Below the pieces are notes generated by a model that was not told the origin of the DNA, made no database searches, and saw only the letters and a program-made list of their open reading frames with translations. 64,000 bases of DNA from Microcella sp. (GTDB taxonomy: Bacteria; Actinomycetota; Actinomycetes; Actinomycetales; Microbacteriaceae), in the NCBI RefSeq assembly GCF_019739195.1, contig NZ_JAHHDS010000003.1, positions 186,001-250,000 on the forward strand. Reading direction: 5' to 3'. Each line of letters starts with the position of its first letter. Positions within the stretch are counted from its first letter, which is position 1. Positions 1-64,000 of the stretch are shown here, in pieces. The position numbers were made by a program, and so were the translations under genes.

Positions 1-1155
1 GAGGTAGCCCTCGAGATTGCGACGCGTCTCGGCGATCGAGTCGCCACCGAACTTCTCGAGCATGGCCTCGGCCAGCACGAGGGCGACCATAGCTTCGGCC
101 ACCACGCCCGCAGCGGGCACGGCGCACACGTCGGAGCGCTGGTGGTGGGCCGGTGCGGCCTCACCGGTCGAGGTGTCGACAGTGCGCAGCGCGTGCGGCA
201 CGGTCGCGATCGGCTTCATGCCGGCCCGCACGCGCAGCACGGTGCCCGTGCTCATGCCGCCTTCGGTGCCACCCGCGCGGTCGCTCAATCGCTCAATAAC
301 TCCATCGTCGACGACGAGCTCATCGTGGGCTGCTGAGCCGCGGCGCCGGGTGGTCTCGAACCCGTCGCCGACCTCGACGCCCTTGATCGCCTGAATGCCC
401 ATGAGCGCGGCGGCGAGCTTCGCGTCAAGGCGTCGGTCCCAGTGCACGTACGACCCGAGCCCCGGCGGCACGCCGTAGGCGAGCACCTCGACCACGCCGC
501 CCAGTGTGTCACCCGACTTGTGGGCGTCATCGACCTCGGCGACCATGGCGGCACTCGTCTCGGCGTGTAGGCACCGCATCGGGTCGGCGTCCAGTCGATC
601 CACATCGTCGGGTAGCGGCAGTGCCGCGTCGTCGGGCACGCGCACCGGCCCGATCGCGAGCGTGTGAGCGACGAGACGGATGCCGAGTTCGCTGAGGAAC
701 GATCGCGCCACGGCCCCGAGCGCCACGCGAGCGGCTGTCTCGCGCGCGCTCGCCCGCTCAAGCACCGGCCTCGACTCATCGAAGCCGTACTTTTGCATGC
801 CGACGAGGTCGGCGTGACCGGGGCGGGGGCGGGTGAGCGGCGCACCTCGACCACCCGTGAGCTCGGCGGGGTCGACGGGGTCGGGGCTCATGATCGTGGT
901 CCATTTGGGCCACTCGGTGTTACCGATGCGCAGCGCGATCGGGCTGCCCATGCTCACACCGTGGCGCACGCCGCCCGAGATCGTCAACTCGTCTTGCTCG
1001 AACTTCATGCGTGCTCCGCGCCCGTAACCGAGCTTGCGGCGCTGCATGTCGGCCTGAATCGCTTCGCGCAGCACGGGCACGCCCGCGGGCAACCCTTCGA
1101 GCACGGCGATCAGTTCGGGGCCGTGGGATTCTCCGGCAGTCAACCAGCGCAGCAT
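1..1155 (-). CDS. aroC: Chorismate synthase, C-terminal end cut by window edge
   Basis: Catalyses the last shikimate-pathway step, 5-enolpyruvylshikimate-3-phosphate to chorismate, with reduced FMN. 385 codons are visible, and the family is about 390-410 residues, so only a short C-terminal tail is missing. The GESHG signature is at residues 8-12. The PGHAD motif and the arginine/serine-rich RASARET signature of the FMN/substrate site follow. The ATG at 1155 is preceded by GGAGG about 9 nt upstream. It lies 58 bp downstream of aroE on the same strand, a common actinobacterial arrangement. The family assignment is secure. Confidence 0.97.
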
Positions 1156-1213
1156 GCTTCCATCCTCCCACGGTCGCATGGGGCGGGATGCCCGCTCGCA
1201 GCCGCTCGCACCG

Positions 1214-2050
1214 TCACACGAGGTCGAGGGCGGCCCGCATCGCCGCCTCGACCCCGGACTCGTCGTCGAGCGGCACCTCGGTCTGTCCGGAGACGAAGAA
1301 CCGCACCTGGCGCACGGCCTGGTGCAACAGCATGTCGCGCCCCGATGCCACGCGCCCGCCGACCTCGAGCCACTGCGCGGCGAGCGGCCCCGGCCACGGG
1401 TGGTACGTGACGTCAAGAGCCACCGCGCTCGTGCGGGCGTCGAACGGCAGCGGCTGATGCAGGCCGACCCCATTGGGCAGAGTCCACGCCACGACATCGC
1501 ATTCGTCGACGACCTGGTCGAGGTCGGTGAGCCGCACGACGTCGAGTTCGAGGCCGAGTCGGTCGCCGAGCGTGACCATTGCCTGTGCACGAGCAGGCTC
1601 GCGCACCGCGAGCACGGCGCTACGCAGCCCGAGGCCTTCGAGCGCGACGAGCACGGATCGCGCCGTCGCGCCCGCCCCGACGATCACAGCGTGCTCGGCC
1701 GTCACCACCCCGGCATCGCGCAGGGCGCGCTCGATGCCCGCCACATCGGTGTTGCGCACCCGGCGAACTCCATCGTCGTCGAGCAGCAGGGTGTTGGCGG
1801 CACCGGTCAGCATGCTCGCGATATCGCGCTCGTCGGCCAGGGCGAGCAGTTCTTCTTTGAGGGGCATCGTCGCCGAGAGACCACGCCAGCTCGAGTCGAG
1901 ACCGTCGACAAAGCCGGCGAGCTCAGCCTCGCGCACCTCGTGACGCTCGTAGACCCAGTCGAGGCCGAGGTGCTGGTACGCGGCGGTGTGCAGTGTGGGC
2001 GACAGCGAGTGAGCGACCGGAGACCCGAGTACTGCGAGACGCCTACGCAC
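1214..2050 (-). CDS. aroE: Shikimate dehydrogenase (NADP+)
   Basis: Reduces 3-dehydroshikimate to shikimate. The product is 278 residues, the normal family length. It shows the substrate-binding SLSPTLH motif near residue 15, the MPLK segment carrying the catalytic lysine, the GAANTL and NTDVAGI motifs, and the nucleotide-binding glycine loop GAGATARSV in the C-terminal half. I chose the GTG at 2050 because the family starts a few residues before the first beta strand (RRLAVLGSP). The reading frame stays open further upstream, but that part is antisense-like and lies inside mltG. The gene overlaps the 3' end of mltG by 8 bp, so translational coupling is likely. Confidence 0.95.
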
Positions 2051-3305
2051 AGTAGACGGCGTTCTCGTCGCTCGCGCGGCACCAGGCCCGCAGCTGAGCA
2101 ACACCCTCCTCATGCTGACGAAGAGTCTCAGAGAACTTGGTTTCTCCCGTGGCCAGGTTAACTGTGACGAAGAAGAACCAGGGCCCGTCGGCGGGGTTGA
2201 GCACCGCGTCGATCGCCACGTCTCCCGGTGCCGCGATCGGGCCGATCGGCAGCCCGGTGATGACGTAGGTGTTGTAGGGGTTGTCGGCATCCAGCGCATC
2301 GCCGCTCGACCAGACGGAGCCGGTCTCGCCAGCGCCGTACTGCGTGGCCGAGTCGAACTCGAGGCGCCAGCCATCGGCCAGGCGGTTCTCGATGACGCGC
2401 GACACCCGGTAGAAGTCGTCTGCGAGGCGTGCTTCGCGCTGAATCAGCGATGCCTTGGTGAGCACGGTGTGACGATCGGCCTCAGCGACCCCTGCCGCGT
2501 CGAGCCGTCGGAACATCTCGTCGACCAGGGTGCGGATATGGTCTTCAGCCGTGGTGTTCGGCTCGAACGTATACGTGGCCGGGAACATGTAGCCCTCGAT
2601 GTTGGGCGCTTCGGCAGGGATGCCGTAGATCGAGGGGTCGGCAATGGCGGCCTCGTACTCGTCCAGGGGGATCCCGGTCCCGGCGGAGAGTGCCTCGATG
2701 ACCTCGCCAGCACGCAAACCCTCGCGCACGGTCGCGCTGAACTCCACCTTGTTCGCGGGGTCGAGCAAGGCATCCAGCGCCGACTGCGCCGACATCTCCT
2801 CCTGCAGACGGTAGGTACCGGGGATGAACTGGATCGTCGAGTCGGCGAGCAGCAGGTCGTAGAAGGCCTCGAAGGTCATCGTGACACCCTGCTCGACGAG
2901 CGAGTCGGCCACATCGGCCCCGATCTCGCCGCTGTAGATGGTCACGAACACCTCGGTGCCGTTTCCGGTTCCCTCGAAGTCGTTCGGCAGTTCCCAGCCA
3001 AGCAGTTCGCGCACCTGAGACTCGTAATTGGTCCAGACGTACCAGGTGCCGGCCGCGCCGACGCCAAGCAGCAGCGCGAGAATGCCGAGCACGACCCAGG
3101 GCCAGCGGCGGCGACGGCGCGGGGGGCGCGCAGTCGAGCCCTTCGAGCGGGAGCCGCGCCCCTCGCTCTCGCGCGCTGCCCGACGACTCTGCGGAGCCCC
3201 CTCATCGGTCTGCACCGCTGCCGGCGTCGCGCCCGAGCGCGGGGCATCGTCGGCCGCGGACGGCTGAGGGCGAAAGATGTCGTCCCAGTTGTCGTTCTCA
3301 GTCAC
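2043..3305 (-). CDS. mltG: Endolytic murein transglycosylase MltG
   Basis: A membrane-bound lytic transglycosylase thought to cut nascent glycan strands and so end peptidoglycan polymerisation. The 420 residues comprise an acidic/proline-rich then very basic cytoplasmic N-terminus (residues 1-68), one membrane helix (about 69-92) and an extracytoplasmic YceG domain. The catalytic glutamate sits in the segment LIQREARLADDFYRVS, aligned with the EKETA region of the E. coli enzyme, and is followed by VIENRL. The long charged N-terminal tail is typical of actinobacterial MltG. The gene lies between ruvX (8 bp upstream) and aroE (overlap) in one operon. Confidence 0.95.
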   Translation of the reverse strand: MTENDNWDDIFRPQPSAADDAPRSGATPAAVQTDEGAPQSRRAARESEGRGSRSKGSTARPPRRRRRWPWVVLGILALLLGVGAAGTWYVWTNYESQVRELLGWELPNDFEGTGNGTEVFVTIYSGEIGADVADSLVEQGVTMTFEAFYDLLLADSTIQFIPGTYRLQEEMSAQSALDALLDPANKVEFSATVREGLRAGEVIEALSAGTGIPLDEYEAAIADPSIYGIPAEAPNIEGYMFPATYTFEPNTTAEDHIRTLVDEMFRRLDAAGVAEADRHTVLTKASLIQREARLADDFYRVSRVIENRLADGWRLEFDSATQYGAGETGSVWSSGDALDADNPYNTYVITGLPIGPIAAPGDVAIDAVLNPADGPWFFFVTVNLATGETKFSETLRQHEEGVAQLRAWCRASDENAVYCA

Positions 3306-3313
3306 TCTGCTGG

Positions 3314-3772
3314 TCAGCTTTCGTGCGGCTCGACGAGCGCTCCGGGCGGGTTCCCAGAGGCGCGCTCGAGGTCGAGGGCGTGCTGGAGCAGGATAACAGC
3401 GGCGGCTTGGTCGACTACTGATCGTGAGTTCTTGCTCGTCCTGCCCGCTTGGCGCAGTCCGCGCGCGGCCGACACGGTCGTCAGGCGCTCGTCGACCAGG
3501 CGCACCGGCACATCGAGCGAGTCCGCGATCGTGCTCGCGACGGCCCGCGCATCCGCTGTCGAGGCGGTCTCGGCGCCGCTCAGCGCGATCGGCAGCCCGA
3601 CGACGATCTCGATCGCGCCGTGCTCGTCGACGAGGCGACGGATGCCCGCCACGACATCATCGCGTCGCGCGAGCGTCTCGACTGGGGTGGCCAGCATGCC
3701 GTGCGGATCGCTGCGCGCGACCCCGACCCGGGCGGTGCCCACGTCGACGCCGAGCCGCACACCGGTGCGCAC
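3314..3772 (-). CDS. ruvX: Putative pre-16S rRNA nuclease (RuvX/YqgF family)
   Basis: An RNase H-fold protein of 152 residues. The family is tied to 16S rRNA 5' end maturation, with possible roles in recombination. The first strand carries the metal-binding aspartate in LGVDVGTARVGVA. The VDERLTT segment and the C-terminal SVVDQAAAVILLQ segment provide the other acidic residues. The stop lies 8 bp before the mltG start, and the gene begins 2 bp after the alaS stop, so alaS-ruvX-mltG-aroE forms one tight transcription unit, as in Mycobacterium and other actinobacteria. Confidence 0.94.
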   Translation of the reverse strand: MRTGVRLGVDVGTARVGVARSDPHGMLATPVETLARRDDVVAGIRRLVDEHGAIEIVVGLPIALSGAETASTADARAVASTIADSLDVPVRLVDERLTTVSAARGLRQAGRTSKNSRSVVDQAAAVILLQHALDLERASGNPPGALVEPHES

Positions 3773-3774
3773 CG

Positions 3775-6432
3775 CTAGTGCCGCAGCTGCGCGAGCACAG
3801 CCTCGATCGCCGCGGGGATCGCCGACGGGTCGGCGCCCCCGCCCTGGGCGAGGTCGTCCTTACCGCCGCCGCCCCCGCCGAGCACCGCCGAGGCCGCACG
3901 CGCGAGCACGCCCGCCTTCGCTCCGGCGTCGCGCGCCGTGGCAGTCGTGGCGACGATGACGGCCGCCTTGCCCCCCACCTCGGCGGCGAGCACGACCACA
4001 GAGGCCGTGTCACTGATGCGGCCGCGCACGGTGGTCGCGAGTGTGCGCAGATCATCGGAGTTCGACAGGGTGCCGACGTTGTCGGCGATCACCGATACGG
4101 CGCCGACAGGTGTGGCAGACGCCAGCAGTGCCGGAACCCGCTCGGTCAGTCGCGCCGACTCGAACTGCGCCACGGCCTTCTCGGCGGCCTTGAGTTGCGC
4201 ACTGAGGTCGGCCACGCGCTCGGCCAATTGGTCGCGCGGCGTCTTGAGCGTGCTCGTCAGCTGCTGCACGAGAGCCCGCTCAGCCGCGAACTCACGGAAG
4301 GCCTCGAAGCCGACGAGGGCCTCGACCCGTCGATTCGTCGACCCGACTGACGACTCGCTGACGAGACTGATCATGCCGATCTCAGCCGACGAGCCCACGT
4401 GGGTGCCCGCGCAGAGCTCGCGCGACCAGGGGCCACCGATGTCGACAACCCGCACCTCGTCGCCGTACTTCTCGCCGAAGAGCGCCATGGCGCCGAGCGC
4501 CTTGGCCTCGTCGAGCGGCAGCACCCGCGTCTCGACGGGCAGGTTGTCGCGCACGGCGAGATTGCTAATCTCTTCGATCTCGCTGCGCGTTGCCGGGCTC
4601 AGAGCCTGGTTCCAGCTGAAGTCGAGCCGCATGTAGCCGGCCTTGTTGTACGAGCCCGACTGGTGCGCGTCATGCCCGAGCGTCTGACGAAGCGCAGCGT
4701 GGATGACGTGCGTCGCGGAGTGCGCCTGCGTCGCCGATCGACGCCACTGCCGGTCAACCTTCGTCGTCGCCACCGCCCCGACCTCGACCTGGCCGTGCAC
4801 GACCTGCACGCGGTGGCTCACGAGCCCCTTGACGGGGCGCTGCACGTCGAGCACCTCGAGCTCGTAGCCGCTGCCGACGATGAGGCCCTCGTCAGACTCT
4901 TGGCCGCCCGACTCGGCGTAGAGCGTCGTCTCGGCGAGGATCACCTCGGCCAGGTCTCCCGCATGGGCCACCGGAACACTCGCGCCGTCGACGATGATGC
5001 CGAGCACGCGGGTCTCGGTCTCGAGCGCCTCGTAGCCCAAGAACTGCGTCTCTCCGTGCGCGCGGAACTCGCCATAGACCGAGAGGTCGGCGAGAGCGCC
5101 CTTCTTCGACTTCGCGTCGGCCTTCGCGCGGGTGCGCTGCTCGGCCATGAGTCGGTCGAACGCCTCACGATCGACCGCGAGACCGTTCTCTTCAGCCATC
5201 TCGAGCGTGAGATCGAGCGGAAACCCGAAGGTGTCGTGCAGCTGGAAGACCGTGTCGCCCGCGAGCGTCGTGCCGCCCGACTTCGTGGTCTCGGCCACCG
5301 CGAGGTCGAGAATCGTCGTGCCCGCAGCGAGCGTGCGCAAGAAGGCGTCTTCTTCGCCGAGTGCGAGACGCGAGACGCGGTCGTAGTTCTGGGCGACCTC
5401 GGGGTAGGCGGCGCTCATGGCATCGCGCGAGGCGGCGAACAGCACCTCGAAGCTCGGCGCATCCACACCGAGCAGGCGCATCGCCCGCACACTGCGTCGC
5501 AGCAGGCGGCGCAAGATGTAACCGCGCCCCTCGTTGCCGGGCGCGACGCCATCGGTCATGAGCATGAGGCCGCTGCGCACGTGATCGGCGATCACACGCA
5601 TGCGCACATCGTCGTCGTGGTCGGCACCGTAGCGGCGACCGGAGAGCTCGGCAGCAGCATCCAGAACCGGACGCACCTGGTCGATCTCGTACATGTTCTC
5701 GACGCCCTGCAGCAAGAAGGCCACCCGCTCCATGCCCATGCCGGTGTCGATATTCTTGCTCGGCAGCTCGCCAAGAATCTCGAAGTCACCCTTGCCCGTG
5801 CCCGCGCCGCGCAGGTACTGCATGAAGACGAGATTCCAGATCTCGACGTAGCGGTCGTCGTCGGTGGCGGGGCCGCCGTCGATGCCGTACGAAGGACCGC
5901 GGTCGAAGAAGATCTCGCTGCACGGCCCGGCCGGCCCTGGCTGGCCCGTCGACCAGTAGTTGGTATCCATGCCGAGGCGCTGGATGCGCTCGTCGGGCAG
6001 ACCGGCGATCTTCTTCCAGAGCGCGATCGCCTCGTCATCGTCTTCGTAGACGGTGACCCACAGGTCTTTCTCGTCAAACCCGAGACCGCCGTCGGCCTGC
6101 GCCGAGGTCAGCAGTTCCCACGCGTACCCGATCGCGCCCTCTTTGAAGTAGTCGCCGAACGAGAAGTTGCCGTTCATCTGAAAGAAGGTGCCGTGGCGGG
6201 GCGTCTTGCCCACTTCTTCGATGTCGTTGGTGCGAATGCACTTCTGCACGCTCGTGGCGCGCGGGTAGGGCGCCGGCACGACGCCGGTCAGGTACGGCAC
6301 GAAGGGCACCATGCCTGCGACCGTGAACAGCAACGTCGGGTCGTCGCTGACGAGCGAAGCGGAGGGCACGACCGTGTGACCGCGAGTACCGAAGTAGTCG
6401 AGCCACCGGCGTTGGATGTCGGCGGTCTGCAT
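3775..6432 (-). CDS. alaS: Alanine--tRNA ligase
   Basis: Charges tRNA-Ala. The 885 residues contain the class II catalytic core at the N-terminus (the opening DYFGTRGHTVVPSASL is typical), then the tRNA-binding region. The editing domain has zinc-binding HSATH and CAGTHVG motifs that deacylate mischarged Ser/Gly-tRNA. The C-terminal DHHA1 domain contains the glycine-rich GGGGGGKDDLAQGGG element. Length is normal for the family. It is the first gene of the alaS-ruvX-mltG-aroE run and starts 53 bp downstream of the small membrane protein gene. Confidence 0.98.
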   Translation of the reverse strand: MQTADIQRRWLDYFGTRGHTVVPSASLVSDDPTLLFTVAGMVPFVPYLTGVVPAPYPRATSVQKCIRTNDIEEVGKTPRHGTFFQMNGNFSFGDYFKEGAIGYAWELLTSAQADGGLGFDEKDLWVTVYEDDDEAIALWKKIAGLPDERIQRLGMDTNYWSTGQPGPAGPCSEIFFDRGPSYGIDGGPATDDDRYVEIWNLVFMQYLRGAGTGKGDFEILGELPSKNIDTGMGMERVAFLLQGVENMYEIDQVRPVLDAAAELSGRRYGADHDDDVRMRVIADHVRSGLMLMTDGVAPGNEGRGYILRRLLRRSVRAMRLLGVDAPSFEVLFAASRDAMSAAYPEVAQNYDRVSRLALGEEDAFLRTLAAGTTILDLAVAETTKSGGTTLAGDTVFQLHDTFGFPLDLTLEMAEENGLAVDREAFDRLMAEQRTRAKADAKSKKGALADLSVYGEFRAHGETQFLGYEALETETRVLGIIVDGASVPVAHAGDLAEVILAETTLYAESGGQESDEGLIVGSGYELEVLDVQRPVKGLVSHRVQVVHGQVEVGAVATTKVDRQWRRSATQAHSATHVIHAALRQTLGHDAHQSGSYNKAGYMRLDFSWNQALSPATRSEIEEISNLAVRDNLPVETRVLPLDEAKALGAMALFGEKYGDEVRVVDIGGPWSRELCAGTHVGSSAEIGMISLVSESSVGSTNRRVEALVGFEAFREFAAERALVQQLTSTLKTPRDQLAERVADLSAQLKAAEKAVAQFESARLTERVPALLASATPVGAVSVIADNVGTLSNSDDLRTLATTVRGRISDTASVVVLAAEVGGKAAVIVATTATARDAGAKAGVLARAASAVLGGGGGGKDDLAQGGGADPSAIPAAIEAVLAQLRH

Positions 6433-6485
6433 GAGGGGCTGTGGCGTCCTGAGTCGAGAGTGGGCGGGGCACGGGGCCCCGCCGG

Positions 6486-6713
6486 TTACTTGAGGCGGCT
6501 AGTGAGGTCGGCGATGGTGTCTTCGGCCTCGGCGACGGCCGCGCGAAGCTCGGCTTCGCGCGCCTTGTACCCGTCGACGACCGCCGCACCGAACTCTTTG
6601 GCCTTCGCGTCGACGTCGTCGAAGAACTGGGCGCCCTGCGGCGTGCGCGAGACCTGGTGGGCGGCGACGAAGCCGATGCCGATGCCGGCGATGAGCCAGA
6701 TGACGTTCTTCAT
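6486..6713 (-). CDS. Small single-pass membrane protein, function unknown
   Basis: 75 residues. An N-terminal hydrophobic segment (about residues 3-19, glycine-rich) is followed by a charged, alanine-rich, probably alpha-helical tail from about residue 30 that ends in a short coiled-coil-like stretch (EAELRAAVAEAEDTIADL). I do not recognise a characterised family. The layout resembles small YtxH-like envelope proteins, but this is only a resemblance. The ATG at 6713 has a GAGGGAG ribosome-binding site. It lies between rpsD and alaS on the same strand and may share their transcription. Confidence 0.7.
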   Translation of the reverse strand: MKNVIWLIAGIGIGFVAAHQVSRTPQGAQFFDDVDAKAKEFGAAVVDGYKAREAELRAAVAEAEDTIADLTSRLK

Positions 6714-6813
6714 GAGTGCTCCCTCTCGGTGGGGTCGATGTGGTGGCCCGCCCGCGAACGGGCAGAGACCCAGCCTAGCGGCCACGGCTCCGGCAGCGAA
6801 CGGGGCCAGACAG

Positions 6814-6850
6814 CGAACGGGGGCCCGACCAGTGGCCGGACCCCCGTTCG
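6814..6850 (-). terminator. Stem-loop terminator downstream of rpsD
   Basis: A perfect 10-bp GC-rich inverted repeat (6814-6823 with 6841-6850, CGAACGGGGG and its complement) encloses a 17-nt loop. It begins 21 bp after the rpsD stop codon. There is no clear uridine run, as is common in high-GC actinobacteria, so efficiency is uncertain. Confidence 0.6.
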
Positions 6851-6871
6851 ACGGAGCGTGTGCGCGTGCGA

Positions 6872-7501
6872 CTAGCGCGCTGCGTAGTACTCGACGACGA
6901 GCTGCACTTCGCAGGTCACGGGAACCTCGGCGCGCTTGGGGCGACGCACGAGCCGCGACTGCAGCTTGTCGAGCTCGACCTCGAGGTAGGCCGGAACCTT
7001 GGGCAGCACGTCGACGTGACCGCCGGCAGCGGCGACCTGGAACGGCTCGGTGCCCTCGGAGCGCGGCTTCACGTGGATGAGCTGACCCGGCTTGACGCGG
7101 AACGACGGGCGGTCGACAAGCTGGCCGTCGACCATGATGTGGCGGTGCACGACCATCTGGCGCGCCTGCGCCGTGGTGCGCGCGAAGCCCGAGCGCAGCA
7201 CGAGAGCGTCGAGACGCATCTCGAGCAGCTCGACCAGGTTCTCACCGGTCAGGCCGGCCGAGCGACGGGCCTCGTTGAACGCGATCTTGAGCTGGGCCTC
7301 GCGGATGCCGTACTGGGCACGAAGGCGTTGCTTCTCGCGCAGACGAACGGCGTAGTCGCTGTCGGCCTTGCGCTTGGTGCGGCCGTGCTCACCGGGAGCG
7401 TAGGGGCGCTTCTCGAGGTACTTGGCGGCCTTCGGGGTGAGGGCAATGCCGAGCGCGCGCGAGAGACGGGTTTTGCTGCGAGTACGTGACTTAGTAGACA
7501 C
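6872..7501 (-). CDS. rpsD: 30S ribosomal protein S4
   Basis: A primary 16S rRNA-binding protein needed to nucleate assembly of the 30S body and involved in decoding accuracy. The 209 residues match the family length. The N-terminal S4 domain (RLSRALGIALTPKAAKYLEKRPYAPGEHG) is followed by the S4 RNA-binding motif (MRLDALVLRSGFARTTAQARQMVVHRHIMVDG). The gene is monocistronic here rather than in the alpha operon, which is usual for many actinobacteria. An approximately 190-bp non-coding stretch upstream (7502-7694) presumably carries its promoter and leader. I saw no recognisable riboswitch there. Confidence 0.98.
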   Translation of the reverse strand: MSTKSRTRSKTRLSRALGIALTPKAAKYLEKRPYAPGEHGRTKRKADSDYAVRLREKQRLRAQYGIREAQLKIAFNEARRSAGLTGENLVELLEMRLDALVLRSGFARTTAQARQMVVHRHIMVDGQLVDRPSFRVKPGQLIHVKPRSEGTEPFQVAAAGGHVDVLPKVPAYLEVELDKLQSRLVRRPKRAEVPVTCEVQLVVEYYAAR

Positions 7502-7694
7502 GGTTTCCTTCCATGGGCGTGGCCGAGAATTTCAGCGGCTCACGGGCGTACACCGCTCCGTCCGGTCCGAACGCACGCCGAGGCGCTTCGGTGGAAGCTT
7601 CGAGGGAGGGTGTGCCCATATCTGACGGGCCGGGAAAGCCTACCAGAGCGCGGGACCTGCCAGAGGCCGACGGTCGTCGCTGTCAGTGCGAGCC

Positions 7695-9032
7695 TCAGTC
7701 GGGCGATGCTTCGCCCCGGATGATCGCCCGCAGCTTCGCGAGGCGCGCACTGATCTCGCGCTCATGACCCCGCCCGGTCGGCCGGTAGTACTCAGTACCG
7801 ACGAGTTCGTCGGGCAGGTGCTGCTGCTGCGCCACACCCACGGGCTCGTCGTGCGGGTAGACATAGCCCTTGCCGTGTCCCAACCGCTTCGCCCCGGCAT
7901 AGTGCGCATCACGCAGCGGCTTCGGCACGCGGCCGATGCGACCGGCTTTGACATCGGCGATCGCAGCGTCGATGCCGATATACGCGGCATTCGACTTCGG
8001 CGCGGTCGCGAGATAGACGACGGCCTCGGCGAGCGGGATGCGCCCTTCGGGCATGCCGATCAGTTGCACTGCCTGCGCTGCGGCCACCGCGATCGGCAGC
8101 GCCTGCGGGTCAGCCGTGCCGATGTCTTCTGCCGCGGAGATGATCACGCGGCGCGCGATGAACCGCACGTCCTCCCCCGCCTCGATCATGCGTGCGAGGT
8201 AGTGCAGGGCGGCATCGGGATCGCTGCCGCGGATCGACTTGATGAAGGCGCTGATCACGTCGTAGTGCTCGTCGCCTTGCTTGTCGTAGCGCAGCAGGGC
8301 TCGATCGACTGCGGCGGCCACGATCTCGGCGGTGATCACGGGATGCTCGCCCTCGGCCGCGGCCGACTGCGCGGCCGCTTCCAGTGCCGTCAGAGCTCGA
8401 CGCGCGTCTCCTGAGGCCAGTCGCACGATCGCCTCGCGGGCCGCAGTCTCGAGCGTCACGGCTCCGGCCAGGCCACGCGGATCCGCGACGGCTCGGTCGA
8501 CGAGCGTGCCGAGATCGTCATCGTCGAGCGTCTCGAGGGTGAGCAGCAGGCTTCGGCTCAGCAGCGGCGCAATGACCGAGAACGAAGGATTCTCGGTCGT
8601 CGCTGCGATGAGAATGACCCAGCCGTTCTCGACCCCCGGCAAAAGCGCGTCCTGCTGCGCCTTGGTGAAACGGTGGATCTCGTCGAGGAAGAGCACGGTC
8701 GACGTGCCGTAGAGATCGCGGTCGGCCAGAGCGCGTTCCATGACCTCGCGCACATCGCGCACGCCTGCGGTCACGGCCGAGAGCTCCACGAAGCGACGGC
8801 CACTCGATCGCGCGATCGCCTGAGCGAGCGTGGTCTTGCCCGTGCCCGGCGGGCCCCAGAGGATGACAGAAACCGCACTTGGGACACGAGCGGGATCATC
8901 GCTCGCGAGGCTCACGAGCGGAGAGCCGGCCTTGAGCAGATGCCGTTGACCGGCGACCTCGTCGAGGCGCGTGGGCCGCATACGCACCGCCAGCGGAACC
9001 GCGGCGGAGCCCAGGCCCGGCTGAGCATCCAT
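7695..9032 (-). CDS. rarA: Replication-associated recombination protein A (AAA+ ATPase)
   Basis: A RarA/MgsA-family clamp-loader-like ATPase that acts at stalled replication forks. The 445 residues carry Walker [11 protein letters not shown] (near residue 55), Walker [10 protein letters not shown], sensor 1 AATTENPSF and the C-terminal MgsA tetramerisation domain ([28 protein letters not shown]). The ATG at 9032 is preceded by TAGCCT and exactly 6 nt, so it probably lies on a leaderless transcript. Orthologues sit near alaS in other actinobacteria. Confidence 0.95.
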
Positions 9033-9038
9033 GGCCTC

Positions 9039-9044
9039 AGGCTA
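9039..9044 (-). promoter_or_regulatory. -10 element of a leaderless rarA promoter
   Basis: TAGCCT reads on the minus strand and is separated from the rarA ATG by exactly 6 nt (GAGGCC), which places the expected transcription start on the start codon. There is no Shine-Dalgarno sequence. One of seven sites of this format in the window. Confidence 0.6.
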
Positions 9045-9151
9045 CTGGCCGCGGCCGACGCAACCGGCCTCGCCCGCACGCGCGCACCTGCTCGACTAGA
9101 GTTCACTGCGGCGCACGGCACCCGGAGCGGGCTGCGCCGAACGGAGGAGCA

Positions 9152-9925
9152 GTGGCTACCGCATCGCCCAAAGACCGCGAGGCGCAGGATCGCCTGCGTC
9201 GCTACCAGGCGCGCCAGACCGTGCACGAGACGAAGACGCGCCGCCGCCGGCGCGACAACCTCGTGGCCGTGCTCGCCATCGTCGTCGTCGGTGCGCTCGC
9301 CGCGACCGCCCAGATCGTCTACTTCACCGTCGGTCCGGGCACGCCCGAGCCGGTCGCGAGCGCGAGCCCCGAGCCGACCGAGACCCCGCTCGCAGAGGCG
9401 CCCGCGGCTGCCCTGAGCGAGTTCCGCACGTGGACGGGCACGATGACGGTGAACGAGAGCATCGCCCTTGACTACGAGCTCGACGGCCTCGCGGCTCCGC
9501 AGGCGGTCGCCTCGTTCGTCACCCTCGTTCAGAGCGGCTTCTATGACGGCCTCAACTGCCACCGGCTCACGACCGAGGGCATCTTCGTGCTGCAGTGCGG
9601 TGACCCCAACGGTGACGGCACCGGCGGCCCCGACTGGCGCTTCGGACCGATCGAGAACCCGCCGCTCGACGACATCTACGACACCGGCGTCATCGCGATG
9701 GCACGCCAGGGCGGCGACGGCTCGAGCATGGGCAGCCAATTCTTCATCGTGTACGACGAGTCGGTGATCCCCTCGGATGCGGCGGGCGGATACACGATCA
9801 TGGGGCGCATCACGAGCGGTCTGGATTCTCTGATCACCGAGGTGATCTCCGCCGGTGCCGACGGCGGCGCGCCCGACGGTGCGCCCGCCGTCGCGACTAC
9901 CCTCACGGGCATCACGATCCAATAG
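9152..9925 (+). CDS. Membrane-anchored cyclophilin-type peptidyl-prolyl isomerase
   Basis: Predicted to catalyse proline cis-trans isomerisation in extracytoplasmic proteins. The 257 residues comprise a basic N-terminus (residues 1-42), one membrane helix (about 43-66), a Pro/Glu/Ser linker and a cyclophilin domain from about residue 90. FVTLVQSGFYDGLNCHRL, the GDPNGDGTGGP loop and GSQFFIVYD are diagnostic. The arginine of the FHR catalytic motif is retained as CHR. The GTG at 9152 has an excellent GGAGG site. It stands beside relA as in mycobacteria (Rv2582/Rv2583c order), although two plus-strand genes intervene here. Confidence 0.92.
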   Translation: MATASPKDREAQDRLRRYQARQTVHETKTRRRRRDNLVAVLAIVVVGALAATAQIVYFTVGPGTPEPVASASPEPTETPLAEAPAAALSEFRTWTGTMTVNESIALDYELDGLAAPQAVASFVTLVQSGFYDGLNCHRLTTEGIFVLQCGDPNGDGTGGPDWRFGPIENPPLDDIYDTGVIAMARQGGDGSSMGSQFFIVYDESVIPSDAAGGYTIMGRITSGLDSLITEVISAGADGGAPDGAPAVATTLTGITIQ

Positions 9926-10036
9926 CGATCGGTCTCGACCGGGCGACGGGCCCGCTCGGCCCGGCATGGGTGCACTACGCTGAAAAACCGCCCGTCGCTC
10001 GTGCGGTCGGGCGCCGTTGAGAGGGATAAAGCAGAC

Positions 10037-11269
10037 GTGTCAGTGAACGAGAGCACCCCCTGGGGCCGCGTCGACGAGACCGGAACCGTGTACGTCACCG
10101 ACGGCGGAGCCGAGCGGGCAGTCGGTCAGTACCCCGACGGCACCGCCGACGAAGCGCTCGCCTACTTCACCCGCAAGTACACCGAGCTCGAGGGCCAGGT
10201 TCGACTGCTCGAGCAGCGTGCGAAAGCCGGTGCGCCCGCACAGGACGTCGCGAAGACCGTCACCGCCTTGACGGCGGCTCTCGTCGAGCCCTCGGCCGTC
10301 GGCGACCTCGAGTCGCTGCGCACTCGGGTCAGTGCCCTGACCGAGAAGGTCGAGCAGCTCACCGAAGAGCAGAAGGCCGAGGCGGCAGCAGCCGTTGAGG
10401 CCGCCGTCGTGGAGCGCACGGCGATCGTCGAGGCCGCCGAGGCACTCGCCGCGAAAGACCCGCAGTCGGTGCAGTGGAAACAGCTCTCGGCATCGCTCGA
10501 CGAGCTCTTCACGCGCTGGAAAGACCACCAGCAGAACGGCCCGCGACTGCCGAAGAAACACGGCGACGAGCTCTGGAAGCGATTCCGCGCCGCGCGCACC
10601 ACAGTCGAATCGAATCGACGTGCGTTTTTCGCGGGTCTCGACTCTGAGCACAAGCAGGCGCGCAGCCGCAAACAAGAACTCGTCGATCGCGCTGCGGCAC
10701 TCGCACCGCAGGGCACGGCAGGCATACCGGCCTACCGACGCCTGCTCGACGAGTGGAAGCTCGCGGGTCGCGCCGGCAAGAAGGTCGACGACGCGCTGTG
10801 GGATCAGTTCAAGGCCGCTGGTGACGTGCTCTACGCCGCAAAGGCGGAGGTCGATGCCCGCGAGAACGAGGAGTTCGCCGCGAATCTGACGGTCAAGCTC
10901 GCCCTGCTCGACGAAGCCGCACCACTGATGACGGCCACCGACCGCGTCGCCGCACGTCGCACCCTGACGGCCATTCAGCGAAAGTGGGATGCGGCGGGCA
11001 AGGTGCCGCGCGACCAGGTCAAGACGGTTGAAGATCGTCTGCGAGCGATCGAGCTCGCGGTCAAGAAGCTCGAGGAAGAGCACTGGAACCGCTCTGACCC
11101 CGAGAAGAAAGCCCGCTCTGAAGGATTGGCCTCGCAGCTCGAGCAGGCAATCGCTGGCTTGGAAGCGGATCTCGCCGAGGCCACGGCCGCGAAAGACGCG
11201 AAGCGGGTCGCCGAGGTCACCGAGGCCCTGGAGGCGCGCAAGGCCTGGCTTGCCGCGGTCGACCGCTAG
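10037..11269 (+). CDS. DUF349 family coiled-coil protein
   Basis: 410 residues, rich in Glu/Lys/Ala and almost wholly alpha-helical. After an N-terminal beta-strand segment (GRVDETGTVYVTDGG) come repeated DUF349 helices with aromatic-anchored motifs (ELFTRWKDHQQNGPRLPKKHGDELWKRFRAARTTVE; LLDEWKLAGRAGKKVDDALWDQFKAA). The biochemical role of the family is poorly defined. I chose the GTG at 10037, 11 nt after a GAGGG motif. The frame is open 36 nt further upstream, but that part lies before the ribosome-binding site. It is conserved next to relA and the cyclophilin in related genera. Confidence 0.9.
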   Translation: MSVNESTPWGRVDETGTVYVTDGGAERAVGQYPDGTADEALAYFTRKYTELEGQVRLLEQRAKAGAPAQDVAKTVTALTAALVEPSAVGDLESLRTRVSALTEKVEQLTEEQKAEAAAAVEAAVVERTAIVEAAEALAAKDPQSVQWKQLSASLDELFTRWKDHQQNGPRLPKKHGDELWKRFRAARTTVESNRRAFFAGLDSEHKQARSRKQELVDRAAALAPQGTAGIPAYRRLLDEWKLAGRAGKKVDDALWDQFKAAGDVLYAAKAEVDARENEEFAANLTVKLALLDEAAPLMTATDRVAARRTLTAIQRKWDAAGKVPRDQVKTVEDRLRAIELAVKKLEEEHWNRSDPEKKARSEGLASQLEQAIAGLEADLAEATAAKDAKRVAEVTEALEARKAWLAAVDR

Positions 11270-11365
11270 TCTGCTGCTCGTTCTCGTCACCTGCGCTGCC
11301 GGAGGTTTTCCACACCGGGCGATCTCCTGAGCCGTCTCATGCGCCGGTAGGGCACACTGCCCGGC

Positions 11366-11920
11366 GTGACCTCACCCCTGAGACTCCCCCGGCCTCTCGA
11401 CCAGCGTCTTGCCCCCGCCGAGTTGCAGTCTGCGTTGCTCGACGGAGAACTCGTTCGACTCGGCACGAGCTTCCTCGGTCTCGATGAGCCCGACAGCCCG
11501 CGCGAACGGGCTCGCTCGCTGGCACCCGTGCTGGGCGATGTCCGAGCGATCGTGTGCGATCGATCGGCGGCCTGGGTGTGGGGGTGGGTCCCCCCACCCG
11601 CGGTCGCGTCGACCTGCGTATCGATCGACGCTCGCGTGGCCTCCCCGGTGCGGCGGCGACTGCGTGCTCGCGAGGCAGTGCTCGACCGCGACGAAGTGGT
11701 GTGGCTCGACGACGTGCGGGTCACCGCGCCCGTGCGCACGGTGATCGATCTGGCACGGCACGATGACGATGACGACGACGCCACCGAGGCGATCGAGGCC
11801 GCCCTGCGATCGAGCAGCGTGACCGCAGCAGAACTGAACGCCGCCGTGCACCGGCGTCCGGGTATCGCCTACGTGCGACGCGCTCAGCGCCGCATCGACC
11901 GGGCGATCAGCCGTTGCTGA
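11366..11920 (+). CDS. AbiEi-like / DUF559-type orphan protein, no toxin partner
   Basis: 184 residues resembling the C-terminal part of AbiEi-type antitoxin or VSR-like proteins common in Microbacteriaceae (core [19 protein letters not shown]). An N-terminal winged-helix domain is not convincing, and no AbiEii nucleotidyltransferase gene is adjacent, so a toxin-antitoxin role is not supported. A run of six aspartates follows the conserved block and sits in a GAT/GAC repeat. GTG start at 11366 with no Shine-Dalgarno. A CACACT hexamer lies 7 nt before it, which fits a leaderless message. Its 3' end overlaps the convergent relA by 14 bp. Confidence 0.65.
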
Positions 11921-14162
11921 CCCGGTACACGTCGTAGACCGCGTCGATGCGTCGCACGGCGTTCAGGACCCGGTCGAGATGGGTGGTGTCGCCCATCTCG
12001 AAGACGAACCGGCTGATGGCTAAGCGGTCTCGTGAGGTGTTGACGCTCGCCGAGAGAATGTTGACGTGGTGCTCAGAGAGCACGCGCGTGACATCCGAGA
12101 GCAGCCCGCTGCGGTCGAGCGCCTCGACCTGAATCTGCACGAGGAAGACGCTCTTGGTCGTCGGCGCCCACTCGACGTCGATCATGCGATCGGGCTCGGT
12201 GAGCAGCGACTGCACATTGGTGCAGTCGCCCCGGTGCACGCTGACCCCCTGGCCGCGGGTGACGAAGCCGACAATGCTGTCACCCGGCACGGGGGTGCAG
12301 CACTTGGCGAGCTTGACCAAAATGTCGGGCGCCCCGCGCACGAGCACCCCCGAGTCGCTCGAGCGCACCGGCGTTCGCCCGCGGCTCGGAACGCTGAAGG
12401 GCTCGTCGTCAGACTCTGCCTCGAGGTGCAGCGTGCCGACGATCTTCTCGATCACCGACTGTGTCGAGACGTGCCCCTCACCGACCGCGGCGTACAGCGC
12501 CTCGACCGTCTCGTACCGCAATTGCGACGCCACCTGGCCGACGGAATCTTGCGACATCAGACGCTGCAGCGGCAGGTTCTGCTTGCGCATGGCGCGCGCG
12601 ATCGCATCCTTGCCCTGCTCGATGGCCTCGTCGCGGCGCTCCTTCGTGAACCACTGCCTGATCTTCGACCGTGCCCGGGTGCTCGTGACGAAGTTCAGCC
12701 AGTCCTGGCTCGGGCCGGCATCCGGGTTCTTCGAGGTAAAGACCTCGACCGAGTCGCCGCTCGTGAGCGTCGTCTCGAGCGGCACGAGGCGCCCGTTGAC
12801 CTTGGCCCCCATCGTGCGGTGGCCGACCTCGGTGTGCACGGCATAGGCGAAGTCGACCGGGGTCGCACCGCCCGGCAGCCCGATGACCTTGCCCTGTGGG
12901 GTGAAGACGTAGACCTCTTTCGCGCCGATCTCGTAGCGCAGGTTGTCGAGGAACTCGGTCGGGTCGCTCGTCTCAGCCTGCCAGTCGGAGATGTGGGCCA
13001 GCCACGCCATGTCGGCATCCGAGCGCTCGACTCCCGCGTCGCCGCGAGCAGCGCCCGCCATACGCTCTTTGTACTTCCAGTGCGCCGCCACACCGAACTC
13101 CGCCCGTTGATGCATCTCGTGGGTGCGGATCTGCAGTTCGACGGGCCGGCCGCCCGGGCCGAACACCGTCGTGTGCAGCGACTGATAGAGGTTGAACTTC
13201 GGCGTGGCGATGTAGTCCTTGAACCGGCCGGGCATCGGGTTCCAGCGGGCATGCACCGCACCGAGCACCGCGTAGCAGTCGCGAATTGAGTTGACGAGAA
13301 TTCGCACGCCCGTGAGGTCGTAGATCTCGTCGAAGTCGCGGCCGCGATGCACCATCTTCTGGTAGATCGAGTAGTACTGCTTCGGCCTGCCCTTCACCTC
13401 GCCCTTGATCTTCGCCTGCCGCAGGTCGTCTTTCACGGCGTCGATGACCTGCTGCACGAAGGCCTCGCGCTCGGGCGTGCGGCCCTTCACGAGACTCTCG
13501 ATCTCGACGTAGATCTTCGGGTGCAGCACCGCGAACGACAGGTCTTCCAGCTCCCATTTGATGGTCTGGATGCCCAGCCGATGCGCGAGCGGAGCGTAGA
13601 TGTCGAGCGTCTCCTGGGCCTTGCGCTGCGCCGACTCAGCCGGCACGAAGCCCCAGGTTCGCGCATTGTGCAGGCGGTCGGCGAGCTTCACGATGAGCAC
13701 GCGAATGTCTTTAGACATCGCGACGATCATCTTGCGCACGGTCTCTGACTGCGCGCTGTCGCCGTACTTCAGCTTGTCGAGCTTCGTCACACCGTCGACG
13801 AGCATCGCGATCTCGTCACCGAAGTCGGCCCGCAGCTCGTCGAGGCTGTACCCGGTGTCTTCGACGGTGTCGTGCAGCAGCGCCGCCGCAATGGTCTTCG
13901 CCCCGATGCCTAGATCGGCGAGAATCTGGGCCACCGCAAGCGGGTGAGTGATGTACGGCTCGCCACTCTTGCGCGTCTGGCCCTCGTGCGCCCGCTCGGC
14001 GACCTTGTAGGCCCGCTCGATCAGAGCGAGATCGGCTTTCGGATGCTGCGCGCGCACGGTGCGCATCAGGCTCTCGAGCGCGCCGGCCGGTTGCGCTCGC
14101 GAGAAGATGCGAGGCAGGAGCGCGCGCAGTGGAGGAGTCGACTGCTGGGTCGTATCCGTCAT
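11907..14162 (-). CDS. relA: Bifunctional (p)ppGpp synthetase/hydrolase (Rel)
   Basis: The long RSH-family stringent-response enzyme. The 751 residues contain an N-terminal HD hydrolase domain with the histidine-aspartate pair in [17 protein letters not shown] and downstream RLHNART. The synthetase domain ([31 protein letters not shown]) follows. The TGS domain ([24 protein letters not shown]), a conserved cysteine region ([14 protein letters not shown]) and a C-terminal ACT domain complete it. Both catalytic domains look intact, so it should make and destroy the alarmone. It follows secF by 45 bp and has its own promoter-like TAGAAT. Confidence 0.97.
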
Positions 14163-14183
14163 GCGCGCGTCCTCTCCCGCTAG

Positions 14184-14189
14184 ATTCTA
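14184..14189 (-). promoter_or_regulatory. Probable -10 element for relA
   Basis: TAGAAT on the minus strand lies 21 nt upstream of the relA ATG. The intervening sequence holds a GGGAGAGGA ribosome-binding site, so this would give a short-leader transcript separate from secDF read-through. Confidence 0.45.
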
Positions 14190-14207
14190 AGACGCGTCAG
14201 GTGAGAC

Positions 14208-15218
14208 TCAGCGCACAGCGCCCGACTCGGTGCGCACGACGCGCGGCCGGGTTCCCTGCTTCTTGACCTCGGGCTCGTTCTCGCGCAGGTGCACGTAGAG
14301 CGGAGCAGCCAAGAAGATCGACGAATACGTGCCGACGATCGTGCCGATGAAGAGGGCGAGGGCGATGTCGCGCAGTGTTCCGGCGCCCAGCAACAGCGAA
14401 CCGATGAACAAGATCGCGGCCGTCGGCAGCACGGCCACGATCGATGTGTTGATCGATCGCACGAGGGTCTGGTTGACCGCGAGATTCACCGACTGCGCGA
14501 ACGTGCGCCGCGACTCTGCACCGTCTTCACTCGTGTTCTCACGCACCTTGTCGAAGACGACGACCGTGTCGTAGAGCGAGTAGCCGAGAATCGTCAAGAA
14601 GCCGATGACCGCGGCCGGAGTGATCTCGAGCCCGAGCACGCCGTAGACACCCGTCGTCACGATGAGGTCGTGGAAGAGAGCCACGATTGCTGCCGCGGCC
14701 ATCTTCCAGGTTCGGAAGTACACCGCCATGACGAGGCTCGCGAGCACGAGGAACACCACGAGCGCGAGTATCGCCTGCCGAGTGATGTCGGCGCCCCAGG
14801 TGGCGCCAATAAACGACGAGCTGACTTCTGATTCACTGACTCCGTAGGCCTCCGCCAGGGCGGCACGCACCTCGTCAGTCTCAGCGGGCGTCAACTGCTC
14901 GGTCTGCACGCGCACCGAGTCTCCACCAACAATTGACACGCGCGGATTCGACCCCGCGACGACGGTGTTGACGGCATCGACAGCGATCGCCGTCGCCGCT
15001 GCGGAGCCCTGCTCGACCGCGGTCGTTCCCTGCACGCGGAACTCCGAGCCGCCGCGGAACTCGATACCGAAGACGAAGCCGCCGCGCAGCGCCGTGAGGC
15101 CGATCGCCAGGATGACAAAGAGTGCAGCAATGGCGTACCAGATGCGTCGCTTGCCGACGAAGTCGAACGAGCGGGCCCCCGTGTAGAGGTCATTGCCGAA
15201 CTGCGTGAGCCTGCTCAT
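14208..15218 (-). CDS. secF: Protein-export membrane protein SecF
   Basis: Works with SecD to pull preproteins out of SecYEG using the proton gradient. The 336 residues carry six predicted membrane helices, the first near residues 28-48, a large extracytoplasmic loop, then five clustered helices. The family signatures FGIEFRGGSEFRV and the ITPAAVIGFLTILGYSLYDTVVVFDKVREN motif of helices 4-5 are clear. The gene overlaps secD by 4 bp (ATGA), and the order yajC-secD-secF is the standard operon. Confidence 0.97.
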   Translation of the reverse strand: MSRLTQFGNDLYTGARSFDFVGKRRIWYAIAALFVILAIGLTALRGGFVFGIEFRGGSEFRVQGTTAVEQGSAAATAIAVDAVNTVVAGSNPRVSIVGGDSVRVQTEQLTPAETDEVRAALAEAYGVSESEVSSSFIGATWGADITRQAILALVVFLVLASLVMAVYFRTWKMAAAAIVALFHDLIVTTGVYGVLGLEITPAAVIGFLTILGYSLYDTVVVFDKVRENTSEDGAESRRTFAQSVNLAVNQTLVRSINTSIVAVLPTAAILFIGSLLLGAGTLRDIALALFIGTIVGTYSSIFLAAPLYVHLRENEPEVKKQGTRPRVVRTESGAVR

Positions 15219-16975
15219 CGTTCATCCTTCCTCTCGCCGTTCGCTTCGGCGGCTTTGCGCTCGGCGATCGTCTGGCGACGCTGGGCCTCTCGACTGCTGC
15301 TCGCGACCTTGACGCTCGACACGCCAGCCGGAGCCCGGAACTGCGCGCGACCGCGGTACACCGCACCGAGCGCTTTCGGGTCGAGCCCGCTGAGCGGATG
15401 CCCGCCGCCGAAGAACGAGGTGCGGCCGAGCAGCACCATCAGCGGATGCGTGAACATGATGACGATGATGAGGTCGACCACGGTCGTGATGCCGAGTGTG
15501 AACGCGAATCCGCGCACGTTGCCCACAGCCAGCACGAAGAGCACGACGGCGGCGATGAAGTTGATGACGTCGGAGATCAGGATGGTGCGAAAGGCACGCT
15601 TCCAGCCCGCCATCACAGCACCGTCGACGCTGCGGCCGTCGCGCAGCTCGTCACGAATGCGTTCGAAATAGACGATGAACGAGTCGGCGATCACGCCGAT
15701 CGAGATCACCAGGCCTGCGACACCGGCAAGCGACAGTCGGTAGCCCTGCTGATTCGAGAGGTAGGTGATGATCAAGTACGTCACGATCGCCGCCACGACG
15801 AGCGACGCCACGACCACGCCGCCCAAGGCGCGGTACTGGAAGAACCCGTACAGCGCCACAAGAATCAGGCCGATGATGCCGGCGATAATGCCGCTCTGCA
15901 GCTGAGAGACACCGAGCGTGGCACTGATGTTCTCGCTCGACTGCACCTCGAAGCCGATCGGCAGGGCGCCGAACTTCAACTGATCGGCGAGCACCTGGGC
16001 GCTCTCCTCCGTGAAGTTGCCGCTGATCTGCGGGCGCCCGTCGGTGATCGCACTGATCGTGCGCGGCGCACTGATCACCCGACCGTCGAGCACGATCGCG
16101 AACTGATTCTGCACGCCGACGCGCGAGACGAGACGCTCGGTGACGGTACGGAATTGCTGGGTTCCGTCGGCATCGAACTCGATGAAGACGCCCCACTCGT
16201 TGGTGGTGACGCCCGTCGACGAGGCGATGAGACCCGAGCGAGCATCCGCGATGCGCTCACCTGCGACCTCGACCGGGCCGAGAATGTACTTGATGCTCGA
16301 ATCCTGCTCGCACGTCACGAGCGGCTCGTCGACGGGCGCGACGTTGGCCCCGACGACGTCGAGCGAGGCGCAGTCGAAGCTGTCGAACAGCTCTTGACGC
16401 TCGGGAGTGATCCAGGCGAGGTCGCTCGCGTCGGTCGGCGAGGCGCTCGGAGTCGGCTCAGCGCTGGGTTCATCGCTGGGCACCGCAGACGGGTCGTCGG
16501 TCGAGGCCCCGTCGGTCGCCTCGGGATCGGACTCAGCCTCGGGGTCGGTCGCGCCTTCGTCGCCGATCACGCTGTTCGAGGCGAGGTCGGCAATGAGTAC
16601 GGCGCGGAACTCGAGCTTCGCCGAGCTCTGAATGCGCTCGAGCGTCTCGTCGTCGGGCTCGCCAGGAATCGAGACGACGATGTTCTGGCCGCCCTGGGTG
16701 TTGATCTCGGCCTCGCTCACGCCGCCGGCGTCGACGCGCTGACGGATGATCGCGACGGCCTGGTCGAGCTGCTCTTGCGTGACCTCTTCACCGCTCGCGA
16801 TCTGAGGGCTCAAGATGATCTGCGTGCCGCCCTCGAGGTCAAGTGCGAGCTTCGGAGTCCACTGGCCGTTGTTGAACAGCACGCTGGCGCCGTTGGCAGC
16901 GATCAAGGCGATGATGATGACGAGAAGCCAGACAAGCGATCGAATGGCTTTGCGCTCTGCGGTGCTTCTGGCCAC
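15215..16975 (-). CDS. secD: Protein translocase subunit SecD
   Basis: 586 residues. An N-terminal membrane helix (about 11-33) precedes the large P1 periplasmic domain, which starts with LALDLEGGTQIIL, followed by the P1 head and the five C-terminal helices. The RND-type GVAGLVISIGVIADSFIVYFERIRDEL motif includes the proton-relay aspartate. Residues about 138-185 form a Pro/Ser/Thr/Asp/Glu low-complexity insert within P1, seen in several actinobacterial SecD proteins but long here. GTG start at 16975. It lies 92 bp downstream of yajC, and a short 12-bp direct repeat occupies part of that gap. Confidence 0.97.
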   Translation of the reverse strand: MARSTAERKAIRSLVWLLVIIIALIAANGASVLFNNGQWTPKLALDLEGGTQIILSPQIASGEEVTQEQLDQAVAIIRQRVDAGGVSEAEINTQGGQNIVVSIPGEPDDETLERIQSSAKLEFRAVLIADLASNSVIGDEGATDPEAESDPEATDGASTDDPSAVPSDEPSAEPTPSASPTDASDLAWITPERQELFDSFDCASLDVVGANVAPVDEPLVTCEQDSSIKYILGPVEVAGERIADARSGLIASSTGVTTNEWGVFIEFDADGTQQFRTVTERLVSRVGVQNQFAIVLDGRVISAPRTISAITDGRPQISGNFTEESAQVLADQLKFGALPIGFEVQSSENISATLGVSQLQSGIIAGIIGLILVALYGFFQYRALGGVVVASLVVAAIVTYLIITYLSNQQGYRLSLAGVAGLVISIGVIADSFIVYFERIRDELRDGRSVDGAVMAGWKRAFRTILISDVINFIAAVVLFVLAVGNVRGFAFTLGITTVVDLIIVIMFTHPLMVLLGRTSFFGGGHPLSGLDPKALGAVYRGRAQFRAPAGVSSVKVASSSREAQRRQTIAERKAAEANGERKDER

Positions 16976-17053
16976 CTCAGGTACTCATTTCTTCACGGGG
17001 GTGTCGGGGCACGTTGGTGAACGGCGCGCCCCGCGCGGAACAGCGGTCAGCTA

Positions 17054-17079
17054 CTAGTCGTCAGTTGCTAGTCGTCAGT
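17054..17079. repeat. Tandem 12-bp direct repeat at the 3' end of yajC
   Basis: CTAGTCGTCAGT occurs at 17054-17065 and again at 17068-17079, a 14-bp period. Read on the minus strand, the second copy encodes the last residues of YajC plus its stop codon. The first repeats the same codons and stop just downstream, so it looks like a small tandem duplication of the gene's end. Confidence 0.7.
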
Positions 17080-17445
17080 GCTCGACGCGCGCTTGGGCTT
17101 CTTCGGCGGCGCGTCGAGGCTGGATTCATTGAGAACGGGGCCCGATGCGTCTTCGACGTCATCGGCGACCTCGTCGATCACCGGCTCGTCTTCGACGACG
17201 CGCGCGAGGGTCTGGCGGTGCACGCGCACCGTGCTGCCGGGGCTCGTCTCGATCGTGGCGACGTTGGTGTCGTCGTCGACGGCGACGAGCGTGCCGAAGA
17301 GGCCGAAGTTGGTCATAACCTCCGCGCCGGGCACCATCTTCTCTTGCAGCATCTCGAGCTCGGCCTTGCGCTTGCGAGAGTTGCGGAACATGAAGAAGAT
17401 GAGCAGGGCGAGGATGCCCAGCATGACGATCGTCAACGGATCCAT
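17068..17445 (-). CDS. yajC: Preprotein translocase subunit YajC
   Basis: A small accessory subunit of the SecDF-YajC complex. The 125 residues have one N-terminal membrane helix (about residues 4-20), then the conserved cytoplasmic block KAELEMLQEKMVPGAEVMTNFGLFGTLVAVDDD and an acidic, low-complexity C-terminal tail typical of actinobacteria. It is the first gene of the yajC-secD-secF cluster and is separated from ruvB by about 90 bp. Confidence 0.95.
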   Translation of the reverse strand: MDPLTIVMLGILALLIFFMFRNSRKRKAELEMLQEKMVPGAEVMTNFGLFGTLVAVDDDTNVATIETSPGSTVRVHRQTLARVVEDEPVIDEVADDVEDASGPVLNESSLDAPPKKPKRASSTDD

Positions 17446-17535
17446 GAGGGAGAAGCCTTTCGGGGAGTTCGACGGCGTGGCACTCGTGCGGGTGCCGGTC
17501 GGCGAGCAGGATGCTCAGCCGAGGCCCGCCGACAA

Positions 17536-18588
17536 CTATAGGTCATTGGCCGAGGCAGTCCGTGGCGGGTGCCCGAGGTGGGCCCATGCTCGTGAGGTCG
17601 CCACCCGACCGCGGGGAGTGCGCGACAGCAGCCCTGTGCGCACCAGGAACGGCTCGACGACCGCTTCGATCGTCTCGGCCTCCTCCCCCACTGACACGGC
17701 GAGGGTCGAGAGGCCGACGGGCCCGCCCTCGAAGCGCTCGACGATCGCGGCGAGCACAGCACGGTCGAGGCGGTCGAGCCCCTGCTCGTCGACGTCGTAG
17801 AGCTCGAGCGCGGCGCGCACCGCCGTGCGATCGGCCGCGCCCCCGTGAACGAGCGCGTAGTCGCGCACACGCCGCAGCAGGCGGTTCGCGATGCGAGGCG
17901 TGCCGCGTGATCGGCGGGATATCTCGGCCAGCGCGTCGTCGTCGATCGCCAGGCTCAGTAAGCGCGCAGCGCGCACGAGCACCTGATGCAGCTCTTCGGG
18001 TTCGTAGAACTCGAGGTGCGCCGTGAAGCCGAACCGGTCGCGCAGCGGATTAGGCAGCAGTCCTGATCGTGTGGTCGCGCCGACCAGGGTGAACGGCGCC
18101 AGCTCGAGTGGAATACTCGTGGCGCCGGCGCCCTTGCCGACCATGATGTCGACCCTGAAGTCTTCCATCGCGAGATAGAGCATCTCTTCGGCCGAACGGG
18201 CCATGCGGTGGATCTCATCGATGAAGAGCACTTCGCCTGGCACGAGCGACGAGAGCACTGCAGCCAGGTCTCCGGCGTGCTGAATGGCCGGGCCGCTGGT
18301 CATGCGCAGTGGTCGCTGACCCTCGTAGGCCACGATCATCGCCAGAGTCGTCTTGCCGAGGCCGGGAGGGCCCGCGAGCAGAATGTGGTCGGGGGTGCGG
18401 TTCTGCAAGCCCGCCGCCTCGAGTAGCAACTGCAGCTGACGACGCACCTTGTGCTGACCGACAAACTCGTCAAGACTCTGCGGCCGCAACGCACCCTCGA
18501 ACGCCAACTCGGCGTCGGATTCGGGTGTCGGACGCAGAACGTCGCTCACGAGCGCATCCCGTCGTTCATGACCGGCCGCCGACGTCAT
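17536..18588 (-). CDS. ruvB: Holliday junction branch migration DNA helicase RuvB
   Basis: The hexameric AAA+ motor of the RuvAB complex. The 350 residues carry Walker [13 protein letters not shown], Walker [10 protein letters not shown], the sensor segment [21 protein letters not shown] and the C-terminal winged helix ([17 protein letters not shown]). The ATG at 18588 overlaps ruvA by 23 bp. A GTG 39 nt further in (18549) would start at [10 protein letters not shown] and leave no overlap. The conserved region begins later, so the start is not decided. It is part of a ruvC-ruvA-ruvB operon. Confidence 0.96.
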
Positions 18589-19204
18589 CGCCGCGCCCGC
18601 GCGTCGGACCGAGGATGCTCAGCGCACGCCTCAGCAGCACCGGCAGCCCGGTCTGCGCGGCCTCGGAGTCGGCCTCGACGACCTGGGTCGCCGCGTCGAG
18701 TGCGGTGCGCTCGGGCCAGCCGAGGCCGGTGAGTGCCGCGACGAGTGACATGGTCACCGCTGCTGGCGGAGACGACTCTTCTGCCGATGCGGCTTCTCCG
18801 GCAGGCGCTGCGAGCTTGCCGGCGAGCGTCACCACAATGAGCTTCGCGGTCTTGGGCCCGATGCCGCTCACCGCGCGAAACGGCGCATCGTCGTCGGCCG
18901 CGATCGCCCGAGCGATCTGGTCGGGTGTCATCTCGCCGAGCACGCCGAGCGCCGACTTCGGCCCGACCCCCGAGACCGTGCGCAACAGCTCGAACAGCCC
19001 CAGCTCGACCTCGTCAGCGAACCCGAACAGGCTCATATCGTCTTCGCGAACCACCAGCGCCGTGTGCAGACGCACGGTGTCACCGGTGCGCAACTCTCGC
19101 CCGTGCCGCTCGGTCACCGCCACGGCATAGCCGACCCCCGCGACATCGATCACCACACGTGAGCCCGCACGGGCGATGAGGGTTCCCCGCAGGCTGGCGA
19201 TCAC
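18566..19204 (-). CDS. ruvA: Holliday junction branch migration protein RuvA
   Basis: The tetrameric junction-binding subunit that recruits RuvB. The 212 residues comprise an N-terminal OB fold ([28 protein letters not shown]), tandem helix-hairpin-helix motifs ([37 protein letters not shown]), a flexible alanine/serine linker and the C-terminal domain III ([22 protein letters not shown]) that contacts RuvB. It overlaps ruvC by 4 bp and ruvB by 23 bp, which indicates coupled translation. Confidence 0.96.
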
Positions 19205-19794
19205 CCGTCGAGCCTACGGGCGCGGGTCGCCTTCTCCGCCGTTCGCCACGCCTGCTGGGCCGGTGTCAGACCCGGGGAACTCGGGGCCGACTCCCCCGCT
19301 GCTCGCGCCGCCGGACTCGATGACCCGCGCCACCCATGGCAAATGGCGAGCGCGAGAGCATCGGCGGCGTCGGCGGGCTTCGGCGGAGCATCCAGACGCA
19401 GAATGCGCTGCACCATCGCGGTGACCTGCTTCTTGTCGGCGCCGCCGTGACCCGTCACGGCCGCCTTAACCTCGGTCGGCGTGTGCAGAGTGACCGCAAG
19501 ACCGCGCGCGGCCGCAGCGTGCAGCACCACTCCACTCGCCTGTGCCGTGCCCATGACCGTGCGCACATTGTGCTGCGCGAAAACCCTCTCCAGCGCGACG
19601 GCGTCGGGCCGATGCTCGTCGAGAAGCAGCGCGAGTTGAGAGCCGATCGCGAGCAGCCGCTGCTCGAGTGCGAGGTCGGGGGCGGTCTGAATCACGGTGA
19701 CGGCGACGAGCGTCGCACGCCGGTTGGGCTCGATGTCGACGATGCCGACCCCGCAGCGGGTCAGGCCGGGGTCAACGCCGAGCACCCGCAGCAC
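19201..19794 (-). CDS. ruvC: Crossover junction endodeoxyribonuclease RuvC
   Basis: Resolves Holliday junctions by paired nicking. The 197 residues show the first catalytic aspartate in [15 protein letters not shown], the second acidic residue in [23 protein letters not shown], and the C-terminal pair in [14 protein letters not shown]. Motif spacing is normal. A Ser/Ala/Pro-rich C-terminal tail of about 30 residues is family-variable. It begins 3 bp after the stop of the YebC-family gene upstream. Confidence 0.96.
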
Positions 19795-19797
19795 GGG

Positions 19798-20562
19798 CTA
19801 CTCGTCGTCGTTGTCGAGCTCGGCGCGAACCTCTGACGTCAGTGAGACGTTGGTGAACACGTTTTGCACGTCGTCAAGCTCGTCCATCGCATCGACGAGG
19901 CGGAAGAGCTTGCGCGCCGTGTCGACATCGGCCTCGATCTGCAGGTTGGCCACGAACTCAGCCTCAGCCGAGTCGTACTCGATGCCCGCCTGCTGCAGCG
20001 CCTCGCGCGCCGCGAGCAGGTGCGAGGGGTCGGTGATGACCTCGAAGCCCCCACCCTGGTCGATGACCTCCTCGGCGCCGGCGTCGAGCACAGCCATGAG
20101 GATGTCGTCTTCAGTCACACCGTCGGTCTTCGTGATCGAGATCACGCCCTTGCGGCTGAAGTTGTAGGCGACGCTGCCCGGGTCGGCCATCGTGCCACCA
20201 TTGCGCGACATCGCCGTGCGCACCTCGGCCGCAGCACGGTTGCGATTGTCGGTGAGGCACTCGATGAGCAGCGCGAGGCCTCCGGGGCCGTAGCCCTCGT
20301 ACATGATCGTCTGGTAGTCGACCGACTCGCCCGTGAGGCCCGCGCCGCGCTTGATCGCGCGCTCGATGTTGTCGTTCGGCACCGAGGTCTTCTTGGCCTT
20401 CTGCACGGCGTCGACGAGAGTCGGGTTGCCGCTCAGGTCGGCGCCGCCGATCTTGGCGGCGACCTCGATGTTCTTGATCAGCTTGGCGAACGACTTCGCG
20501 CGGCGACTGTCGATGATCGCCTTCTTGTGCTTCGTCGTCGCCCACTTGGAATGGCCTGACAT
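19798..20562 (-). CDS. YebC/PmpR family DNA-binding regulatory protein
   Basis: 254 residues of the TACO1/YebC family. Members act as transcriptional regulators or, in more recent work, as factors that ease translation of difficult proline motifs. The N-terminal [31 protein letters not shown] block and the [21 protein letters not shown] signature are diagnostic. It starts at the ATG at 20562 with a GAGGAG site and a TAAACT -10-like hexamer about 32 bp upstream. It precedes ruvC, as in most actinobacteria. Confidence 0.95.
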
Positions 20563-20593
20563 AGTGCTCCTCGCGGGTCTGCAGTGCCCCGTT

Positions 20594-20599
20594 AGTTTA
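20594..20599 (-). promoter_or_regulatory. Probable -10 element for the yebC-ruvCAB operon
   Basis: TAAACT on the minus strand, 31 nt before the YebC ATG, with a GAGGAGC ribosome-binding site in the short leader. It falls in the 48-bp gap after the two-helix membrane protein gene. Confidence 0.45.
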
Positions 20600-20610
20600 G
20601 GGCAGGGCGG

Positions 20611-21243
20611 TCAGTGACCCTGCTGAACGGCGCCGCTGACCGCAGAGGGGCGAATGCCCGCTCGGCGCAGCTCGATGGCGGCGAGATCGCGCAGAAGGTC
20701 GGGCTGCTGGCTGCGCCACGCCGCCGCGGGGTCGGGGTGCACGGCCACAAGCTGGCCGAGGGGAGCACGCGCGAGAGCGCGCGCGGCGAGCGTGTCAACG
20801 GTCAGCCCGCGCGCGATCATGGCGCGCATGCGGCCCGAGCGTCGGGCGAATCGCACGCGCGGAACCAGCCAGATGAGGGCGATCAGCAGTAGCGGCACGA
20901 GTGCGACCGACCAGCCCACGCTCACCGCGATGAACTCGACGAGCTGCTGCTGACCGCGACCGGCATCGGCGACAGACTGCCCGGCTGATGCGGCCGCATC
21001 GAAGGGGGCGCGGATGCCGTCACCGATCACGGGAACGTCTCCGAGGGCGTCTGCCGCGTCGAGCAGCCCGGCCTGGAAGTCGAGCCCGGCTGTCTCGAGG
21101 TCGCGGCCGAAAGCGGCCAGCGTGCGGATCGCGGCCGCGATCGACGCGGCGATCGTCACCACGACGATGACCGAGATGACGCCGACGATGTCGGCGATGA
21201 TCTGGCGGGTGCGAGCGGCCGGATAGTCGGAGTAGAGGCTCAT
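20611..21243 (-). CDS. Two-helix membrane protein, function unknown
   Basis: 210 residues. A first membrane helix (about 15-40) is followed by an extracytoplasmic segment of about 55 residues containing LGDVPVIGDGIRAPFDAAASAG and a second helix (about 106-128). The cytoplasmic C-terminal region is arginine-rich (RVRFARRSGRMRAMIARGLTVDTLAARALARAPLGQLVAVHPDP). I recognise no characterised family, but similar proteins sit between pdxT and yebC in related Microbacteriaceae. A sensing or scaffold role would be a guess. Confidence 0.8.
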   Translation of the reverse strand: MSLYSDYPAARTRQIIADIVGVISVIVVVTIAASIAAAIRTLAAFGRDLETAGLDFQAGLLDAADALGDVPVIGDGIRAPFDAAASAGQSVADAGRGQQQLVEFIAVSVGWSVALVPLLLIALIWLVPRVRFARRSGRMRAMIARGLTVDTLAARALARAPLGQLVAVHPDPAAAWRSQQPDLLRDLAAIELRRAGIRPSAVSGAVQQGH

Positions 21244-21259
21244 GCCCCCATCGTGTCAG

Positions 21260-21871
21260 CTAACCGGCAGACGACGCGGCGGCGACGTGCTCGAGGAACC
21301 GTTCGTGGAACCGGGTCTCCGACGCCACCTCAGGGTGGAACGAGGTACCGAGCAGTCGCCCCTGCTCGACCGCGACGATGCGACCGTCGTCGAGCGAGGC
21401 AAGTACGTCGACGCCCTCGCCGACCTCGACGACCACGGGAGCGCGGATGAAGACAGCGTGCACGGGCGGCTCGCCGAGCACGGGCACGTCGAGGTCAGTC
21501 TCGAACGACTCGAGCTGGGTGCCGAAGGCGTTGCGTCGCACTGCCACATCGAGCCCGCCGAGCGTCTGCTGGCCCTCGATCGCGTCGTGCACGCGGTCGG
21601 CGAGCATGATGAGCCCGGCGCACGTGCCATACACCGGCATGCCGCCCGCGATGCGCTCGCGCAGCGGCTCGCGCAGACCGAACAGGCGACTGAGCTTGTC
21701 CATGACGCTCGACTCTCCACCGGGAATGACGAGACCGGCGACCTCTGAGAGCTGTGCCGTCGTACGCACTTCACGCACGTCGGCACCGAGCGCACGCAAC
21801 AGGGCGACATGCTCGCGCACATCGCCCTGCAGCGCGAAGACTCCGACGGGCGGAAGTTCGCTACCAGCCAC
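21260..21871 (-). CDS. pdxT: Pyridoxal 5'-phosphate synthase glutaminase subunit PdxT
   Basis: Releases ammonia from glutamine and passes it to PdxS. 203 residues. The catalytic cysteine is in [10 protein letters not shown], and the His-Glu pair is in [18 protein letters not shown]. The GGESSVM segment is the oxyanion-hole region. I chose the GTG at 21871 because the conserved start ([13 protein letters not shown]) follows closely and the upstream in-frame part lies inside pdxS. The gene overlaps pdxS by 11 bp, which fits coupled synthesis of complex partners. Confidence 0.95.
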
Positions 21872-22763
21872 GCTCAGAGAGACGGTGCGGTGCCGGCAGG
21901 TCGGCGACGTTGATGCCGACCATGGCCTCGCCCAGACCACGCGACGCTTCAGCCACGATGGCCGGGTCGTTGTAGCCCGCGGTCGCCTTGACGATCGCTG
22001 CCGCGCGCGCGGCCGGGTTGCCCGACTTGAAGACGCCCGAGCCGACGAACACGCCGTCGGCACCGAGCTGCATCATGAGCGCGGCATCGGCGGGCGTCGC
22101 GACGCCACCGGCCGTGAACAGCACGACGGGCAGCTTTCCGGTCTGCGCGACCTCGGCGACGAGCTCGTACGGCGCCTGCAGCTCTTTCGCCGCGACGTAC
22201 CACTCGTCAGGAGCCTTGGCCGACAGTGCCCGGATCTCGCCGAGGATCGTGCGGATGTGCTTGGTGGCCTCGGAAACGTCACCCGTGCCGGCCTCGCCCT
22301 TCGAGCGAATCATGGCCGCGCCCTCGGTGATGCGGCGCAGCGCCTCGCCGAGGTTGGTCGCCCCGCACACGAACGGCACCGTGAAGGGCCACTTGTCGAT
22401 GTGGTTGACGTAGTCGGCGGGGCTCAGCACCTCCGACTCGTCGATGTAGTCGACGCCCAGCGACTGCAGCACCTGCGCCTCGACGAAGTGGCCGATGCGG
22501 GCCTTCGCCATGACGGGAATCGATACTGTCGCGATGATCTCGTCGATCAGGTCGGGGTCGCTCATGCGGGCAACTCCGCCCTGGGCGCGGATGTCGGCCG
22601 GCACGCGCTCGAGCGCCATGACGGCGACGGCCCCAGCGTCTTCAGCAATACGCGCTTGCTCGGCGTTCACGACGTCCATGATGACGCCGCCTTTGAGCAT
22701 TTCTGCGAGTCCGCGCTTGACGCGGCTCGTGCCCTGCACGCTCGTCGTCGTGGTCTCGGTCAT
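21861..22763 (-). CDS. pdxS: Pyridoxal 5'-phosphate synthase lyase subunit PdxS
   Basis: Condenses ribose 5-phosphate, glyceraldehyde 3-phosphate and ammonia into PLP. The 300 residues form a TIM barrel with the family hallmarks [48 protein letters not shown], the lysine in [15 protein letters not shown], and [30 protein letters not shown]. It is first in the pdxS-pdxT pair. The 78-bp gap upstream contains a perfect 16-bp GC palindrome (22790-22805) of unknown role. Confidence 0.97.
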
Positions 22764-22841
22764 GGTCTATCGGCCCTTTCTGGCACGGTGCGCGCGATCG
22801 CGCGCGCGAGGAGTTTCAGTGGTGCGGCGGCGCGCGCCAGT

Positions 22842-23417
22842 CTACTGCGGCGATTCTGAGGGCCAGGCCCGCGCGATCTCGTCGCGCACCTCGCCGAGCA
22901 GCCGCGGCACGGCCTTCGTGCCGGCGATGATCGGAAAGAAGTTTGAGTCGAGCGCCCACCGAGGAACAATGTGCTGGTGCAGATGTGCCGCGATTCCGGC
23001 GCCGGCGATGCGACCCTGATTCATGCCGATGTTGAACCCCTGGCACCCGGAGGTGGCGCTGAGCACGCGCATCGCTGTCTGCGTGAGGGCACCGATCTCG
23101 GCGATCTCGTCGGGCGTCGCTTCGTCATACAGCGCAACATGCCGGTACGGGCACACCAGCAGGTGACCACTGTTGTACGGGTAGAGGTTGAGCAGCACGT
23201 AGGCGTGTTCGCCGCGCGCGACGATCAAGGCCTGCTTGTCGTCGAGCTCAGGAGCCCGACAGAACGGGCAGGCGTCGTCGTCGGGCTGCTGCCCGTTCTC
23301 GATGTAGACGAGGCGATGCGGAGTCCAGAGCCGTTGAAAGGCGTCGGGCACGCCCGCCAAGGACGCACCGTTCTCGGCGTCGACGCCGTCGATGCTCGCA
23401 GACTGCCTGTCAGTCAT
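22842..23417 (-). CDS. HIT-family nucleotide hydrolase/phosphorylase (Ap4A phosphorylase-like)
   Basis: 191 residues. The histidine triad HLHQH is in AAHLHQHIVPRW near residue 146. An N-terminal CPFC pair with a later histidine may bind zinc. The arrangement matches the actinobacterial HIT protein encoded beside thrS (Rv2613c in M. tuberculosis), reported as an Ap4A phosphorylase, so a role in clearing dinucleoside polyphosphates made by synthetases is plausible. It starts 13 bp after the thrS stop. The conserved core starts some 45 residues in, and the N-terminal extension is typical. Confidence 0.92.
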   Translation of the reverse strand: MTDRQSASIDGVDAENGASLAGVPDAFQRLWTPHRLVYIENGQQPDDDACPFCRAPELDDKQALIVARGEHAYVLLNLYPYNSGHLLVCPYRHVALYDEATPDEIAEIGALTQTAMRVLSATSGCQGFNIGMNQGRIAGAGIAAHLHQHIVPRWALDSNFFPIIAGTKAVPRLLGEVRDEIARAWPSESPQ

Positions 23418-23430
23418 GAACGGATGCTCG

Positions 23431-25458
23431 CTACAGCTCGGCCGACCGGGTCGCGATCGCCGTGGTGATGCGCTCGACCGCCTCGGCCACTGGCACCCCG
23501 TTGACCTGGGTGCCGTCGCGGAACCGGAAGCTCACGGCGCCGTTGGCACGATCTTCCTCCCCCGCGATAAGCAAATAAGGCACCTTGCCCTTCGTGTGCG
23601 TGCGGATCTTCTTCTGCATACGCTCGTCAGAGTCATCAACGTGCGCGCGCACGCCCGCCGCGGCGAGCTGCCCGATCACGCCTCCGAGGTACTCGGCGTA
23701 TTCTTCTGCGACGGGGATGCCTACGACCTGCTCGGGGGCCAGCCATACGGGGAAAGCTCCGGCATAGTGCTCGAGCAGAATCGCGAAGAACCGCTCCATC
23801 GAGCCGAGCAGCGCGCGGTGGATCATGATCGGCCGCTGCTTGCTGCCATCACTCGCGGTGTACTCGAGCTCGAAGCGCTCGGGCAGGTTGGGGTCGATCT
23901 GCACGGTCGACAGCTGCCAGGTGCGCCCGATGGCATCGCGCGCCTGTACCGAAATCTTCGGGCCATAAAAGGCCGCTCCGCCGGGGTCGTCGACGAGCTC
24001 GAGGCCCGACGCGAGCGCGACGCGCCGCAGAGCCCCGGTCGTCTCCTCCCACATCGACTCGTCGCCGAGCCACTTCGCCTTCTCGTCGTCGCGCGTCGAG
24101 AGCTCGAGGTAGAAATCGGTCAGGCCGAAGTCGCGCAGCATGCTCAGCACGAGATCGAGCGTCTTTGCGACCTCTTCTTCGAGCTGGTCGGGTCGCACGA
24201 AGAGATGCGCGTCGTCCATCGTGAGGCCCCGCACCCGCGTGAGGCCGTGCAGTGCACCCGAGAGCTCATTGCGGTAGACGGCTCCGAACTCGCTGTAGCG
24301 CAGGGGCAGATCGCGATAGCTGCGCGGGCGCTCGCGGTAGATCAAGATGTGGAACGGGCAGTTCATGGGCTTGAGGTAATAGTCCTGCCCCGCCTTGGTC
24401 ACCTTGCCGTCGGCGTCGCGCTCTTCATCGAGGCGCATGGCCGGAAACATGCCGTCGGCATAGTTCGTGAGATGCCCGCTCTGCACGAAGAGGTCGCCCT
24501 TGGTGATGTGCGGCGTGTAGACGTACGAGTAGCCAGCCTCACGGTTGCGTCGCATCGCGTGCTGCTCCATCTCTTGCCGCACGATCGCACCGCGCGGGTG
24601 CCAGACCGACATGCCGCTGCCGATCTCGATGGGGAACGAGAAGAAGTCGAGCTCGGCCCCGAGCTTGCGGTGGTCGCGCTTCGCGGCTTCTTCGAGGCGT
24701 CCGAGGTGCTCGCGCAGGGCATCCTTCGACGGCCACGCCGTGCCGTAGATGCGCTGCAGCTGCGGGTTCTTCTCGCTGCCGCGCCAGTACGCCGCCGCAA
24801 CGCGCGTGAGAGACCAGCCGTTGCCGATCATGCGGGTGTTCGGCAGGTGCGGGCCGCGGCAGAGGTCTTTCCAGTAGACCTCGCCGGTCTTGCCGTCGAC
24901 GTTGTCGTAGATCGTCAGCTCGCCGCCGCCGACCTCGACGCTCTCGCCGTCAGCGCCCGAGCCTGCCGAGCCCTTCAGCCCGATCAGCTCAAGCTTGTAG
25001 GGCTCGTTCACGAGCTCGGCCCGCGCCTCCTCGTCCGTCACGACCCGCCGCACGAACCGCTGCCCTTGCCGAATGATGCGGTCCATGGCCTTACTGAGCG
25101 CGGCGAGATCGTCGGTCGTGAACGGAGTCTCGACGTCGAAGTCGTAGTAGAAGCCGTCGGTGATTGGCGGGCCGATACCGAGCCTGGCCTCGGGGTTGAT
25201 CGATTGCACCGCCTGGGCGAGCACGTGGGCAGCCGAGTGCCGCAAGATCGCGAGACCATCGGGCGAACTGATCGTGACCGGCTCAGCGTGATCCCCGGGC
25301 TGCAGGCGGTGAGCGAGATCACGCAGCTCGCCGTCGACCCGCATGGCGACCACCGAGCGGTCGCTGAAGATACCGAAGCCGTCGGTGGCCTCTGCCACGT
25401 CGACCGCCTCAGGGGCGGGCGGAACGACGGACTTCTCTGCCGGGGCGGCGTCAGGCAC
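23431..25458 (-). CDS. thrS: Threonine--tRNA ligase
   Basis: 675 residues. A short, partly degenerate TGS-like N-terminus precedes the editing domain with zinc motif HSAAHVLAQ. The class II core includes motif 2 ([29 protein letters not shown]) and the zinc cysteine in [11 protein letters not shown], and the anticodon-binding domain ([14 protein letters not shown]) follows. I start it at the GTG at 25458 because an AAAGGAG site sits 7 nt upstream. The frame is open for 45 nt more but without a ribosome-binding site. It leads the thrS-HIT-pdxST segment. Confidence 0.96.
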
Positions 25459-25540
25459 GCGTGCTCCTTTGGTGCGGTAGGGCGGGCGGGATGGCGTCGT
25501 CAACTCTACCGGCGAGCATCCGGCCTCGATTCGCGATCAC

Positions 25541-26728
25541 TCAGCCGACGAGCATCGACCAGGCGTCGATGGTCCGCGCCATCCACTCCCGCACCACAGG
25601 TCGGTCGAATGCGGCGAGCCACGCGAGAGCAACCTGGCCCAGAGCAACGGCATCGACCAGCACATTCGAGCTGATCGTGCGTGCAGAAGGGATGATGGCG
25701 ATGGCGAGAAGCGTCAGGATCGCGAAGTTCACCCCCGCTGCGGCAGGGTGGAAGACCCCCAGCACGAAGGCGATGTTGAGCAGCAGGAAGACGATCGTCG
25801 ACACCGCAATGGTGCGAGGCCGCCGCACGATGACCGCGACGAGCCATGCACTGGCGAGCTGAGCGGCGATGAGCCAGCCGGTCGGGGTCGCGTACCGCAC
25901 GACGAGCTCAGACAACCCCGGTGCGATGCTGCCGATGATCACCTCGACGTCGCTCGTCGGCCACGGCGTGCCGAAGAACAGGATGTTCAAGAAGGCAATG
26001 GTCGCGAAAGCCCCGAGGGTGGGGAAGGCGATGACGAGCATGTTCGCGGCGCGCAGCCCCGGCGCTGCGGCCCGACCGTGCCGGAGGAACGGCGAGGCGA
26101 GCACGATGATCACCGCGAAGAGGATGCCCGAGGGGTCGCTGAAGGCGGCGAGCATGATGAGGATCCCGCCCCGGAACCCCGACTCGGTGTTGCCCCAGTT
26201 CACAAAGCGCACGACGTCGCCCAGTGCCAGCCCGAAGAAGGTCAGGGCCAGGAATCCGGGCAGGTTCTCGAGCGCGAAATAGGCGAACAACGGGTTCGCG
26301 GCGAGGGCGATGATGAGAATGATGCCCGTCGACCGCGGAATCGCGCGCTGCGCGATGATCTCCGCCACTTTCTGCAGCAGGAATCCCGCGGCGATGGCAC
26401 CCATCAGGCTCAGGCCGAGGCGTCCGAACGGGTTGGCGGCGGCGAGCATGATCGACACGTGCGGGTAGAGCAGCGCGAGCCACTCGGCGTCTCCGCGGTT
26501 CCAGTCGATGCTGGCGAGGCTCGCGACCAGGTCGGCATTCGGAGTGTCGGCAGGCGCGGGCAGCAGCGAGTGCAGCAGCGCGAGGAGCGCGAGAGGGGTC
26601 GCGAGTCCGAGACGGAGCATCCACCTTGCCACAGGGCCCCGCGGGAACGCGTCGAATCGGGTTCGCGGCGGCGCACCGCGGTTGCTGCGATCGCGCCGCA
26701 GTGCGGGGGCTTCAATGGTGCTGGACAT
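25541..26728 (-). CDS. Polytopic membrane protein paired with the GT2 synthase, possibly GT-C-like
   Basis: 395 residues with about nine to ten predicted membrane helices, the first near residues 40-56 after a basic N-terminal tail. The first extracytoplasmic loop carries acidic residues (SIDWNRGDAEWLALLYPHVSIM), an arrangement reminiscent of GT-C lipid-phosphate-sugar transferases, but no signature is decisive. It overlaps the GT2 gene by 17 bp, so the two are almost surely made together. Export or completion of the same polysaccharide is the natural inference. No recognised family name can be given with confidence. Confidence 0.75.
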   Translation of the reverse strand: MSSTIEAPALRRDRSNRGAPPRTRFDAFPRGPVARWMLRLGLATPLALLALLHSLLPAPADTPNADLVASLASIDWNRGDAEWLALLYPHVSIMLAAANPFGRLGLSLMGAIAAGFLLQKVAEIIAQRAIPRSTGIILIIALAANPLFAYFALENLPGFLALTFFGLALGDVVRFVNWGNTESGFRGGILIMLAAFSDPSGILFAVIIVLASPFLRHGRAAAPGLRAANMLVIAFPTLGAFATIAFLNILFFGTPWPTSDVEVIIGSIAPGLSELVVRYATPTGWLIAAQLASAWLVAVIVRRPRTIAVSTIVFLLLNIAFVLGVFHPAAAGVNFAILTLLAIAIIPSARTISSNVLVDAVALGQVALAWLAAFDRPVVREWMARTIDAWSMLVG

Positions 26729-28592
26729 GAGTCGTCAGACCGTGTTCGGTCTTCTCCCAGTAGTGCGGGTTGGTGAGCAGCTGCCACAGCGCCTTGTACG
26801 ACGCGATCGAGTGCAGCAGCCAGTAGACGGGGTTCAGCAATGCCCAGAGCACGAGATAGAACGTGCCGCGCTTGTACGGTCCCATCATCGAGAGGTAGAT
26901 CATCACGACGTTGCCGATGACGAAGTTCAGCAGGGTGAGCCACAGCAGCCAGATCGGGAACAGGCCGGCGAGTGCGGTCACCGGCAGGAAGACCGTCAGC
27001 ACGGTGACGATGTAGAACGGGATCACCCCGAGGAAGGTCGCGGGCGTACCGGCGATGAGCAGCACGAAGCTCACGAATCGTCGCAGGCCGATCTGACGGA
27101 TGAGCGCCACCGGCTGCCGGGCGTGCACGAGGGTCGTCTGCATGTAGCCCTTGATCCAGCGGGAACGCTGCCGGATGAAGTTGGGTATCGAGGTGTTCGC
27201 CTCTTCCATCGTCGTCGAGTTGATGACGCCGACTCGGTAGCCGAGCGCGCTCGCGCGAATGCCGAGGTCGGCGTCTTCCGTCACGTTGTACGGGTCCCAG
27301 CCGCCAAGCTCGATGAGCGCCGAGGTGCGGAAGTGGTTCGAGGTGCCCCCGAGCGGAATCGGCAGATCGCCGAAGTCAAGCCCCGCCAGCATGTAGTCGA
27401 ACCAATAGCTGTACTCGAGGGTGAACATGCGAGTGAGCGCATTCTCGCGGTCATTGAAGTAGTTGAGAGAGGCCTGCAGGCACACCGTTTCTTCGCCGCC
27501 CCGCCGAAAAGCGACGACAGCCTTCTTCAACTGGTCGGGGTCAGGCGTGTCTTCGGCGTCGTAAATGACGAGGTAGTCGCCCGTCGCGAAGTACAAGCCC
27601 ACATTGCACGCGCGAGGCTTCGTCTGCGGGTGCCCCTTCGGGATCGTCACGATACGAAAGTGGGGTGGCGGCTTCGACGAGAGCACGGCATCCCGCGTCT
27701 CGTGGTCCTCCTCCTCGATGAGAATCAGAACCTCGAGCTTCTCGGTCGGGTAGTCCAGACCGCCGAGATTGCGAATGAGCTGGCCGACGATGTTGGCTTC
27801 GCGGAACACCGGTACGAGCACCGTGTACCGCGGAAGTTCGCGATCGATGAGCGCCTCGACCTGTGCACGGGTGATGCGCTCGACGACGTCATACCGCGCA
27901 CCACGCATCGCGACGAAGAACTTGAAGCTCGTGCCGGCGAGGAAGGTGACGCTCATGACCGTGAGCACGCCGATCGCGGTGGGAAGCGGCCAGAGCACGG
28001 CGCTCACGAGCAGCGCGACGGCGAGCACGGCGCCTCCGACCTTCTGGCCGCGGCTGAAAGTGACTCGCGCCGACATCTCCGGATTCTGCCGCCAGAGTTC
28101 GTTGGCTGCCTCGTCGGCGATCTCGGCGCGGAAGAGGCGCAGGCAGGCATTCTTGATGTCCCACGATGTCGTCGCGACAAACTGCAGCTCGGCGCCAGCG
28201 AGCAGGTGGCGGATGCGCTCGACACGCTCGGGCGCGACACCGCGTGCGGTCGCCACGAAGATGGTGCCTGCCGCATTGCGACGGATGGGCAGCCAGTTCT
28301 CGCTGATGTACGTCTGGCCAGAGACGCGCCGCACGAGCTCGTCGTCGAAGGTCACCGCGGCCAGGTCGATGGGATGAATGCCCCACGACTTCGCCTCGAC
28401 AAGCAGTAGAGATTCAGAATCGAGCAGGCCTTCGCTGATGAGCACCTGGTCGATATGAGCGCCCGTGCGCTGCTTGACCTGCCGCGCGAACTCGAGATTC
28501 TCTGGTGACACGAGGCCCGAGCGCAGCAACAGATCGGCGAACGCCTCGCTGTCGTTGACGCGCACGCCGCTTGTCTCTCCCCCCGGAGCCAT
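26712..28592 (-). CDS. Membrane glycosyltransferase 2 with N-terminal MshEN-like domain
   Basis: 626 residues. Residues about 16-160 resemble the GspE/MshE N-terminal domain, with two helical repeats (ADLLLRSGLVSPENLEFARQ and DQVLISEGLLDSESLLLVEA) and the strand segment IHPIDLAAV. Two membrane helices follow (about 186-226). The GT2 domain (255-480) has VPVFREA, the DAED metal site at 345-348, TED at 438-440 and QRSRW at 475-479, the QxxRW signature of processive synthases such as cellulose or hyaluronan synthase. Four more helices close the protein. MshEN domains of other proteins bind c-di-GMP. The substrate here is unknown. A leaderless-type promoter precedes the ATG. Confidence 0.88.
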   Translation of the reverse strand: MAPGGETSGVRVNDSEAFADLLLRSGLVSPENLEFARQVKQRTGAHIDQVLISEGLLDSESLLLVEAKSWGIHPIDLAAVTFDDELVRRVSGQTYISENWLPIRRNAAGTIFVATARGVAPERVERIRHLLAGAELQFVATTSWDIKNACLRLFRAEIADEAANELWRQNPEMSARVTFSRGQKVGGAVLAVALLVSAVLWPLPTAIGVLTVMSVTFLAGTSFKFFVAMRGARYDVVERITRAQVEALIDRELPRYTVLVPVFREANIVGQLIRNLGGLDYPTEKLEVLILIEEEDHETRDAVLSSKPPPHFRIVTIPKGHPQTKPRACNVGLYFATGDYLVIYDAEDTPDPDQLKKAVVAFRRGGEETVCLQASLNYFNDRENALTRMFTLEYSYWFDYMLAGLDFGDLPIPLGGTSNHFRTSALIELGGWDPYNVTEDADLGIRASALGYRVGVINSTTMEEANTSIPNFIRQRSRWIKGYMQTTLVHARQPVALIRQIGLRRFVSFVLLIAGTPATFLGVIPFYIVTVLTVFLPVTALAGLFPIWLLWLTLLNFVIGNVVMIYLSMMGPYKRGTFYLVLWALLNPVYWLLHSIASYKALWQLLTNPHYWEKTEHGLTTHVQHH

Positions 28593-28598
28593 GCCACC

Positions 28599-28604
28599 AG
28601 CCTA
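28599..28604 (-). promoter_or_regulatory. -10 element of a leaderless promoter for the GT2 gene
   Basis: TAGGCT on the minus strand is followed by exactly 6 nt (GGTGGC) and the ATG of the GT2 gene. It shares the format of six other sites in the window. Confidence 0.6.
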
Positions 28605-28656
28605 GGTGCTGAGGCGCACCAGTGCTCGCCCCAGAAAGGGGTAGAGGGGGGTGTGG

Positions 28657-28728
28657 TGGGCGATACTGGGATCGAACCAGTGACCTCTTCCGTGTCAGGG
28701 AAGCGCGCTACCGCTGCGCCAATCGCCC
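28657..28728 (-). tRNA. tRNA-Val (anticodon GAC)
   Basis: A 72-nt cloverleaf: 7-bp acceptor stem GGGCGAT/ATCGCCC with discriminator A, D-arm GCGC/GCGC, and anticodon stem CTTCC/GGAAG around loop CTGACAC. The T-arm is ACTGG/CCAGT with TTCGATC. It reads valine codon GTC (and GTT by wobble). No CCA is encoded. Confidence 0.96.
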
Positions 28729-28764
28729 ATTCTCATGGGGTGTTTCTTCGGTGTGGTAGCTGTG

Positions 28765-28835
28765 AGGTGGCGACGGGATTCGAACCCGTGTATACGGCTT
28801 TGCAGGCCGCTGCCTCGCCTCTCGGCCACGCCACC
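28765..28835 (-). tRNA. tRNA-Cys (anticodon GCA)
   Basis: A 71-nt cloverleaf: acceptor GGTGGCG/CGCCACC with discriminator U, as expected for cysteine identity. The anticodon loop is CTGCAAA and the T-arm is CGGG-TTCGAAT-CCCG. It lies 36 bp downstream of tRNA-Gly in a Gly-Cys-Val array on the minus strand, a common actinobacterial arrangement. Confidence 0.96.
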
Positions 28836-28873
28836 GTGGGCAACGCCCCCAACTACCAGAGGGCTGTCACTCG

Positions 28874-28945
28874 AGCGGATGACGAGATTCGAACTCGCGA
28901 CCCTCACCTTGGCAAGGTGATGCGCTACCACTGCGCCACATCCGC
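28874..28945 (-). tRNA. tRNA-Gly (anticodon GCC)
   Basis: A 72-nt cloverleaf: acceptor GCGGATG/CATCCGC with discriminator U, and anticodon stem TCACC/GGTGA around loop TTGCCAA. The T-loop is TTCGAAT. It is the first gene of the minus-strand Gly-Cys-Val tRNA array and reads GGC and GGT. Confidence 0.96.
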
Positions 28946-29083
28946 ATGTTGCTTCCCGTTGCCGGGCTGCATCGAAACTCTAGCCCACATTTTCATCGAC
29001 GGCCAAACCGGCGCGCGCGGCGATGAAGATGGTCGACGGGCGGCCGGATGCTCTCCCCCGTTTGTGGCAAGATGGTGTCGCAC

Positions 29084-29156
29084 GGGCGATTGGCGCAGTT
29101 GGTAGCGCGCTTCCTTCACACGGAAGAGGTCATCAGTTCGAGTCTGGTATCGCCCA
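29084..29156 (+). tRNA. tRNA-Val (anticodon CAC)
   Basis: A 73-nt cloverleaf on the opposite strand from the other three: acceptor GGGCGAT/ATCGCCC with discriminator A, anticodon stem CTTCC/GGAAG around loop TTCACAC, and T-arm ATCAG/CTGGT with one G-U pair. CCA follows in the DNA (29157-29159). It reads GTG. Acceptor and anticodon stems equal those of the GAC isoacceptor 360 bp away, so the pair likely arose by duplication. Confidence 0.95.
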
Positions 29157-29163
29157 CCACGAC

Positions 29164-30249
29164 CTATTCTTCCGCGTCGCCGGCCTTCGTCGCCTGCTGT
29201 GCGGCCGTCGTCGACCGACGTTCGGCGATCACGATGGCGATGAGCGCGGCCCCCGCGCACAGCAGTCCCGACCCGAATGCTCCGACCGCGACCGCGATCA
29301 CGGCTCCGAGCTGCGCGGCGACGAGCGCGGTCGAGCCCGTCGCGGCCATCCCGAAACCATCGGCAAGCAGCGCCAGCACGGTGCCTCCCACGGCGACCGC
29401 CACGATGATGCCGATCGACACGCGTCGTTCGACGATCGCCCCCGAGGGGGCGCGCACGACGATTGCCACCCCGGCTGCCGTGGCGATGACAGCCGTGGCG
29501 CCCAGGGCCGTCGGGGCCAGGAAAGGCACTCCGAGCCCGATAGCGCCCCAGGCAATGACGACACCCGTCGTCAGACCCGACGGTGAGAAGGGCCTACCCG
29601 CTATGCGCTCGATCAGCCACCACATCAGGGCACCCAGAACCAGGCCCACGATCGAGTTCGCGAGTGTTCTGCCCGTGGCCACGCTCAGCACGCGCTCTGC
29701 GCCCACCATCCACGCCGTGGCACCGACGGCCACGAGCCCGGCCGGCACCATCCCCCGGGGTCGGCTCAGCGCCGCCAGGTCGCTCACCACACGTCGACGA
29801 GGGCCCGGTAGCAGGGACGCAGCGATCATCGACGCCGAGGCCGCGACGTGGGTCGCGAGCACTGCCGAGAAGTCGACCGCGCCGAAGACGATCTGCACGA
29901 GCGAAGGCACCGAACCGACGGTGGCGGCGAACACCGGCTGGAAGACGAGCACCGACCAGAGGCTCGCGAAAACGGCGGCGCCGACGGGCCCGAAGCGGGC
30001 CGCGAGAATCGCCACCCCGCCAGCGATCGCTCCGGCGAACGATGCGTCGAGCACGCGGGCGGGCAGGTCGCTCGGGCTCGAGAGCACAGCATTCAGGGCC
30101 CACGAGGCGACCATGCCGACGACGACCGCGGCCGATGCACTCGCCGCTCGAGCCCGGATCGAGACCCTGTCGATCAGCAGGAGCCCTAGGGGAATCAGCA
30201 GCACGAGCAGCGCGGCGATGAGCTGGAGAGGCACATCGCTGGTCACCAT
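29164..30249 (-). CDS. Diverged ammonium-transporter (Amt) paralogue
   Basis: 361 residues and about 11 membrane helices. By eye it aligns with the adjacent Amt along its length: the N-terminal helix, the segment VDFSAVLATHVAAS against Amt IDYAGGTAVHINAG, and LANSIVGLVLGALMWWLIERI against TNTLVATAAAILGWLIVEKI. D126 and H134 keep the spacing of the Amt Asp-His pair (first pore histidine). The second pore histidine (H317 of the neighbour) is replaced, apparently by I282, and the FGWFGFNAG segment has become AWMVGAERV. The usual amphipathic C-terminal tail is missing. It follows amt by 97 bp, where glnK usually stands. Transport activity is doubtful, and a regulatory or scaffold role is inference. 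Confidence 0.75.
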   Translation of the reverse strand: MVTSDVPLQLIAALLVLLIPLGLLLIDRVSIRARAASASAAVVVGMVASWALNAVLSSPSDLPARVLDASFAGAIAGGVAILAARFGPVGAAVFASLWSVLVFQPVFAATVGSVPSLVQIVFGAVDFSAVLATHVAASASMIAASLLPGPRRRVVSDLAALSRPRGMVPAGLVAVGATAWMVGAERVLSVATGRTLANSIVGLVLGALMWWLIERIAGRPFSPSGLTTGVVIAWGAIGLGVPFLAPTALGATAVIATAAGVAIVVRAPSGAIVERRVSIGIIVAVAVGGTVLALLADGFGMAATGSTALVAAQLGAVIAVAVGAFGSGLLCAGAALIAIVIAERRSTTAAQQATKAGDAEE

Positions 30250-30281
30250 GACGTCAAACCTCCTTGCGCATAGACACCGAA

Positions 30282-30311
30282 GGGCGCTACCCCCTTGCGA
30301 GAGTAGCGCCC
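30282..30311 (-). terminator. Stem-loop between amt and the Amt paralogue
   Basis: A perfect 9-bp inverted repeat (GGGCGCTAC at 30282-30290 and its complement at 30303-30311) with a 12-nt loop, 35 bp after the amt stop. No uridine run follows, so it may be a partial terminator or an mRNA-stability stem that lowers expression of the downstream paralogue. Confidence 0.55.
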
Positions 30312-30346
30312 TGGAATCCCCCGAGAGGGATCGAGAAGTGCCGGTG

Positions 30347-31558
30347 TTACTTGGTCTCGAACACGTAGCTGGTCTCGCCGTGCACGATCGGGTCGATGCC
30401 CGCGATCTCGTCTTCTTCCTTGATGCGGAAGCCGATGGACTTCTCGATCGCGAAGCCGATGATGAAGGCGACCACGAACGAGTAGATCATCACACCGAAG
30501 GCGGCGATCGCCTGCACCGCGAGCTGACCGAGGTCGCCGCCCGTGAAGAGGCCGGTGTCGATCGCGAAGAAGCCCAGGTACAGGGTTCCGATGAGGCCAC
30601 CGACGAGGTGGATGCCGACGACGTCGAGCGAGTCGTCGAATCCGAGCTTGAACTTCAGCTCGATCGCGAGAGCGCACAGCACACCGGCAATGACACCCAG
30701 CAGCAGAGCCCAGCCCGGTGCGAGGTTGGCGCACGCCGGGGTGATGGCGACCAGACCAGCGATCGCACCCGAACCGGCGCCGACCGAGGTGGGCTTGCCG
30801 TCCTTGATCTTCTCGACGATGAGCCAGCCGAGAATCGCGGCGGCAGTGGCGACGAGCGTGTTGGTGACGATGAGGCCGACGAGCGCGAGGTCGTTGAGGA
30901 ACTCAGCGCCAGCGTTGAAGCCGAACCAGCCGAACCACAGGATGCCGGCGCCCAGCAGCACGAACGGCGGGTTGTGAGGCACGTGAGCACCCTTGGCGAA
31001 CCCGACCCGCTTGCCGAGCACGAGCGCGAGCGCCAGGGCCGCAGCACCGGCGTTGATGTGCACAGCCGTACCACCCGCGTAGTCGATGACGCCCGGGAGC
31101 CCGAGCGTGTTGCCGAGCTCGAGGATCCAGCCTCCGCCCCACACCCACGCGGCAACGGGGAAGTAGACGAGCGTCGCCCAGATGCCGGCGAAGATCATCC
31201 ACGAGCCGAACTTGGCCCGGTCGGCGATGGCACCTGAGATGAGCGCGACGGTGATGATCGCGAAGGTCGCGCCGAACGCAGCGCCTACAAGCGTCTCATT
31301 GTCGCCCGCGGCCGCCATGAGGCCGAAGTCTGAGAACGGGTTGCCGAACAGTTCGGTCGGTCCGCCGACGGCAGACATGTTGAACCCGTACAGCACCCAG
31401 AGGACGCTGATGAGGCCCATCGCGCCGAAGCTCATCATCATCATGCTGATGACGCTCTTGGCCTTGACGAGACCGCCATAGAAGAACGCGACGCCCGGGG
31501 TCATGAACAGAACCAGGGCGGTGGCCGTAATGGCCCAACTGAGTTCGCCGGTATCCAT
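30347..31558 (-). CDS. amt: Ammonium transporter
   Basis: 403 residues with 11 membrane helices and an extracytoplasmic N-terminus. The twin pore histidines are H167 (DYAGGTAVHINAG) and H317 (VVGIHLVGGLIGTLYLGFF). The FGWFGFNAGAEF segment and the C-terminal tail GIDPIVHGETSYVF, which couples subunits and meets PII proteins, are intact. A full GlnR operator lies about 105 bp upstream, and a GAGAGG ribosome-binding site precedes the ATG. No glnK or glnD gene follows. The next gene is a diverged Amt paralogue. Confidence 0.97.
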   Translation of the reverse strand: MDTGELSWAITATALVLFMTPGVAFFYGGLVKAKSVISMMMMSFGAMGLISVLWVLYGFNMSAVGGPTELFGNPFSDFGLMAAAGDNETLVGAAFGATFAIITVALISGAIADRAKFGSWMIFAGIWATLVYFPVAAWVWGGGWILELGNTLGLPGVIDYAGGTAVHINAGAAALALALVLGKRVGFAKGAHVPHNPPFVLLGAGILWFGWFGFNAGAEFLNDLALVGLIVTNTLVATAAAILGWLIVEKIKDGKPTSVGAGSGAIAGLVAITPACANLAPGWALLLGVIAGVLCALAIELKFKLGFDDSLDVVGIHLVGGLIGTLYLGFFAIDTGLFTGGDLGQLAVQAIAAFGVMIYSFVVAFIIGFAIEKSIGFRIKEEDEIAGIDPIVHGETSYVFETK

Positions 31559-31663
31559 CTGTTTCTACCTCTCATAGTGGAACGTGGGTCGTGACGGTCG
31601 GGTCAGGGGAACCCAGCACGACGGTCAGCCGTCGCGGTCACGTGCCCAGTGTTGAGGCAGGAG

Positions 31664-31701
31664 GTTTCAGCACCGGTGTCGCGATGTTTCCCCGGTGTTA
31701 C
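31664..31701 (-). promoter_or_regulatory. GlnR operator upstream of amt
   Basis: Read on the minus strand, four 5-mers are each spaced by 6 nt: GTAAC, GAAAC, ACACC and GAAAC. This matches the GlnR consensus (gTnAC-n6-GaAAC repeated), with only the third box imperfect. It lies between the mrp terminator and amt, about 105 bp before the ATG, which fits activation of amt under nitrogen limitation. The match is seen directly. GlnR control is known from Streptomyces and mycobacteria. Confidence 0.8.
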
Positions 31702-31720
31702 GCAGACGCGCCTCAGGTAA

Positions 31721-31740
31721 ACATCGCGTTTCGGCGATGT
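31721..31740 (-). terminator. Terminator of the mrp operon
   Basis: A 7-bp stem (ACATCGC at 31721-31727 with GCGATGT at 31734-31740) and a 6-nt loop, 9 bp after the mnhG stop. On the minus strand it is followed by TTTACC, a short uridine stretch. It insulates the mrp operon from amt. Confidence 0.6.
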
Positions 31741-31749
31741 GCGGTGCGG

Positions 31750-32151
31750 CTATGAAGTCGCCGAGTCGTCACCGAAGGATTCGTCGTCATCGATCAGACG
31801 ATCGCGCGGCGATGCAGTGGAAGCGGCGAGTTCGTCGGGGATCGTCGTCGCCACAGGACGACTGCCGGTCAGGTAGCCGGATCGTGCGAGGGCGAAGCTT
31901 CCGATCGAGCTCGTCAGCAACTGTGCAGCGATGGCGATCACGCCCTTCACCACATTCAGGGGGCTGAAGTCGAGTACGACGACACCGACGATGATGAGCG
32001 CGACGCCGAGACCCGCGGCCGTGCCGATCGCGCTGGTGCGCGTATAGAGGTCGGGCAGCTTGATCAGGCCGATCGCAGCGCTGGCGATGATGAACGCACC
32101 GAGGATGAGCAGTGCGCTGCCGCTGATCGTCACGACGAGATCGGCGGTCAT
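31750..32151 (-). CDS. mnhG: Mrp/Mnh antiporter subunit G
   Basis: 133 residues. Three membrane helices (about 8-28, 40-60, 66-88) carry the family segment GLIKLPDLYTRTSAIGTAAGLGVALIIVG. The hydrophilic C-terminal tail of about 45 residues is acidic (DRLIDDDESFGDDS) and longer than in Bacillus MrpG. The ATG at 32151 overlaps the mnhF stop (ATGA). Last gene of the operon, followed by a terminator. Part of the membrane complex that exchanges Na+ (or K+) for protons. Confidence 0.92.
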   Translation of the reverse strand: MTADLVVTISGSALLILGAFIIASAAIGLIKLPDLYTRTSAIGTAAGLGVALIIVGVVVLDFSPLNVVKGVIAIAAQLLTSSIGSFALARSGYLTGSRPVATTIPDELAASTASPRDRLIDDDESFGDDSATS

Positions 32152-32414
32152 CGCTGGCCCCCCTGCAGCAGGCGCGCGAGCGAGAGGATCGACAGGAAGC
32201 CGAGAATCGCCGCGATGAGGATGATGTCGATGACGGCGTCGATCGAGAAAGTGAGGCCAAAGACCGCGACGATACCGATGAAGGCGAAGAAGATGAGGTC
32301 GCCGGCGACCGCGGTATCGCCCGCGGTGGGTCCGCGCACGATGCGCACTACCGCGAGCACGACGGCGATCGCCAGCAAGCCGATGACGATGGCGGCGACG
32401 ACTGTGGGAATCAC
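32148..32414 (-). CDS. mnhF: Mrp/Mnh antiporter subunit F
   Basis: 88 residues, three membrane helices, with the family core VRIVRGPTAGDTAVAGDLIFFAFIGIVAVFG and a C-terminal LSLARLLQGG. The usual MrpF length is 85-95 residues. It overlaps mnhE by 4 bp and mnhG by 4 bp, a fully coupled arrangement that fits fixed stoichiometry in the heptameric Mrp complex. Confidence 0.92.
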   Translation of the reverse strand: MIPTVVAAIVIGLLAIAVVLAVVRIVRGPTAGDTAVAGDLIFFAFIGIVAVFGLTFSIDAVIDIILIAAILGFLSILSLARLLQGGQR

Positions 32415-32791
32415 GGCGTGTCCTCTCTGGCATGAGACGCCGGGGCTCGCCAGCGCACCCCGCGCACGAGTCGCGCCTGCGTGTCGAGAAGTGACGACCG
32501 GAATGCTTCCGGGTCACCCGCGACGAACATCCCGTGCACGAACATCGCGCGCGCTCGACGGTCGACGGCGATGACAAGTGTGTCGGGCGTGATGGTGATG
32601 ATCGCGATGAGCAGGGTGAGCTCGGCGTCGCTCATCTCGTCGAGGTCGACCCGCACGATGCCCGGCTGAGGTTGGCGGCCGGGCGTGAGGATCAGAGCGC
32701 TCACCTGCACGCTCGTCACGATGAACTGCTTGGTGAACCAGCCGAGAAGCGCGAGCGCGCGCACGGGGAGGCTCCAGGGCGAAGTAGTCAT
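32411..32791 (-). CDS. mnhE: Mrp/Mnh antiporter subunit E, short form
   Basis: 126 residues, shorter than the roughly 160 of Bacillus MrpE. Only one convincing membrane segment (about 15-35) is seen before the cytoplasmic domain with IVRVDLDEMSDAELTLLIAIITITPDTLVIAVD, the family hallmark. The loss of the first helices is shared by several actinobacterial homologues, so I treat it as a normal short form, not a broken gene. It overlaps mnhD and mnhF by 4 bp each. Confidence 0.9.
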   Translation of the reverse strand: MTTSPWSLPVRALALLGWFTKQFIVTSVQVSALILTPGRQPQPGIVRVDLDEMSDAELTLLIAIITITPDTLVIAVDRRARAMFVHGMFVAGDPEAFRSSLLDTQARLVRGVRWRAPASHAREDTP

Positions 32792-34422
32792 CGGTCGATC
32801 ACCGCCCGCACATAGTCGTTGATGTCGACGAGCCCGGCGGCGGCCTGTTCGGCAAGCTGCAGCAGGCCCTCTGCTCCGAGCCCGAGCCCGACCGAGATCG
32901 CCGCAAGCACCAGTGATGGCACCAGGAGCCGCACCGGCACGCGCGTGCCCCGATGCTCGTGCGGGTCGTCGTCGTCTGCGGCGGTCTCGGCTCCGCGCGG
33001 CGGTTCATGTCGCTCGACCGCGAGGGCCGCCTCCTCCGCGACAGCGTCGGCATCGACCGGCTGGTCATCGAGCAATGCATGCCGTTCACGGATGCGCGCC
33101 TCGGCCGCGAGTAGCTCGACGTCGGCGTGCCGCTTGCCGTTGAACATCTCGGCCCAGATCTTCATCATCGCCACGAGAGCGAGCAAGCTGGCGACGATGA
33201 GAAGCCCGGCGACGAGCACCTGGCCACCCTCAGCCGTGGCCTGCACGAGCGCGTACTTGGCCACAAAGCCCGAGAACGGCGGCAGCCCTGCGAGCGAGAG
33301 TGCCCCGACAACGAACACGGCCGTCAGCAGCGGTTCACGCGTGCGCAGGCCCGATACGCGGCTGAGGTGCCCCGACCCGTAAGTCTGCTCGATGGCGCCC
33401 GCGATGAGCAGCAGCGAGCCCATGACGATCATGTGATGAACCATGTAGACCACGCCCGCGGCGAGCCCGGCGGGAGTGAACACCGCGACACCGACGAGGA
33501 TGAAACCGATGCCGCTGACCATCTGGAAGACGAGCAGAGGGCGCATCTCGCTCTCGCCCAGAGACGTCAGCGCACCGACCAGCAGCGTGATCGTGGCGAC
33601 GATGATGATCGGCGTCATCCACGCCGGGTCGCCCTCGAAGATCACCGCGCTGATGCGAAAGATGATGTACACGGCGACCTTCGTGTGCAGGCCCGAGAAC
33701 AGGGCGGCCACGGCGGGCGAAGCGGCGCCGTAGGTGCGGGCGAGCCAACCGTGCGCCGGGAAGACCGCGGCCTTGACCGCAATCGCGCTCAAGCACACGG
33801 CCGCGGCGATGGCCGTGGCCGGGTCGTCGCCCGCACCGGCGAGTTCCGCAAGGTTGACCGTGCCCTGCACGGCGTAGATAAGCCCTACGCCCGCGAGGAA
33901 GAGTGTCGACGCGAGCAGATTTACGGTGACATACAGCCGCGACCCGCCTAGGTCTCCGCGTCGGCTGAGAATCACCAGCAGTCCGTAGGAAGGCAGCAGC
34001 ATGACCTCGATGAACACGAAGAGGTTGAAGAGGTCGGCAGTCAGGAGCGCACCCGCGACGCCACCGGCAAGCACGAGCACGAATGATGCGATCGACGGGC
34101 TGCGGGCCTCGCCACTGGTGATCAGATGCCCGAAGGTCACGGTCGAGAGAATCGCGGTCACGAGCAGCAGCAGGCTCGAGAAGGCATCGGCGACGAACGG
34201 GATCGCAATGCCGCCGGGCCACAGAGCGACCTGGTGGGCGAGCACTGTGCCGTCTGCCGTAATGACCACGAGCACCACGGCGCCGACCAGCAGCGCGACG
34301 AGGGATGCCGCACCGAGCACCTGCCGCAGCCGGTGGTGCGCAGGCGCGACGAAGAAGGCGCCGCCGACGAGAAGGGGCGCGCCGACGAAGAGAGGCAGCA
34401 GGGCCTCGATCACGGGGATCAT
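32788..34422 (-). CDS. mnhD: Mrp/Mnh antiporter subunit D (complex I NuoM/N-like)
   Basis: 544 residues, about 14 membrane helices, related to the proton-pumping subunits of NADH dehydrogenase. Conserved pieces include the acidic residue in NLFVFIEVMLLPSYGLLV, the lysine in AIAVKAAVFPAHGWLARTYGAASPAVAALFSGLHTKVAVY, and SLAGLPPFSGFVAKYALV. Between the penultimate and last helices lies an unusual charged insert of roughly 65 residues (HADVELLAAEARIRERHALL to HEHRGT) rich in Glu, Ala and Asp, probably cytoplasmic. It overlaps mnhC and mnhE by 4 bp. Confidence 0.93.
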   Translation of the reverse strand: MIPVIEALLPLFVGAPLLVGGAFFVAPAHHRLRQVLGAASLVALLVGAVVLVVITADGTVLAHQVALWPGGIAIPFVADAFSSLLLLVTAILSTVTFGHLITSGEARSPSIASFVLVLAGGVAGALLTADLFNLFVFIEVMLLPSYGLLVILSRRGDLGGSRLYVTVNLLASTLFLAGVGLIYAVQGTVNLAELAGAGDDPATAIAAAVCLSAIAVKAAVFPAHGWLARTYGAASPAVAALFSGLHTKVAVYIIFRISAVIFEGDPAWMTPIIIVATITLLVGALTSLGESEMRPLLVFQMVSGIGFILVGVAVFTPAGLAAGVVYMVHHMIVMGSLLLIAGAIEQTYGSGHLSRVSGLRTREPLLTAVFVVGALSLAGLPPFSGFVAKYALVQATAEGGQVLVAGLLIVASLLALVAMMKIWAEMFNGKRHADVELLAAEARIRERHALLDDQPVDADAVAEEAALAVERHEPPRGAETAADDDDPHEHRGTRVPVRLLVPSLVLAAISVGLGLGAEGLLQLAEQAAAGLVDINDYVRAVIDR

Positions 34423-34769
34423 GGCGCTGCCTCCTGAGTCGCCGCATCTGTGTCGTGGCCGGCAGCCGGCGGCTCGGTGTCATCGTCGCCTCGACCCACC
34501 ACCGCAAGCGTCGCCATGACGACCGTGATCGCGAACGCGATCACGATCGCGGTCAGCACGAAGGCCTGCGGCAGCGGGTCGGCGGCGCTCGAGGTGTCGC
34601 CGCCGAAGAACGGAGCGTCTCGACGCGCGACTCCCCCGGCAGCGATCAGCAGCAGGTTCACCGCGTGCGTCAGCAGCACGAAGCCGAGAATGATGCGGAT
34701 CATGCCGCGCTGCAGCACGAGGTAGACGCCCGCAGCCGCGAGCAGTCCGATTCCGAGAGCGAGGCTCAT
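34419..34769 (-). CDS. mnhC: Mrp/Mnh antiporter subunit C (NuoK-like)
   Basis: 116 residues with three membrane helices. The family segment LGIGLLAAAGVYLVLQRGMIRIILGFVLLTHAVNLLLI carries the NuoK-like buried residues, and a second block (DPLPQAFVLTAIVIAFAITVVMATLAVVG) follows. The short C-terminal tail is acidic. It overlaps mnhA by 4 bp and mnhD by 4 bp. Confidence 0.93.
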   Translation of the reverse strand: MSLALGIGLLAAAGVYLVLQRGMIRIILGFVLLTHAVNLLLIAAGGVARRDAPFFGGDTSSAADPLPQAFVLTAIVIAFAITVVMATLAVVGRGDDDTEPPAAGHDTDAATQEAAP

Positions 34770-37618
34770 CGCGCCACCTCCTGATCGCGCGACCCGGCAC
34801 GTTCAGAAACCTCGCCGGGGCGGTCGCGCACGCCGCCGAGCTCGTTGAGCACGGCGATGATGATGGCGACGACGGCGAAATAGACGCCGAGGTCGAAGAT
34901 CAGGGCGCTCGTGAAGCCGTACTCGTCGCCCCAGGGCAACGGAATATCGATGCGCACGGGCTTGAGGAACGAACCGACAAGGTAGCCGCCGATGCCGCTC
35001 ACCACGCCGACGACGACCCCGGCCGAGAGCAGCGCTCGATAGGGCCATCGCACGGGTGCCCGCCGATCGGATGATGCTCCGAGATAGGCGAGCGCGAAGC
35101 CCGTACCACCGACGAGCGCGGCGATGAAGCCGCCGCCCGGCTCGTAGTGGCCGCGCAGCAGCAGGTAGATCGAGAGCACGATGATGACGGGCGCAGCCCA
35201 GCGCGCGACCACCCTGATGGGCAGAGTGTTGTCGGCCTCGCGCAGCAGAGCAGTGCCCGCCCACGCCCGCATATCGGGAGTGCGTTCGGGCAGGATGGGC
35301 CGGGCGGCGAGCACCCCCATGAGCACGATGCCGGCTACGGCGATCACGGTGAGTTCACCGAAGGTGTCGAGCGCGCGGTAGTCGACGAGGATCGTGTTGA
35401 CGATGTTTGTGCCCCCGGTATCGGTGTAGGCCTCGTCGAGGAAGTACTGCCCCGCCGCCGAGATGTCGCGACGACCCGTGAAGGCGAGCGTGACGACAGT
35501 CGCTAGTGCGCCGACCGCGAGAGCGATCGTGGCCGTGATGAATTGTCGCGACCGCGTGACGCGATGGAAGACGGCGGGCAGACGGCGCAATATGAGCACG
35601 AGCGCGACCACGGTGAGCAGCTCGACGAGCAGCTGGGTGAGGCCGACGTCAATCGCTCCGAGCGCGAAGAACCAGAGAGCCACGACGAAGCCGGCGCCAC
35701 CGACAAGGATGAGGGCGGTCAACCTCGATCGCGTGATGACGGCGGGCACGACGGTGGCGAGCAGCAGGGCGAGCAGCAGAGCGTCGGTCCATGGCTCGCC
35801 CGGCTCGACGATCTCTCCGAGAGCGGGCGCGATGGCGATCGCCGCCAGCGCAACGACGCCGAGAAGCGCCCACGGCGTCGCGAGGTGGACCGGCTGCGCG
35901 TCGGTGCGGGTCAGATCTCCGACACGCGAGCCGAGAGAGATCAAGCCGGTGCGGATGCGCTCGACGACATCGATCGCCGTGAAGGGCAGGATGCGCCGTT
36001 CGAAGAGGCGGTCGAGCGCGCGACGGCGGCTGATGGTGACGAGGCCGAGCGCGATGATCGTGATCGAGAGCGCGAGCTCGACGGTGAGCCCGCCGAACAG
36101 CGCGAACGTGGCGCTGTAGGAGATGCCCGCCGCGGCACCGCCTGCAGCGCCGATCAGCGGGTGCAGCCAGACCACGGCGGGGCCGAGCACGAGGCCGAGC
36201 AGCGCGGGTAGCAGTGCCGGCACGATAATTCCCGGACCGGCCTCGGAGACGTACTGCGGCATTCGGTGAGTATCGAGGTCGTCGTCGACGCGCTCGCTTC
36301 CGCGATAGTCGGTGAATCCGCCGAGCAGGATGCGGCCGGTATAGGCGAAGGTGGCCGTGGCTCCGATGACGGCGGTGGCCGCCAAGAGGATGCCCAGCCA
36401 CGCTGGACCGCCGGGCTCGATCATCTGACCGAGCAGGTACTCCTTGGAGATGAAGCCGAGCAGCGGAAAGACGCCGGCCATCGAGAGCCCGGCGAGCACC
36501 GTGACCACGAACGTCACCGGCATGGTTCGCCGCAAGCCGCGCAGCAGCCTAATGTCGCGGCTGCCCGCGCGCTGATCGACGATGCCGACGACCATGAACA
36601 AAGCCGACTTGAAGAGAGCGTGAGCGAGCGTGTACAGCGCGGCTGTCGCGAGCGCCGACGGGGTGCCGATGCCGATGAGCGCCACGATGAAGCCGAGCTG
36701 GCTCACCGTGGAGTACGCCATGATCTCTTTCAGATCGAAGCGTCGAAGCGCGAAGACCGCCCCCATGATGGCGGTGATGAGGCCGCTCGTCACGAGGATC
36801 GACTGCCAGACGACCGTCGCAGCGAGGGCAGGTGAGAACAGCATGAGCAAGTAGATGCCGGCCTTCACCATCGCGGCGGCGTGTAGGTAGGCACTCACCG
36901 GGGTCGGCGCCACCATCGCATCGGGAAGCCACATGTGGAAAGGGAACTGCGCCGACTTGGTCATCGCGGCGAGCGCGATCAGCACGGCGACGGCGGCCGT
37001 GAAGCCGCTGTCGGTCTGCCACGCATCGCTCTGCAGGGCGTCGCTCACCACGGTCGTGCCGGTGCGCGCGACGATGAGCACGACCGCGAACAGCAGTGCC
37101 AGTCCGCCCATCGCGGTAACGAGAAGGGTGCGCACGGCGGGAGCGCTCGCCCGACGGCCCGACCGGTTGATGAGGAAGAACGAGCAGAGCGTCGTGAGCT
37201 CCCAGAACACGAAGAGCAGCACGAGATCGTCGGCGAGCACGAGCCCGGTCATCGAGAACGCGAACAGCAGCATCCAGGCGAAGTAGCCGGTGTGCCGGTG
37301 CACCGTCATGTCGGAGAGATAGCGGGCCGAGTAGGCCATGACGAGGGCGCCGATGCCCAGCACGATGAGCAAGAAAAGCGCGGCGAGCCCGTCGAGCCGC
37401 AACCGCAGGGCGACGTCGAGCGTCGGCATCCACGGCACGACCTCGCGCACCACGCCCGGGCCGTCGAGCAGTTCAGGTAGGCGTAAGCCGACGAGCGTGG
37501 CGAGCACCGCGAGCCCGGCCGCAGCGATCCATCCCGCATTGCGGCCGATCACCACGGTGGCGACCATCGTGATGACGACGACCGCGAGTGTCGCGACCAG
37601 CAGCGCCGTGAGCATCAC
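34766..37618 (-). CDS. mnhA: Mrp/Mnh antiporter subunit A fused to B-type domain
   Basis: 950 residues. The N-terminal part is a NuoL-like channel with about 14 helices (FVFWELTTLCSFFLINRSG, KSAQFPFHMWLPDAMVAPTPVSAYLHAAAMVKAG, LRRFDLKEIMAYSTVSQLGFI). The C-terminal part carries the MrpA-specific and MrpB domains (ALDTFGELTVIAVAGIVLMGVLAARP; LLLRGHYEPGGGFIAALVGGTGFALAYL). The A-B fusion replaces a separate mnhB. The start is GTG 37618 or ATG 37615. No ribosome-binding site precedes it directly, but a 12-codon upstream ORF ends exactly here (TGATG), so start-up by translational coupling is likely. Confidence 0.95.
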   Translation of the reverse strand: MMLTALLVATLAVVVITMVATVVIGRNAGWIAAAGLAVLATLVGLRLPELLDGPGVVREVVPWMPTLDVALRLRLDGLAALFLLIVLGIGALVMAYSARYLSDMTVHRHTGYFAWMLLFAFSMTGLVLADDLVLLFVFWELTTLCSFFLINRSGRRASAPAVRTLLVTAMGGLALLFAVVLIVARTGTTVVSDALQSDAWQTDSGFTAAVAVLIALAAMTKSAQFPFHMWLPDAMVAPTPVSAYLHAAAMVKAGIYLLMLFSPALAATVVWQSILVTSGLITAIMGAVFALRRFDLKEIMAYSTVSQLGFIVALIGIGTPSALATAALYTLAHALFKSALFMVVGIVDQRAGSRDIRLLRGLRRTMPVTFVVTVLAGLSMAGVFPLLGFISKEYLLGQMIEPGGPAWLGILLAATAVIGATATFAYTGRILLGGFTDYRGSERVDDDLDTHRMPQYVSEAGPGIIVPALLPALLGLVLGPAVVWLHPLIGAAGGAAAGISYSATFALFGGLTVELALSITIIALGLVTISRRRALDRLFERRILPFTAIDVVERIRTGLISLGSRVGDLTRTDAQPVHLATPWALLGVVALAAIAIAPALGEIVEPGEPWTDALLLALLLATVVPAVITRSRLTALILVGGAGFVVALWFFALGAIDVGLTQLLVELLTVVALVLILRRLPAVFHRVTRSRQFITATIALAVGALATVVTLAFTGRRDISAAGQYFLDEAYTDTGGTNIVNTILVDYRALDTFGELTVIAVAGIVLMGVLAARPILPERTPDMRAWAGTALLREADNTLPIRVVARWAAPVIIVLSIYLLLRGHYEPGGGFIAALVGGTGFALAYLGASSDRRAPVRWPYRALLSAGVVVGVVSGIGGYLVGSFLKPVRIDIPLPWGDEYGFTSALIFDLGVYFAVVAIIIAVLNELGGVRDRPGEVSERAGSRDQEVAR

Positions 37619-37653
37619 GACGCTGGGGTCTTGCAGGGGCGTGCGGGGGTCAT
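37615..37653 (-). CDS. Twelve-codon leader ORF coupled to mnhA
   Basis: ATG at 37653 preceded by GAGGAG at 3-5 nt spacing, encoding MTPARPCKTPAS and ending in TGA that overlaps the mnhA ATG (TGATG). mnhA itself lacks a ribosome-binding site. The likely role is to load ribosomes for coupled re-initiation. A regulatory peptide is possible. Seen directly as sequence; function inferred. Confidence 0.5.
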   Translation of the reverse strand: MTPARPCKTPAS

Positions 37654-37830
37654 GGTCTCCTCACGAGGGGGCAACGTCGGTCGCACCGCCGTATCGACGG
37701 TGACGTGCAGCGCGTCGAACGCGCTCCACTACGCCGACCAGGCTTCCCGGCACACCAGCTTCCAGGGTACTGGGTGTCACCGGTCGCGGCGCACAGCCCG
37801 CACCCAGCGCTACCGCGATCTACACGGGTG

Positions 37831-38871
37831 TCAGCGAGCGGCGTGCTCGTGCGCCGCCGACGTGAGAGCGATCATGCGCGACGTCGCTCGCAGGTACTTT
37901 TTGCGGTAGCCCCCCGCGAGCATCTCGTCAGAGAACACCTGATCGAGAGGAACCCCCGTGGCATGGATGCGCACCTGTGCGTCATACAGCCGGTCGACGA
38001 AGGCGACGAGCCTCAGCGCGTCGGTCTGGTTGTGCAGCACCTCGACATCACGGACGCCGACGGCGGTAACTCCGTCGATGAGGCCGATGTAGCGGCTGGG
38101 GTGCACCGTCGAGAGGTGGCGCAACACATCGCGGAAGCCGTCGACCGTGACACCGTCGCCTTCGGCGACGATGCGCGCATCGAATGCCTCGTCACTGAGC
38201 GACACGGCGTGGCCCTCGATGTCGCGCTTGCGGTAGTCCTCACCATCGATGCGCACGGTCGTGAAGCGGTCGGCGAGCGCGTTGATCTCGCGCAAGAAGT
38301 CGATGGCTGCGAATCGGCCTTCGCCGAGCGCGTGCGGGGGTGTGTTCGAGGTCGCCGCGATGCGCGATCCGCTCGCCACGAGTTCGCCCAGCAGCCGCGA
38401 CATCACCATCGTGTCGCCCGGGTCGTCGAGCTCGAACTCGTCGATCGCGATGAGGGCGGCGCCTCGAAAGTGCGCCACAGCCTCGCGATAGCCGAGTGCC
38501 CCGACGATCGCGGTGTACTCGATGAAGGTGCCGAAGTACTTGCGACCGCGCGTGCGGTGCCACAGCGCGGCCAGCAGGTGGGTCTTTCCCACGCCGAAAC
38601 CACCGTCAAGATAGACACCCGGCTTGGCCACAGGTGCCGCAGGTTTGCGCGAGAAGAAGCCGCGCGAGGCCGACACCGTGTCGCCCGAGAAGGTGCGCAT
38701 CGCCTCGACCGCCTGAGCCTGCGAGGGGTAGCGCTCATCGGGCTCGTAGTTCTCGAGACTCGCGTGGGCGAACTGCGGCGGCGGCACCAGGTGGCCGACG
38801 AGCTCTGCCGCCGTCATGCCGGGCTGCCGGTCGACCAGGCGTGCCACTGTTCGCGTGGGTTCGCCCGTCAT
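37831..38871 (-). CDS. zapE: Cell division ATPase ZapE / AFG1-like
   Basis: 346 residues of the AFG1/ZapE AAA-like family. Walker A GGFGVGKTHLLAALWH and Walker B AALIAIDEFELDDPGDTMVMSRLL are present. So are the arginine-finger region ATSNTPPHALGEGRF and the C-terminal LVAFVDRLYDAQVRIHATGVPLDQVF. In E. coli ZapE modulates Z-ring assembly; the actinobacterial role is untested. I use the ATG at 38871 because family members start close to LVDRQPGMTAAELV. An ATG 69 nt upstream (38940) is also possible, and a TAAACT hexamer at 38959-38964 would serve either. Confidence 0.88.
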   Translation of the reverse strand: MTGEPTRTVARLVDRQPGMTAAELVGHLVPPPQFAHASLENYEPDERYPSQAQAVEAMRTFSGDTVSASRGFFSRKPAAPVAKPGVYLDGGFGVGKTHLLAALWHRTRGRKYFGTFIEYTAIVGALGYREAVAHFRGAALIAIDEFELDDPGDTMVMSRLLGELVASGSRIAATSNTPPHALGEGRFAAIDFLREINALADRFTTVRIDGEDYRKRDIEGHAVSLSDEAFDARIVAEGDGVTVDGFRDVLRHLSTVHPSRYIGLIDGVTAVGVRDVEVLHNQTDALRLVAFVDRLYDAQVRIHATGVPLDQVFSDEMLAGGYRKKYLRATSRMIALTSAAHEHAAR

Positions 38872-38985
38872 TGTGTGCCCTCGAGGTTGTCGCACTCCGT
38901 CATCAATAGGTCGACGCCCAGCCGGAGTGCGTAGATTCATCGGTGGGCGGTGATGTTCAGTTTACCGCTGTGAAGAGAGGCCCTT

Positions 38986-39885
38986 ATGACCGTCGCATTC
39001 GACCCCGCCGAGAAGTTTCAGCAGTACGCGCACCCTGAGCGCCTGGTGTCGGCCGCCTGGCTCGAGGCTCACCTCAACACATCCGGACTTGTCGTCGTCG
39101 AATGCGATGAAGACGTGCTGCTCTACGAGACGGGCCACATTCCGGGCGCCGTCAAGCTCGACTGGCACACCGAGCTCAATGACCCCGTCATGCGCGACTA
39201 CATCGACGGCGAGCAGTTCGCCCGGCTCATGAGCGCCAAGGGCATCGCCCGTGATTCGACGGTCGTCATCTACGGCGACAAGAGCAACTGGTGGGCGGCC
39301 TACGCCCTGTGGGTTCTGACGCTATTCGGCCACCACGACGTGCGGCTGCTCGACGGCGGGCGCGACCGCTGGGTCTCCGACGAGCGCTCGCTCACGACTG
39401 AGACCGCTCAGCCCGCCCCCACCGACTACCCCGTCGTCGAACGCGACGACGCAGCGGTACGAGCTTTCAAAGACGATGTACTCACGCACTTCGGCAATCC
39501 CCTGATCGACGTGCGCTCGCCCGAGGAGTACAGCGGCGAGCGCACCCACATGCCTGCCTACCCCGAAGAAGGCGCGCTGCGCGGCGGCCACATTCCGACC
39601 GCCGCGAGCGTGCCGTGGTCGCGCGCCGCGAACGACGACGGCACCTTTCGCACCGCGGCCGAGCTCGCGACGGTCTACCGCGACGGAGCCGGGCTCGGTG
39701 ACGCCGATGACGTGATCACCTACTGCCGCATCGGCGAGCGCTCGAGCCACACGTGGTTCGTTCTCACCCACCTGCTCGGCATTCCGCGCGTGCGCAACTA
39801 CGACGGGTCGTGGACCGAGTGGGGCAGCGCCGTGCGTGTGCCGATTGCCGTCGGCACCGAGCCTGGCACGGCACCCGGCCGATAG
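38986..39885 (+). CDS. Thiosulfate/3-mercaptopyruvate sulfurtransferase (two rhodanese domains)
   Basis: 299 residues. The N-terminal rhodanese domain is inactive-type (around [20 protein letters not shown]). The C-terminal domain holds the catalytic cysteine in [19 protein letters not shown], the CRxGERS loop of actinobacterial CysA/SseA enzymes. It moves sulfur from thiosulfate or mercaptopyruvate to acceptors. An AGAGAGG site precedes the ATG. sufE begins 9 bp after its stop, so a persulfide relay to cysteine-desulfurase partners is plausible. Divergent from zapE. Confidence 0.93.
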
Positions 39886-39888
39886 CCT
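39883..39888 (+). promoter_or_regulatory. -10 element of a leaderless sufE promoter, overlapping the upstream stop codon
   Basis: TAGCCT whose first three bases are the sulfurtransferase stop codon. Exactly 6 nt (GGGCGC) separate it from the sufE GTG. It would let sufE be expressed independently of the gene in front. Confidence 0.55.
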
Positions 39889-39894
39889 GGGCGC

Positions 39895-40326
39895 GTGACC
39901 GACCTGCCCGGCCCCCTCGCCGAGATTCGCGACGACTTTCTCTCGTTCACCGAGAAAGAGCGGCTGCAGCTGCTGCTCGAGTTCTCGAACGAGCTGCCTG
40001 CGCTACCCGAGCGCTATGCCGAGCATCCAGAACTGCTCGAACGGGTCGAAGAATGCCAATCGCCCGTGTACCTCTTTGTCGATGTCGTCGATGGTGATGT
40101 TCAGGTGCACGCGACCGCACCTGCAGAGGCACCGACCACCCGCGGTTTCGCATCGATTCTCGTACAGGGCATCTCCGGTCTGCCCGCCGACGTCGTGCTC
40201 GCGATTCCCGACGACTTTCCGCTGCAACTCGGCCTGACCGCCGCTGTCAGCCCGCTGCGTCTGCGGGGCATGTCGGGCATGCTGTGGCGCATCAAGCGGC
40301 AAGTGAGCGCCAAGGCGGCCGTCTGA
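39895..40326 (+). CDS. sufE: SufE-family sulfur acceptor protein
   Basis: 143 residues. The acceptor cysteine lies in RVEECQSPVYLFVDV, matching the ECQSxV signature, and the helix GFASILVQGISGLPADVVLAIPDDFP closes the fold. It accepts persulfide sulfur, normally from SufS, for Fe-S cluster assembly. No suf operon is in the window. Pairing with a rhodanese is common in actinobacteria. GTG start at 39895 with a leaderless-type promoter. It overlaps the next gene by 1 bp (TGATG). Confidence 0.93.
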   Translation: MTDLPGPLAEIRDDFLSFTEKERLQLLLEFSNELPALPERYAEHPELLERVEECQSPVYLFVDVVDGDVQVHATAPAEAPTTRGFASILVQGISGLPADVVLAIPDDFPLQLGLTAAVSPLRLRGMSGMLWRIKRQVSAKAAV

Positions 40327-41057
40327 TGCTGCACGGCACGCTGCGGCGCATCGTTCCGGCCGACGGCGGCGCCATCGATCTCGACGCGACGGATGCCCGC
40401 ACGACCCTGCTCGATGCGTACGACCCGCGCGCCCCCGAGCTCCTGCGGCTCAACCTCGTGACCACGCTCGACGGTCGCGCGGCCGGCAGTGACGGCACCT
40501 CGGAGTCGCTCACGTCGCGCGTCGACCGCACCATTCTCGGCGTGATCCGCGAGCTGAGCGACCTCGTGCTCGTGGGCGCCGAGTCGGCGCGGCGCGAGGG
40601 CTACCTGCGCCCGAAGCGCGCCGCCCTGGCCATCGTGACCGCCTCGGGCGACCTGCGGGGGCACCGGCTCGACGCTCCTGCGGGCGGTCACCCGCTGCTC
40701 GTGCTGACGACCGAGAGCGGCGCGCGGCGGGCGGCCGAGACCCTGCCGGCGGCGCAGCGCCTCGTGCTCGACGGCGACGAGCGACTCGAGCCCGTCGAGG
40801 TGATCACGACCCTGCGTCGAGCGGGCTTCGGGCGCATCGTCGCCGAGGGCGGTCCGCGGCTCGCCGCTCAGCTGCTCGAGGCAGACCTCGTCGACGAGCT
40901 GTGCCTGACCGTCATGCCGCGCCTCGGCGGCCCGGCTCTACCGCTGCTGACGTCGGCGCCGACCCGCATCCACGACGCACGACCGCTCTCGCTGCTCGTC
41001 GACGACTCAGGGGCGCAGTTCGGCCGATGGGCGCTTCCGCGCGGCGCTCAGGGCTGA
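40326..41057 (+). CDS. RibD C-terminal / dihydrofolate-reductase-like pyrimidine reductase
   Basis: 243 residues. The family core is RLNLVTTLDGRAAGSDGTSESL, the NADPH segment RELSDLVLVGAESARREGY, and IVAEGGPRLAAQLLEADLVDELCLTVMPRLGG. It resembles the reductase half of RibD without the deaminase, so a 5-amino-6-ribosylaminouracil-type reaction or a stand-alone oxidoreductase role is possible. The substrate is not set by sequence. The ATG at 40326 overlaps the sufE stop. Its 3' end overlaps the convergent hydrolase gene by 10 bp. Confidence 0.88.
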   Translation: MLHGTLRRIVPADGGAIDLDATDARTTLLDAYDPRAPELLRLNLVTTLDGRAAGSDGTSESLTSRVDRTILGVIRELSDLVLVGAESARREGYLRPKRAALAIVTASGDLRGHRLDAPAGGHPLLVLTTESGARRAAETLPAAQRLVLDGDERLEPVEVITTLRRAGFGRIVAEGGPRLAAQLLEADLVDELCLTVMPRLGGPALPLLTSAPTRIHDARPLSLLVDDSGAQFGRWALPRGAQG

Positions 41058-42280
41058 CGGTCGCCGAGCTCGGCGAGCCAGGTGCCGATCGCGCGCTCCC
41101 AGCGGGGCGCGTCGTAGTTCCAGAGCTTGGTGTGCCGAGCGATGGCAAAGTGCTCAAGGCGCACCACGTCGGGGCGAGCGGCTGCGAGCGCAAGACTGCC
41201 GTCGCTCGGCACGAAGCCGTCGTCGACGCTGTGCAGCACGAGCATCGGAATGGTCAACTCGGCGGCCCGCGCCACAATGTCGAGGCGATCGAAATCGATC
41301 GGCTCGTCGAGGCCCACCCACTGCGAGGCGCTGTGGGACGAGAGCATCGCCATCGCCGCGTCGCGCACGACCGCGGGGAGGCCCGACGCGGCGGCTTGAA
41401 ACCTCAGCACCCGCACCCAGTCGACGACGGGCGACTCGAGCACGACGCCGACGACATGCTCGGCGAGCTGCGAGCGCGTGATGCACTGCAGCACCGTGGC
41501 ACCGCCCATCGACCAGCCCATGAGCACGATGCGGGTCGCCCCCTCGTCGAGGGCATAGGCGATAGCCGCCTCGACGTCGCGCCACTCGTCGTCGCCGAGC
41601 GCATAGCGTCCGTCGATGCTGGCCGGAGCATCCCCGTCATTGCGGTAGCTGATGAGCAGCGAGCCGTAGCCGGCCTCTGTGAAGGCGTTCACCGCGCGCA
41701 GCCCCTCGGCTCGCGTGACCGCACGCCCGTGCACCTGGATGACCCAGTCGGCGCCCGACCCTGTGCCGTCGATGCGCCACGCGGGGGCGACCCCGATCGG
41801 GGTGCGGATGCCGACGTCGCTGAACGGCACGGCCAGATCGGCGGGCGTCAGGTACCACCAGCCGGCCCATCGCGCGCGAGATGCTCGCGAGAGGTCACCG
41901 CGCTGCACCGAGTGAAGCTGCCGCGTGACCGACTGTGCGTCGTGCCGAATGATCTCTCCGATGCGAGCGTGGCCGCGATCACGGTCGAACCACATCGAGT
42001 ACCGACCCGGCGCGAGAGTGTCGAGGGTGCGGCTGAGCACGATCTCGCCCGCCGGCTCGTCGACCGACAGCACCTCGATGTCATACCGCCGCCGGGTCGG
42101 CGGAGTGACGACGTTGCGCGCCACGCGCACCGCGACCGCCGCGGCTCCGAGACCAGTCGCCAGGGCTCCGACGGCCAGCATCGTGAGCACCGTCGAGATC
42201 GGTAGGCGCCTCGCCGTCACACGGGCCTCCGCGGGTGCGGCGAGGGACGAGCGGCGAGTCTCACGAGCCGAATCTAGCAA
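41048..42280 (-). CDS. Membrane-anchored alpha/beta hydrolase
   Basis: 410 residues. An N-terminal membrane helix (about 30-52) is followed by a beta-rich region of about 120 residues. The hydrolase fold has nucleophile serine in IVLMGWSMGGATVL, aspartate in LVLHSVDDGFVPS and histidine in FAIARHTKLW. Similar actinobacterial proteins are annotated as acyltransferase-like or dienelactone-hydrolase-like with unknown substrate. The start is uncertain: ATG 42280, or GTG 42220 (VTARRLPIST), which begins just before the helix. It is divergent from DUF3000 with 19 bp between the starts. Confidence 0.85.
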   Translation of the reverse strand: MLDSARETRRSSLAAPAEARVTARRLPISTVLTMLAVGALATGLGAAAVAVRVARNVVTPPTRRRYDIEVLSVDEPAGEIVLSRTLDTLAPGRYSMWFDRDRGHARIGEIIRHDAQSVTRQLHSVQRGDLSRASRARWAGWWYLTPADLAVPFSDVGIRTPIGVAPAWRIDGTGSGADWVIQVHGRAVTRAEGLRAVNAFTEAGYGSLLISYRNDGDAPASIDGRYALGDDEWRDVEAAIAYALDEGATRIVLMGWSMGGATVLQCITRSQLAEHVVGVVLESPVVDWVRVLRFQAAASGLPAVVRDAAMAMLSSHSASQWVGLDEPIDFDRLDIVARAAELTIPMLVLHSVDDGFVPSDGSLALAAARPDVVRLEHFAIARHTKLWNYDAPRWERAIGTWLAELGDRQP

Positions 42281-42287
42281 CTGCGCC

Positions 42288-42293
42288 TAGTCT
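42288..42293 (+). promoter_or_regulatory. -10 element of a leaderless promoter for the DUF3000 gene
   Basis: TAGTCT followed by exactly 6 nt (GCAGAC) and the GTG start of the DUF3000 gene. Same format as the rarA, sufE and dut sites. Confidence 0.6.
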
Positions 42294-42299
42294 GCAGAC

Positions 42300-42899
42300 G
42301 TGTCCCCCGCCGCAACGACATCGCTGACGCCCCAGGCCGTGTTCGACGCACTGGTCGCCTCGATCGAGCGTGCCGTGCTGCGCGATGAGCTGCAGGTCAC
42401 GACGATTCCCGCACCAACGGGCCTCGCGCCCTTCGCCCACGCGCTCGCCGCCGATGTCAACCCTGCGCGTCACGCCGACGACTCCGACCTCGGTACGGGC
42501 CGCGTCGTCGTGCTGTACGACCCCGACGCGCCCGAAGGCTGGGGCGGCGTCGTGCGCGTCATCTGCTTCGCCCAGGCGCCGCTCGAAACCGAGATCGGCC
42601 TCGATCCCTTCGTCTCTGACGTGGCCTGGTCGTGGCTCGTCGATGCCCTGGCCGCTCGGGGCGCCCGGTACACGGCCGCGAGCGGCACGGCCACCAAGGT
42701 GCTCTCGACCGGTTACGGCGAGCTCGCCGCGCAGGGCAGCGGCGCGCAGATCGAGCTGCGCGCGTCGTGGACCCCGCTCGACCTCGACCTCGCCCCCCAC
42801 ATCGAGGGTTGGGCCGAACTGCTCTGCATGGTCGCCGGGTATCCCCCGGCCACCGACGGAGTGGCGGTGCTGCCGACTCGACGGAGCCCGCGTGCCTGA
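42300..42899 (+). CDS. DUF3000 family protein
   Basis: 199 residues, no membrane segment. The DUF3000 family is confined to actinobacteria and of unknown function. Characteristic parts are GLAPFAHALAADV, the GRVVVLYDPDAPEGWGGVVRVICFAQAPLETEI segment and the tryptophan-rich WSWLVDAL. It precedes RNase D with 8 bp overlap, the same order as Rv2680-Rv2681 in M. tuberculosis, so a link to RNA processing is suggested only by neighbourhood. GTG start at 42300 without a Shine-Dalgarno. Confidence 0.92.
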   Translation: MSPAATTSLTPQAVFDALVASIERAVLRDELQVTTIPAPTGLAPFAHALAADVNPARHADDSDLGTGRVVVLYDPDAPEGWGGVVRVICFAQAPLETEIGLDPFVSDVAWSWLVDALAARGARYTAASGTATKVLSTGYGELAAQGSGAQIELRASWTPLDLDLAPHIEGWAELLCMVAGYPPATDGVAVLPTRRSPRA

Positions 42900-44163
42900 A
42901 TCCGCCCCCGACAAGGCCGCCCCCGGCGACACCGAGACCGCGCCCGAGCTGCCGGTCGCTCGCCTCGCCGAGACCCCCGTCGTCATCGACACCCGAGCGG
43001 CCTATCTCGACGCCGTCGCCCGCATCGCTGCTGGCGAGGGCCCCGTCGCGGTGGATGCCGAACGGGCGAGCGGCTTCCGGTACTCGCAGCGGGCCTACCT
43101 CATTCAGGTCTACCGACGCGGAGCGGGCACGTTCTTGTTCGACCCGCCGGCGGTGGGCTCGTTCATCGAGCTGCAGCAGGCGATCGGCGGCCTCGAGTGG
43201 GTGCTGCACGCCGCGAGCCAAGACCTAGCGTGCCTGCGCGAACTCGAGCTCGAGCCGGGCTCGCTGTTCGACACTGAGCTCGGCGCGCGTCTCGCTGGCC
43301 TGGCCCGCGTGGGGCTCGGCGCCGTGGTCGAAGAGACTCTCGGGCTGCATCTCGCGAAAGAGCACTCGGCCGCCGACTGGTCGACACGACCCCTGCCCGC
43401 CGCCTGGCTCGTCTACGCCGCTCTCGACGTCGAGCTGCTGCTCGATGTGCGCGACGAGATCGCTGCCCGACTCGACGCGGCCGGCAAGTCCGAGCTCGCT
43501 CAGCAGGAGTTCGACGCGGTGCTCGCGCGCGACGCTCCTGAGCCGCGCGCTGAGCCGTGGCGTCGGCTCTCGGGCCTGCACACGGTGCGCGGCCAGCGCG
43601 CTCTCGCCGTTGCGCGTGAGCTCTGGCGGGCACGAGACGACTACGCCCGCGAGGTCGACACCTCACCGGGGCGGCTACTGCCCGATTCATCCCTCATCGT
43701 GGCAGCCCGCAGCACACTCGCGTCGAAGCGCGACCTCGCGGCACTCAAGACCTTCAGCGGCCGCGCGAGCCGCTCGCAGCTCGATCGATGGTGGGCGGCG
43801 ATCGAGAGAGGGCTCGCGACCGATGACCTGCCAGCGTTCCGCAGCGGCGAAGAGAGCATCCCACCCCCTCGTTCGTGGCCCGATCGCAATCCTGAAGCCG
43901 ACCGGCGCATTCGCGAGCTCAAGCCTCGACTGCAGACCGTCGCCGAGCAGTTCGAGCTGCCGCTCGAGAACCTGCTGACGCCCGAGCACGTGCGACGCAT
44001 CGCATGGTCGCCTCCGCTCGAGATCGACGAGCAGAGTGTGCGCGGCATGCTGGCCGAGCTCGGCGCACGACCGTGGCAGATTGACGCAACCGCACAGGTT
44101 ATTGCCGCTGCCTTTGTCGATGCCCTCCAGCCTGCAGAGGGGCCCGTGGAGCCCGCTTCGTAG
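42892..44163 (+). CDS. rnd: Ribonuclease D-like 3'-5' exonuclease with HRDC domain
   Basis: 423 residues. The DEDDy exonuclease motifs are in place: Exo I with Asp-x-Glu in VAVDAERASGFRYSQRAYLIQ, Exo II in HAASQDLACL, and Exo III YAALDVELLL with the tyrosine. One HRDC domain follows (RGQRALAVARELWRARDDYAREVDTSPGRLLPDSSL). In E. coli RNase D trims tRNA 3' ends. GTG start at 42892 overlaps the DUF3000 gene. The frame is open far upstream but inside that gene. Next to dxs in mycobacteria; here fadA-fadB intervene. Confidence 0.93.
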   Translation: MPESAPDKAAPGDTETAPELPVARLAETPVVIDTRAAYLDAVARIAAGEGPVAVDAERASGFRYSQRAYLIQVYRRGAGTFLFDPPAVGSFIELQQAIGGLEWVLHAASQDLACLRELELEPGSLFDTELGARLAGLARVGLGAVVEETLGLHLAKEHSAADWSTRPLPAAWLVYAALDVELLLDVRDEIAARLDAAGKSELAQQEFDAVLARDAPEPRAEPWRRLSGLHTVRGQRALAVARELWRARDDYAREVDTSPGRLLPDSSLIVAARSTLASKRDLAALKTFSGRASRSQLDRWWAAIERGLATDDLPAFRSGEESIPPPRSWPDRNPEADRRIRELKPRLQTVAEQFELPLENLLTPEHVRRIAWSPPLEIDEQSVRGMLAELGARPWQIDATAQVIAAAFVDALQPAEGPVEPAS

Positions 44164-44244
44164 GAAGGCGCAGGCAACCCGCCGCCTCCACGCCCGCCTC
44201 CCTAGGCTGGGCCGCAGTCCCATTAACTGCTAGGAGGCACCATC

Positions 44245-45444
44245 GTGGCTGAACGAGCCGACGTCGTATTCGTAGACGGGGTTCGCACCCCCTTTGGCCG
44301 AGCGGGTGAGAAGGGCATGTATTTCAACACGCGTGCCGATGACCTCATCGTGAAGGCCATGATCGGCCTGCTCGAGCGCAACCCTTCGCTGCCGAAAGAG
44401 CGCGTTGACGATGTCGCGATCGCGGCGACGACTCAGGTCGGCGACCAGGGTCTGACGCTCGGCCGCACTGCCGCGATTCTCGCAGGCCTGCCCCTCAGCG
44501 TGCCGGGCTACGCCATCGACCGCATGTGCGCCGGCGCCATGACCTCGGTCACGACGACCGCTGGCGGCATCGCCTTCGGTGCCTACGACGTCGCGATCGC
44601 GGGCGGCGTCGAGCACATGGGTCGTCACCCGATGGGCTTCGGCGCCGACCCGAACCCGCGGTTCCTCGCCGAGAAGCTCGTGAGCGGTGACGCCCTCAAC
44701 ATGGGCCTCACGGCCGAGCGCCTGCACGACCGGTTTCCGGCCCTGACCAAAGAGCGCGCCGACCGCTTCGGCATGCGCAGTCAGCAGAAGGTCGCCGCAG
44801 CCTACGAAGCGGGCAAGATTCAGCCTGATCTGGTGCCCGTCGCCCTGCGTAGCGAGGCCGGCTTCGGCCTGGCCACGACCGACGAGGGCTTGCGTCCCGA
44901 GACAACGATGGAGGGCCTGGCCGGTCTCAAGACCCCGTTCCGTCCGCACGGCCGGGTCACCGCCGGCAACGCCTCGCCCCTCACCGACGGCGCGACCGTG
45001 AGCCTGCTCGCGAGCGCCGATGCGGCTAAAGAGCTCGGCCTGACCACCAAGATGCGTCTCGTGAGCTTCGCCTACGCGGGCGTCGCGCCCGAGGTCATGG
45101 GCATCGGGCCGATTCCCTCGACCGAGAAGGCTCTGAAGAAGGCTGGCCTCACGATCGACGACATCGGCGCTTTCGAGCTCAACGAGGCCTTCGCCGTGCA
45201 GGTACTCAGCCTGCTCGACCACTTCGGCATCGACGACGACGACCCCCGCGTCAACCCCTGGGGCGGCGCGATCGCGCTCGGCCACCCGCTCGCGAGCTCG
45301 GGCGTGCGCCTCATGATCCAGCTCGCCCGCCAGTTCGAAGAGCGTCCTGACGTGCGCTACGGCCTCACCGCGATGTGCGTGGGCCTCGGCCAAGGCGGCA
45401 GCGTCATCTGGGAGAACCCGCACTACACCGGAAAGAAGGCATGA
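44245..45444 (+). CDS. fadA: Acetyl-CoA C-acyltransferase (3-ketoacyl-CoA thiolase)
   Basis: The last step of beta-oxidation: thiolysis of 3-ketoacyl-CoA. 399 residues. The acyl-carrying cysteine is in AIDRMCAGAMTSV (near residue 95). The GGVEHMGRHPMG loop, NEAFAVQ, GGAIALGHPLASSG with the catalytic histidine, and CVGLGQGGSVIWE with the second cysteine are present. GTG at 44245 with a strong AGGAGG site. A TAGGCT hexamer about 40 bp upstream may be its -10 element. It overlaps fadB by 4 bp (ATGA). Confidence 0.97.
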   Translation: MAERADVVFVDGVRTPFGRAGEKGMYFNTRADDLIVKAMIGLLERNPSLPKERVDDVAIAATTQVGDQGLTLGRTAAILAGLPLSVPGYAIDRMCAGAMTSVTTTAGGIAFGAYDVAIAGGVEHMGRHPMGFGADPNPRFLAEKLVSGDALNMGLTAERLHDRFPALTKERADRFGMRSQQKVAAAYEAGKIQPDLVPVALRSEAGFGLATTDEGLRPETTMEGLAGLKTPFRPHGRVTAGNASPLTDGATVSLLASADAAKELGLTTKMRLVSFAYAGVAPEVMGIGPIPSTEKALKKAGLTIDDIGAFELNEAFAVQVLSLLDHFGIDDDDPRVNPWGGAIALGHPLASSGVRLMIQLARQFEERPDVRYGLTAMCVGLGQGGSVIWENPHYTGKKA

Positions 45445-47609
45445 CCGTGGCGACCAGCGCGATCGCACAATACTCCCCCGACCAGTTCGACGAGCTTCGC
45501 GCTCTGAGCGATGACGAGGTCGTCACGCACAGCTACGTGCGCGACGTGCCGTTGCCGAGCGGCGGGATGCTCGCCCTCGTCACTCTCGACAACGGCCGTG
45601 ATCACACGAGGCCGAGCACTCTGGGCCCCGCGGGTCTCATGGAGTTGGCCGAGCTGCTCGATACACAGAAAGCGCGGGCGGCGGCCGGAGAGATCCGCGC
45701 CCTCGCGATCACCGGCAAGCCGTTCATCCTCGCCGCAGGCGCCGACCTCTCGAAGGTCGGCGACATCCCCAGCTACGAGGCGGGCCTGCAGATGGCGCAG
45801 ATGGGCCACTACGCGCTCGGCAAGCTCGGAGAGCTCGGCGTACCGTCATTCTGCTTCATCAACGGCCTCGCCCTCGGAGGCGGCGTCGAGGTGGCGCTCA
45901 ACTGCGATTACCGCACACTCGACTCAAGTGCTGCGGCGCTCGCGCTGCCCGAAGTCTTTCTCGGCATCATTCCCGGCTGGGGCGGCGCGTGGCTGCTGCC
46001 CAACCTCATCGGCATCGAGAACGCGCTCAAGGTCGTCGTCGAGAACCCGTTGAAGAACAACCGCATGCTCAAGCCCGCCGAAGCGTTCGAGCTCGGCATG
46101 GCTGACGTGCTGCTATCGCCGGCGAACTTCCTCGAAGACTCGATCCGCTGGGCCGATGATGTGCTCGCCGGCAGCGTGAAGGTCAAGCGCCCGAACGAAC
46201 CCGGCAAGATCGAGCGCGCGGTCAAGTGGGATGTCGCCATCGGCATCGCCCGCAAGACCCTCGAGAAGCGCCTCGGAAAGGTCGCGAAGTCGCCCTACGC
46301 CGCACTCGAGCTGCTCGCTGCCGCGAAGAGCTCGACCAAGGCAGAGGGCTTTGCGGCCGAAGACAAGGCTCTGGCCGACCTCGTCGCGGGCGACCAGTTC
46401 CGAGCATCCATCTACGCCTTCAATCTCGTGCAGAAGCGTGCCAAGCGCCCCGCAGGCGCACCCGACAAGGCGCTCGCAAAAAAGGTGACGAAGGTGGGCG
46501 TGCTCGGTGCCGGGCTCATGGCCAGTCAGTTCGCCCTGCTCTTCCTGCGTCGCCTGCAGGTGCCGGTGATCATCACCGACCTCGACCAGGCGCGAGTCGA
46601 CAAGGGCCTCGACTACATTCGCGGCGAGATCGCCGAGCTCGAGAAGAAGGGCCGCATCGACTCCGATGAGGCGAACCGTCTCAACGCACTGCTGACGGGC
46701 ACGACCGACAAGGCCGACTTCGCCGACTGCGACTGGGTCATCGAGGCAGTGTTCGAAGAGCTCTCGATCAAGCAAGACGTCTTCGCCGAGATTGAGCAGC
46801 ACATCTCCCCCGAGGCCGTGCTCGCGACCAACACCTCGTCGCTCTCGGTCGAGCAGATCGGCGCGAAGCTGAAGCACCCTGAGCGCGTGGTCGGCTTTCA
46901 CTTCTTCAACCCGGTCGCGGTCATGCCGCTCGTCGAGGTCGTCAACACCCCGGCCACCGACGAGGCGACGCTCGCGACCGCGATGGCAACGGCGCAGGCG
47001 CTGCGCAAGAACGCGGTCATCACCGCCGACACACCCGGCTTCGTCGTCAACCGCATTCTCGCCAAGGTGCTCGGCGAGGCCATGCACGCGGTCGAGATTG
47101 GCACGCCGTTCGAGACCGTCGTCGAAGCGCAGCGCCACTTTGGGCTGCCGATGGATCCGTTCGTGCTGCTTGATCTCGTCGGTCTCAAGGTCGGCGCGCA
47201 CGTGCTCGATACGCACCACGCTGCGTTCCCTGACCGGTTCTTCGAGTCAAAGGCCCTGCACGAGCTCGCCGAGGCGAACGTGCTGCTCGAAAAAGACAGC
47301 AAGGGTCAGTCGAAGGGAATCGACAAGAAAGCCATCGCGATCGTCGAGAAGCACCGCCCGACAGACGCGACGCCGTACACGGTTGAGCAGCTGACTGCGC
47401 GACTCGAAGACGGGCTCGCCGACGAGATTCACCGCATGCTCGACGGAGGTGTCGTCGAGGCCGCGGAAGACATCGACCTGTGCATGATCCTCGGCGCGGG
47501 CTGGCCGTTCCAGATGGGCGGCGTCACGCCGTTCCTCGACCGTGTCGGGGCCTCCGAGCGCGTCTTCGGCGGAACGTTCCACGACCCCCGCATCCGCGGC
47601 ATCCGCTGA
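45441..47609 (+). CDS. fadB: Multifunctional enoyl-CoA hydratase / 3-hydroxyacyl-CoA dehydrogenase
   Basis: 722 residues. The N-terminal crotonase domain has its two glutamates in FINGLALGGGVEVALNCDYR and LPEVFLGIIPGWGG. The NAD-binding 3-hydroxyacyl-CoA dehydrogenase domain starts at VGVLGAGLMASQFALLFLRR near residue 352, with the catalytic histidine in RVVGFHFFNPVAVMPLVEVV and the C-terminal dehydrogenase repeats. With FadA it forms the trifunctional beta-oxidation complex. ATG at 45441 is coupled to the thiolase stop. No fatty-acid regulator gene is adjacent. Confidence 0.97.
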   Translation: MTVATSAIAQYSPDQFDELRALSDDEVVTHSYVRDVPLPSGGMLALVTLDNGRDHTRPSTLGPAGLMELAELLDTQKARAAAGEIRALAITGKPFILAAGADLSKVGDIPSYEAGLQMAQMGHYALGKLGELGVPSFCFINGLALGGGVEVALNCDYRTLDSSAAALALPEVFLGIIPGWGGAWLLPNLIGIENALKVVVENPLKNNRMLKPAEAFELGMADVLLSPANFLEDSIRWADDVLAGSVKVKRPNEPGKIERAVKWDVAIGIARKTLEKRLGKVAKSPYAALELLAAAKSSTKAEGFAAEDKALADLVAGDQFRASIYAFNLVQKRAKRPAGAPDKALAKKVTKVGVLGAGLMASQFALLFLRRLQVPVIITDLDQARVDKGLDYIRGEIAELEKKGRIDSDEANRLNALLTGTTDKADFADCDWVIEAVFEELSIKQDVFAEIEQHISPEAVLATNTSSLSVEQIGAKLKHPERVVGFHFFNPVAVMPLVEVVNTPATDEATLATAMATAQALRKNAVITADTPGFVVNRILAKVLGEAMHAVEIGTPFETVVEAQRHFGLPMDPFVLLDLVGLKVGAHVLDTHHAAFPDRFFESKALHELAEANVLLEKDSKGQSKGIDKKAIAIVEKHRPTDATPYTVEQLTARLEDGLADEIHRMLDGGVVEAAEDIDLCMILGAGWPFQMGGVTPFLDRVGASERVFGGTFHDPRIRGIR

Positions 47610-47614
47610 GGTTC

Positions 47615-47646
47615 AGTGGCGGCCTCCCCGGTCGGAGGCCGCCGCT
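47615..47646 (+). terminator. Stem-loop terminator after fadB
   Basis: A 10-bp perfect stem (GGCGGCCTCC at 47618-47627 with GGAGGCCGCC at 47634-47643), extended by three more pairs including one G-U, and a 6-nt loop. It begins 6 bp after the fadB stop. No uridine run. Its right edge touches the TAGCCT promoter hexamer of the next gene. Confidence 0.65.
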
Positions 47647-47651
47647 AGCCT
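47646..47651 (+). promoter_or_regulatory. -10 element of a leaderless promoter for the DHFR-like gene
   Basis: TAGCCT, then exactly 6 nt (GGCGGC), then the ATG at 47658. It abuts the fadB terminator stem. Confidence 0.6.
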
Positions 47652-47657
47652 GGCGGC

Positions 47658-48209
47658 ATGAGCGGTTCGACTGTCTACTACGTCGCCCAGAGCCTCGACG
47701 GCTTCATCGCCGACCGCGACGCCGCCCTTGAGTGGCTGCTCGCGTTCGGGTTCGAGGACTTTCAGCAGCAGTACGACACGTTTCTCGCTGGCATCGGTGC
47801 AGTGCTCATGGGCGCGGGCACGTACCGCTGGCTCGCAGCTCAGGGCGAGGCCTGGGCGTACACCGGCACCCCGTGCTGGGTGCTCTCGAGCGGAGAACTG
47901 CCTCCCATCGACGGCGCCGCCGATGCCGACATCACCGTGGTCGACGACATGCGCGCAGCAGTCGATGATGCGCGCGCGGCAGCCGGCGGGCACGACGTCT
48001 GGGTCGTCGGTGGCGGGTCCACCGCGGCATCGCTCGCCGACGCCGGGCTGCTCGACCGACTGCATCTCACCGTGATGCCGATCACTCTCGGCGCCGGTAC
48101 GCGCGTGCTGCCGCACACTCTCGCGAGCATCCGATGGCACCTCGAATCGGCGCAGCCGATTGGCTCGGCTGGTGCGGTCGAGCTGCGCTACCGCGTGCGC
48201 TCGTCCTGA
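47658..48209 (+). CDS. Dihydrofolate reductase family protein (RibD C-terminal fold)
   Basis: 183 residues. The opening VYYVAQSLDGFIADRDAALEWL, the GIGAVLMGAGTYRWL segment, DVWVVGGGSTAASLADAGLLDRLHLTVMPITLGAGTRVLP and the C-terminal strand VELRYRVRSS are typical of the stand-alone DHFR-like family (YyaP/YwjB type). The true substrate of these NADPH-dependent reductases is mostly unknown, and they are not the essential FolA. Its last 22 bp overlap the 3' end of the convergent dxs gene. Confidence 0.9.
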   Translation: MSGSTVYYVAQSLDGFIADRDAALEWLLAFGFEDFQQQYDTFLAGIGAVLMGAGTYRWLAAQGEAWAYTGTPCWVLSSGELPPIDGAADADITVVDDMRAAVDDARAAAGGHDVWVVGGGSTAASLADAGLLDRLHLTVMPITLGAGTRVLPHTLASIRWHLESAQPIGSAGAVELRYRVRSS

Positions 48210-50134
48210 TCGACGGTCGCGCCGAGCTCGTCGGGCAGCGGCCGCGCCACGGGAATGCGCGTGCCGAGCACCTGAGCGACGAGGTCGCGGGCGATCGCCT
48301 GCGACGTGAGGCCGACGCGCTCCATGATTTCGTCGCGCGTGGCGTGCTCGAGAAACTCATCCGGAAGACCCAGCTCGTCCACGGCCGTGTCGACGCCCGC
48401 CGCCCGCAGATCTTGACGAATGCGCGTACCGATGCCGCCCACGCGCACGCCGTCTTCGATGCTGACGAGAATGCGGTGATCACGCGCGAGCTCGATCACG
48501 CTCTGCGGCACGGGAACCACCCAGCGCGGGTCGACGACGGTCGCACCGATGCCCTGCGCAGCGAGACGCTCGGCGACCTCGAGCCCGATCTTGGCCATGG
48601 GGCCGACGGTGACGATGAGCACGTCTTTGTGAGGCGCCTCGCGCAGCACATCGACCCCGTCGTCGGTGCGGCGCACGGCGTCATACTCTGTGCCGACCGA
48701 CCCCTTCGAGAAGCGCACGACGGTCGGGGCGTCGTCAACGGCCACGGCCTCGCCGAGCTCTTCGCGCAGGCGCGTCGCGTCGCGCGGCGCAGCGAGACGG
48801 ATGTTCGGCACGACCTGCAGAATGGAGAGATCCCACATGCCATGATGGCTGGCACCATCGGGGCCGGTGACTCCTGCACGGTCGAGAACAAAGGTCACCC
48901 CTGCTTTGTGCAGGGCGACATCCATGAGCACCTGGTCGAAGGCTCGATTGATGAACGTCGCATAGACCGCCACCACCGGGTGCATGCCGCCGAAGGCGAG
49001 TCCGGCAGCCGACGTCACCGCATGCTGCTCGGCGATGCCGACGTCGATAATGCGGTCGGGGTGCTTCTCGGCGAGCTTGTGCAGCCCCGTAGGCCGCAGC
49101 ATCGCCGCCGTGATGCCGACGATGCGGCGATCTTTGTCAGCGAGAGCGACGATCTCGTCAGCGAAGACCGAAGTCCACGAGGGTCGGCTCGCCTGCTCGA
49201 CCGACTCCCCCGTCTCGGGGTCGATCTGCCCGACGGCGTGGAACTGGTCGGCGACGTCGGCGAGGGCGGGTTCGTAGCCTTTGCCCTTCTGCGTGATGGC
49301 GTGCACGATCACCGGAGCGCTGTACTCCTTGGCCTGTCGCAGAGCACGCTCGACGTCTTTCAGATCGTGGCCGTCGATGGGGCCGATGTACTTGATGTCA
49401 AGATTCGAGTACAGGGCCTCATTGTTCGTGAATCGCGAGAGGAAGCCGTGCAGGCCCCCGCGCACACCGCGGTAGACCGCGCGGCCAGGAGCGCCCAAGT
49501 AGCCAAAGGCCCGCTCGGTTCCGCGGCGGAACTGGTAATACGAGCGCCGGGTGCGCACCGTAGACAGGAAGCGCGCCATGCCGCCAATCGTCGGCGCGTA
49601 GGAGCGACCGTTGTCGTTCACGACGATGACGAGGTTGCGGCTGTTGTCGTCGCTGATGTTGTTGAGGGCCTCCCACGTCATGCCGCCCGTGAGTGCGCCG
49701 TCACCGACGACAGCGATGACGTGGCGGTCGTTCTGACCCGTCATCTCGAAGGCGCGAGAAATGCCATCAGCCCAGCTCAGCGAGCTCGACGCGTGCGAGC
49801 TCTCAACGATGTCGTGCTCACTCTCCGACCGCTGGGGGTAGCCCGCGAGGCCACCCTTCTGGCGCAGCAGCGAGAAGTCTTGCCGGCCCGTGAGGAGCTT
49901 GTGCACGTACGACTGGTGCCCGGTATCCCACACGATCGCGTCGCGCGGCGACTCGAAGACGCGGTGGATTCCAAGCGTGAGCTCAACGACGCCGAGGTTC
50001 GGGCCGAGGTGACCACCCGTCTTCGAGACCTCTGCCACGAGGAATCGGCGGATCTCCTCCGCAAGCTCGAGCATCTGAGACTCGGTGAGCTGGTCGAGGT
50101 CGCGGGGTGAGCGGATGGTGTCGAGCAGTGCCAT
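48188..50134 (-). CDS. dxs: 1-Deoxy-D-xylulose-5-phosphate synthase
   Basis: The first step of the non-mevalonate isoprenoid pathway, also feeding thiamine and pyridoxal synthesis. The 648 residues carry the thiamine-diphosphate motif VVGDGALTGGMTWEALNNI, the histidine region WDTGHQSYVHKLLTG, the transketolase pyrimidine-binding domain (RIIDVGIAEQHAVTSAAGLAFGGMHPVVAVYATFINRAFDQVLMDVALH) and the C-terminal domain. ATG at 50134 with a leaderless-type TAGAGT promoter. As in mycobacteria it lies close to RNase D and DUF3000. Confidence 0.97.
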   Translation of the reverse strand: MALLDTIRSPRDLDQLTESQMLELAEEIRRFLVAEVSKTGGHLGPNLGVVELTLGIHRVFESPRDAIVWDTGHQSYVHKLLTGRQDFSLLRQKGGLAGYPQRSESEHDIVESSHASSSLSWADGISRAFEMTGQNDRHVIAVVGDGALTGGMTWEALNNISDDNSRNLVIVVNDNGRSYAPTIGGMARFLSTVRTRRSYYQFRRGTERAFGYLGAPGRAVYRGVRGGLHGFLSRFTNNEALYSNLDIKYIGPIDGHDLKDVERALRQAKEYSAPVIVHAITQKGKGYEPALADVADQFHAVGQIDPETGESVEQASRPSWTSVFADEIVALADKDRRIVGITAAMLRPTGLHKLAEKHPDRIIDVGIAEQHAVTSAAGLAFGGMHPVVAVYATFINRAFDQVLMDVALHKAGVTFVLDRAGVTGPDGASHHGMWDLSILQVVPNIRLAAPRDATRLREELGEAVAVDDAPTVVRFSKGSVGTEYDAVRRTDDGVDVLREAPHKDVLIVTVGPMAKIGLEVAERLAAQGIGATVVDPRWVVPVPQSVIELARDHRILVSIEDGVRVGGIGTRIRQDLRAAGVDTAVDELGLPDEFLEHATRDEIMERVGLTSQAIARDLVAQVLGTRIPVARPLPDELGATVDQDERTR

Positions 50135-50140
50135 TGAAGT

Positions 50141-50146
50141 ACTCTA
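50141..50146 (-). promoter_or_regulatory. -10 element of a leaderless dxs promoter
   Basis: TAGAGT on the minus strand, exactly 6 nt (ACTTCA) before the dxs ATG, without a Shine-Dalgarno sequence. Confidence 0.6.
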
Positions 50147-50218
50147 CCGAGGCTTCCCGAACCTCACCCGGTCTGCGCACGCCAGTTGCTGGGCGTTCGC
50201 TGACGGTTGCCTCGAGAA

Positions 50219-53050
<2,832 letters not shown>

Positions 53051-53125
53051 TGGGGACTCCCTCTTCGCAACGTGCTCACCGGCGCCGACTCTCTGCGCTC
53101 GACGCCCACACTACCGGCCGAAAAC

Positions 53126-53143
53126 TATCTTGATGTCGAGATA
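53126..53143 (-). promoter_or_regulatory. Palindromic operator candidate upstream of acnA
   Basis: TATCTTGATGTCGAGATA, an 18-bp imperfect palindrome (7 of 9 half-site positions match), 75 bp before the acnA start. It sits in an AT-rich patch that contrasts with the surrounding GC-rich DNA and contains -10-like sequence. I cannot name the regulator. Iron, redox and TCA-cycle repressors that act on acnA elsewhere are candidates. Confidence 0.5.
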
Positions 53144-53157
53144 AATAATGCTAGCAC

Positions 53158-53913
53158 TCAGGATGCTCGCCGCGCGTAGACCGCGCGGATCATGAGCCAC
53201 GTCACCCACAGCACGGCCGCGTAGAGCGGCAGGCCCATGAGCAGCTTGGTGGCCGCGAGCGCAGCTGCCTGCTCCGTGAGGTAGAGCGGCAGCTGCACGC
53301 CGAGACGAAGAGCGAACAGACCCACCCACAACCACGTTGTGACCGTCAAGACAGTGCGCTTGGCCGGGTCAGCGCGCCATTCGTGGTCGCCCGTGAGAAG
53401 TCCGGTGATGACCCCGATCAGAGGCCGTCGCACCGCGAGACTCACGAGCAGGGCGACAAGCCACACCCCGTTGATCACGAAGCCGAGAACGAAGTTCTCT
53501 TCAGCGCGCCCGGTCCACAACGCGAGGCCGGCCGAGAGCGCGATACCGATCAGGCCGATGACCGCCGGCATGATCGGCGATCGCATGATCGCGCGCACGA
53601 GCACGAAGACGATCGCGATGCCGAGCGGAATGAGCACAGAAGGAGCGACTTCGCCGGTGATCGTAAAGACGACCAGGAACAGGAACCCGGGCAACAACGA
53701 CTCGACGAGGCCACGAACGCCGCCGACCGCCGCCCAGAGCGCGTGGGCGGTCGGGCGCTCGCCCGGAGCAACCCGCGCGAAGCCTGAGCGCTGCGCCGCG
53801 GCGGCAAAAGCAGCGCGCACGTCGACCTCGGCAGCAGCGCTGTCGCGCTCGACCTGCTCAGCTCTGTCGACCTGTTCAGTGCTGTCGACCGACTCGTCGC
53901 CGTTCGAACTCAT
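53158..53913 (-). CDS. DUF3159 membrane protein
   Basis: 251 residues. A charged N-terminal tail of about 60 residues (Asp/Glu/Ser-rich) precedes five to six membrane helices. Family marks are LWAAVGGVRGLVESLLPGFLFLVVF, the VLVRAIMRSPIMPAVIGLIGIALSAGLALWTGRAEENFVLGF segment and the C-terminal LPLYAAVLWVTWLMIRAVYARR. Function unknown. The ATG at 53913 overlaps the DUF3710 stop (ATGA). The upstream in-frame extension lies inside that gene. The order matches the Rv2693c-Rv2697c region of M. tuberculosis with the OB-fold and Trk genes missing. Confidence 0.9.
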   Translation of the reverse strand: MSSNGDESVDSTEQVDRAEQVERDSAAAEVDVRAAFAAAAQRSGFARVAPGERPTAHALWAAVGGVRGLVESLLPGFLFLVVFTITGEVAPSVLIPLGIAIVFVLVRAIMRSPIMPAVIGLIGIALSAGLALWTGRAEENFVLGFVINGVWLVALLVSLAVRRPLIGVITGLLTGDHEWRADPAKRTVLTVTTWLWVGLFALRLGVQLPLYLTEQAAALAATKLLMGLPLYAAVLWVTWLMIRAVYARRAS

Positions 53914-54524
53914 GAGCCCGTCGGAGCCTGCGTCGCACCGGCCGGCACGTGCAGCGGAATAAGGTCGCGGGGAGGCATCGGCGTCGTGCCGCGCACCACG
54001 ACGATGCTGCGGAATACTTCGTCGATGGCCGCGGCGGCATCGGGCTCGATCGCGCCGGCTCCGGCAATCACTCCGCGCAGGAACCACCGCGGCCCGTCGA
54101 CGCCCACGAATCGAGCGACTCGGGTGGCGCCTGCCTCGCCCCCGGTGACGGGAATGCGAGCCACGAGCTCGGGGCCCAGTGCGCCGTCGCGCTGCTGGAT
54201 CTCGCCGCCCTGGGTGCGGATCTGCTCCACGATCTGAGCGCGAATCTCGTGCCACAGCCCGCTGGTGCGGGGCGCGGCGAAAGGCTGAACCTGCAGGGTC
54301 GATCCCGAGAAGTCGATGCCGACCGCGACGACACGCTTCGTGCCTTCCTCGATCTCCAGCCGCAGCTGCAGGCCGTCGCGCGGCACGAGCTTCACGCCAC
54401 CCAGATCGACGTAGGGTCGCACGGCGTTCGCTTCGCTCTCGTCGAGCGGTCCGTTCTCGGCGCGATCCGAGGGCGCTGACTTCGCGTCGTCGGGCAGAAC
54501 CTCGTCGGGGGTCGGATCAGTCAC
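53910..54524 (-). CDS. DUF3710 family protein
   Basis: 204 residues, soluble, acidic N-terminus. The conserved core runs from YVDLGGVKLVPRDGLQLRLEIEEGTKRVVAVGIDFSGSTLQVQPFAAPRTSGLWHEIRAQI to GVDGPRWFLRGVIAGAGA. Found only in actinobacteria, function unknown, constantly linked to dut. It overlaps dut by 4 bp and the DUF3159 gene by 4 bp, so the three are one translational unit. Confidence 0.92.
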   Translation of the reverse strand: MTDPTPDEVLPDDAKSAPSDRAENGPLDESEANAVRPYVDLGGVKLVPRDGLQLRLEIEEGTKRVVAVGIDFSGSTLQVQPFAAPRTSGLWHEIRAQIVEQIRTQGGEIQQRDGALGPELVARIPVTGGEAGATRVARFVGVDGPRWFLRGVIAGAGAIEPDAAAAIDEVFRSIVVVRGTTPMPPRDLIPLHVPAGATQAPTGS

Positions 54525-54982
54525 GCAGTGTCTCCTTCGATCGGCACACCACGGTAGCCCGTCGAACCGAATCCTCGCTCACCGCGATGACTGCCCGGCA
54601 ATGTCTCGACCGGCACGAATCGCGCGCGCGACACTGGCCAGACGATGAGCTGCGCGATGCGATCCCCGATCTCGACCGCGAAGTCATGCTGCGAGTCCGT
54701 GTTGAGCAGGGTGACTCTGATCTCGCCGCGATAGCCGGCGTCGACAGTGCCGGGCGCGTTCACGATCGTGATGCCGTGGCGGGCGGCGAGGCCGCTGCGA
54801 GGAACGACGAAGGCTGCGAATCCGTCGGGAAGGGCGATGGCGGTGCCCGTTCCCACGGTCGCCCGCTGACCGGGGGCGAGGACGACCGACTCAGCAGCCA
54901 CGAGGTCGGCTCCTGCATCGCCGGGGTGCGCGTAGACGGGCACCGTGTCACCGGTGATCAGCACATCGACGTCTTGCGGCAC
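54521..54982 (-). CDS. dut: Deoxyuridine 5'-triphosphate nucleotidohydrolase
   Basis: Hydrolyses dUTP to dUMP and pyrophosphate, keeping uracil out of DNA. 153 residues, trimeric dUTPase family with its five motifs: PGDAGADLVA, VVPRSGLAARHGI, GTVDAGYRGEIRVTL, RIAQLIVWPV and the C-terminal RGERGFGSTGY lid that completes a neighbouring active site. GTG start at 54982 with a leaderless-type promoter. First gene of dut-DUF3710-DUF3159, divergent from the DUF3093 gene. Confidence 0.96.
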   Translation of the reverse strand: MPQDVDVLITGDTVPVYAHPGDAGADLVAAESVVLAPGQRATVGTGTAIALPDGFAAFVVPRSGLAARHGITIVNAPGTVDAGYRGEIRVTLLNTDSQHDFAVEIGDRIAQLIVWPVSRARFVPVETLPGSHRGERGFGSTGYRGVPIEGDTA

Positions 54983-54988
54983 GCGTCG

Positions 54989-54994
54989 AGGCTA
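54989..54994 (-). promoter_or_regulatory. -10 element of a leaderless dut promoter, overlapping a divergent one
   Basis: TAGCCT on the minus strand, exactly 6 nt (CGACGC) before the dut GTG. Its outer TA pair is shared with a TAGTGC hexamer on the plus strand (54993-54998), a possible -10 for the divergent DUF3093 gene. Confidence 0.6.
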
Positions 54995-55006
54995 GTGCAT
55001 GGTCGA

Positions 55007-55456
55007 ATGGACATCATGAACACCTATCGCGAGCGCCTCTGGCCCTCACCCTGGATCATCGCGATCGCTGCGCTCGCGATTCCTGCCAGTCTGCTCACCT
55101 TCGCCGCGATCGATGTGCTGGTCGGCGCACTGACCGGCGTCGTGCTGTTCGCCGGAGTGATCGCGGTCGCCGTACTCTCGGCACCGATTATCGAAGTCGC
55201 CGACGGTATGCTCCGCGCTGGTTCTGCGCGCATCCCGCTGTCGTTCGTAGGCGACGTCGATGTTGCTCGCAAGGCCGAGGCACGTCACGCGCGCGGTCCG
55301 GGGCTCGACGCGCGTGCACACCTCGTACTGCGACCCGACATCGATCCGATCGCTCGTATCAAGCTCACCGACCCTGATGACCCCGCTCCCTACTGGGTCG
55401 TATCGACGAGGCATCCTGACGAGCTCGCGGCCGCGATCGCCGCAGCGCAGGCGTGA
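55007..55456 (+). CDS. DUF3093 membrane protein
   Basis: 149 residues. Two membrane helices (about 15-36 and 40-62) precede a soluble C-terminal domain with IEVADGMLRAGSARIPLSFVGDVDV and YWVVSTRHPDELAAAI. Actinobacteria-specific, function unknown, always beside dut. ATG 55007 or ATG 55016 are both possible, and neither has a Shine-Dalgarno. A hexamer TAGTGC lies 8 nt before the first. The same divergent arrangement with dut occurs in mycobacteria (Rv2697c-Rv2698). Confidence 0.88.
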   Translation: MDIMNTYRERLWPSPWIIAIAALAIPASLLTFAAIDVLVGALTGVVLFAGVIAVAVLSAPIIEVADGMLRAGSARIPLSFVGDVDVARKAEARHARGPGLDARAHLVLRPDIDPIARIKLTDPDDPAPYWVVSTRHPDELAAAIAAAQA

Positions 55457-55490
55457 CGCGCGCCGGGTAGGAGCTCAGGCGACGAGGAAC

Positions 55491-55781
55491 TCAGGCAGCG
55501 CACTCTCGGCAGACAGAGCCGAGCTTCTCGTCGTGATCAAGCTGTGAACGGTGCTTGACCAGGAAGCAGCTGATGCACGTGAACTCGTCCGCCTGGGGCG
55601 GGAGAACGACAACGTCGAGATCGAGATCCGCGAGGTCTTGACCGGCGAGCTCGAACCCTGGATTGTCGGAGTCATCAGCGTCAACGACACCCGACATTTT
55701 GTCGGGAACGCGCTCCTGCAGAGCCTGGATCGAGTCCGTGTCCTCATCCGTCTTGCGGGGGGCGTCGTAGTCCGTAGCCAT
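55491..55781 (-). CDS. DUF4193 zinc-ribbon protein
   Basis: 96 residues. The acidic N-terminal half carries ALQERVPDKMSGVVDADDSDNPGFELAGQDL. The C-terminal zinc ribbon has FTCISCFLVKHRSQL and VCRECAA, two Cys-x2-Cys pairs. Actinobacteria-specific, highly conserved and strongly expressed in several species, with unknown biochemical role. It lies between DUF3093 and sepH, as in Streptomyces and mycobacteria. The ATG at 55781 is preceded by a GAAGTGG site. Confidence 0.92.
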   Translation of the reverse strand: MATDYDAPRKTDEDTDSIQALQERVPDKMSGVVDADDSDNPGFELAGQDLADLDLDVVVLPPQADEFTCISCFLVKHRSQLDHDEKLGSVCRECAA

Positions 55782-55985
55782 GCCAGTCCACTTCTCATCA
55801 TCACTCGTCAGCCGCGTTCGGCGGCCATAGTTTGCAGGAAGCCCGGACCAAACGCAAACGCGCACGCTTTCACGACCTGCCGAGCAACCATCGCCCCTAA
55901 CTTCCGGCACGCCCTGGCTATTCCCGGGCTCGGCTGACTGCGCGTGGGATGCTGTCGGTGCCAGCTTCGGCTCAGGAGGCCCCGC

Positions 55986-57014
55986 ATGGATGAACTCGCA
56001 GTGATCGGCGTCGAGAACGGCGCCCTCATCGTGGTCTCGACCGACGGCGATCGGTTTCGGGTTCCCATCACCGAAGCGCTGCACACCGCTCTGCGACAGA
56101 ACCGGCCAGCGGTACCTGCAGCTCACCGGGTGGGCCCGCGCGACGTGCAGGCCATGATCAGGTCGGGGCTCAGCGCGACCGAGGTCGCCGATCGCACGGG
56201 TGAGCCCCTCGAGTACATCCGACGCTTCGAGGGTCCGGTGCTGGCAGAACGCGAGTACGTCGTCACAGCGGCACGTTCGGTACCGGTGTCGACGGCCGAC
56301 GAATCGGATGATGTCGCACTGTTCGGAACCGTCATCGACAGTCGGCTCGATGAGCTCGGAGCACGCGCGATCTCATGGTCGAGCCGCAAGAAGGACGGGC
56401 ACTGGATCGTCGCCGTCGACTTCCTCGACGGTGACACCGAGCGCACTGCCACGTGGACCTACGAGCCGAAGCGCTCGGTGCTCGCGCCGACCGACCACGA
56501 AGCACAATCCCTCTCCCGGCAGGGCTCAGCCCCCGACACGGTGCTGCCGCGACTGCGCGCGGTGCCGGCCGACGAAGCGCCGACCGGACGATTCGACAGC
56601 GGCGCGTTTAACCCGACGACCTCGTCTCCTCGACCGGTCGAACCCATGGATCGACCCGTCGGTGTCAGCCCGTCATCGGAGGAACCCGCGTCGCCGGACG
56701 TGAGCCAGACGGCCGACCTGCTCGATGCCCTGAGGCGTCGGCGCGGCGAGCGGGAGTCGGCCGCGCTCGATGACTGGGAAGCATCACGAGCGGCCCACCC
56801 CTCGACCGGCAGCATCCGGATCGTCGATGTTCCGCTCGACACTGGGGACGAGTCGGTCGAGCGTCACGAATCAGACGAATTCGCCGACTCCCCCTCGGCC
56901 GAGTCAGACGATGCCACGCCCACACCCAAGTCGACGAACCGGCGCGGGCGTGCCGCGATGCCGAGTTGGGACGAGATCGTCTTCGGTGCCCGGCCCGACG
57001 ACGATCCCGCGTAG
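55986..57014 (+). CDS. sepH: Septation protein SepH
   Basis: 342 residues. The DUF3071 N-terminal domain (ELAVIGVENGALIVVSTDGDRFRVPITEAL) contains a helix-turn-helix-like segment (RDVQAMIRSGLSATEVADRTGEPLEYIRRFEGPVLAEREYV), followed by the conserved WSSRKKDGHWIVAVDF block and a long, Ser/Pro/Asp-rich disordered tail ending in a conserved basic patch (RRGRAAMPSWDEIVFG). In Streptomyces SepH binds FtsZ and promotes filament assembly. ATG at 55986 with AGGAGG spaced correctly. The open frame 42 nt upstream lies before that site. Confidence 0.93.
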   Translation: MDELAVIGVENGALIVVSTDGDRFRVPITEALHTALRQNRPAVPAAHRVGPRDVQAMIRSGLSATEVADRTGEPLEYIRRFEGPVLAEREYVVTAARSVPVSTADESDDVALFGTVIDSRLDELGARAISWSSRKKDGHWIVAVDFLDGDTERTATWTYEPKRSVLAPTDHEAQSLSRQGSAPDTVLPRLRAVPADEAPTGRFDSGAFNPTTSSPRPVEPMDRPVGVSPSSEEPASPDVSQTADLLDALRRRRGERESAALDDWEASRAAHPSTGSIRIVDVPLDTGDESVERHESDEFADSPSAESDDATPTPKSTNRRGRAAMPSWDEIVFGARPDDDPA

Positions 57015-57046
57015 TCGACTGCGCTGACCGGATGGCCGCAACCGCC

Positions 57047-58186
57047 TCACACGGCGAACGCACCCCACCGAGCAAGAGGCACCTTCGTCTCTTCGGGTGA
57101 GAACGAGCCGTGCTGCCCCACCATCGCGAGAGCACTGGGTGTCGCGGTGCGCTCGTCGTAGTAGGCGACTAGACCGCGCGCCGCGACGAGAACGTCGCCG
57201 ATGCGGGAAAGCACGGCGTCATCCACGGCACCGAACCACCCGGCCTCGATCGCCTCTGCACGCGTCACCACCCATGACCGCGCACCCTCGGCCTCGAGCC
57301 AGCGATCGCGCACGAGCTCGGCGTGCGAGGGATCATCGAGGGCCAGCTGCAGGCATCGCGGTTCACCGGCGACGTGCCGCACGCCCGCCCATAGCGCGTC
57401 GTCAGCCGCGAGAACGCGTCGCCGGTGGGCCGGCACATCGAGCATGCCGTGGTCGGCCGTGAGAAGGACGCCTGCGTCTGCGGGCACCTGCGTCTCGAGC
57501 GGCGCGAGGGCACTGTCGAGCTCGTCGAGTCTCGCCAGCCAGCGATCAGACGCGACGCCCTCGGCGTGGCCGGCCATATCGAGCTCGGGAATGTAGACGT
57601 AGACGAGCCGAGGGCCGCCCTCGCGCAGCAGACGCACTGCCGTGCCGATGCGATCGTCGATCGACTTTGCCGCGTCGAATCGGGCGCCCCGCAGCACCGC
57701 GTCGGTGAAGCCGGTCACTCGATACCGCTCGGCCCCGACGACGACAGCCTCCATGCCCGCGCGCCCGGCCTGCTCGAACACCGTGTCGTGCGGTTGCCAC
57801 TCTCGCGGCCGCATCGTGGAATCCCACCCCGACAGCAGTCGCACGACTCGGTCAGAGCCAGGATCGATCGCCGTGTACCCCGTGAGCCCGTGCTGTCCAG
57901 CCGAGCGCCCCGTCGTCAGGGTGGCGAGAGCTGCCGCCGTCGTGGTGGGAAACGGCGCCGTGATGGTCGCCGAGCGCGTCGGCAGTGCCGCGGTCAGGCG
58001 TCGGGCGTGACCTGCTCGTGGGCGCAGCGACGATGCCCCCAGCCCGTCGACAAGGATCACCGCGGCACTGCGCACGCTCGGCAGGCCGAGCACGGAGGGC
58101 TGCCCTTGCATCGCCGCGAAAGAACCGGTCAACACGTCGGCGAGTGACGGGGTGTCGCCGCGCAGCGCCGGTAGCATGGGGGCCAT
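57047..58186 (-). CDS. Alkaline-phosphatase-superfamily phosphodiesterase/nucleotide pyrophosphatase
   Basis: 379 residues. The metal/nucleophile motif VILVDGLGASSL is followed by FPTTTAAALATLTTGRSAGQHGLTGY, with the nucleophilic threonine region, VYVYIPELDMAGHAEG and LLTADHGMLDVP, all features of the type I phosphodiesterase/nucleotide pyrophosphatase family. No signal peptide is seen. Substrate unknown. It is divergent from parC, with start codons only 3 bp apart (ATG 58186 or ATG 58177). It is next to sepH, as in many actinobacteria. Confidence 0.88.
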   Translation of the reverse strand: MAPMLPALRGDTPSLADVLTGSFAAMQGQPSVLGLPSVRSAAVILVDGLGASSLRPRAGHARRLTAALPTRSATITAPFPTTTAAALATLTTGRSAGQHGLTGYTAIDPGSDRVVRLLSGWDSTMRPREWQPHDTVFEQAGRAGMEAVVVGAERYRVTGFTDAVLRGARFDAAKSIDDRIGTAVRLLREGGPRLVYVYIPELDMAGHAEGVASDRWLARLDELDSALAPLETQVPADAGVLLTADHGMLDVPAHRRRVLAADDALWAGVRHVAGEPRCLQLALDDPSHAELVRDRWLEAEGARSWVVTRAEAIEAGWFGAVDDAVLSRIGDVLVAARGLVAYYDERTATPSALAMVGQHGSFSPEETKVPLARWGAFAV

Positions 58187-58189
58187 CTT

Positions 58190-60661
58190 ATGACTCCCCC
58201 TCCCGCCTCCCGCTCGCGCGGTTCGGACCCTGCCGACGCGCCCGTCGGCGAACGCATCGACGATGTCGACCTCGCCGACGAGATGCAGGGCTCGTTCCTC
58301 GAATACGCCTACTCGGTCATCTACTCACGGGCGCTGCCCGACGCACGCGACGGTCTCAAACCCGTTCAACGGCGCATCCTTTACCAGATGGCCGACATGG
58401 GTCTTCGGCCCGATCGCGGTCACGTCAAGTCGGCACGCGTCGTCGGCGAGGTGATGGGCAAGCTGCACCCCCACGGCGACACCGCCATCTACGACGCTCT
58501 CGTGAGGCTGTCGCAAGACTTCACCCTGCGCGTGCCGCTCATCGACGGTCACGGCAACTTCGGCTCGCTCGACGACGGCCCCGCGGCCGCGCGCTACACC
58601 GAGGCGCGCCTGCGGCCCGAGGCGATGGCCATGGTCGACAGCCTCGACGAAGACGTCGTCGACTTCGTGCCGAACTACGACAACCAGCTCACGCAACCCT
58701 CGGTGCTTCCCGCCGCTTTCCCGAACCTGCTGGTCAACGGGGCCAGCGGCATCGCCGTCGGCATGGCGACCAACATGGCGCCCCACAACCTCATCGAAGT
58801 CGCCGCGGCCGCCCGGCACCTGCTCGATCACCCCGAGGCGACGCTCGACGAGCTGATGGCTTACGTGCCTGGTCCCGATCTGCCCACCGGCGGCACGATC
58901 ATCGGCCTCGACGGCGTGCGCGACGCCTACGCCACCGGCCGCGGCAGCTTCAAGACCCGGGCGAAGGTCTCGATCGAGCCGATCACGGCCCGCAAGACCG
59001 GCATCGTCGTCACCGAACTGCCGTATCTCGTCGGCCCCGAGAAGGTCATCGAGAAGATCAAAGACGGCGTGCAGTCGAAGAAGCTCGCCGGCATCAGCGA
59101 TGTCACCGACCTCACCGACCGCCGCAACGGCCTGCGCCTCGTGATCGGCATCAAGACGGGGTTCAGCCCCGAAGCGGTGCTCGAACAGCTCTACCGATAC
59201 ACGCCGCTCGAAGACGGCTTCTCGATCAACGCCGTCGCTCTCGTCGACGGCACTCCCCAGACGCTCGGACTGAAAGAGCTGCTGCGGGTCTACCTCGACC
59301 ACCGCATCCACGTCGTGACGCGACGCAGCGAGTACCGTCTGGCTCGACGGCGTGAGCGGCTGCACCTCGTGGAGGGGCTTCTCGTCGCCATCCTCGACAT
59401 CGACGAGGTCATCCAAGTCATCCGCACCTCCGATGATGCCGACCAGGCGCGCACCCGATTGATCGACGTGTTCGATCTGACGCAGGTGCAGAGCGAGTAC
59501 ATCCTCGAACTGCGGCTTCGGCGCCTCACCAAGTTCAGTCGCATCGAGCTCGAAGCAGAACGGGACCAGTTGCGTGCCGAGATCGCCGAGCTCGAGAACC
59601 TGCTGGCCGACCCCGCGCGCGTGCGGGTCGTCGTCGGCGACGAGCTCGACGCCACCGCAGAGCGGTTCGGCACCCCGAGGCGCACTCTGCTCACCGAGGC
59701 GAGCGCGTCGATCGCGACGCCTCGCAGTCGGGGTGCGGCGGCCGTCTCGCTCGAGATTGCCGATGCCGCGTGCCGCGTGCTCGTCTCGACCACCGGGCGC
59801 GCCGTGCGAGTCGACCTCGCCGATGACGCGGTGATCGTGCCGCCTGCTCGCCGCAGCAAGCACGACGCTCTGCTGAGCACGGTCGACTCGACGACCCGCG
59901 GTGAGCTCGTCGCCATCACCTCGAAGGGCCGCTTCGTGCGTTTCACTCCCGTCGATCTGCCGAGCGTGCCAGCGAACTCGGTGCAGCTCGCGGCCGGCGC
60001 CAAGCTGCGCGACTATCTCGGCCTCACCGACGCGAAAGAACGCGTGCTCGCGATCGTCGACCCGGCGAGCAGCACTCCCCTGGCCCTCGGAACCCGCGAC
60101 GGCATCGTGAAGCGGGTGGCGGCCGGCGGCTGGCCCTCGAGGCCCGACGGTGAGGTTATCGCGCTCAAGACCGGCGACGAGGTGATCGGTGCGGCCCCGG
60201 CCGACGACGCGGCCGAGCTGGTCTTCATCAGCACGGATGCTCAACTGCTGCATTTCGCCGCCGACCAGGTGCGCCCCCAGGGGCTCTCAGCAGGCGGCAT
60301 GGCGGGCATGAAGCTCGGCACGGGGGCACGAGCGGTGTTCTTCGGCGCCGTCGACCCGGCGACGGCATCGGTCGTGACCGTCTCAGGATCAAGCCAGACG
60401 ATCGCCGGCACCGACCCCGGTCGGGCGAAGGTCTCGCTGTTCGATCAGTTTCCCGGCAAGGGCCGCGCGACGGGAGGCGTGCGCTGCCACGCCTTCCTCA
60501 AAGGTGAGGACGTGCTGCACCTGGCGTGGGCGGGCGCGAGCCCGACCGCCGTCGGTGCTGACGGCTCGCTGCGCACACTGCCCTACTCCGGAGCGAAGCG
60601 CGACGCTTCGGGCACCCCGCTCGACTCGCCGATCGGCTCTGTAGGCACCACCCTCGCCTGA
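58190..60661 (+). CDS. parC: DNA topoisomerase IV subunit A (GyrA/ParC family)
   Basis: 823 residues of the type IIA topoisomerase breakage-reunion subunit. Catalytic tyrosine Y136 in [30 protein letters not shown] and [19 protein letters not shown] surround the active site. T98 and D102 are at the quinolone-determinant positions. The C-terminal blade repeats lack the canonical GyrA-box, and the gene faces parE, so decatenase (topo IV) rather than gyrase is favoured. A TAGCAT hexamer 12 nt before the ATG may be the -10 element, lying within the phosphatase gene's first codons. Confidence 0.92.
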
Positions 60662-60707
60662 GCGTCTTCACCGCTCTGGCATCGCGGGTCCAGCTCAGCA
60701 TCCCGAT

Positions 60708-60804
60708 CTCCACAATTCAGGAGTCACGCCCGCGAGGTTCGCGTGGACGGGTCAGGCCGGGCGTGTCGTCGCCCTGCAGAATCGCGATCTCCTGAATTGT
60801 GGAG
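60708..60804. repeat. Long inverted repeat between parC and parE
   Basis: A perfect 16-bp pair, CTCCACAATTCAGGAG at 60708-60723 and its complement at 60789-60804, with a nested 8-bp pair (CACGCCCG at 60725-60732, CGGGCGTG at 60758-60765). A small CGCGA/TCGCG hairpin lies inside the nested pair. The rest of the 214-bp gap (60662-60875) has no ORF of note. Because both flanking genes end here, a bidirectional transcription stop is possible, but the AT-rich core inside GC-rich DNA also suggests a dispersed REP-like element. Confidence 0.85.
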
Positions 60805-60875
60805 GCGGGTCGGCCATAGATCGCCGCGAGCAGGATGCCCGAGTCATGCCGGCGTCGAACGCCGTAGGAGTGCCG

Positions 60876-62966
60876 TCAGACGTCGATGCGGTCTCGGTCG
60901 AGGCCCTGCCCGGCGATGATGAAGTCTTTGCGGGGCGCGACCTCGTTGCCCATGAGCAGCTCAAACATCGTCGACGCAGCCTCGGCGTCGCTCACTCGAA
61001 CCCGGCGCAGGGTGCGGTGGGCCCGGCTCATGGTCGTGTCCGCGAGCTGGTCGGCATCCATTTCACCGAGACCCTTGTAGCGCTGGATCGGGTCTTGGTA
61101 CCGCTTGCCCGCCTTCTTCAGTGCCGCGAGAACGCCTTGCAGCTCTTTCTCGCTGTAGGTGTAGATCGTCTCGTTGGGCTTCGAACCCGGGTTCATGACG
61201 ACGACTCGGTGCAGCGGTGGCACAGCGGCGAATACCCGACCGTCGTCGATCATGGGGCGCATGTAACGGAAGAAGAGCGTCAGCAGCAGCGTGCGGATGT
61301 GTGCGCCGTCGACATCGGCGTCGGCCATGATGATGACCTTGCCGTAGCGGGCCTGCTCGAGATCGAACGTGCGACCCGACCCCGCCCCGATGACCTGAAT
61401 GATCGAGGCGCACTCGGCGTTGCTGAGCATGTCGCTCACCGAGGCCTTCTGCACGTTGAGGATCTTGCCGCGAATGGGCAGCAACGCTTGGTACTCGCTG
61501 TCGCGTCCGAGCTTGGCCGTGCCGAGCGCGCTGTCGCCCTCGACGATGAAGAGCTCGCTGTTCGCGACGTCGTTCGACCGGCAGTCGACGAGCTTCGCCG
61601 GCAGCGCCGAGCTCTCGAGCGCATTCTTGCGCCGCTGTGTCTCTTTGTGCGCTCGGGCTGAGATGCGGCTCTTCATCTCAGAGACGACCTTGTCGAGCAC
61701 GAGCGCCGTCTGCGCCTTGTCGTCGCGCTTGCTCGACGAGAACCGTTCGGCGAGACCGCGGGCGATGACGCTCGAGGCGATCGCGCGCACGGCGGGTGTG
61801 CCGAGTATCTCTTTCGTCTGACCTTCGAACTGCGGCTCGGGCAGTCGCACCGTGAGCACGGCCGTCAGACCCGCGAGCACGTCGTCTTTCTCGAGCTTGT
61901 CGGTGCCGACCTTCAGGCGGCGGGCGTTCTTCTCGACCTCGGCGCGCAAGAACTTCAGCAGGCCCTGCTCGAACCCGAGCTGATGGCTGCCGCCCTTGGG
62001 CGTCGCGATGATGTTGACGTACGAGCGGAAAGTCGTGTCGTAGCCCGTGCCCCAGCGCAGCGCGATGTCGACGACGCACTCGCGCTCGAGCTCGGTCGGT
62101 GTCATGTGCCCGAGCGAGTCGAGCACGGGCACCGTCTCGGTGAAGGTGCCGCTGCCGGTGATGCGCCAGGTGTCGGTGAGCGGAGCATCCGGCGCCAGGT
62201 AGTCGGCGTACTGACTGATGCCGCCGTCGAACCGGAACGACTCGGTGAGTGTCGACTCGCCGCGGTCATCAGTGAGCTCGAGCGTGATGCCGGGCACGAG
62301 GAAGGCCGTCTGACGCAGGCGGGCGAGCAGTTCTTCGGTGAGGAAGTTCGCACCCTTCGTGAAGATCTGCGGGTCGGCCCAATAGCGGATGCGGGTGCCC
62401 GTGACGCCCTTGGCGACTTTGGCGACCTTGCGCAACTCGCTACCCGAGACGAACGGCGAGAACGGTGCATCGGGGCTGGGGCCCTCAGGGCCGTCGGCGA
62501 ACACACCAGGCTCGCCACGGTGGAACGACATCGCCCACGTGGCACCGTCGCGGTCGACCTCGACATCGAGTCGTGCGCTGAGCGCGTTGACGACAGAGGC
62601 GCCGACACCGTGAAGACCGCCGGATGCGGCATACGATCCCCCGCCGAACTTGCCCCCGGCGTGCAGCTTGGTGAAGACCACCTCGACGCCGCTCAAGCCC
62701 GTCTTGGGCTCGATGTCGACGGGAATGCCGCGCGCGCGGTCGCGCACCTCGACGCTGCCGTCGGGGTGCAGCCGCAGGTCGATCTGCGTGCCGTGGCCGC
62801 CGAGCGCCTCGTCGACCGAGTTGTCGATGATCTCCCACAGGCAGTGCATGAGCCCGCGCGAATCGGTCGAGCCGATGTACATGCCGGGCCGTTTGCGCAC
62901 CGCCTCGAGACCTTCGAGAACAGACAGGTGGCGGGCGGAGTAGTCGGAGCTGGGCACGAGTGTCAT
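60876..62966 (-). CDS. parE: DNA topoisomerase IV subunit B (GyrB/ParE family)
   Basis: The ATPase subunit, 696 residues. The GHKL domain has MYIGSTDSRGLMHCLWEIIDNSVDEALGGHG and GGKFGGGSYAASGGLHGVGASVVNALS. The transducer follows (HQLGFEQGLLKFL), then the TOPRIM domain with FIVEGDSALGTAKLGR, PIRGKILNVQKA and DADVDGAHIRTLLL. Length and position opposite parC fit topoisomerase IV. The window contains no recF/dnaA-linked gyrase genes. ATG at 62966, upstream of a GC hairpin and tandem repeats. Confidence 0.94.
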   Translation of the reverse strand: MTLVPSSDYSARHLSVLEGLEAVRKRPGMYIGSTDSRGLMHCLWEIIDNSVDEALGGHGTQIDLRLHPDGSVEVRDRARGIPVDIEPKTGLSGVEVVFTKLHAGGKFGGGSYAASGGLHGVGASVVNALSARLDVEVDRDGATWAMSFHRGEPGVFADGPEGPSPDAPFSPFVSGSELRKVAKVAKGVTGTRIRYWADPQIFTKGANFLTEELLARLRQTAFLVPGITLELTDDRGESTLTESFRFDGGISQYADYLAPDAPLTDTWRITGSGTFTETVPVLDSLGHMTPTELERECVVDIALRWGTGYDTTFRSYVNIIATPKGGSHQLGFEQGLLKFLRAEVEKNARRLKVGTDKLEKDDVLAGLTAVLTVRLPEPQFEGQTKEILGTPAVRAIASSVIARGLAERFSSSKRDDKAQTALVLDKVVSEMKSRISARAHKETQRRKNALESSALPAKLVDCRSNDVANSELFIVEGDSALGTAKLGRDSEYQALLPIRGKILNVQKASVSDMLSNAECASIIQVIGAGSGRTFDLEQARYGKVIIMADADVDGAHIRTLLLTLFFRYMRPMIDDGRVFAAVPPLHRVVVMNPGSKPNETIYTYSEKELQGVLAALKKAGKRYQDPIQRYKGLGEMDADQLADTTMSRAHRTLRRVRVSDAEAASTMFELLMGNEVAPRKDFIIAGQGLDRDRIDV

Positions 62967-62997
62967 CGTAGGCGGGTCGACTGACCCGGGCGGGCTG

Positions 62998-63030
62998 CCA
63001 CTCCGGGCTGGCGGGGTGCGCCCGGAGTGG
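62998..63030. repeat. GC-rich hairpin in the parE-DUF7455 divergent region
   Basis: A perfect 10-bp inverted repeat (CCACTCCGGG at 62998-63007, CCCGGAGTGG at 63021-63030) with a 13-nt loop, ending exactly where the 20-bp tandem repeat array begins. It lies upstream of both neighbouring genes, so it is not a terminator for either. Confidence 0.7.
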
Positions 63031-63110
63031 TGAGGGTCGCGCCTACGCGTGGAGGCTCGTGCCTACGCGTTGAGGCTCGTGCCTACGCGTTGAGGCTCGC
63101 GCCTACGCGT
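63031..63110. repeat. Four tandem 20-bp repeats
   Basis: Four head-to-tail copies at 63031, 63051, 63071 and 63091. The last 10 bp (GCCTACGCGT) are identical in all four, and the first 10 vary at three positions (consensus TGAGGCTCGT). No spacers, so not a CRISPR array. Each unit ends in the ACGCGT palindrome. It may bind a protein or simply be a minisatellite. Confidence 0.9.
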
Positions 63111-63129
63111 TCAGCGAAATCGGGGCGTA

Positions 63130-63158
63130 TTGACACGGGAGCGTCGCACCCGTGTGGT
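63130..63158 (+). promoter_or_regulatory. Promoter with overlapping inverted repeat for the DUF7455 gene
   Basis: A perfect TTGACA -35 hexamer at 63130-63135, a 17-bp spacer and a weak -10 (TGTGGT at 63153-63158). A 7-bp inverted repeat (ACACGGG at 63133-63139, CCCGTGT at 63149-63155) spans the spacer, so a dimeric regulator could cover the promoter. The leader to the ATG is about 50 nt and contains GTGAGGGG as a ribosome-binding site. Confidence 0.5.
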
Positions 63159-63213
63159 GCAATGGGGTCTATCGATCAGCTTGTGACGACGACCGACGAG
63201 TGAGGGGCACACC

Positions 63214-63438
63214 ATGACGCAGATCACGACCGAGAACCCGAGCGTCACGACCGCGCCGCTCACCGCGCTCGACCGCTGCGACAGCTGCGGTGCGCAGGCC
63301 TATGTGCGCGCGACCCTCGCGACGGGCGAGCTGCTCTTCTGCGCCCACCACGCTGCTCGCTTCAAAGAGAACCTCGCCGGCACGGCACTCGCCTGGCACG
63401 ATGAATCGAGCCGTCTGCTCGATGAGCGCGGCGCCTGA
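63214..63438 (+). CDS. DUF7455-type small zinc-ribbon protein
   Basis: 74 residues. An N-terminal Thr-rich stretch is followed by a probable zinc site, CDSCGAQAYVRA and LLFCAHHAARF, with two cysteines, then a cysteine and a histidine pair. This small protein is conserved in actinobacteria near sigma-factor and topoisomerase genes. Function unknown. ATG at 63214 behind a strong -35 promoter. Its 3' end overlaps the following gene by 17 bp. Confidence 0.9.
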   Translation: MTQITTENPSVTTAPLTALDRCDSCGAQAYVRATLATGELLFCAHHAARFKENLAGTALAWHDESSRLLDERGA

Positions 63439-64000
63439 GCCCTCGGGCGTTCGTCGCGTCGCCCGCCTGTCGGCTCGCGCGCTCGACGAGGCGCTGAGCG
63501 CGCTCATCACTGAGAACGGCGACGCTGCCGAGGTTGACTTGCGCGCCGACGCCTACGGTCACGGGGCGAACGAGGTCGAGCGTCGCGCGCGTGCGCTCGG
63601 TGTCTCCCGATTCATCCGGGATGCTGATGCTTCGCCCGACGTCGACCGAACCTCGGCCATCTTCGGGTTCAGCCCCGGCCAGCCGCCGTTGCTCTCGCTG
63701 ACTGGTGAAGTCGTCGCTGTCAAGAGGGTGGCCGCTGGCACTGCCGTCTCGTACGGGTACACCTACCGCACCACGGGGGCATCGACGCTCGCCCTCGTGG
63801 GCCTCGGCTATGCCGACGGCGTGCCGCGCAGCGCGTCGAGCACAGCGACGGTGCGCGTGGGCGACCAGCGCGGGCTGATTGCGGGCCGTATCGCGATGGA
63901 CCAGCTGGTCGTCGATCTCGGCGACGCCGAGGCGACGGTCGGCGACGACGCGGTGCTGTGGGACGACGCCGAGTCGTTCGCGGGGTGGTGCGCGGCGACT
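63422..64000 (+). CDS. Alanine-racemase C-terminal-domain protein with reduced barrel, cut by window edge
   Basis: 193 codons visible, open at the right end. Residues about 100-190 match the C-terminal beta domain of alanine racemase: VSYGYTYRTTGASTLALVGLGYADGVPRSAS includes the catalytic-tyrosine region, followed by AGRIAMDQLVVDLGD. The N-terminal TIM barrel is collapsed to about 65 residues, and the PLP-lysine motif (KADAYGHG in true racemases) reads RADAYGHG, so the Schiff-base lysine is replaced by arginine. Probably not a working racemase; a pseudoenzyme or remnant. ATG at 63422 overlaps the DUF7455 gene. Confidence 0.75.
   Translation, partial: MSAAPEPSGVRRVARLSARALDEALSALITENGDAAEVDLRADAYGHGANEVERRARALGVSRFIRDADASPDVDRTSAIFGFSPGQPPLLSLTGEVVAVKRVAAGTAVSYGYTYRTTGASTLALVGLGYADGVPRSASSTATVRVGDQRGLIAGRIAMDQLVVDLGDAEATVGDDAVLWDDAESFAGWCAAT

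Follow-up and report, generated by a model that had tools for sequence, protein, structure and literature searches.

The gene directly behind amt in this Microcella locus encodes a conserved, Amt-derived companion of the ammonium transporter. Its most likely role, which our analysis supports tentatively, would be that of a subunit in mixed trimers with Amt. The window, meaning the whole 64-kb stretch of DNA analysed, carries both genes on its reverse strand: amt, which encodes an intact ammonium transporter of 403 aa (30347..31558, −), and the paralogue, which encodes 361 aa (29164..30249, −). Both positions agree with those of the initial annotation. Literature listings and abstract openings contained no description of this paralogue.

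The amt product was canonical. It matched PF00909 with 364.6 bits and TIGR00836 above the cut-off, alignment to AmtB revealed F99, D159, H167, W211, F214, H317 and the C-terminal tail, and it was the sole PF00909 match in its own genome. The 97-nt gap between the two genes folded at −45 kcal/mol (z −3.4, equalled by 1 of 200 shuffles), which bears out the stem-loop described earlier between them, a GC-rich 32-nt element at 30281..30312 (−). No T-run followed it in the window sequence. A nearly identical stem was seen 3' of amt in the congener G009, where it lies directly before a tRNA cluster. The paralogue is preceded by a Shine-Dalgarno-like AAGGAGG (30259..30265, −), 9 nt before its ATG. 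Its stop codon lies 4 nt from a convergent tRNA-Val(CAC) gene located with ARAGORN (29084..29159, +), a neighbour outside the amt/paralogue system, and a family 2 glycosyltransferase with an MshEN domain at its N-terminus is encoded at 26712..28592 (−). At five loci (L009, L011, L015, L085 and L094) the paralogue frame ends in ...WAIPDSN, an antisense reading of the following tRNA-Val gene, and the same codons and stop are present in G009. A C-terminus made of antisense tRNA is therefore little constrained.

When searched alone, the window paralogue went unmatched in Pfam, NCBIfam and PHROGs and among PDB sequences, and a profile of the paralogues of its genus likewise found no match among PDB sequences. 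BLASTP against the neighbouring Amt gave 27.7 bits (E 4e-4) over a collinear 147 aa around the Asp-His motif, a score that none of 200 local shuffles of Amt reached (highest 23.9) and that also exceeded the reversed Amt (20.8). Comparison by hhalign of a profile of 17 congeneric paralogues with an Amt profile gave 98% probability (E 2.2e-13, 244 columns). Four of these 17 matched PF00909 (best E 1.7e-4), and each of four other Pfam families was hit by a single member, with E no better than 0.19. Across the Microbacteriaceae, PF00909 was matched by 19 of 30 paralogues, with a best E of 5.6e-24 that possibly comes from L047, a less degenerate member of the set; no other Pfam family was matched by any of the 30 at E 0.01. 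Judged by sequence comparison, the paralogue is a descendant of Amt and a member of the Amt/Mep/Rh superfamily (PF00909), as the initial annotation had proposed. The profile search for an unrelated permease family, raised there as the alternative, returned PF00909 instead, and the profile-profile match and the Pfam scan of the 30 relatives rule such a permease out. Chance hydrophobic similarity is ruled out by the shuffles and by PF00909 being the lone family to pass E 0.01, and a scan of viral contigs found no viral source of the paralogues.

A structure model built from two orthologue sequences reached pLDDT 40 and pTM 0.22, too low to be informative. With Amt rows biasing the alignment, the values were pLDDT 53 and pTM 0.54 and the best matches were AmtB (TM ~0.6), a consistency check that depends on the Amt rows used. 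With Amt/AmtB (PF00909, TIGR00836) the paralogue shares common descent, the D160/G163 turn and conserved Gly and Trp positions, and its helix layout is consistent with that of Amt. It differs in its eroded twin-His, F215 gate and C-terminal tail, and in that the single-sequence Pfam search fails.

Pore residues were compared in AmtB numbering. D126 and H134 of the window paralogue align with D160 and H168. Three losses had been described for this protein, and each was confirmed: Ile occupies the column of the second pore His, H318 (residue 281 or 282, the alignments being one position apart); VGATAWMVG stands in place of the FGWFGFNAG gate segment of Amt, with Trp at the F215 column; and the PII-binding C-terminal tail, which serves GlnK contact and subunit coupling, has no counterpart in the paralogue. 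Phe is still present at the F107 column, a point absent from the earlier description. All 57 first-copy Amts examined (L092 and L094, split between frames, excluded) possessed F107, D160, G163, H168, W212, F215, H318 and the tail. Among the 46 second copies classed as degenerate or intermediate, D160 was present in all 46, the E220-equivalent in 44 and G163 in 41; W212 was found in 17, F107 in two (the window paralogue being one) and F215 in none, Trp standing there in 31. Both H168 and H318 were retained in seven copies, the first only in eight, the second only in four and neither in 27. The claim that only the first pore pair is kept thus holds for the window protein, a first-His-only case, and fails across its relatives. 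The E220- and D224-equivalents were conserved at 0.96 and 0.88 of 25 genus representatives, the H168, H318, F107 and W212 columns varied widely among degenerate second copies, and the recruitment-site residues W148, S219 and F107 were mostly lost. These alignments suggest a family rule in which the D160 turn is conserved and the pore is free to vary, the fold being constrained and the pore not. Structural and mechanistic roles have both been proposed for D160 (excerpt of PMC10433425); since most copies have lost the twin-His, a structural role best accounts for the conservation of D160.

A single-sequence search with the window paralogue matched 18 of 25 other congeners, 0 of 11 Microbacteriaceae genomes of other genera and, among 23 order-level genomes, one protein, an Amt. 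All 18 congeneric matches sat 92-117 nt behind amt. Seven congeners did not match: G007 and G009 have amt without the paralogue (G009 read directly, G007 by ORF list), G012 and G025 have a fragmentary match alone behind amt, a contig edge falls in amt in G008 and G017, and G015 gave no match. Since G007 and G009 have amt without it, the paralogue is dispensable. These two clean absences (L131 in G007, L132 in G009) constitute natural deletions for comparison.

Profile searches drew on 249 Microbacteriaceae genomes, 76 genus representatives and fetched stretches. Of the 85 genera sampled, at least 25 had second copies of a degenerate or intermediate kind; this is a lower bound, as at most eight candidates were scored per genome of the 249 and the loci were chosen, not randomly sampled. 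Adjacency to amt, a matter the initial annotation had left to a survey of the family, proved to be conserved. Forty-two of the 46 copies examined immediately followed amt in the same orientation, as did all eight full-length second copies (50 of 54 together), with gaps of 44-238 nt (median 103.5; n=54 loci, start codons picked by profile). The exceptions were two loci of g103, where the 7.0-7.5 kb read contained no amt, one of g61, where the 4 kb read had an unrelated frame upstream of the paralogue, and one of g44, where the second copy is at a contig start. In L110, a gene at 5586-7463 that by eye resembles the glycosyltransferase gene of the window follows the solitary paralogue, which suggests that in g103 amt was lost while the paralogue stayed in place. 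Beyond the family, an order-level search of 149 genomes (10 of them Microbacteriaceae, including that of the window) gave a match in 129; among the matches listed for the 139 others, all were open frames of more than 400 aa and no paralogue was recognised.

Full-length second copies occurred in seven genera, and genus g90 had both full-length and degenerate copies. Six of the eight (L099, L101, L107, L108, L109 and L119) carry Glu at H168, as do fungal Mep1/3 transporters (excerpt of PMC9040831). These six tandem copies thus share with the Mep1/3-type variants a naturally altered first pore His; such H168E proteins are full-length Amts with gates and tail, unlike the window paralogue.

Ten of 10 congeneric paralogue pairs had NG86 dN/dS of 0.10-0.42, with synonymous sites near saturation in some; nine matching Amt pairs had 0.02-0.23. 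By these ratios the paralogues are evolving fast but under purifying selection, and together with residue conservation (D160 in 46/46) they rule out a local pseudogene. In the tree the degenerate copies grouped together, nested within the Microbacteriaceae Amts, and a single clade took in all 17 (support 78/99; recovered in 76% of bootstrap trees), though long branches are involved. A constraint that groups the degenerate copy of g90 with full-length second copies from its own genus was not rejected (p-AU 0.34), so repeated degeneration is possible. By sequence comparison, the paralogue descends from a tandem duplicate of amt and has lost much of the conduction machinery, yet selection has kept it behind an amt that bears a GlnR-type box. 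Within the genus of the window, two Amt subtypes were paired with one paralogue lineage, so the paralogue was probably already in place when the amt next to it was replaced or converted. Identity to the window proteins was 0.71-0.95 for Amt and 0.36-0.82 for the paralogue in nine comparisons and was not parallel, a pattern that speaks against tight co-evolution of an interface.

The GlnR-type box reported upstream of amt was present as a candidate site known from sequence. The window contained a single strict match to the GlnR box, GTAACACCGGGGAAAC (GTAAC-N6-GAAAC; 31686..31701, −, read from 31701 to 31686). With the pattern KTAAC-N6-GMAAC, built on the consensus in the excerpt of PMC10704036, two sites were found in the 2.88-Mb genome, one before amt and one before glnA. 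The backwards control pattern matched three times in the genome (one forward, two reverse), so the number of matches carries no significance by itself; it is the locations before amt and glnA that point to GlnR control. Among 35 first copies for which 150 nt or more of upstream sequence was available, 26 had a strict box; it preceded 0 of 40 degenerate second copies examined and two of the eight full-length second copies (L109 and L119). Expression of the paralogue is therefore most simply explained from the amt promoter.

Bacterial Amt proteins have their model in AmtB of E. coli, a homotrimer under regulation by the PII protein GlnK (excerpt of PMC10433425). In the amtB-glnK-glnD operon of Streptomyces and mycobacteria, a GlnR-controlled amt likewise comes first in the unit (excerpt of PMC10704036). 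The window differs in having an Amt derivative and no glnK after amt, in a family mostly without PII. A PF00543 match was found in 28 of 249 sampled Microbacteriaceae genomes; the other 221 had none, whether the paralogue was present or not, and single-amt genomes such as G026 and G029 also lacked it. The scarcity of GlnK is therefore family-wide and not tied to the paralogue, and the proposal that the paralogue replaces glnK was not upheld; a swap with glnK is ruled out, as PF00543 scarcity is unconnected to paralogue presence. Six genomes scored 89-101 bits and the other 22 scored 54-78 bits; in the three of the six that were compared (G121, G147 and G278), PF00543 lay within ~1 kb of an Amt match. 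DabA (PF10070) is a subunit of an inorganic carbon transporter. The single PF00543 protein in the genome of the window is encoded beside DabA (L024, 1492-1929(−) and 1812-3278(−), C3 at ~782 kb) and is probably a PII-like regulator of carbon uptake, not GlnK. First-copy Amts conserve the GlnK-contact tail (DEIAGID..VHGE.GY) although Microbacteriaceae are mostly without PII.

In line with one suggestion of the initial annotation, we tentatively favour a paralogue that conducts poorly or not at all and would join Amt in mixed trimers, much as RhCE pairs with RhAG. RhCE and RhD of the human Rh complex are not known to carry the twin-His. They provide the nearest working model, that of Rh-family paralogues in a trimer with the ammonium-transporting RhAG; they differ in belonging to the eukaryotic Rh branch, outside any operon, and in that the complex has been solved there (PDB 7uzq, RhAG-RhCE by its title), whereas a trimer of the paralogue with Amt is a proposal. 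Heterotrimer models of Rh with RhAG (excerpt of PMC3832391) and the inactive AMT1;1 D358N, which binds and inhibits AMT1 partners (excerpt of PMC9129087), have been described, and these precedents, together with the conserved linkage to amt, are what favour a mixed trimer. Under nitrogen scarcity, GlnR would switch on amt, and read-through past the stem-loop would yield a smaller amount of paralogue. Its product would keep the Amt fold and assemble with intact Amt, and the tail-less subunit could set the flux or stability of the trimer. More speculatively, in a family mostly without PII it might, through its stoichiometry, slow or tune the entry of ammonium. The fuller proposal of a dedicated non-conducting Amt subunit, which in Rh-complex-like mixed trimers tunes ammonium entry post-translationally where PII control of Amt has largely been lost, is a more doubtful one. 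Mixed trimers are somewhat disfavoured by the separation of the paralogue from amt in g103 and g61, by its absence from G007 and G009, by the weak structure models and by the retention of both pore His in 7 of 46 copies.

The same separation would suit a stand-alone homotrimeric channel of Amt origin, neofunctionalised towards an altered selectivity (e.g. for NH3, CO2, small amines or K+). Its pore residues change and the gene does not die, the Trp that takes the place of F215 in 31 of 46 copies hints at a rebuilt constriction, and twin-His variants of AmtB alter kinetics and selectivity and can admit K+ (excerpt of PMC9040831). However, H168, H318, F107 and W212 vary too widely to give a consistent new pore motif, and 42 of the 46 copies examined immediately follow amt; we consider such a channel unlikely. 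An ammonium-sensing receptor, with an extracellular site around D160 and signalling via an unnamed partner, would account for an invariant D160 and conserved E220- and D224-equivalents where the pore is lost, and sensor or receptor Amts exist in the PDB by title (6eu6 and 8qj3). This appeared a poorer prospect, as W148, S219 and F107 are mostly not retained, the protein has no signalling domain, its C-terminal tail is lost and variable, and the role proposed for D160 is in part structural (excerpt of PMC10433425). A relic of tandem amt duplication, in slow decay and with no selected function, would fit the fast divergence, the absence from G007 and G009, the eroded pore and tail and the shorter copies L100, L104 and L105. 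It is nevertheless very improbable given dN/dS well below 1 in 10 of 10 pairs, open frames across 25 genera with D160 in 46 of 46 copies, and a clade that persists in the genus of the window and in several others.

That at least 25 genera of a family poor in PII keep, under selection, an Amt companion with a damaged pore makes the use of mixed Amt trimers by bacteria a directly testable question. The natural series of second copies, with H168E, one His or no His and all with D160, allows the requirements of the fold to be told apart from those of conduction.
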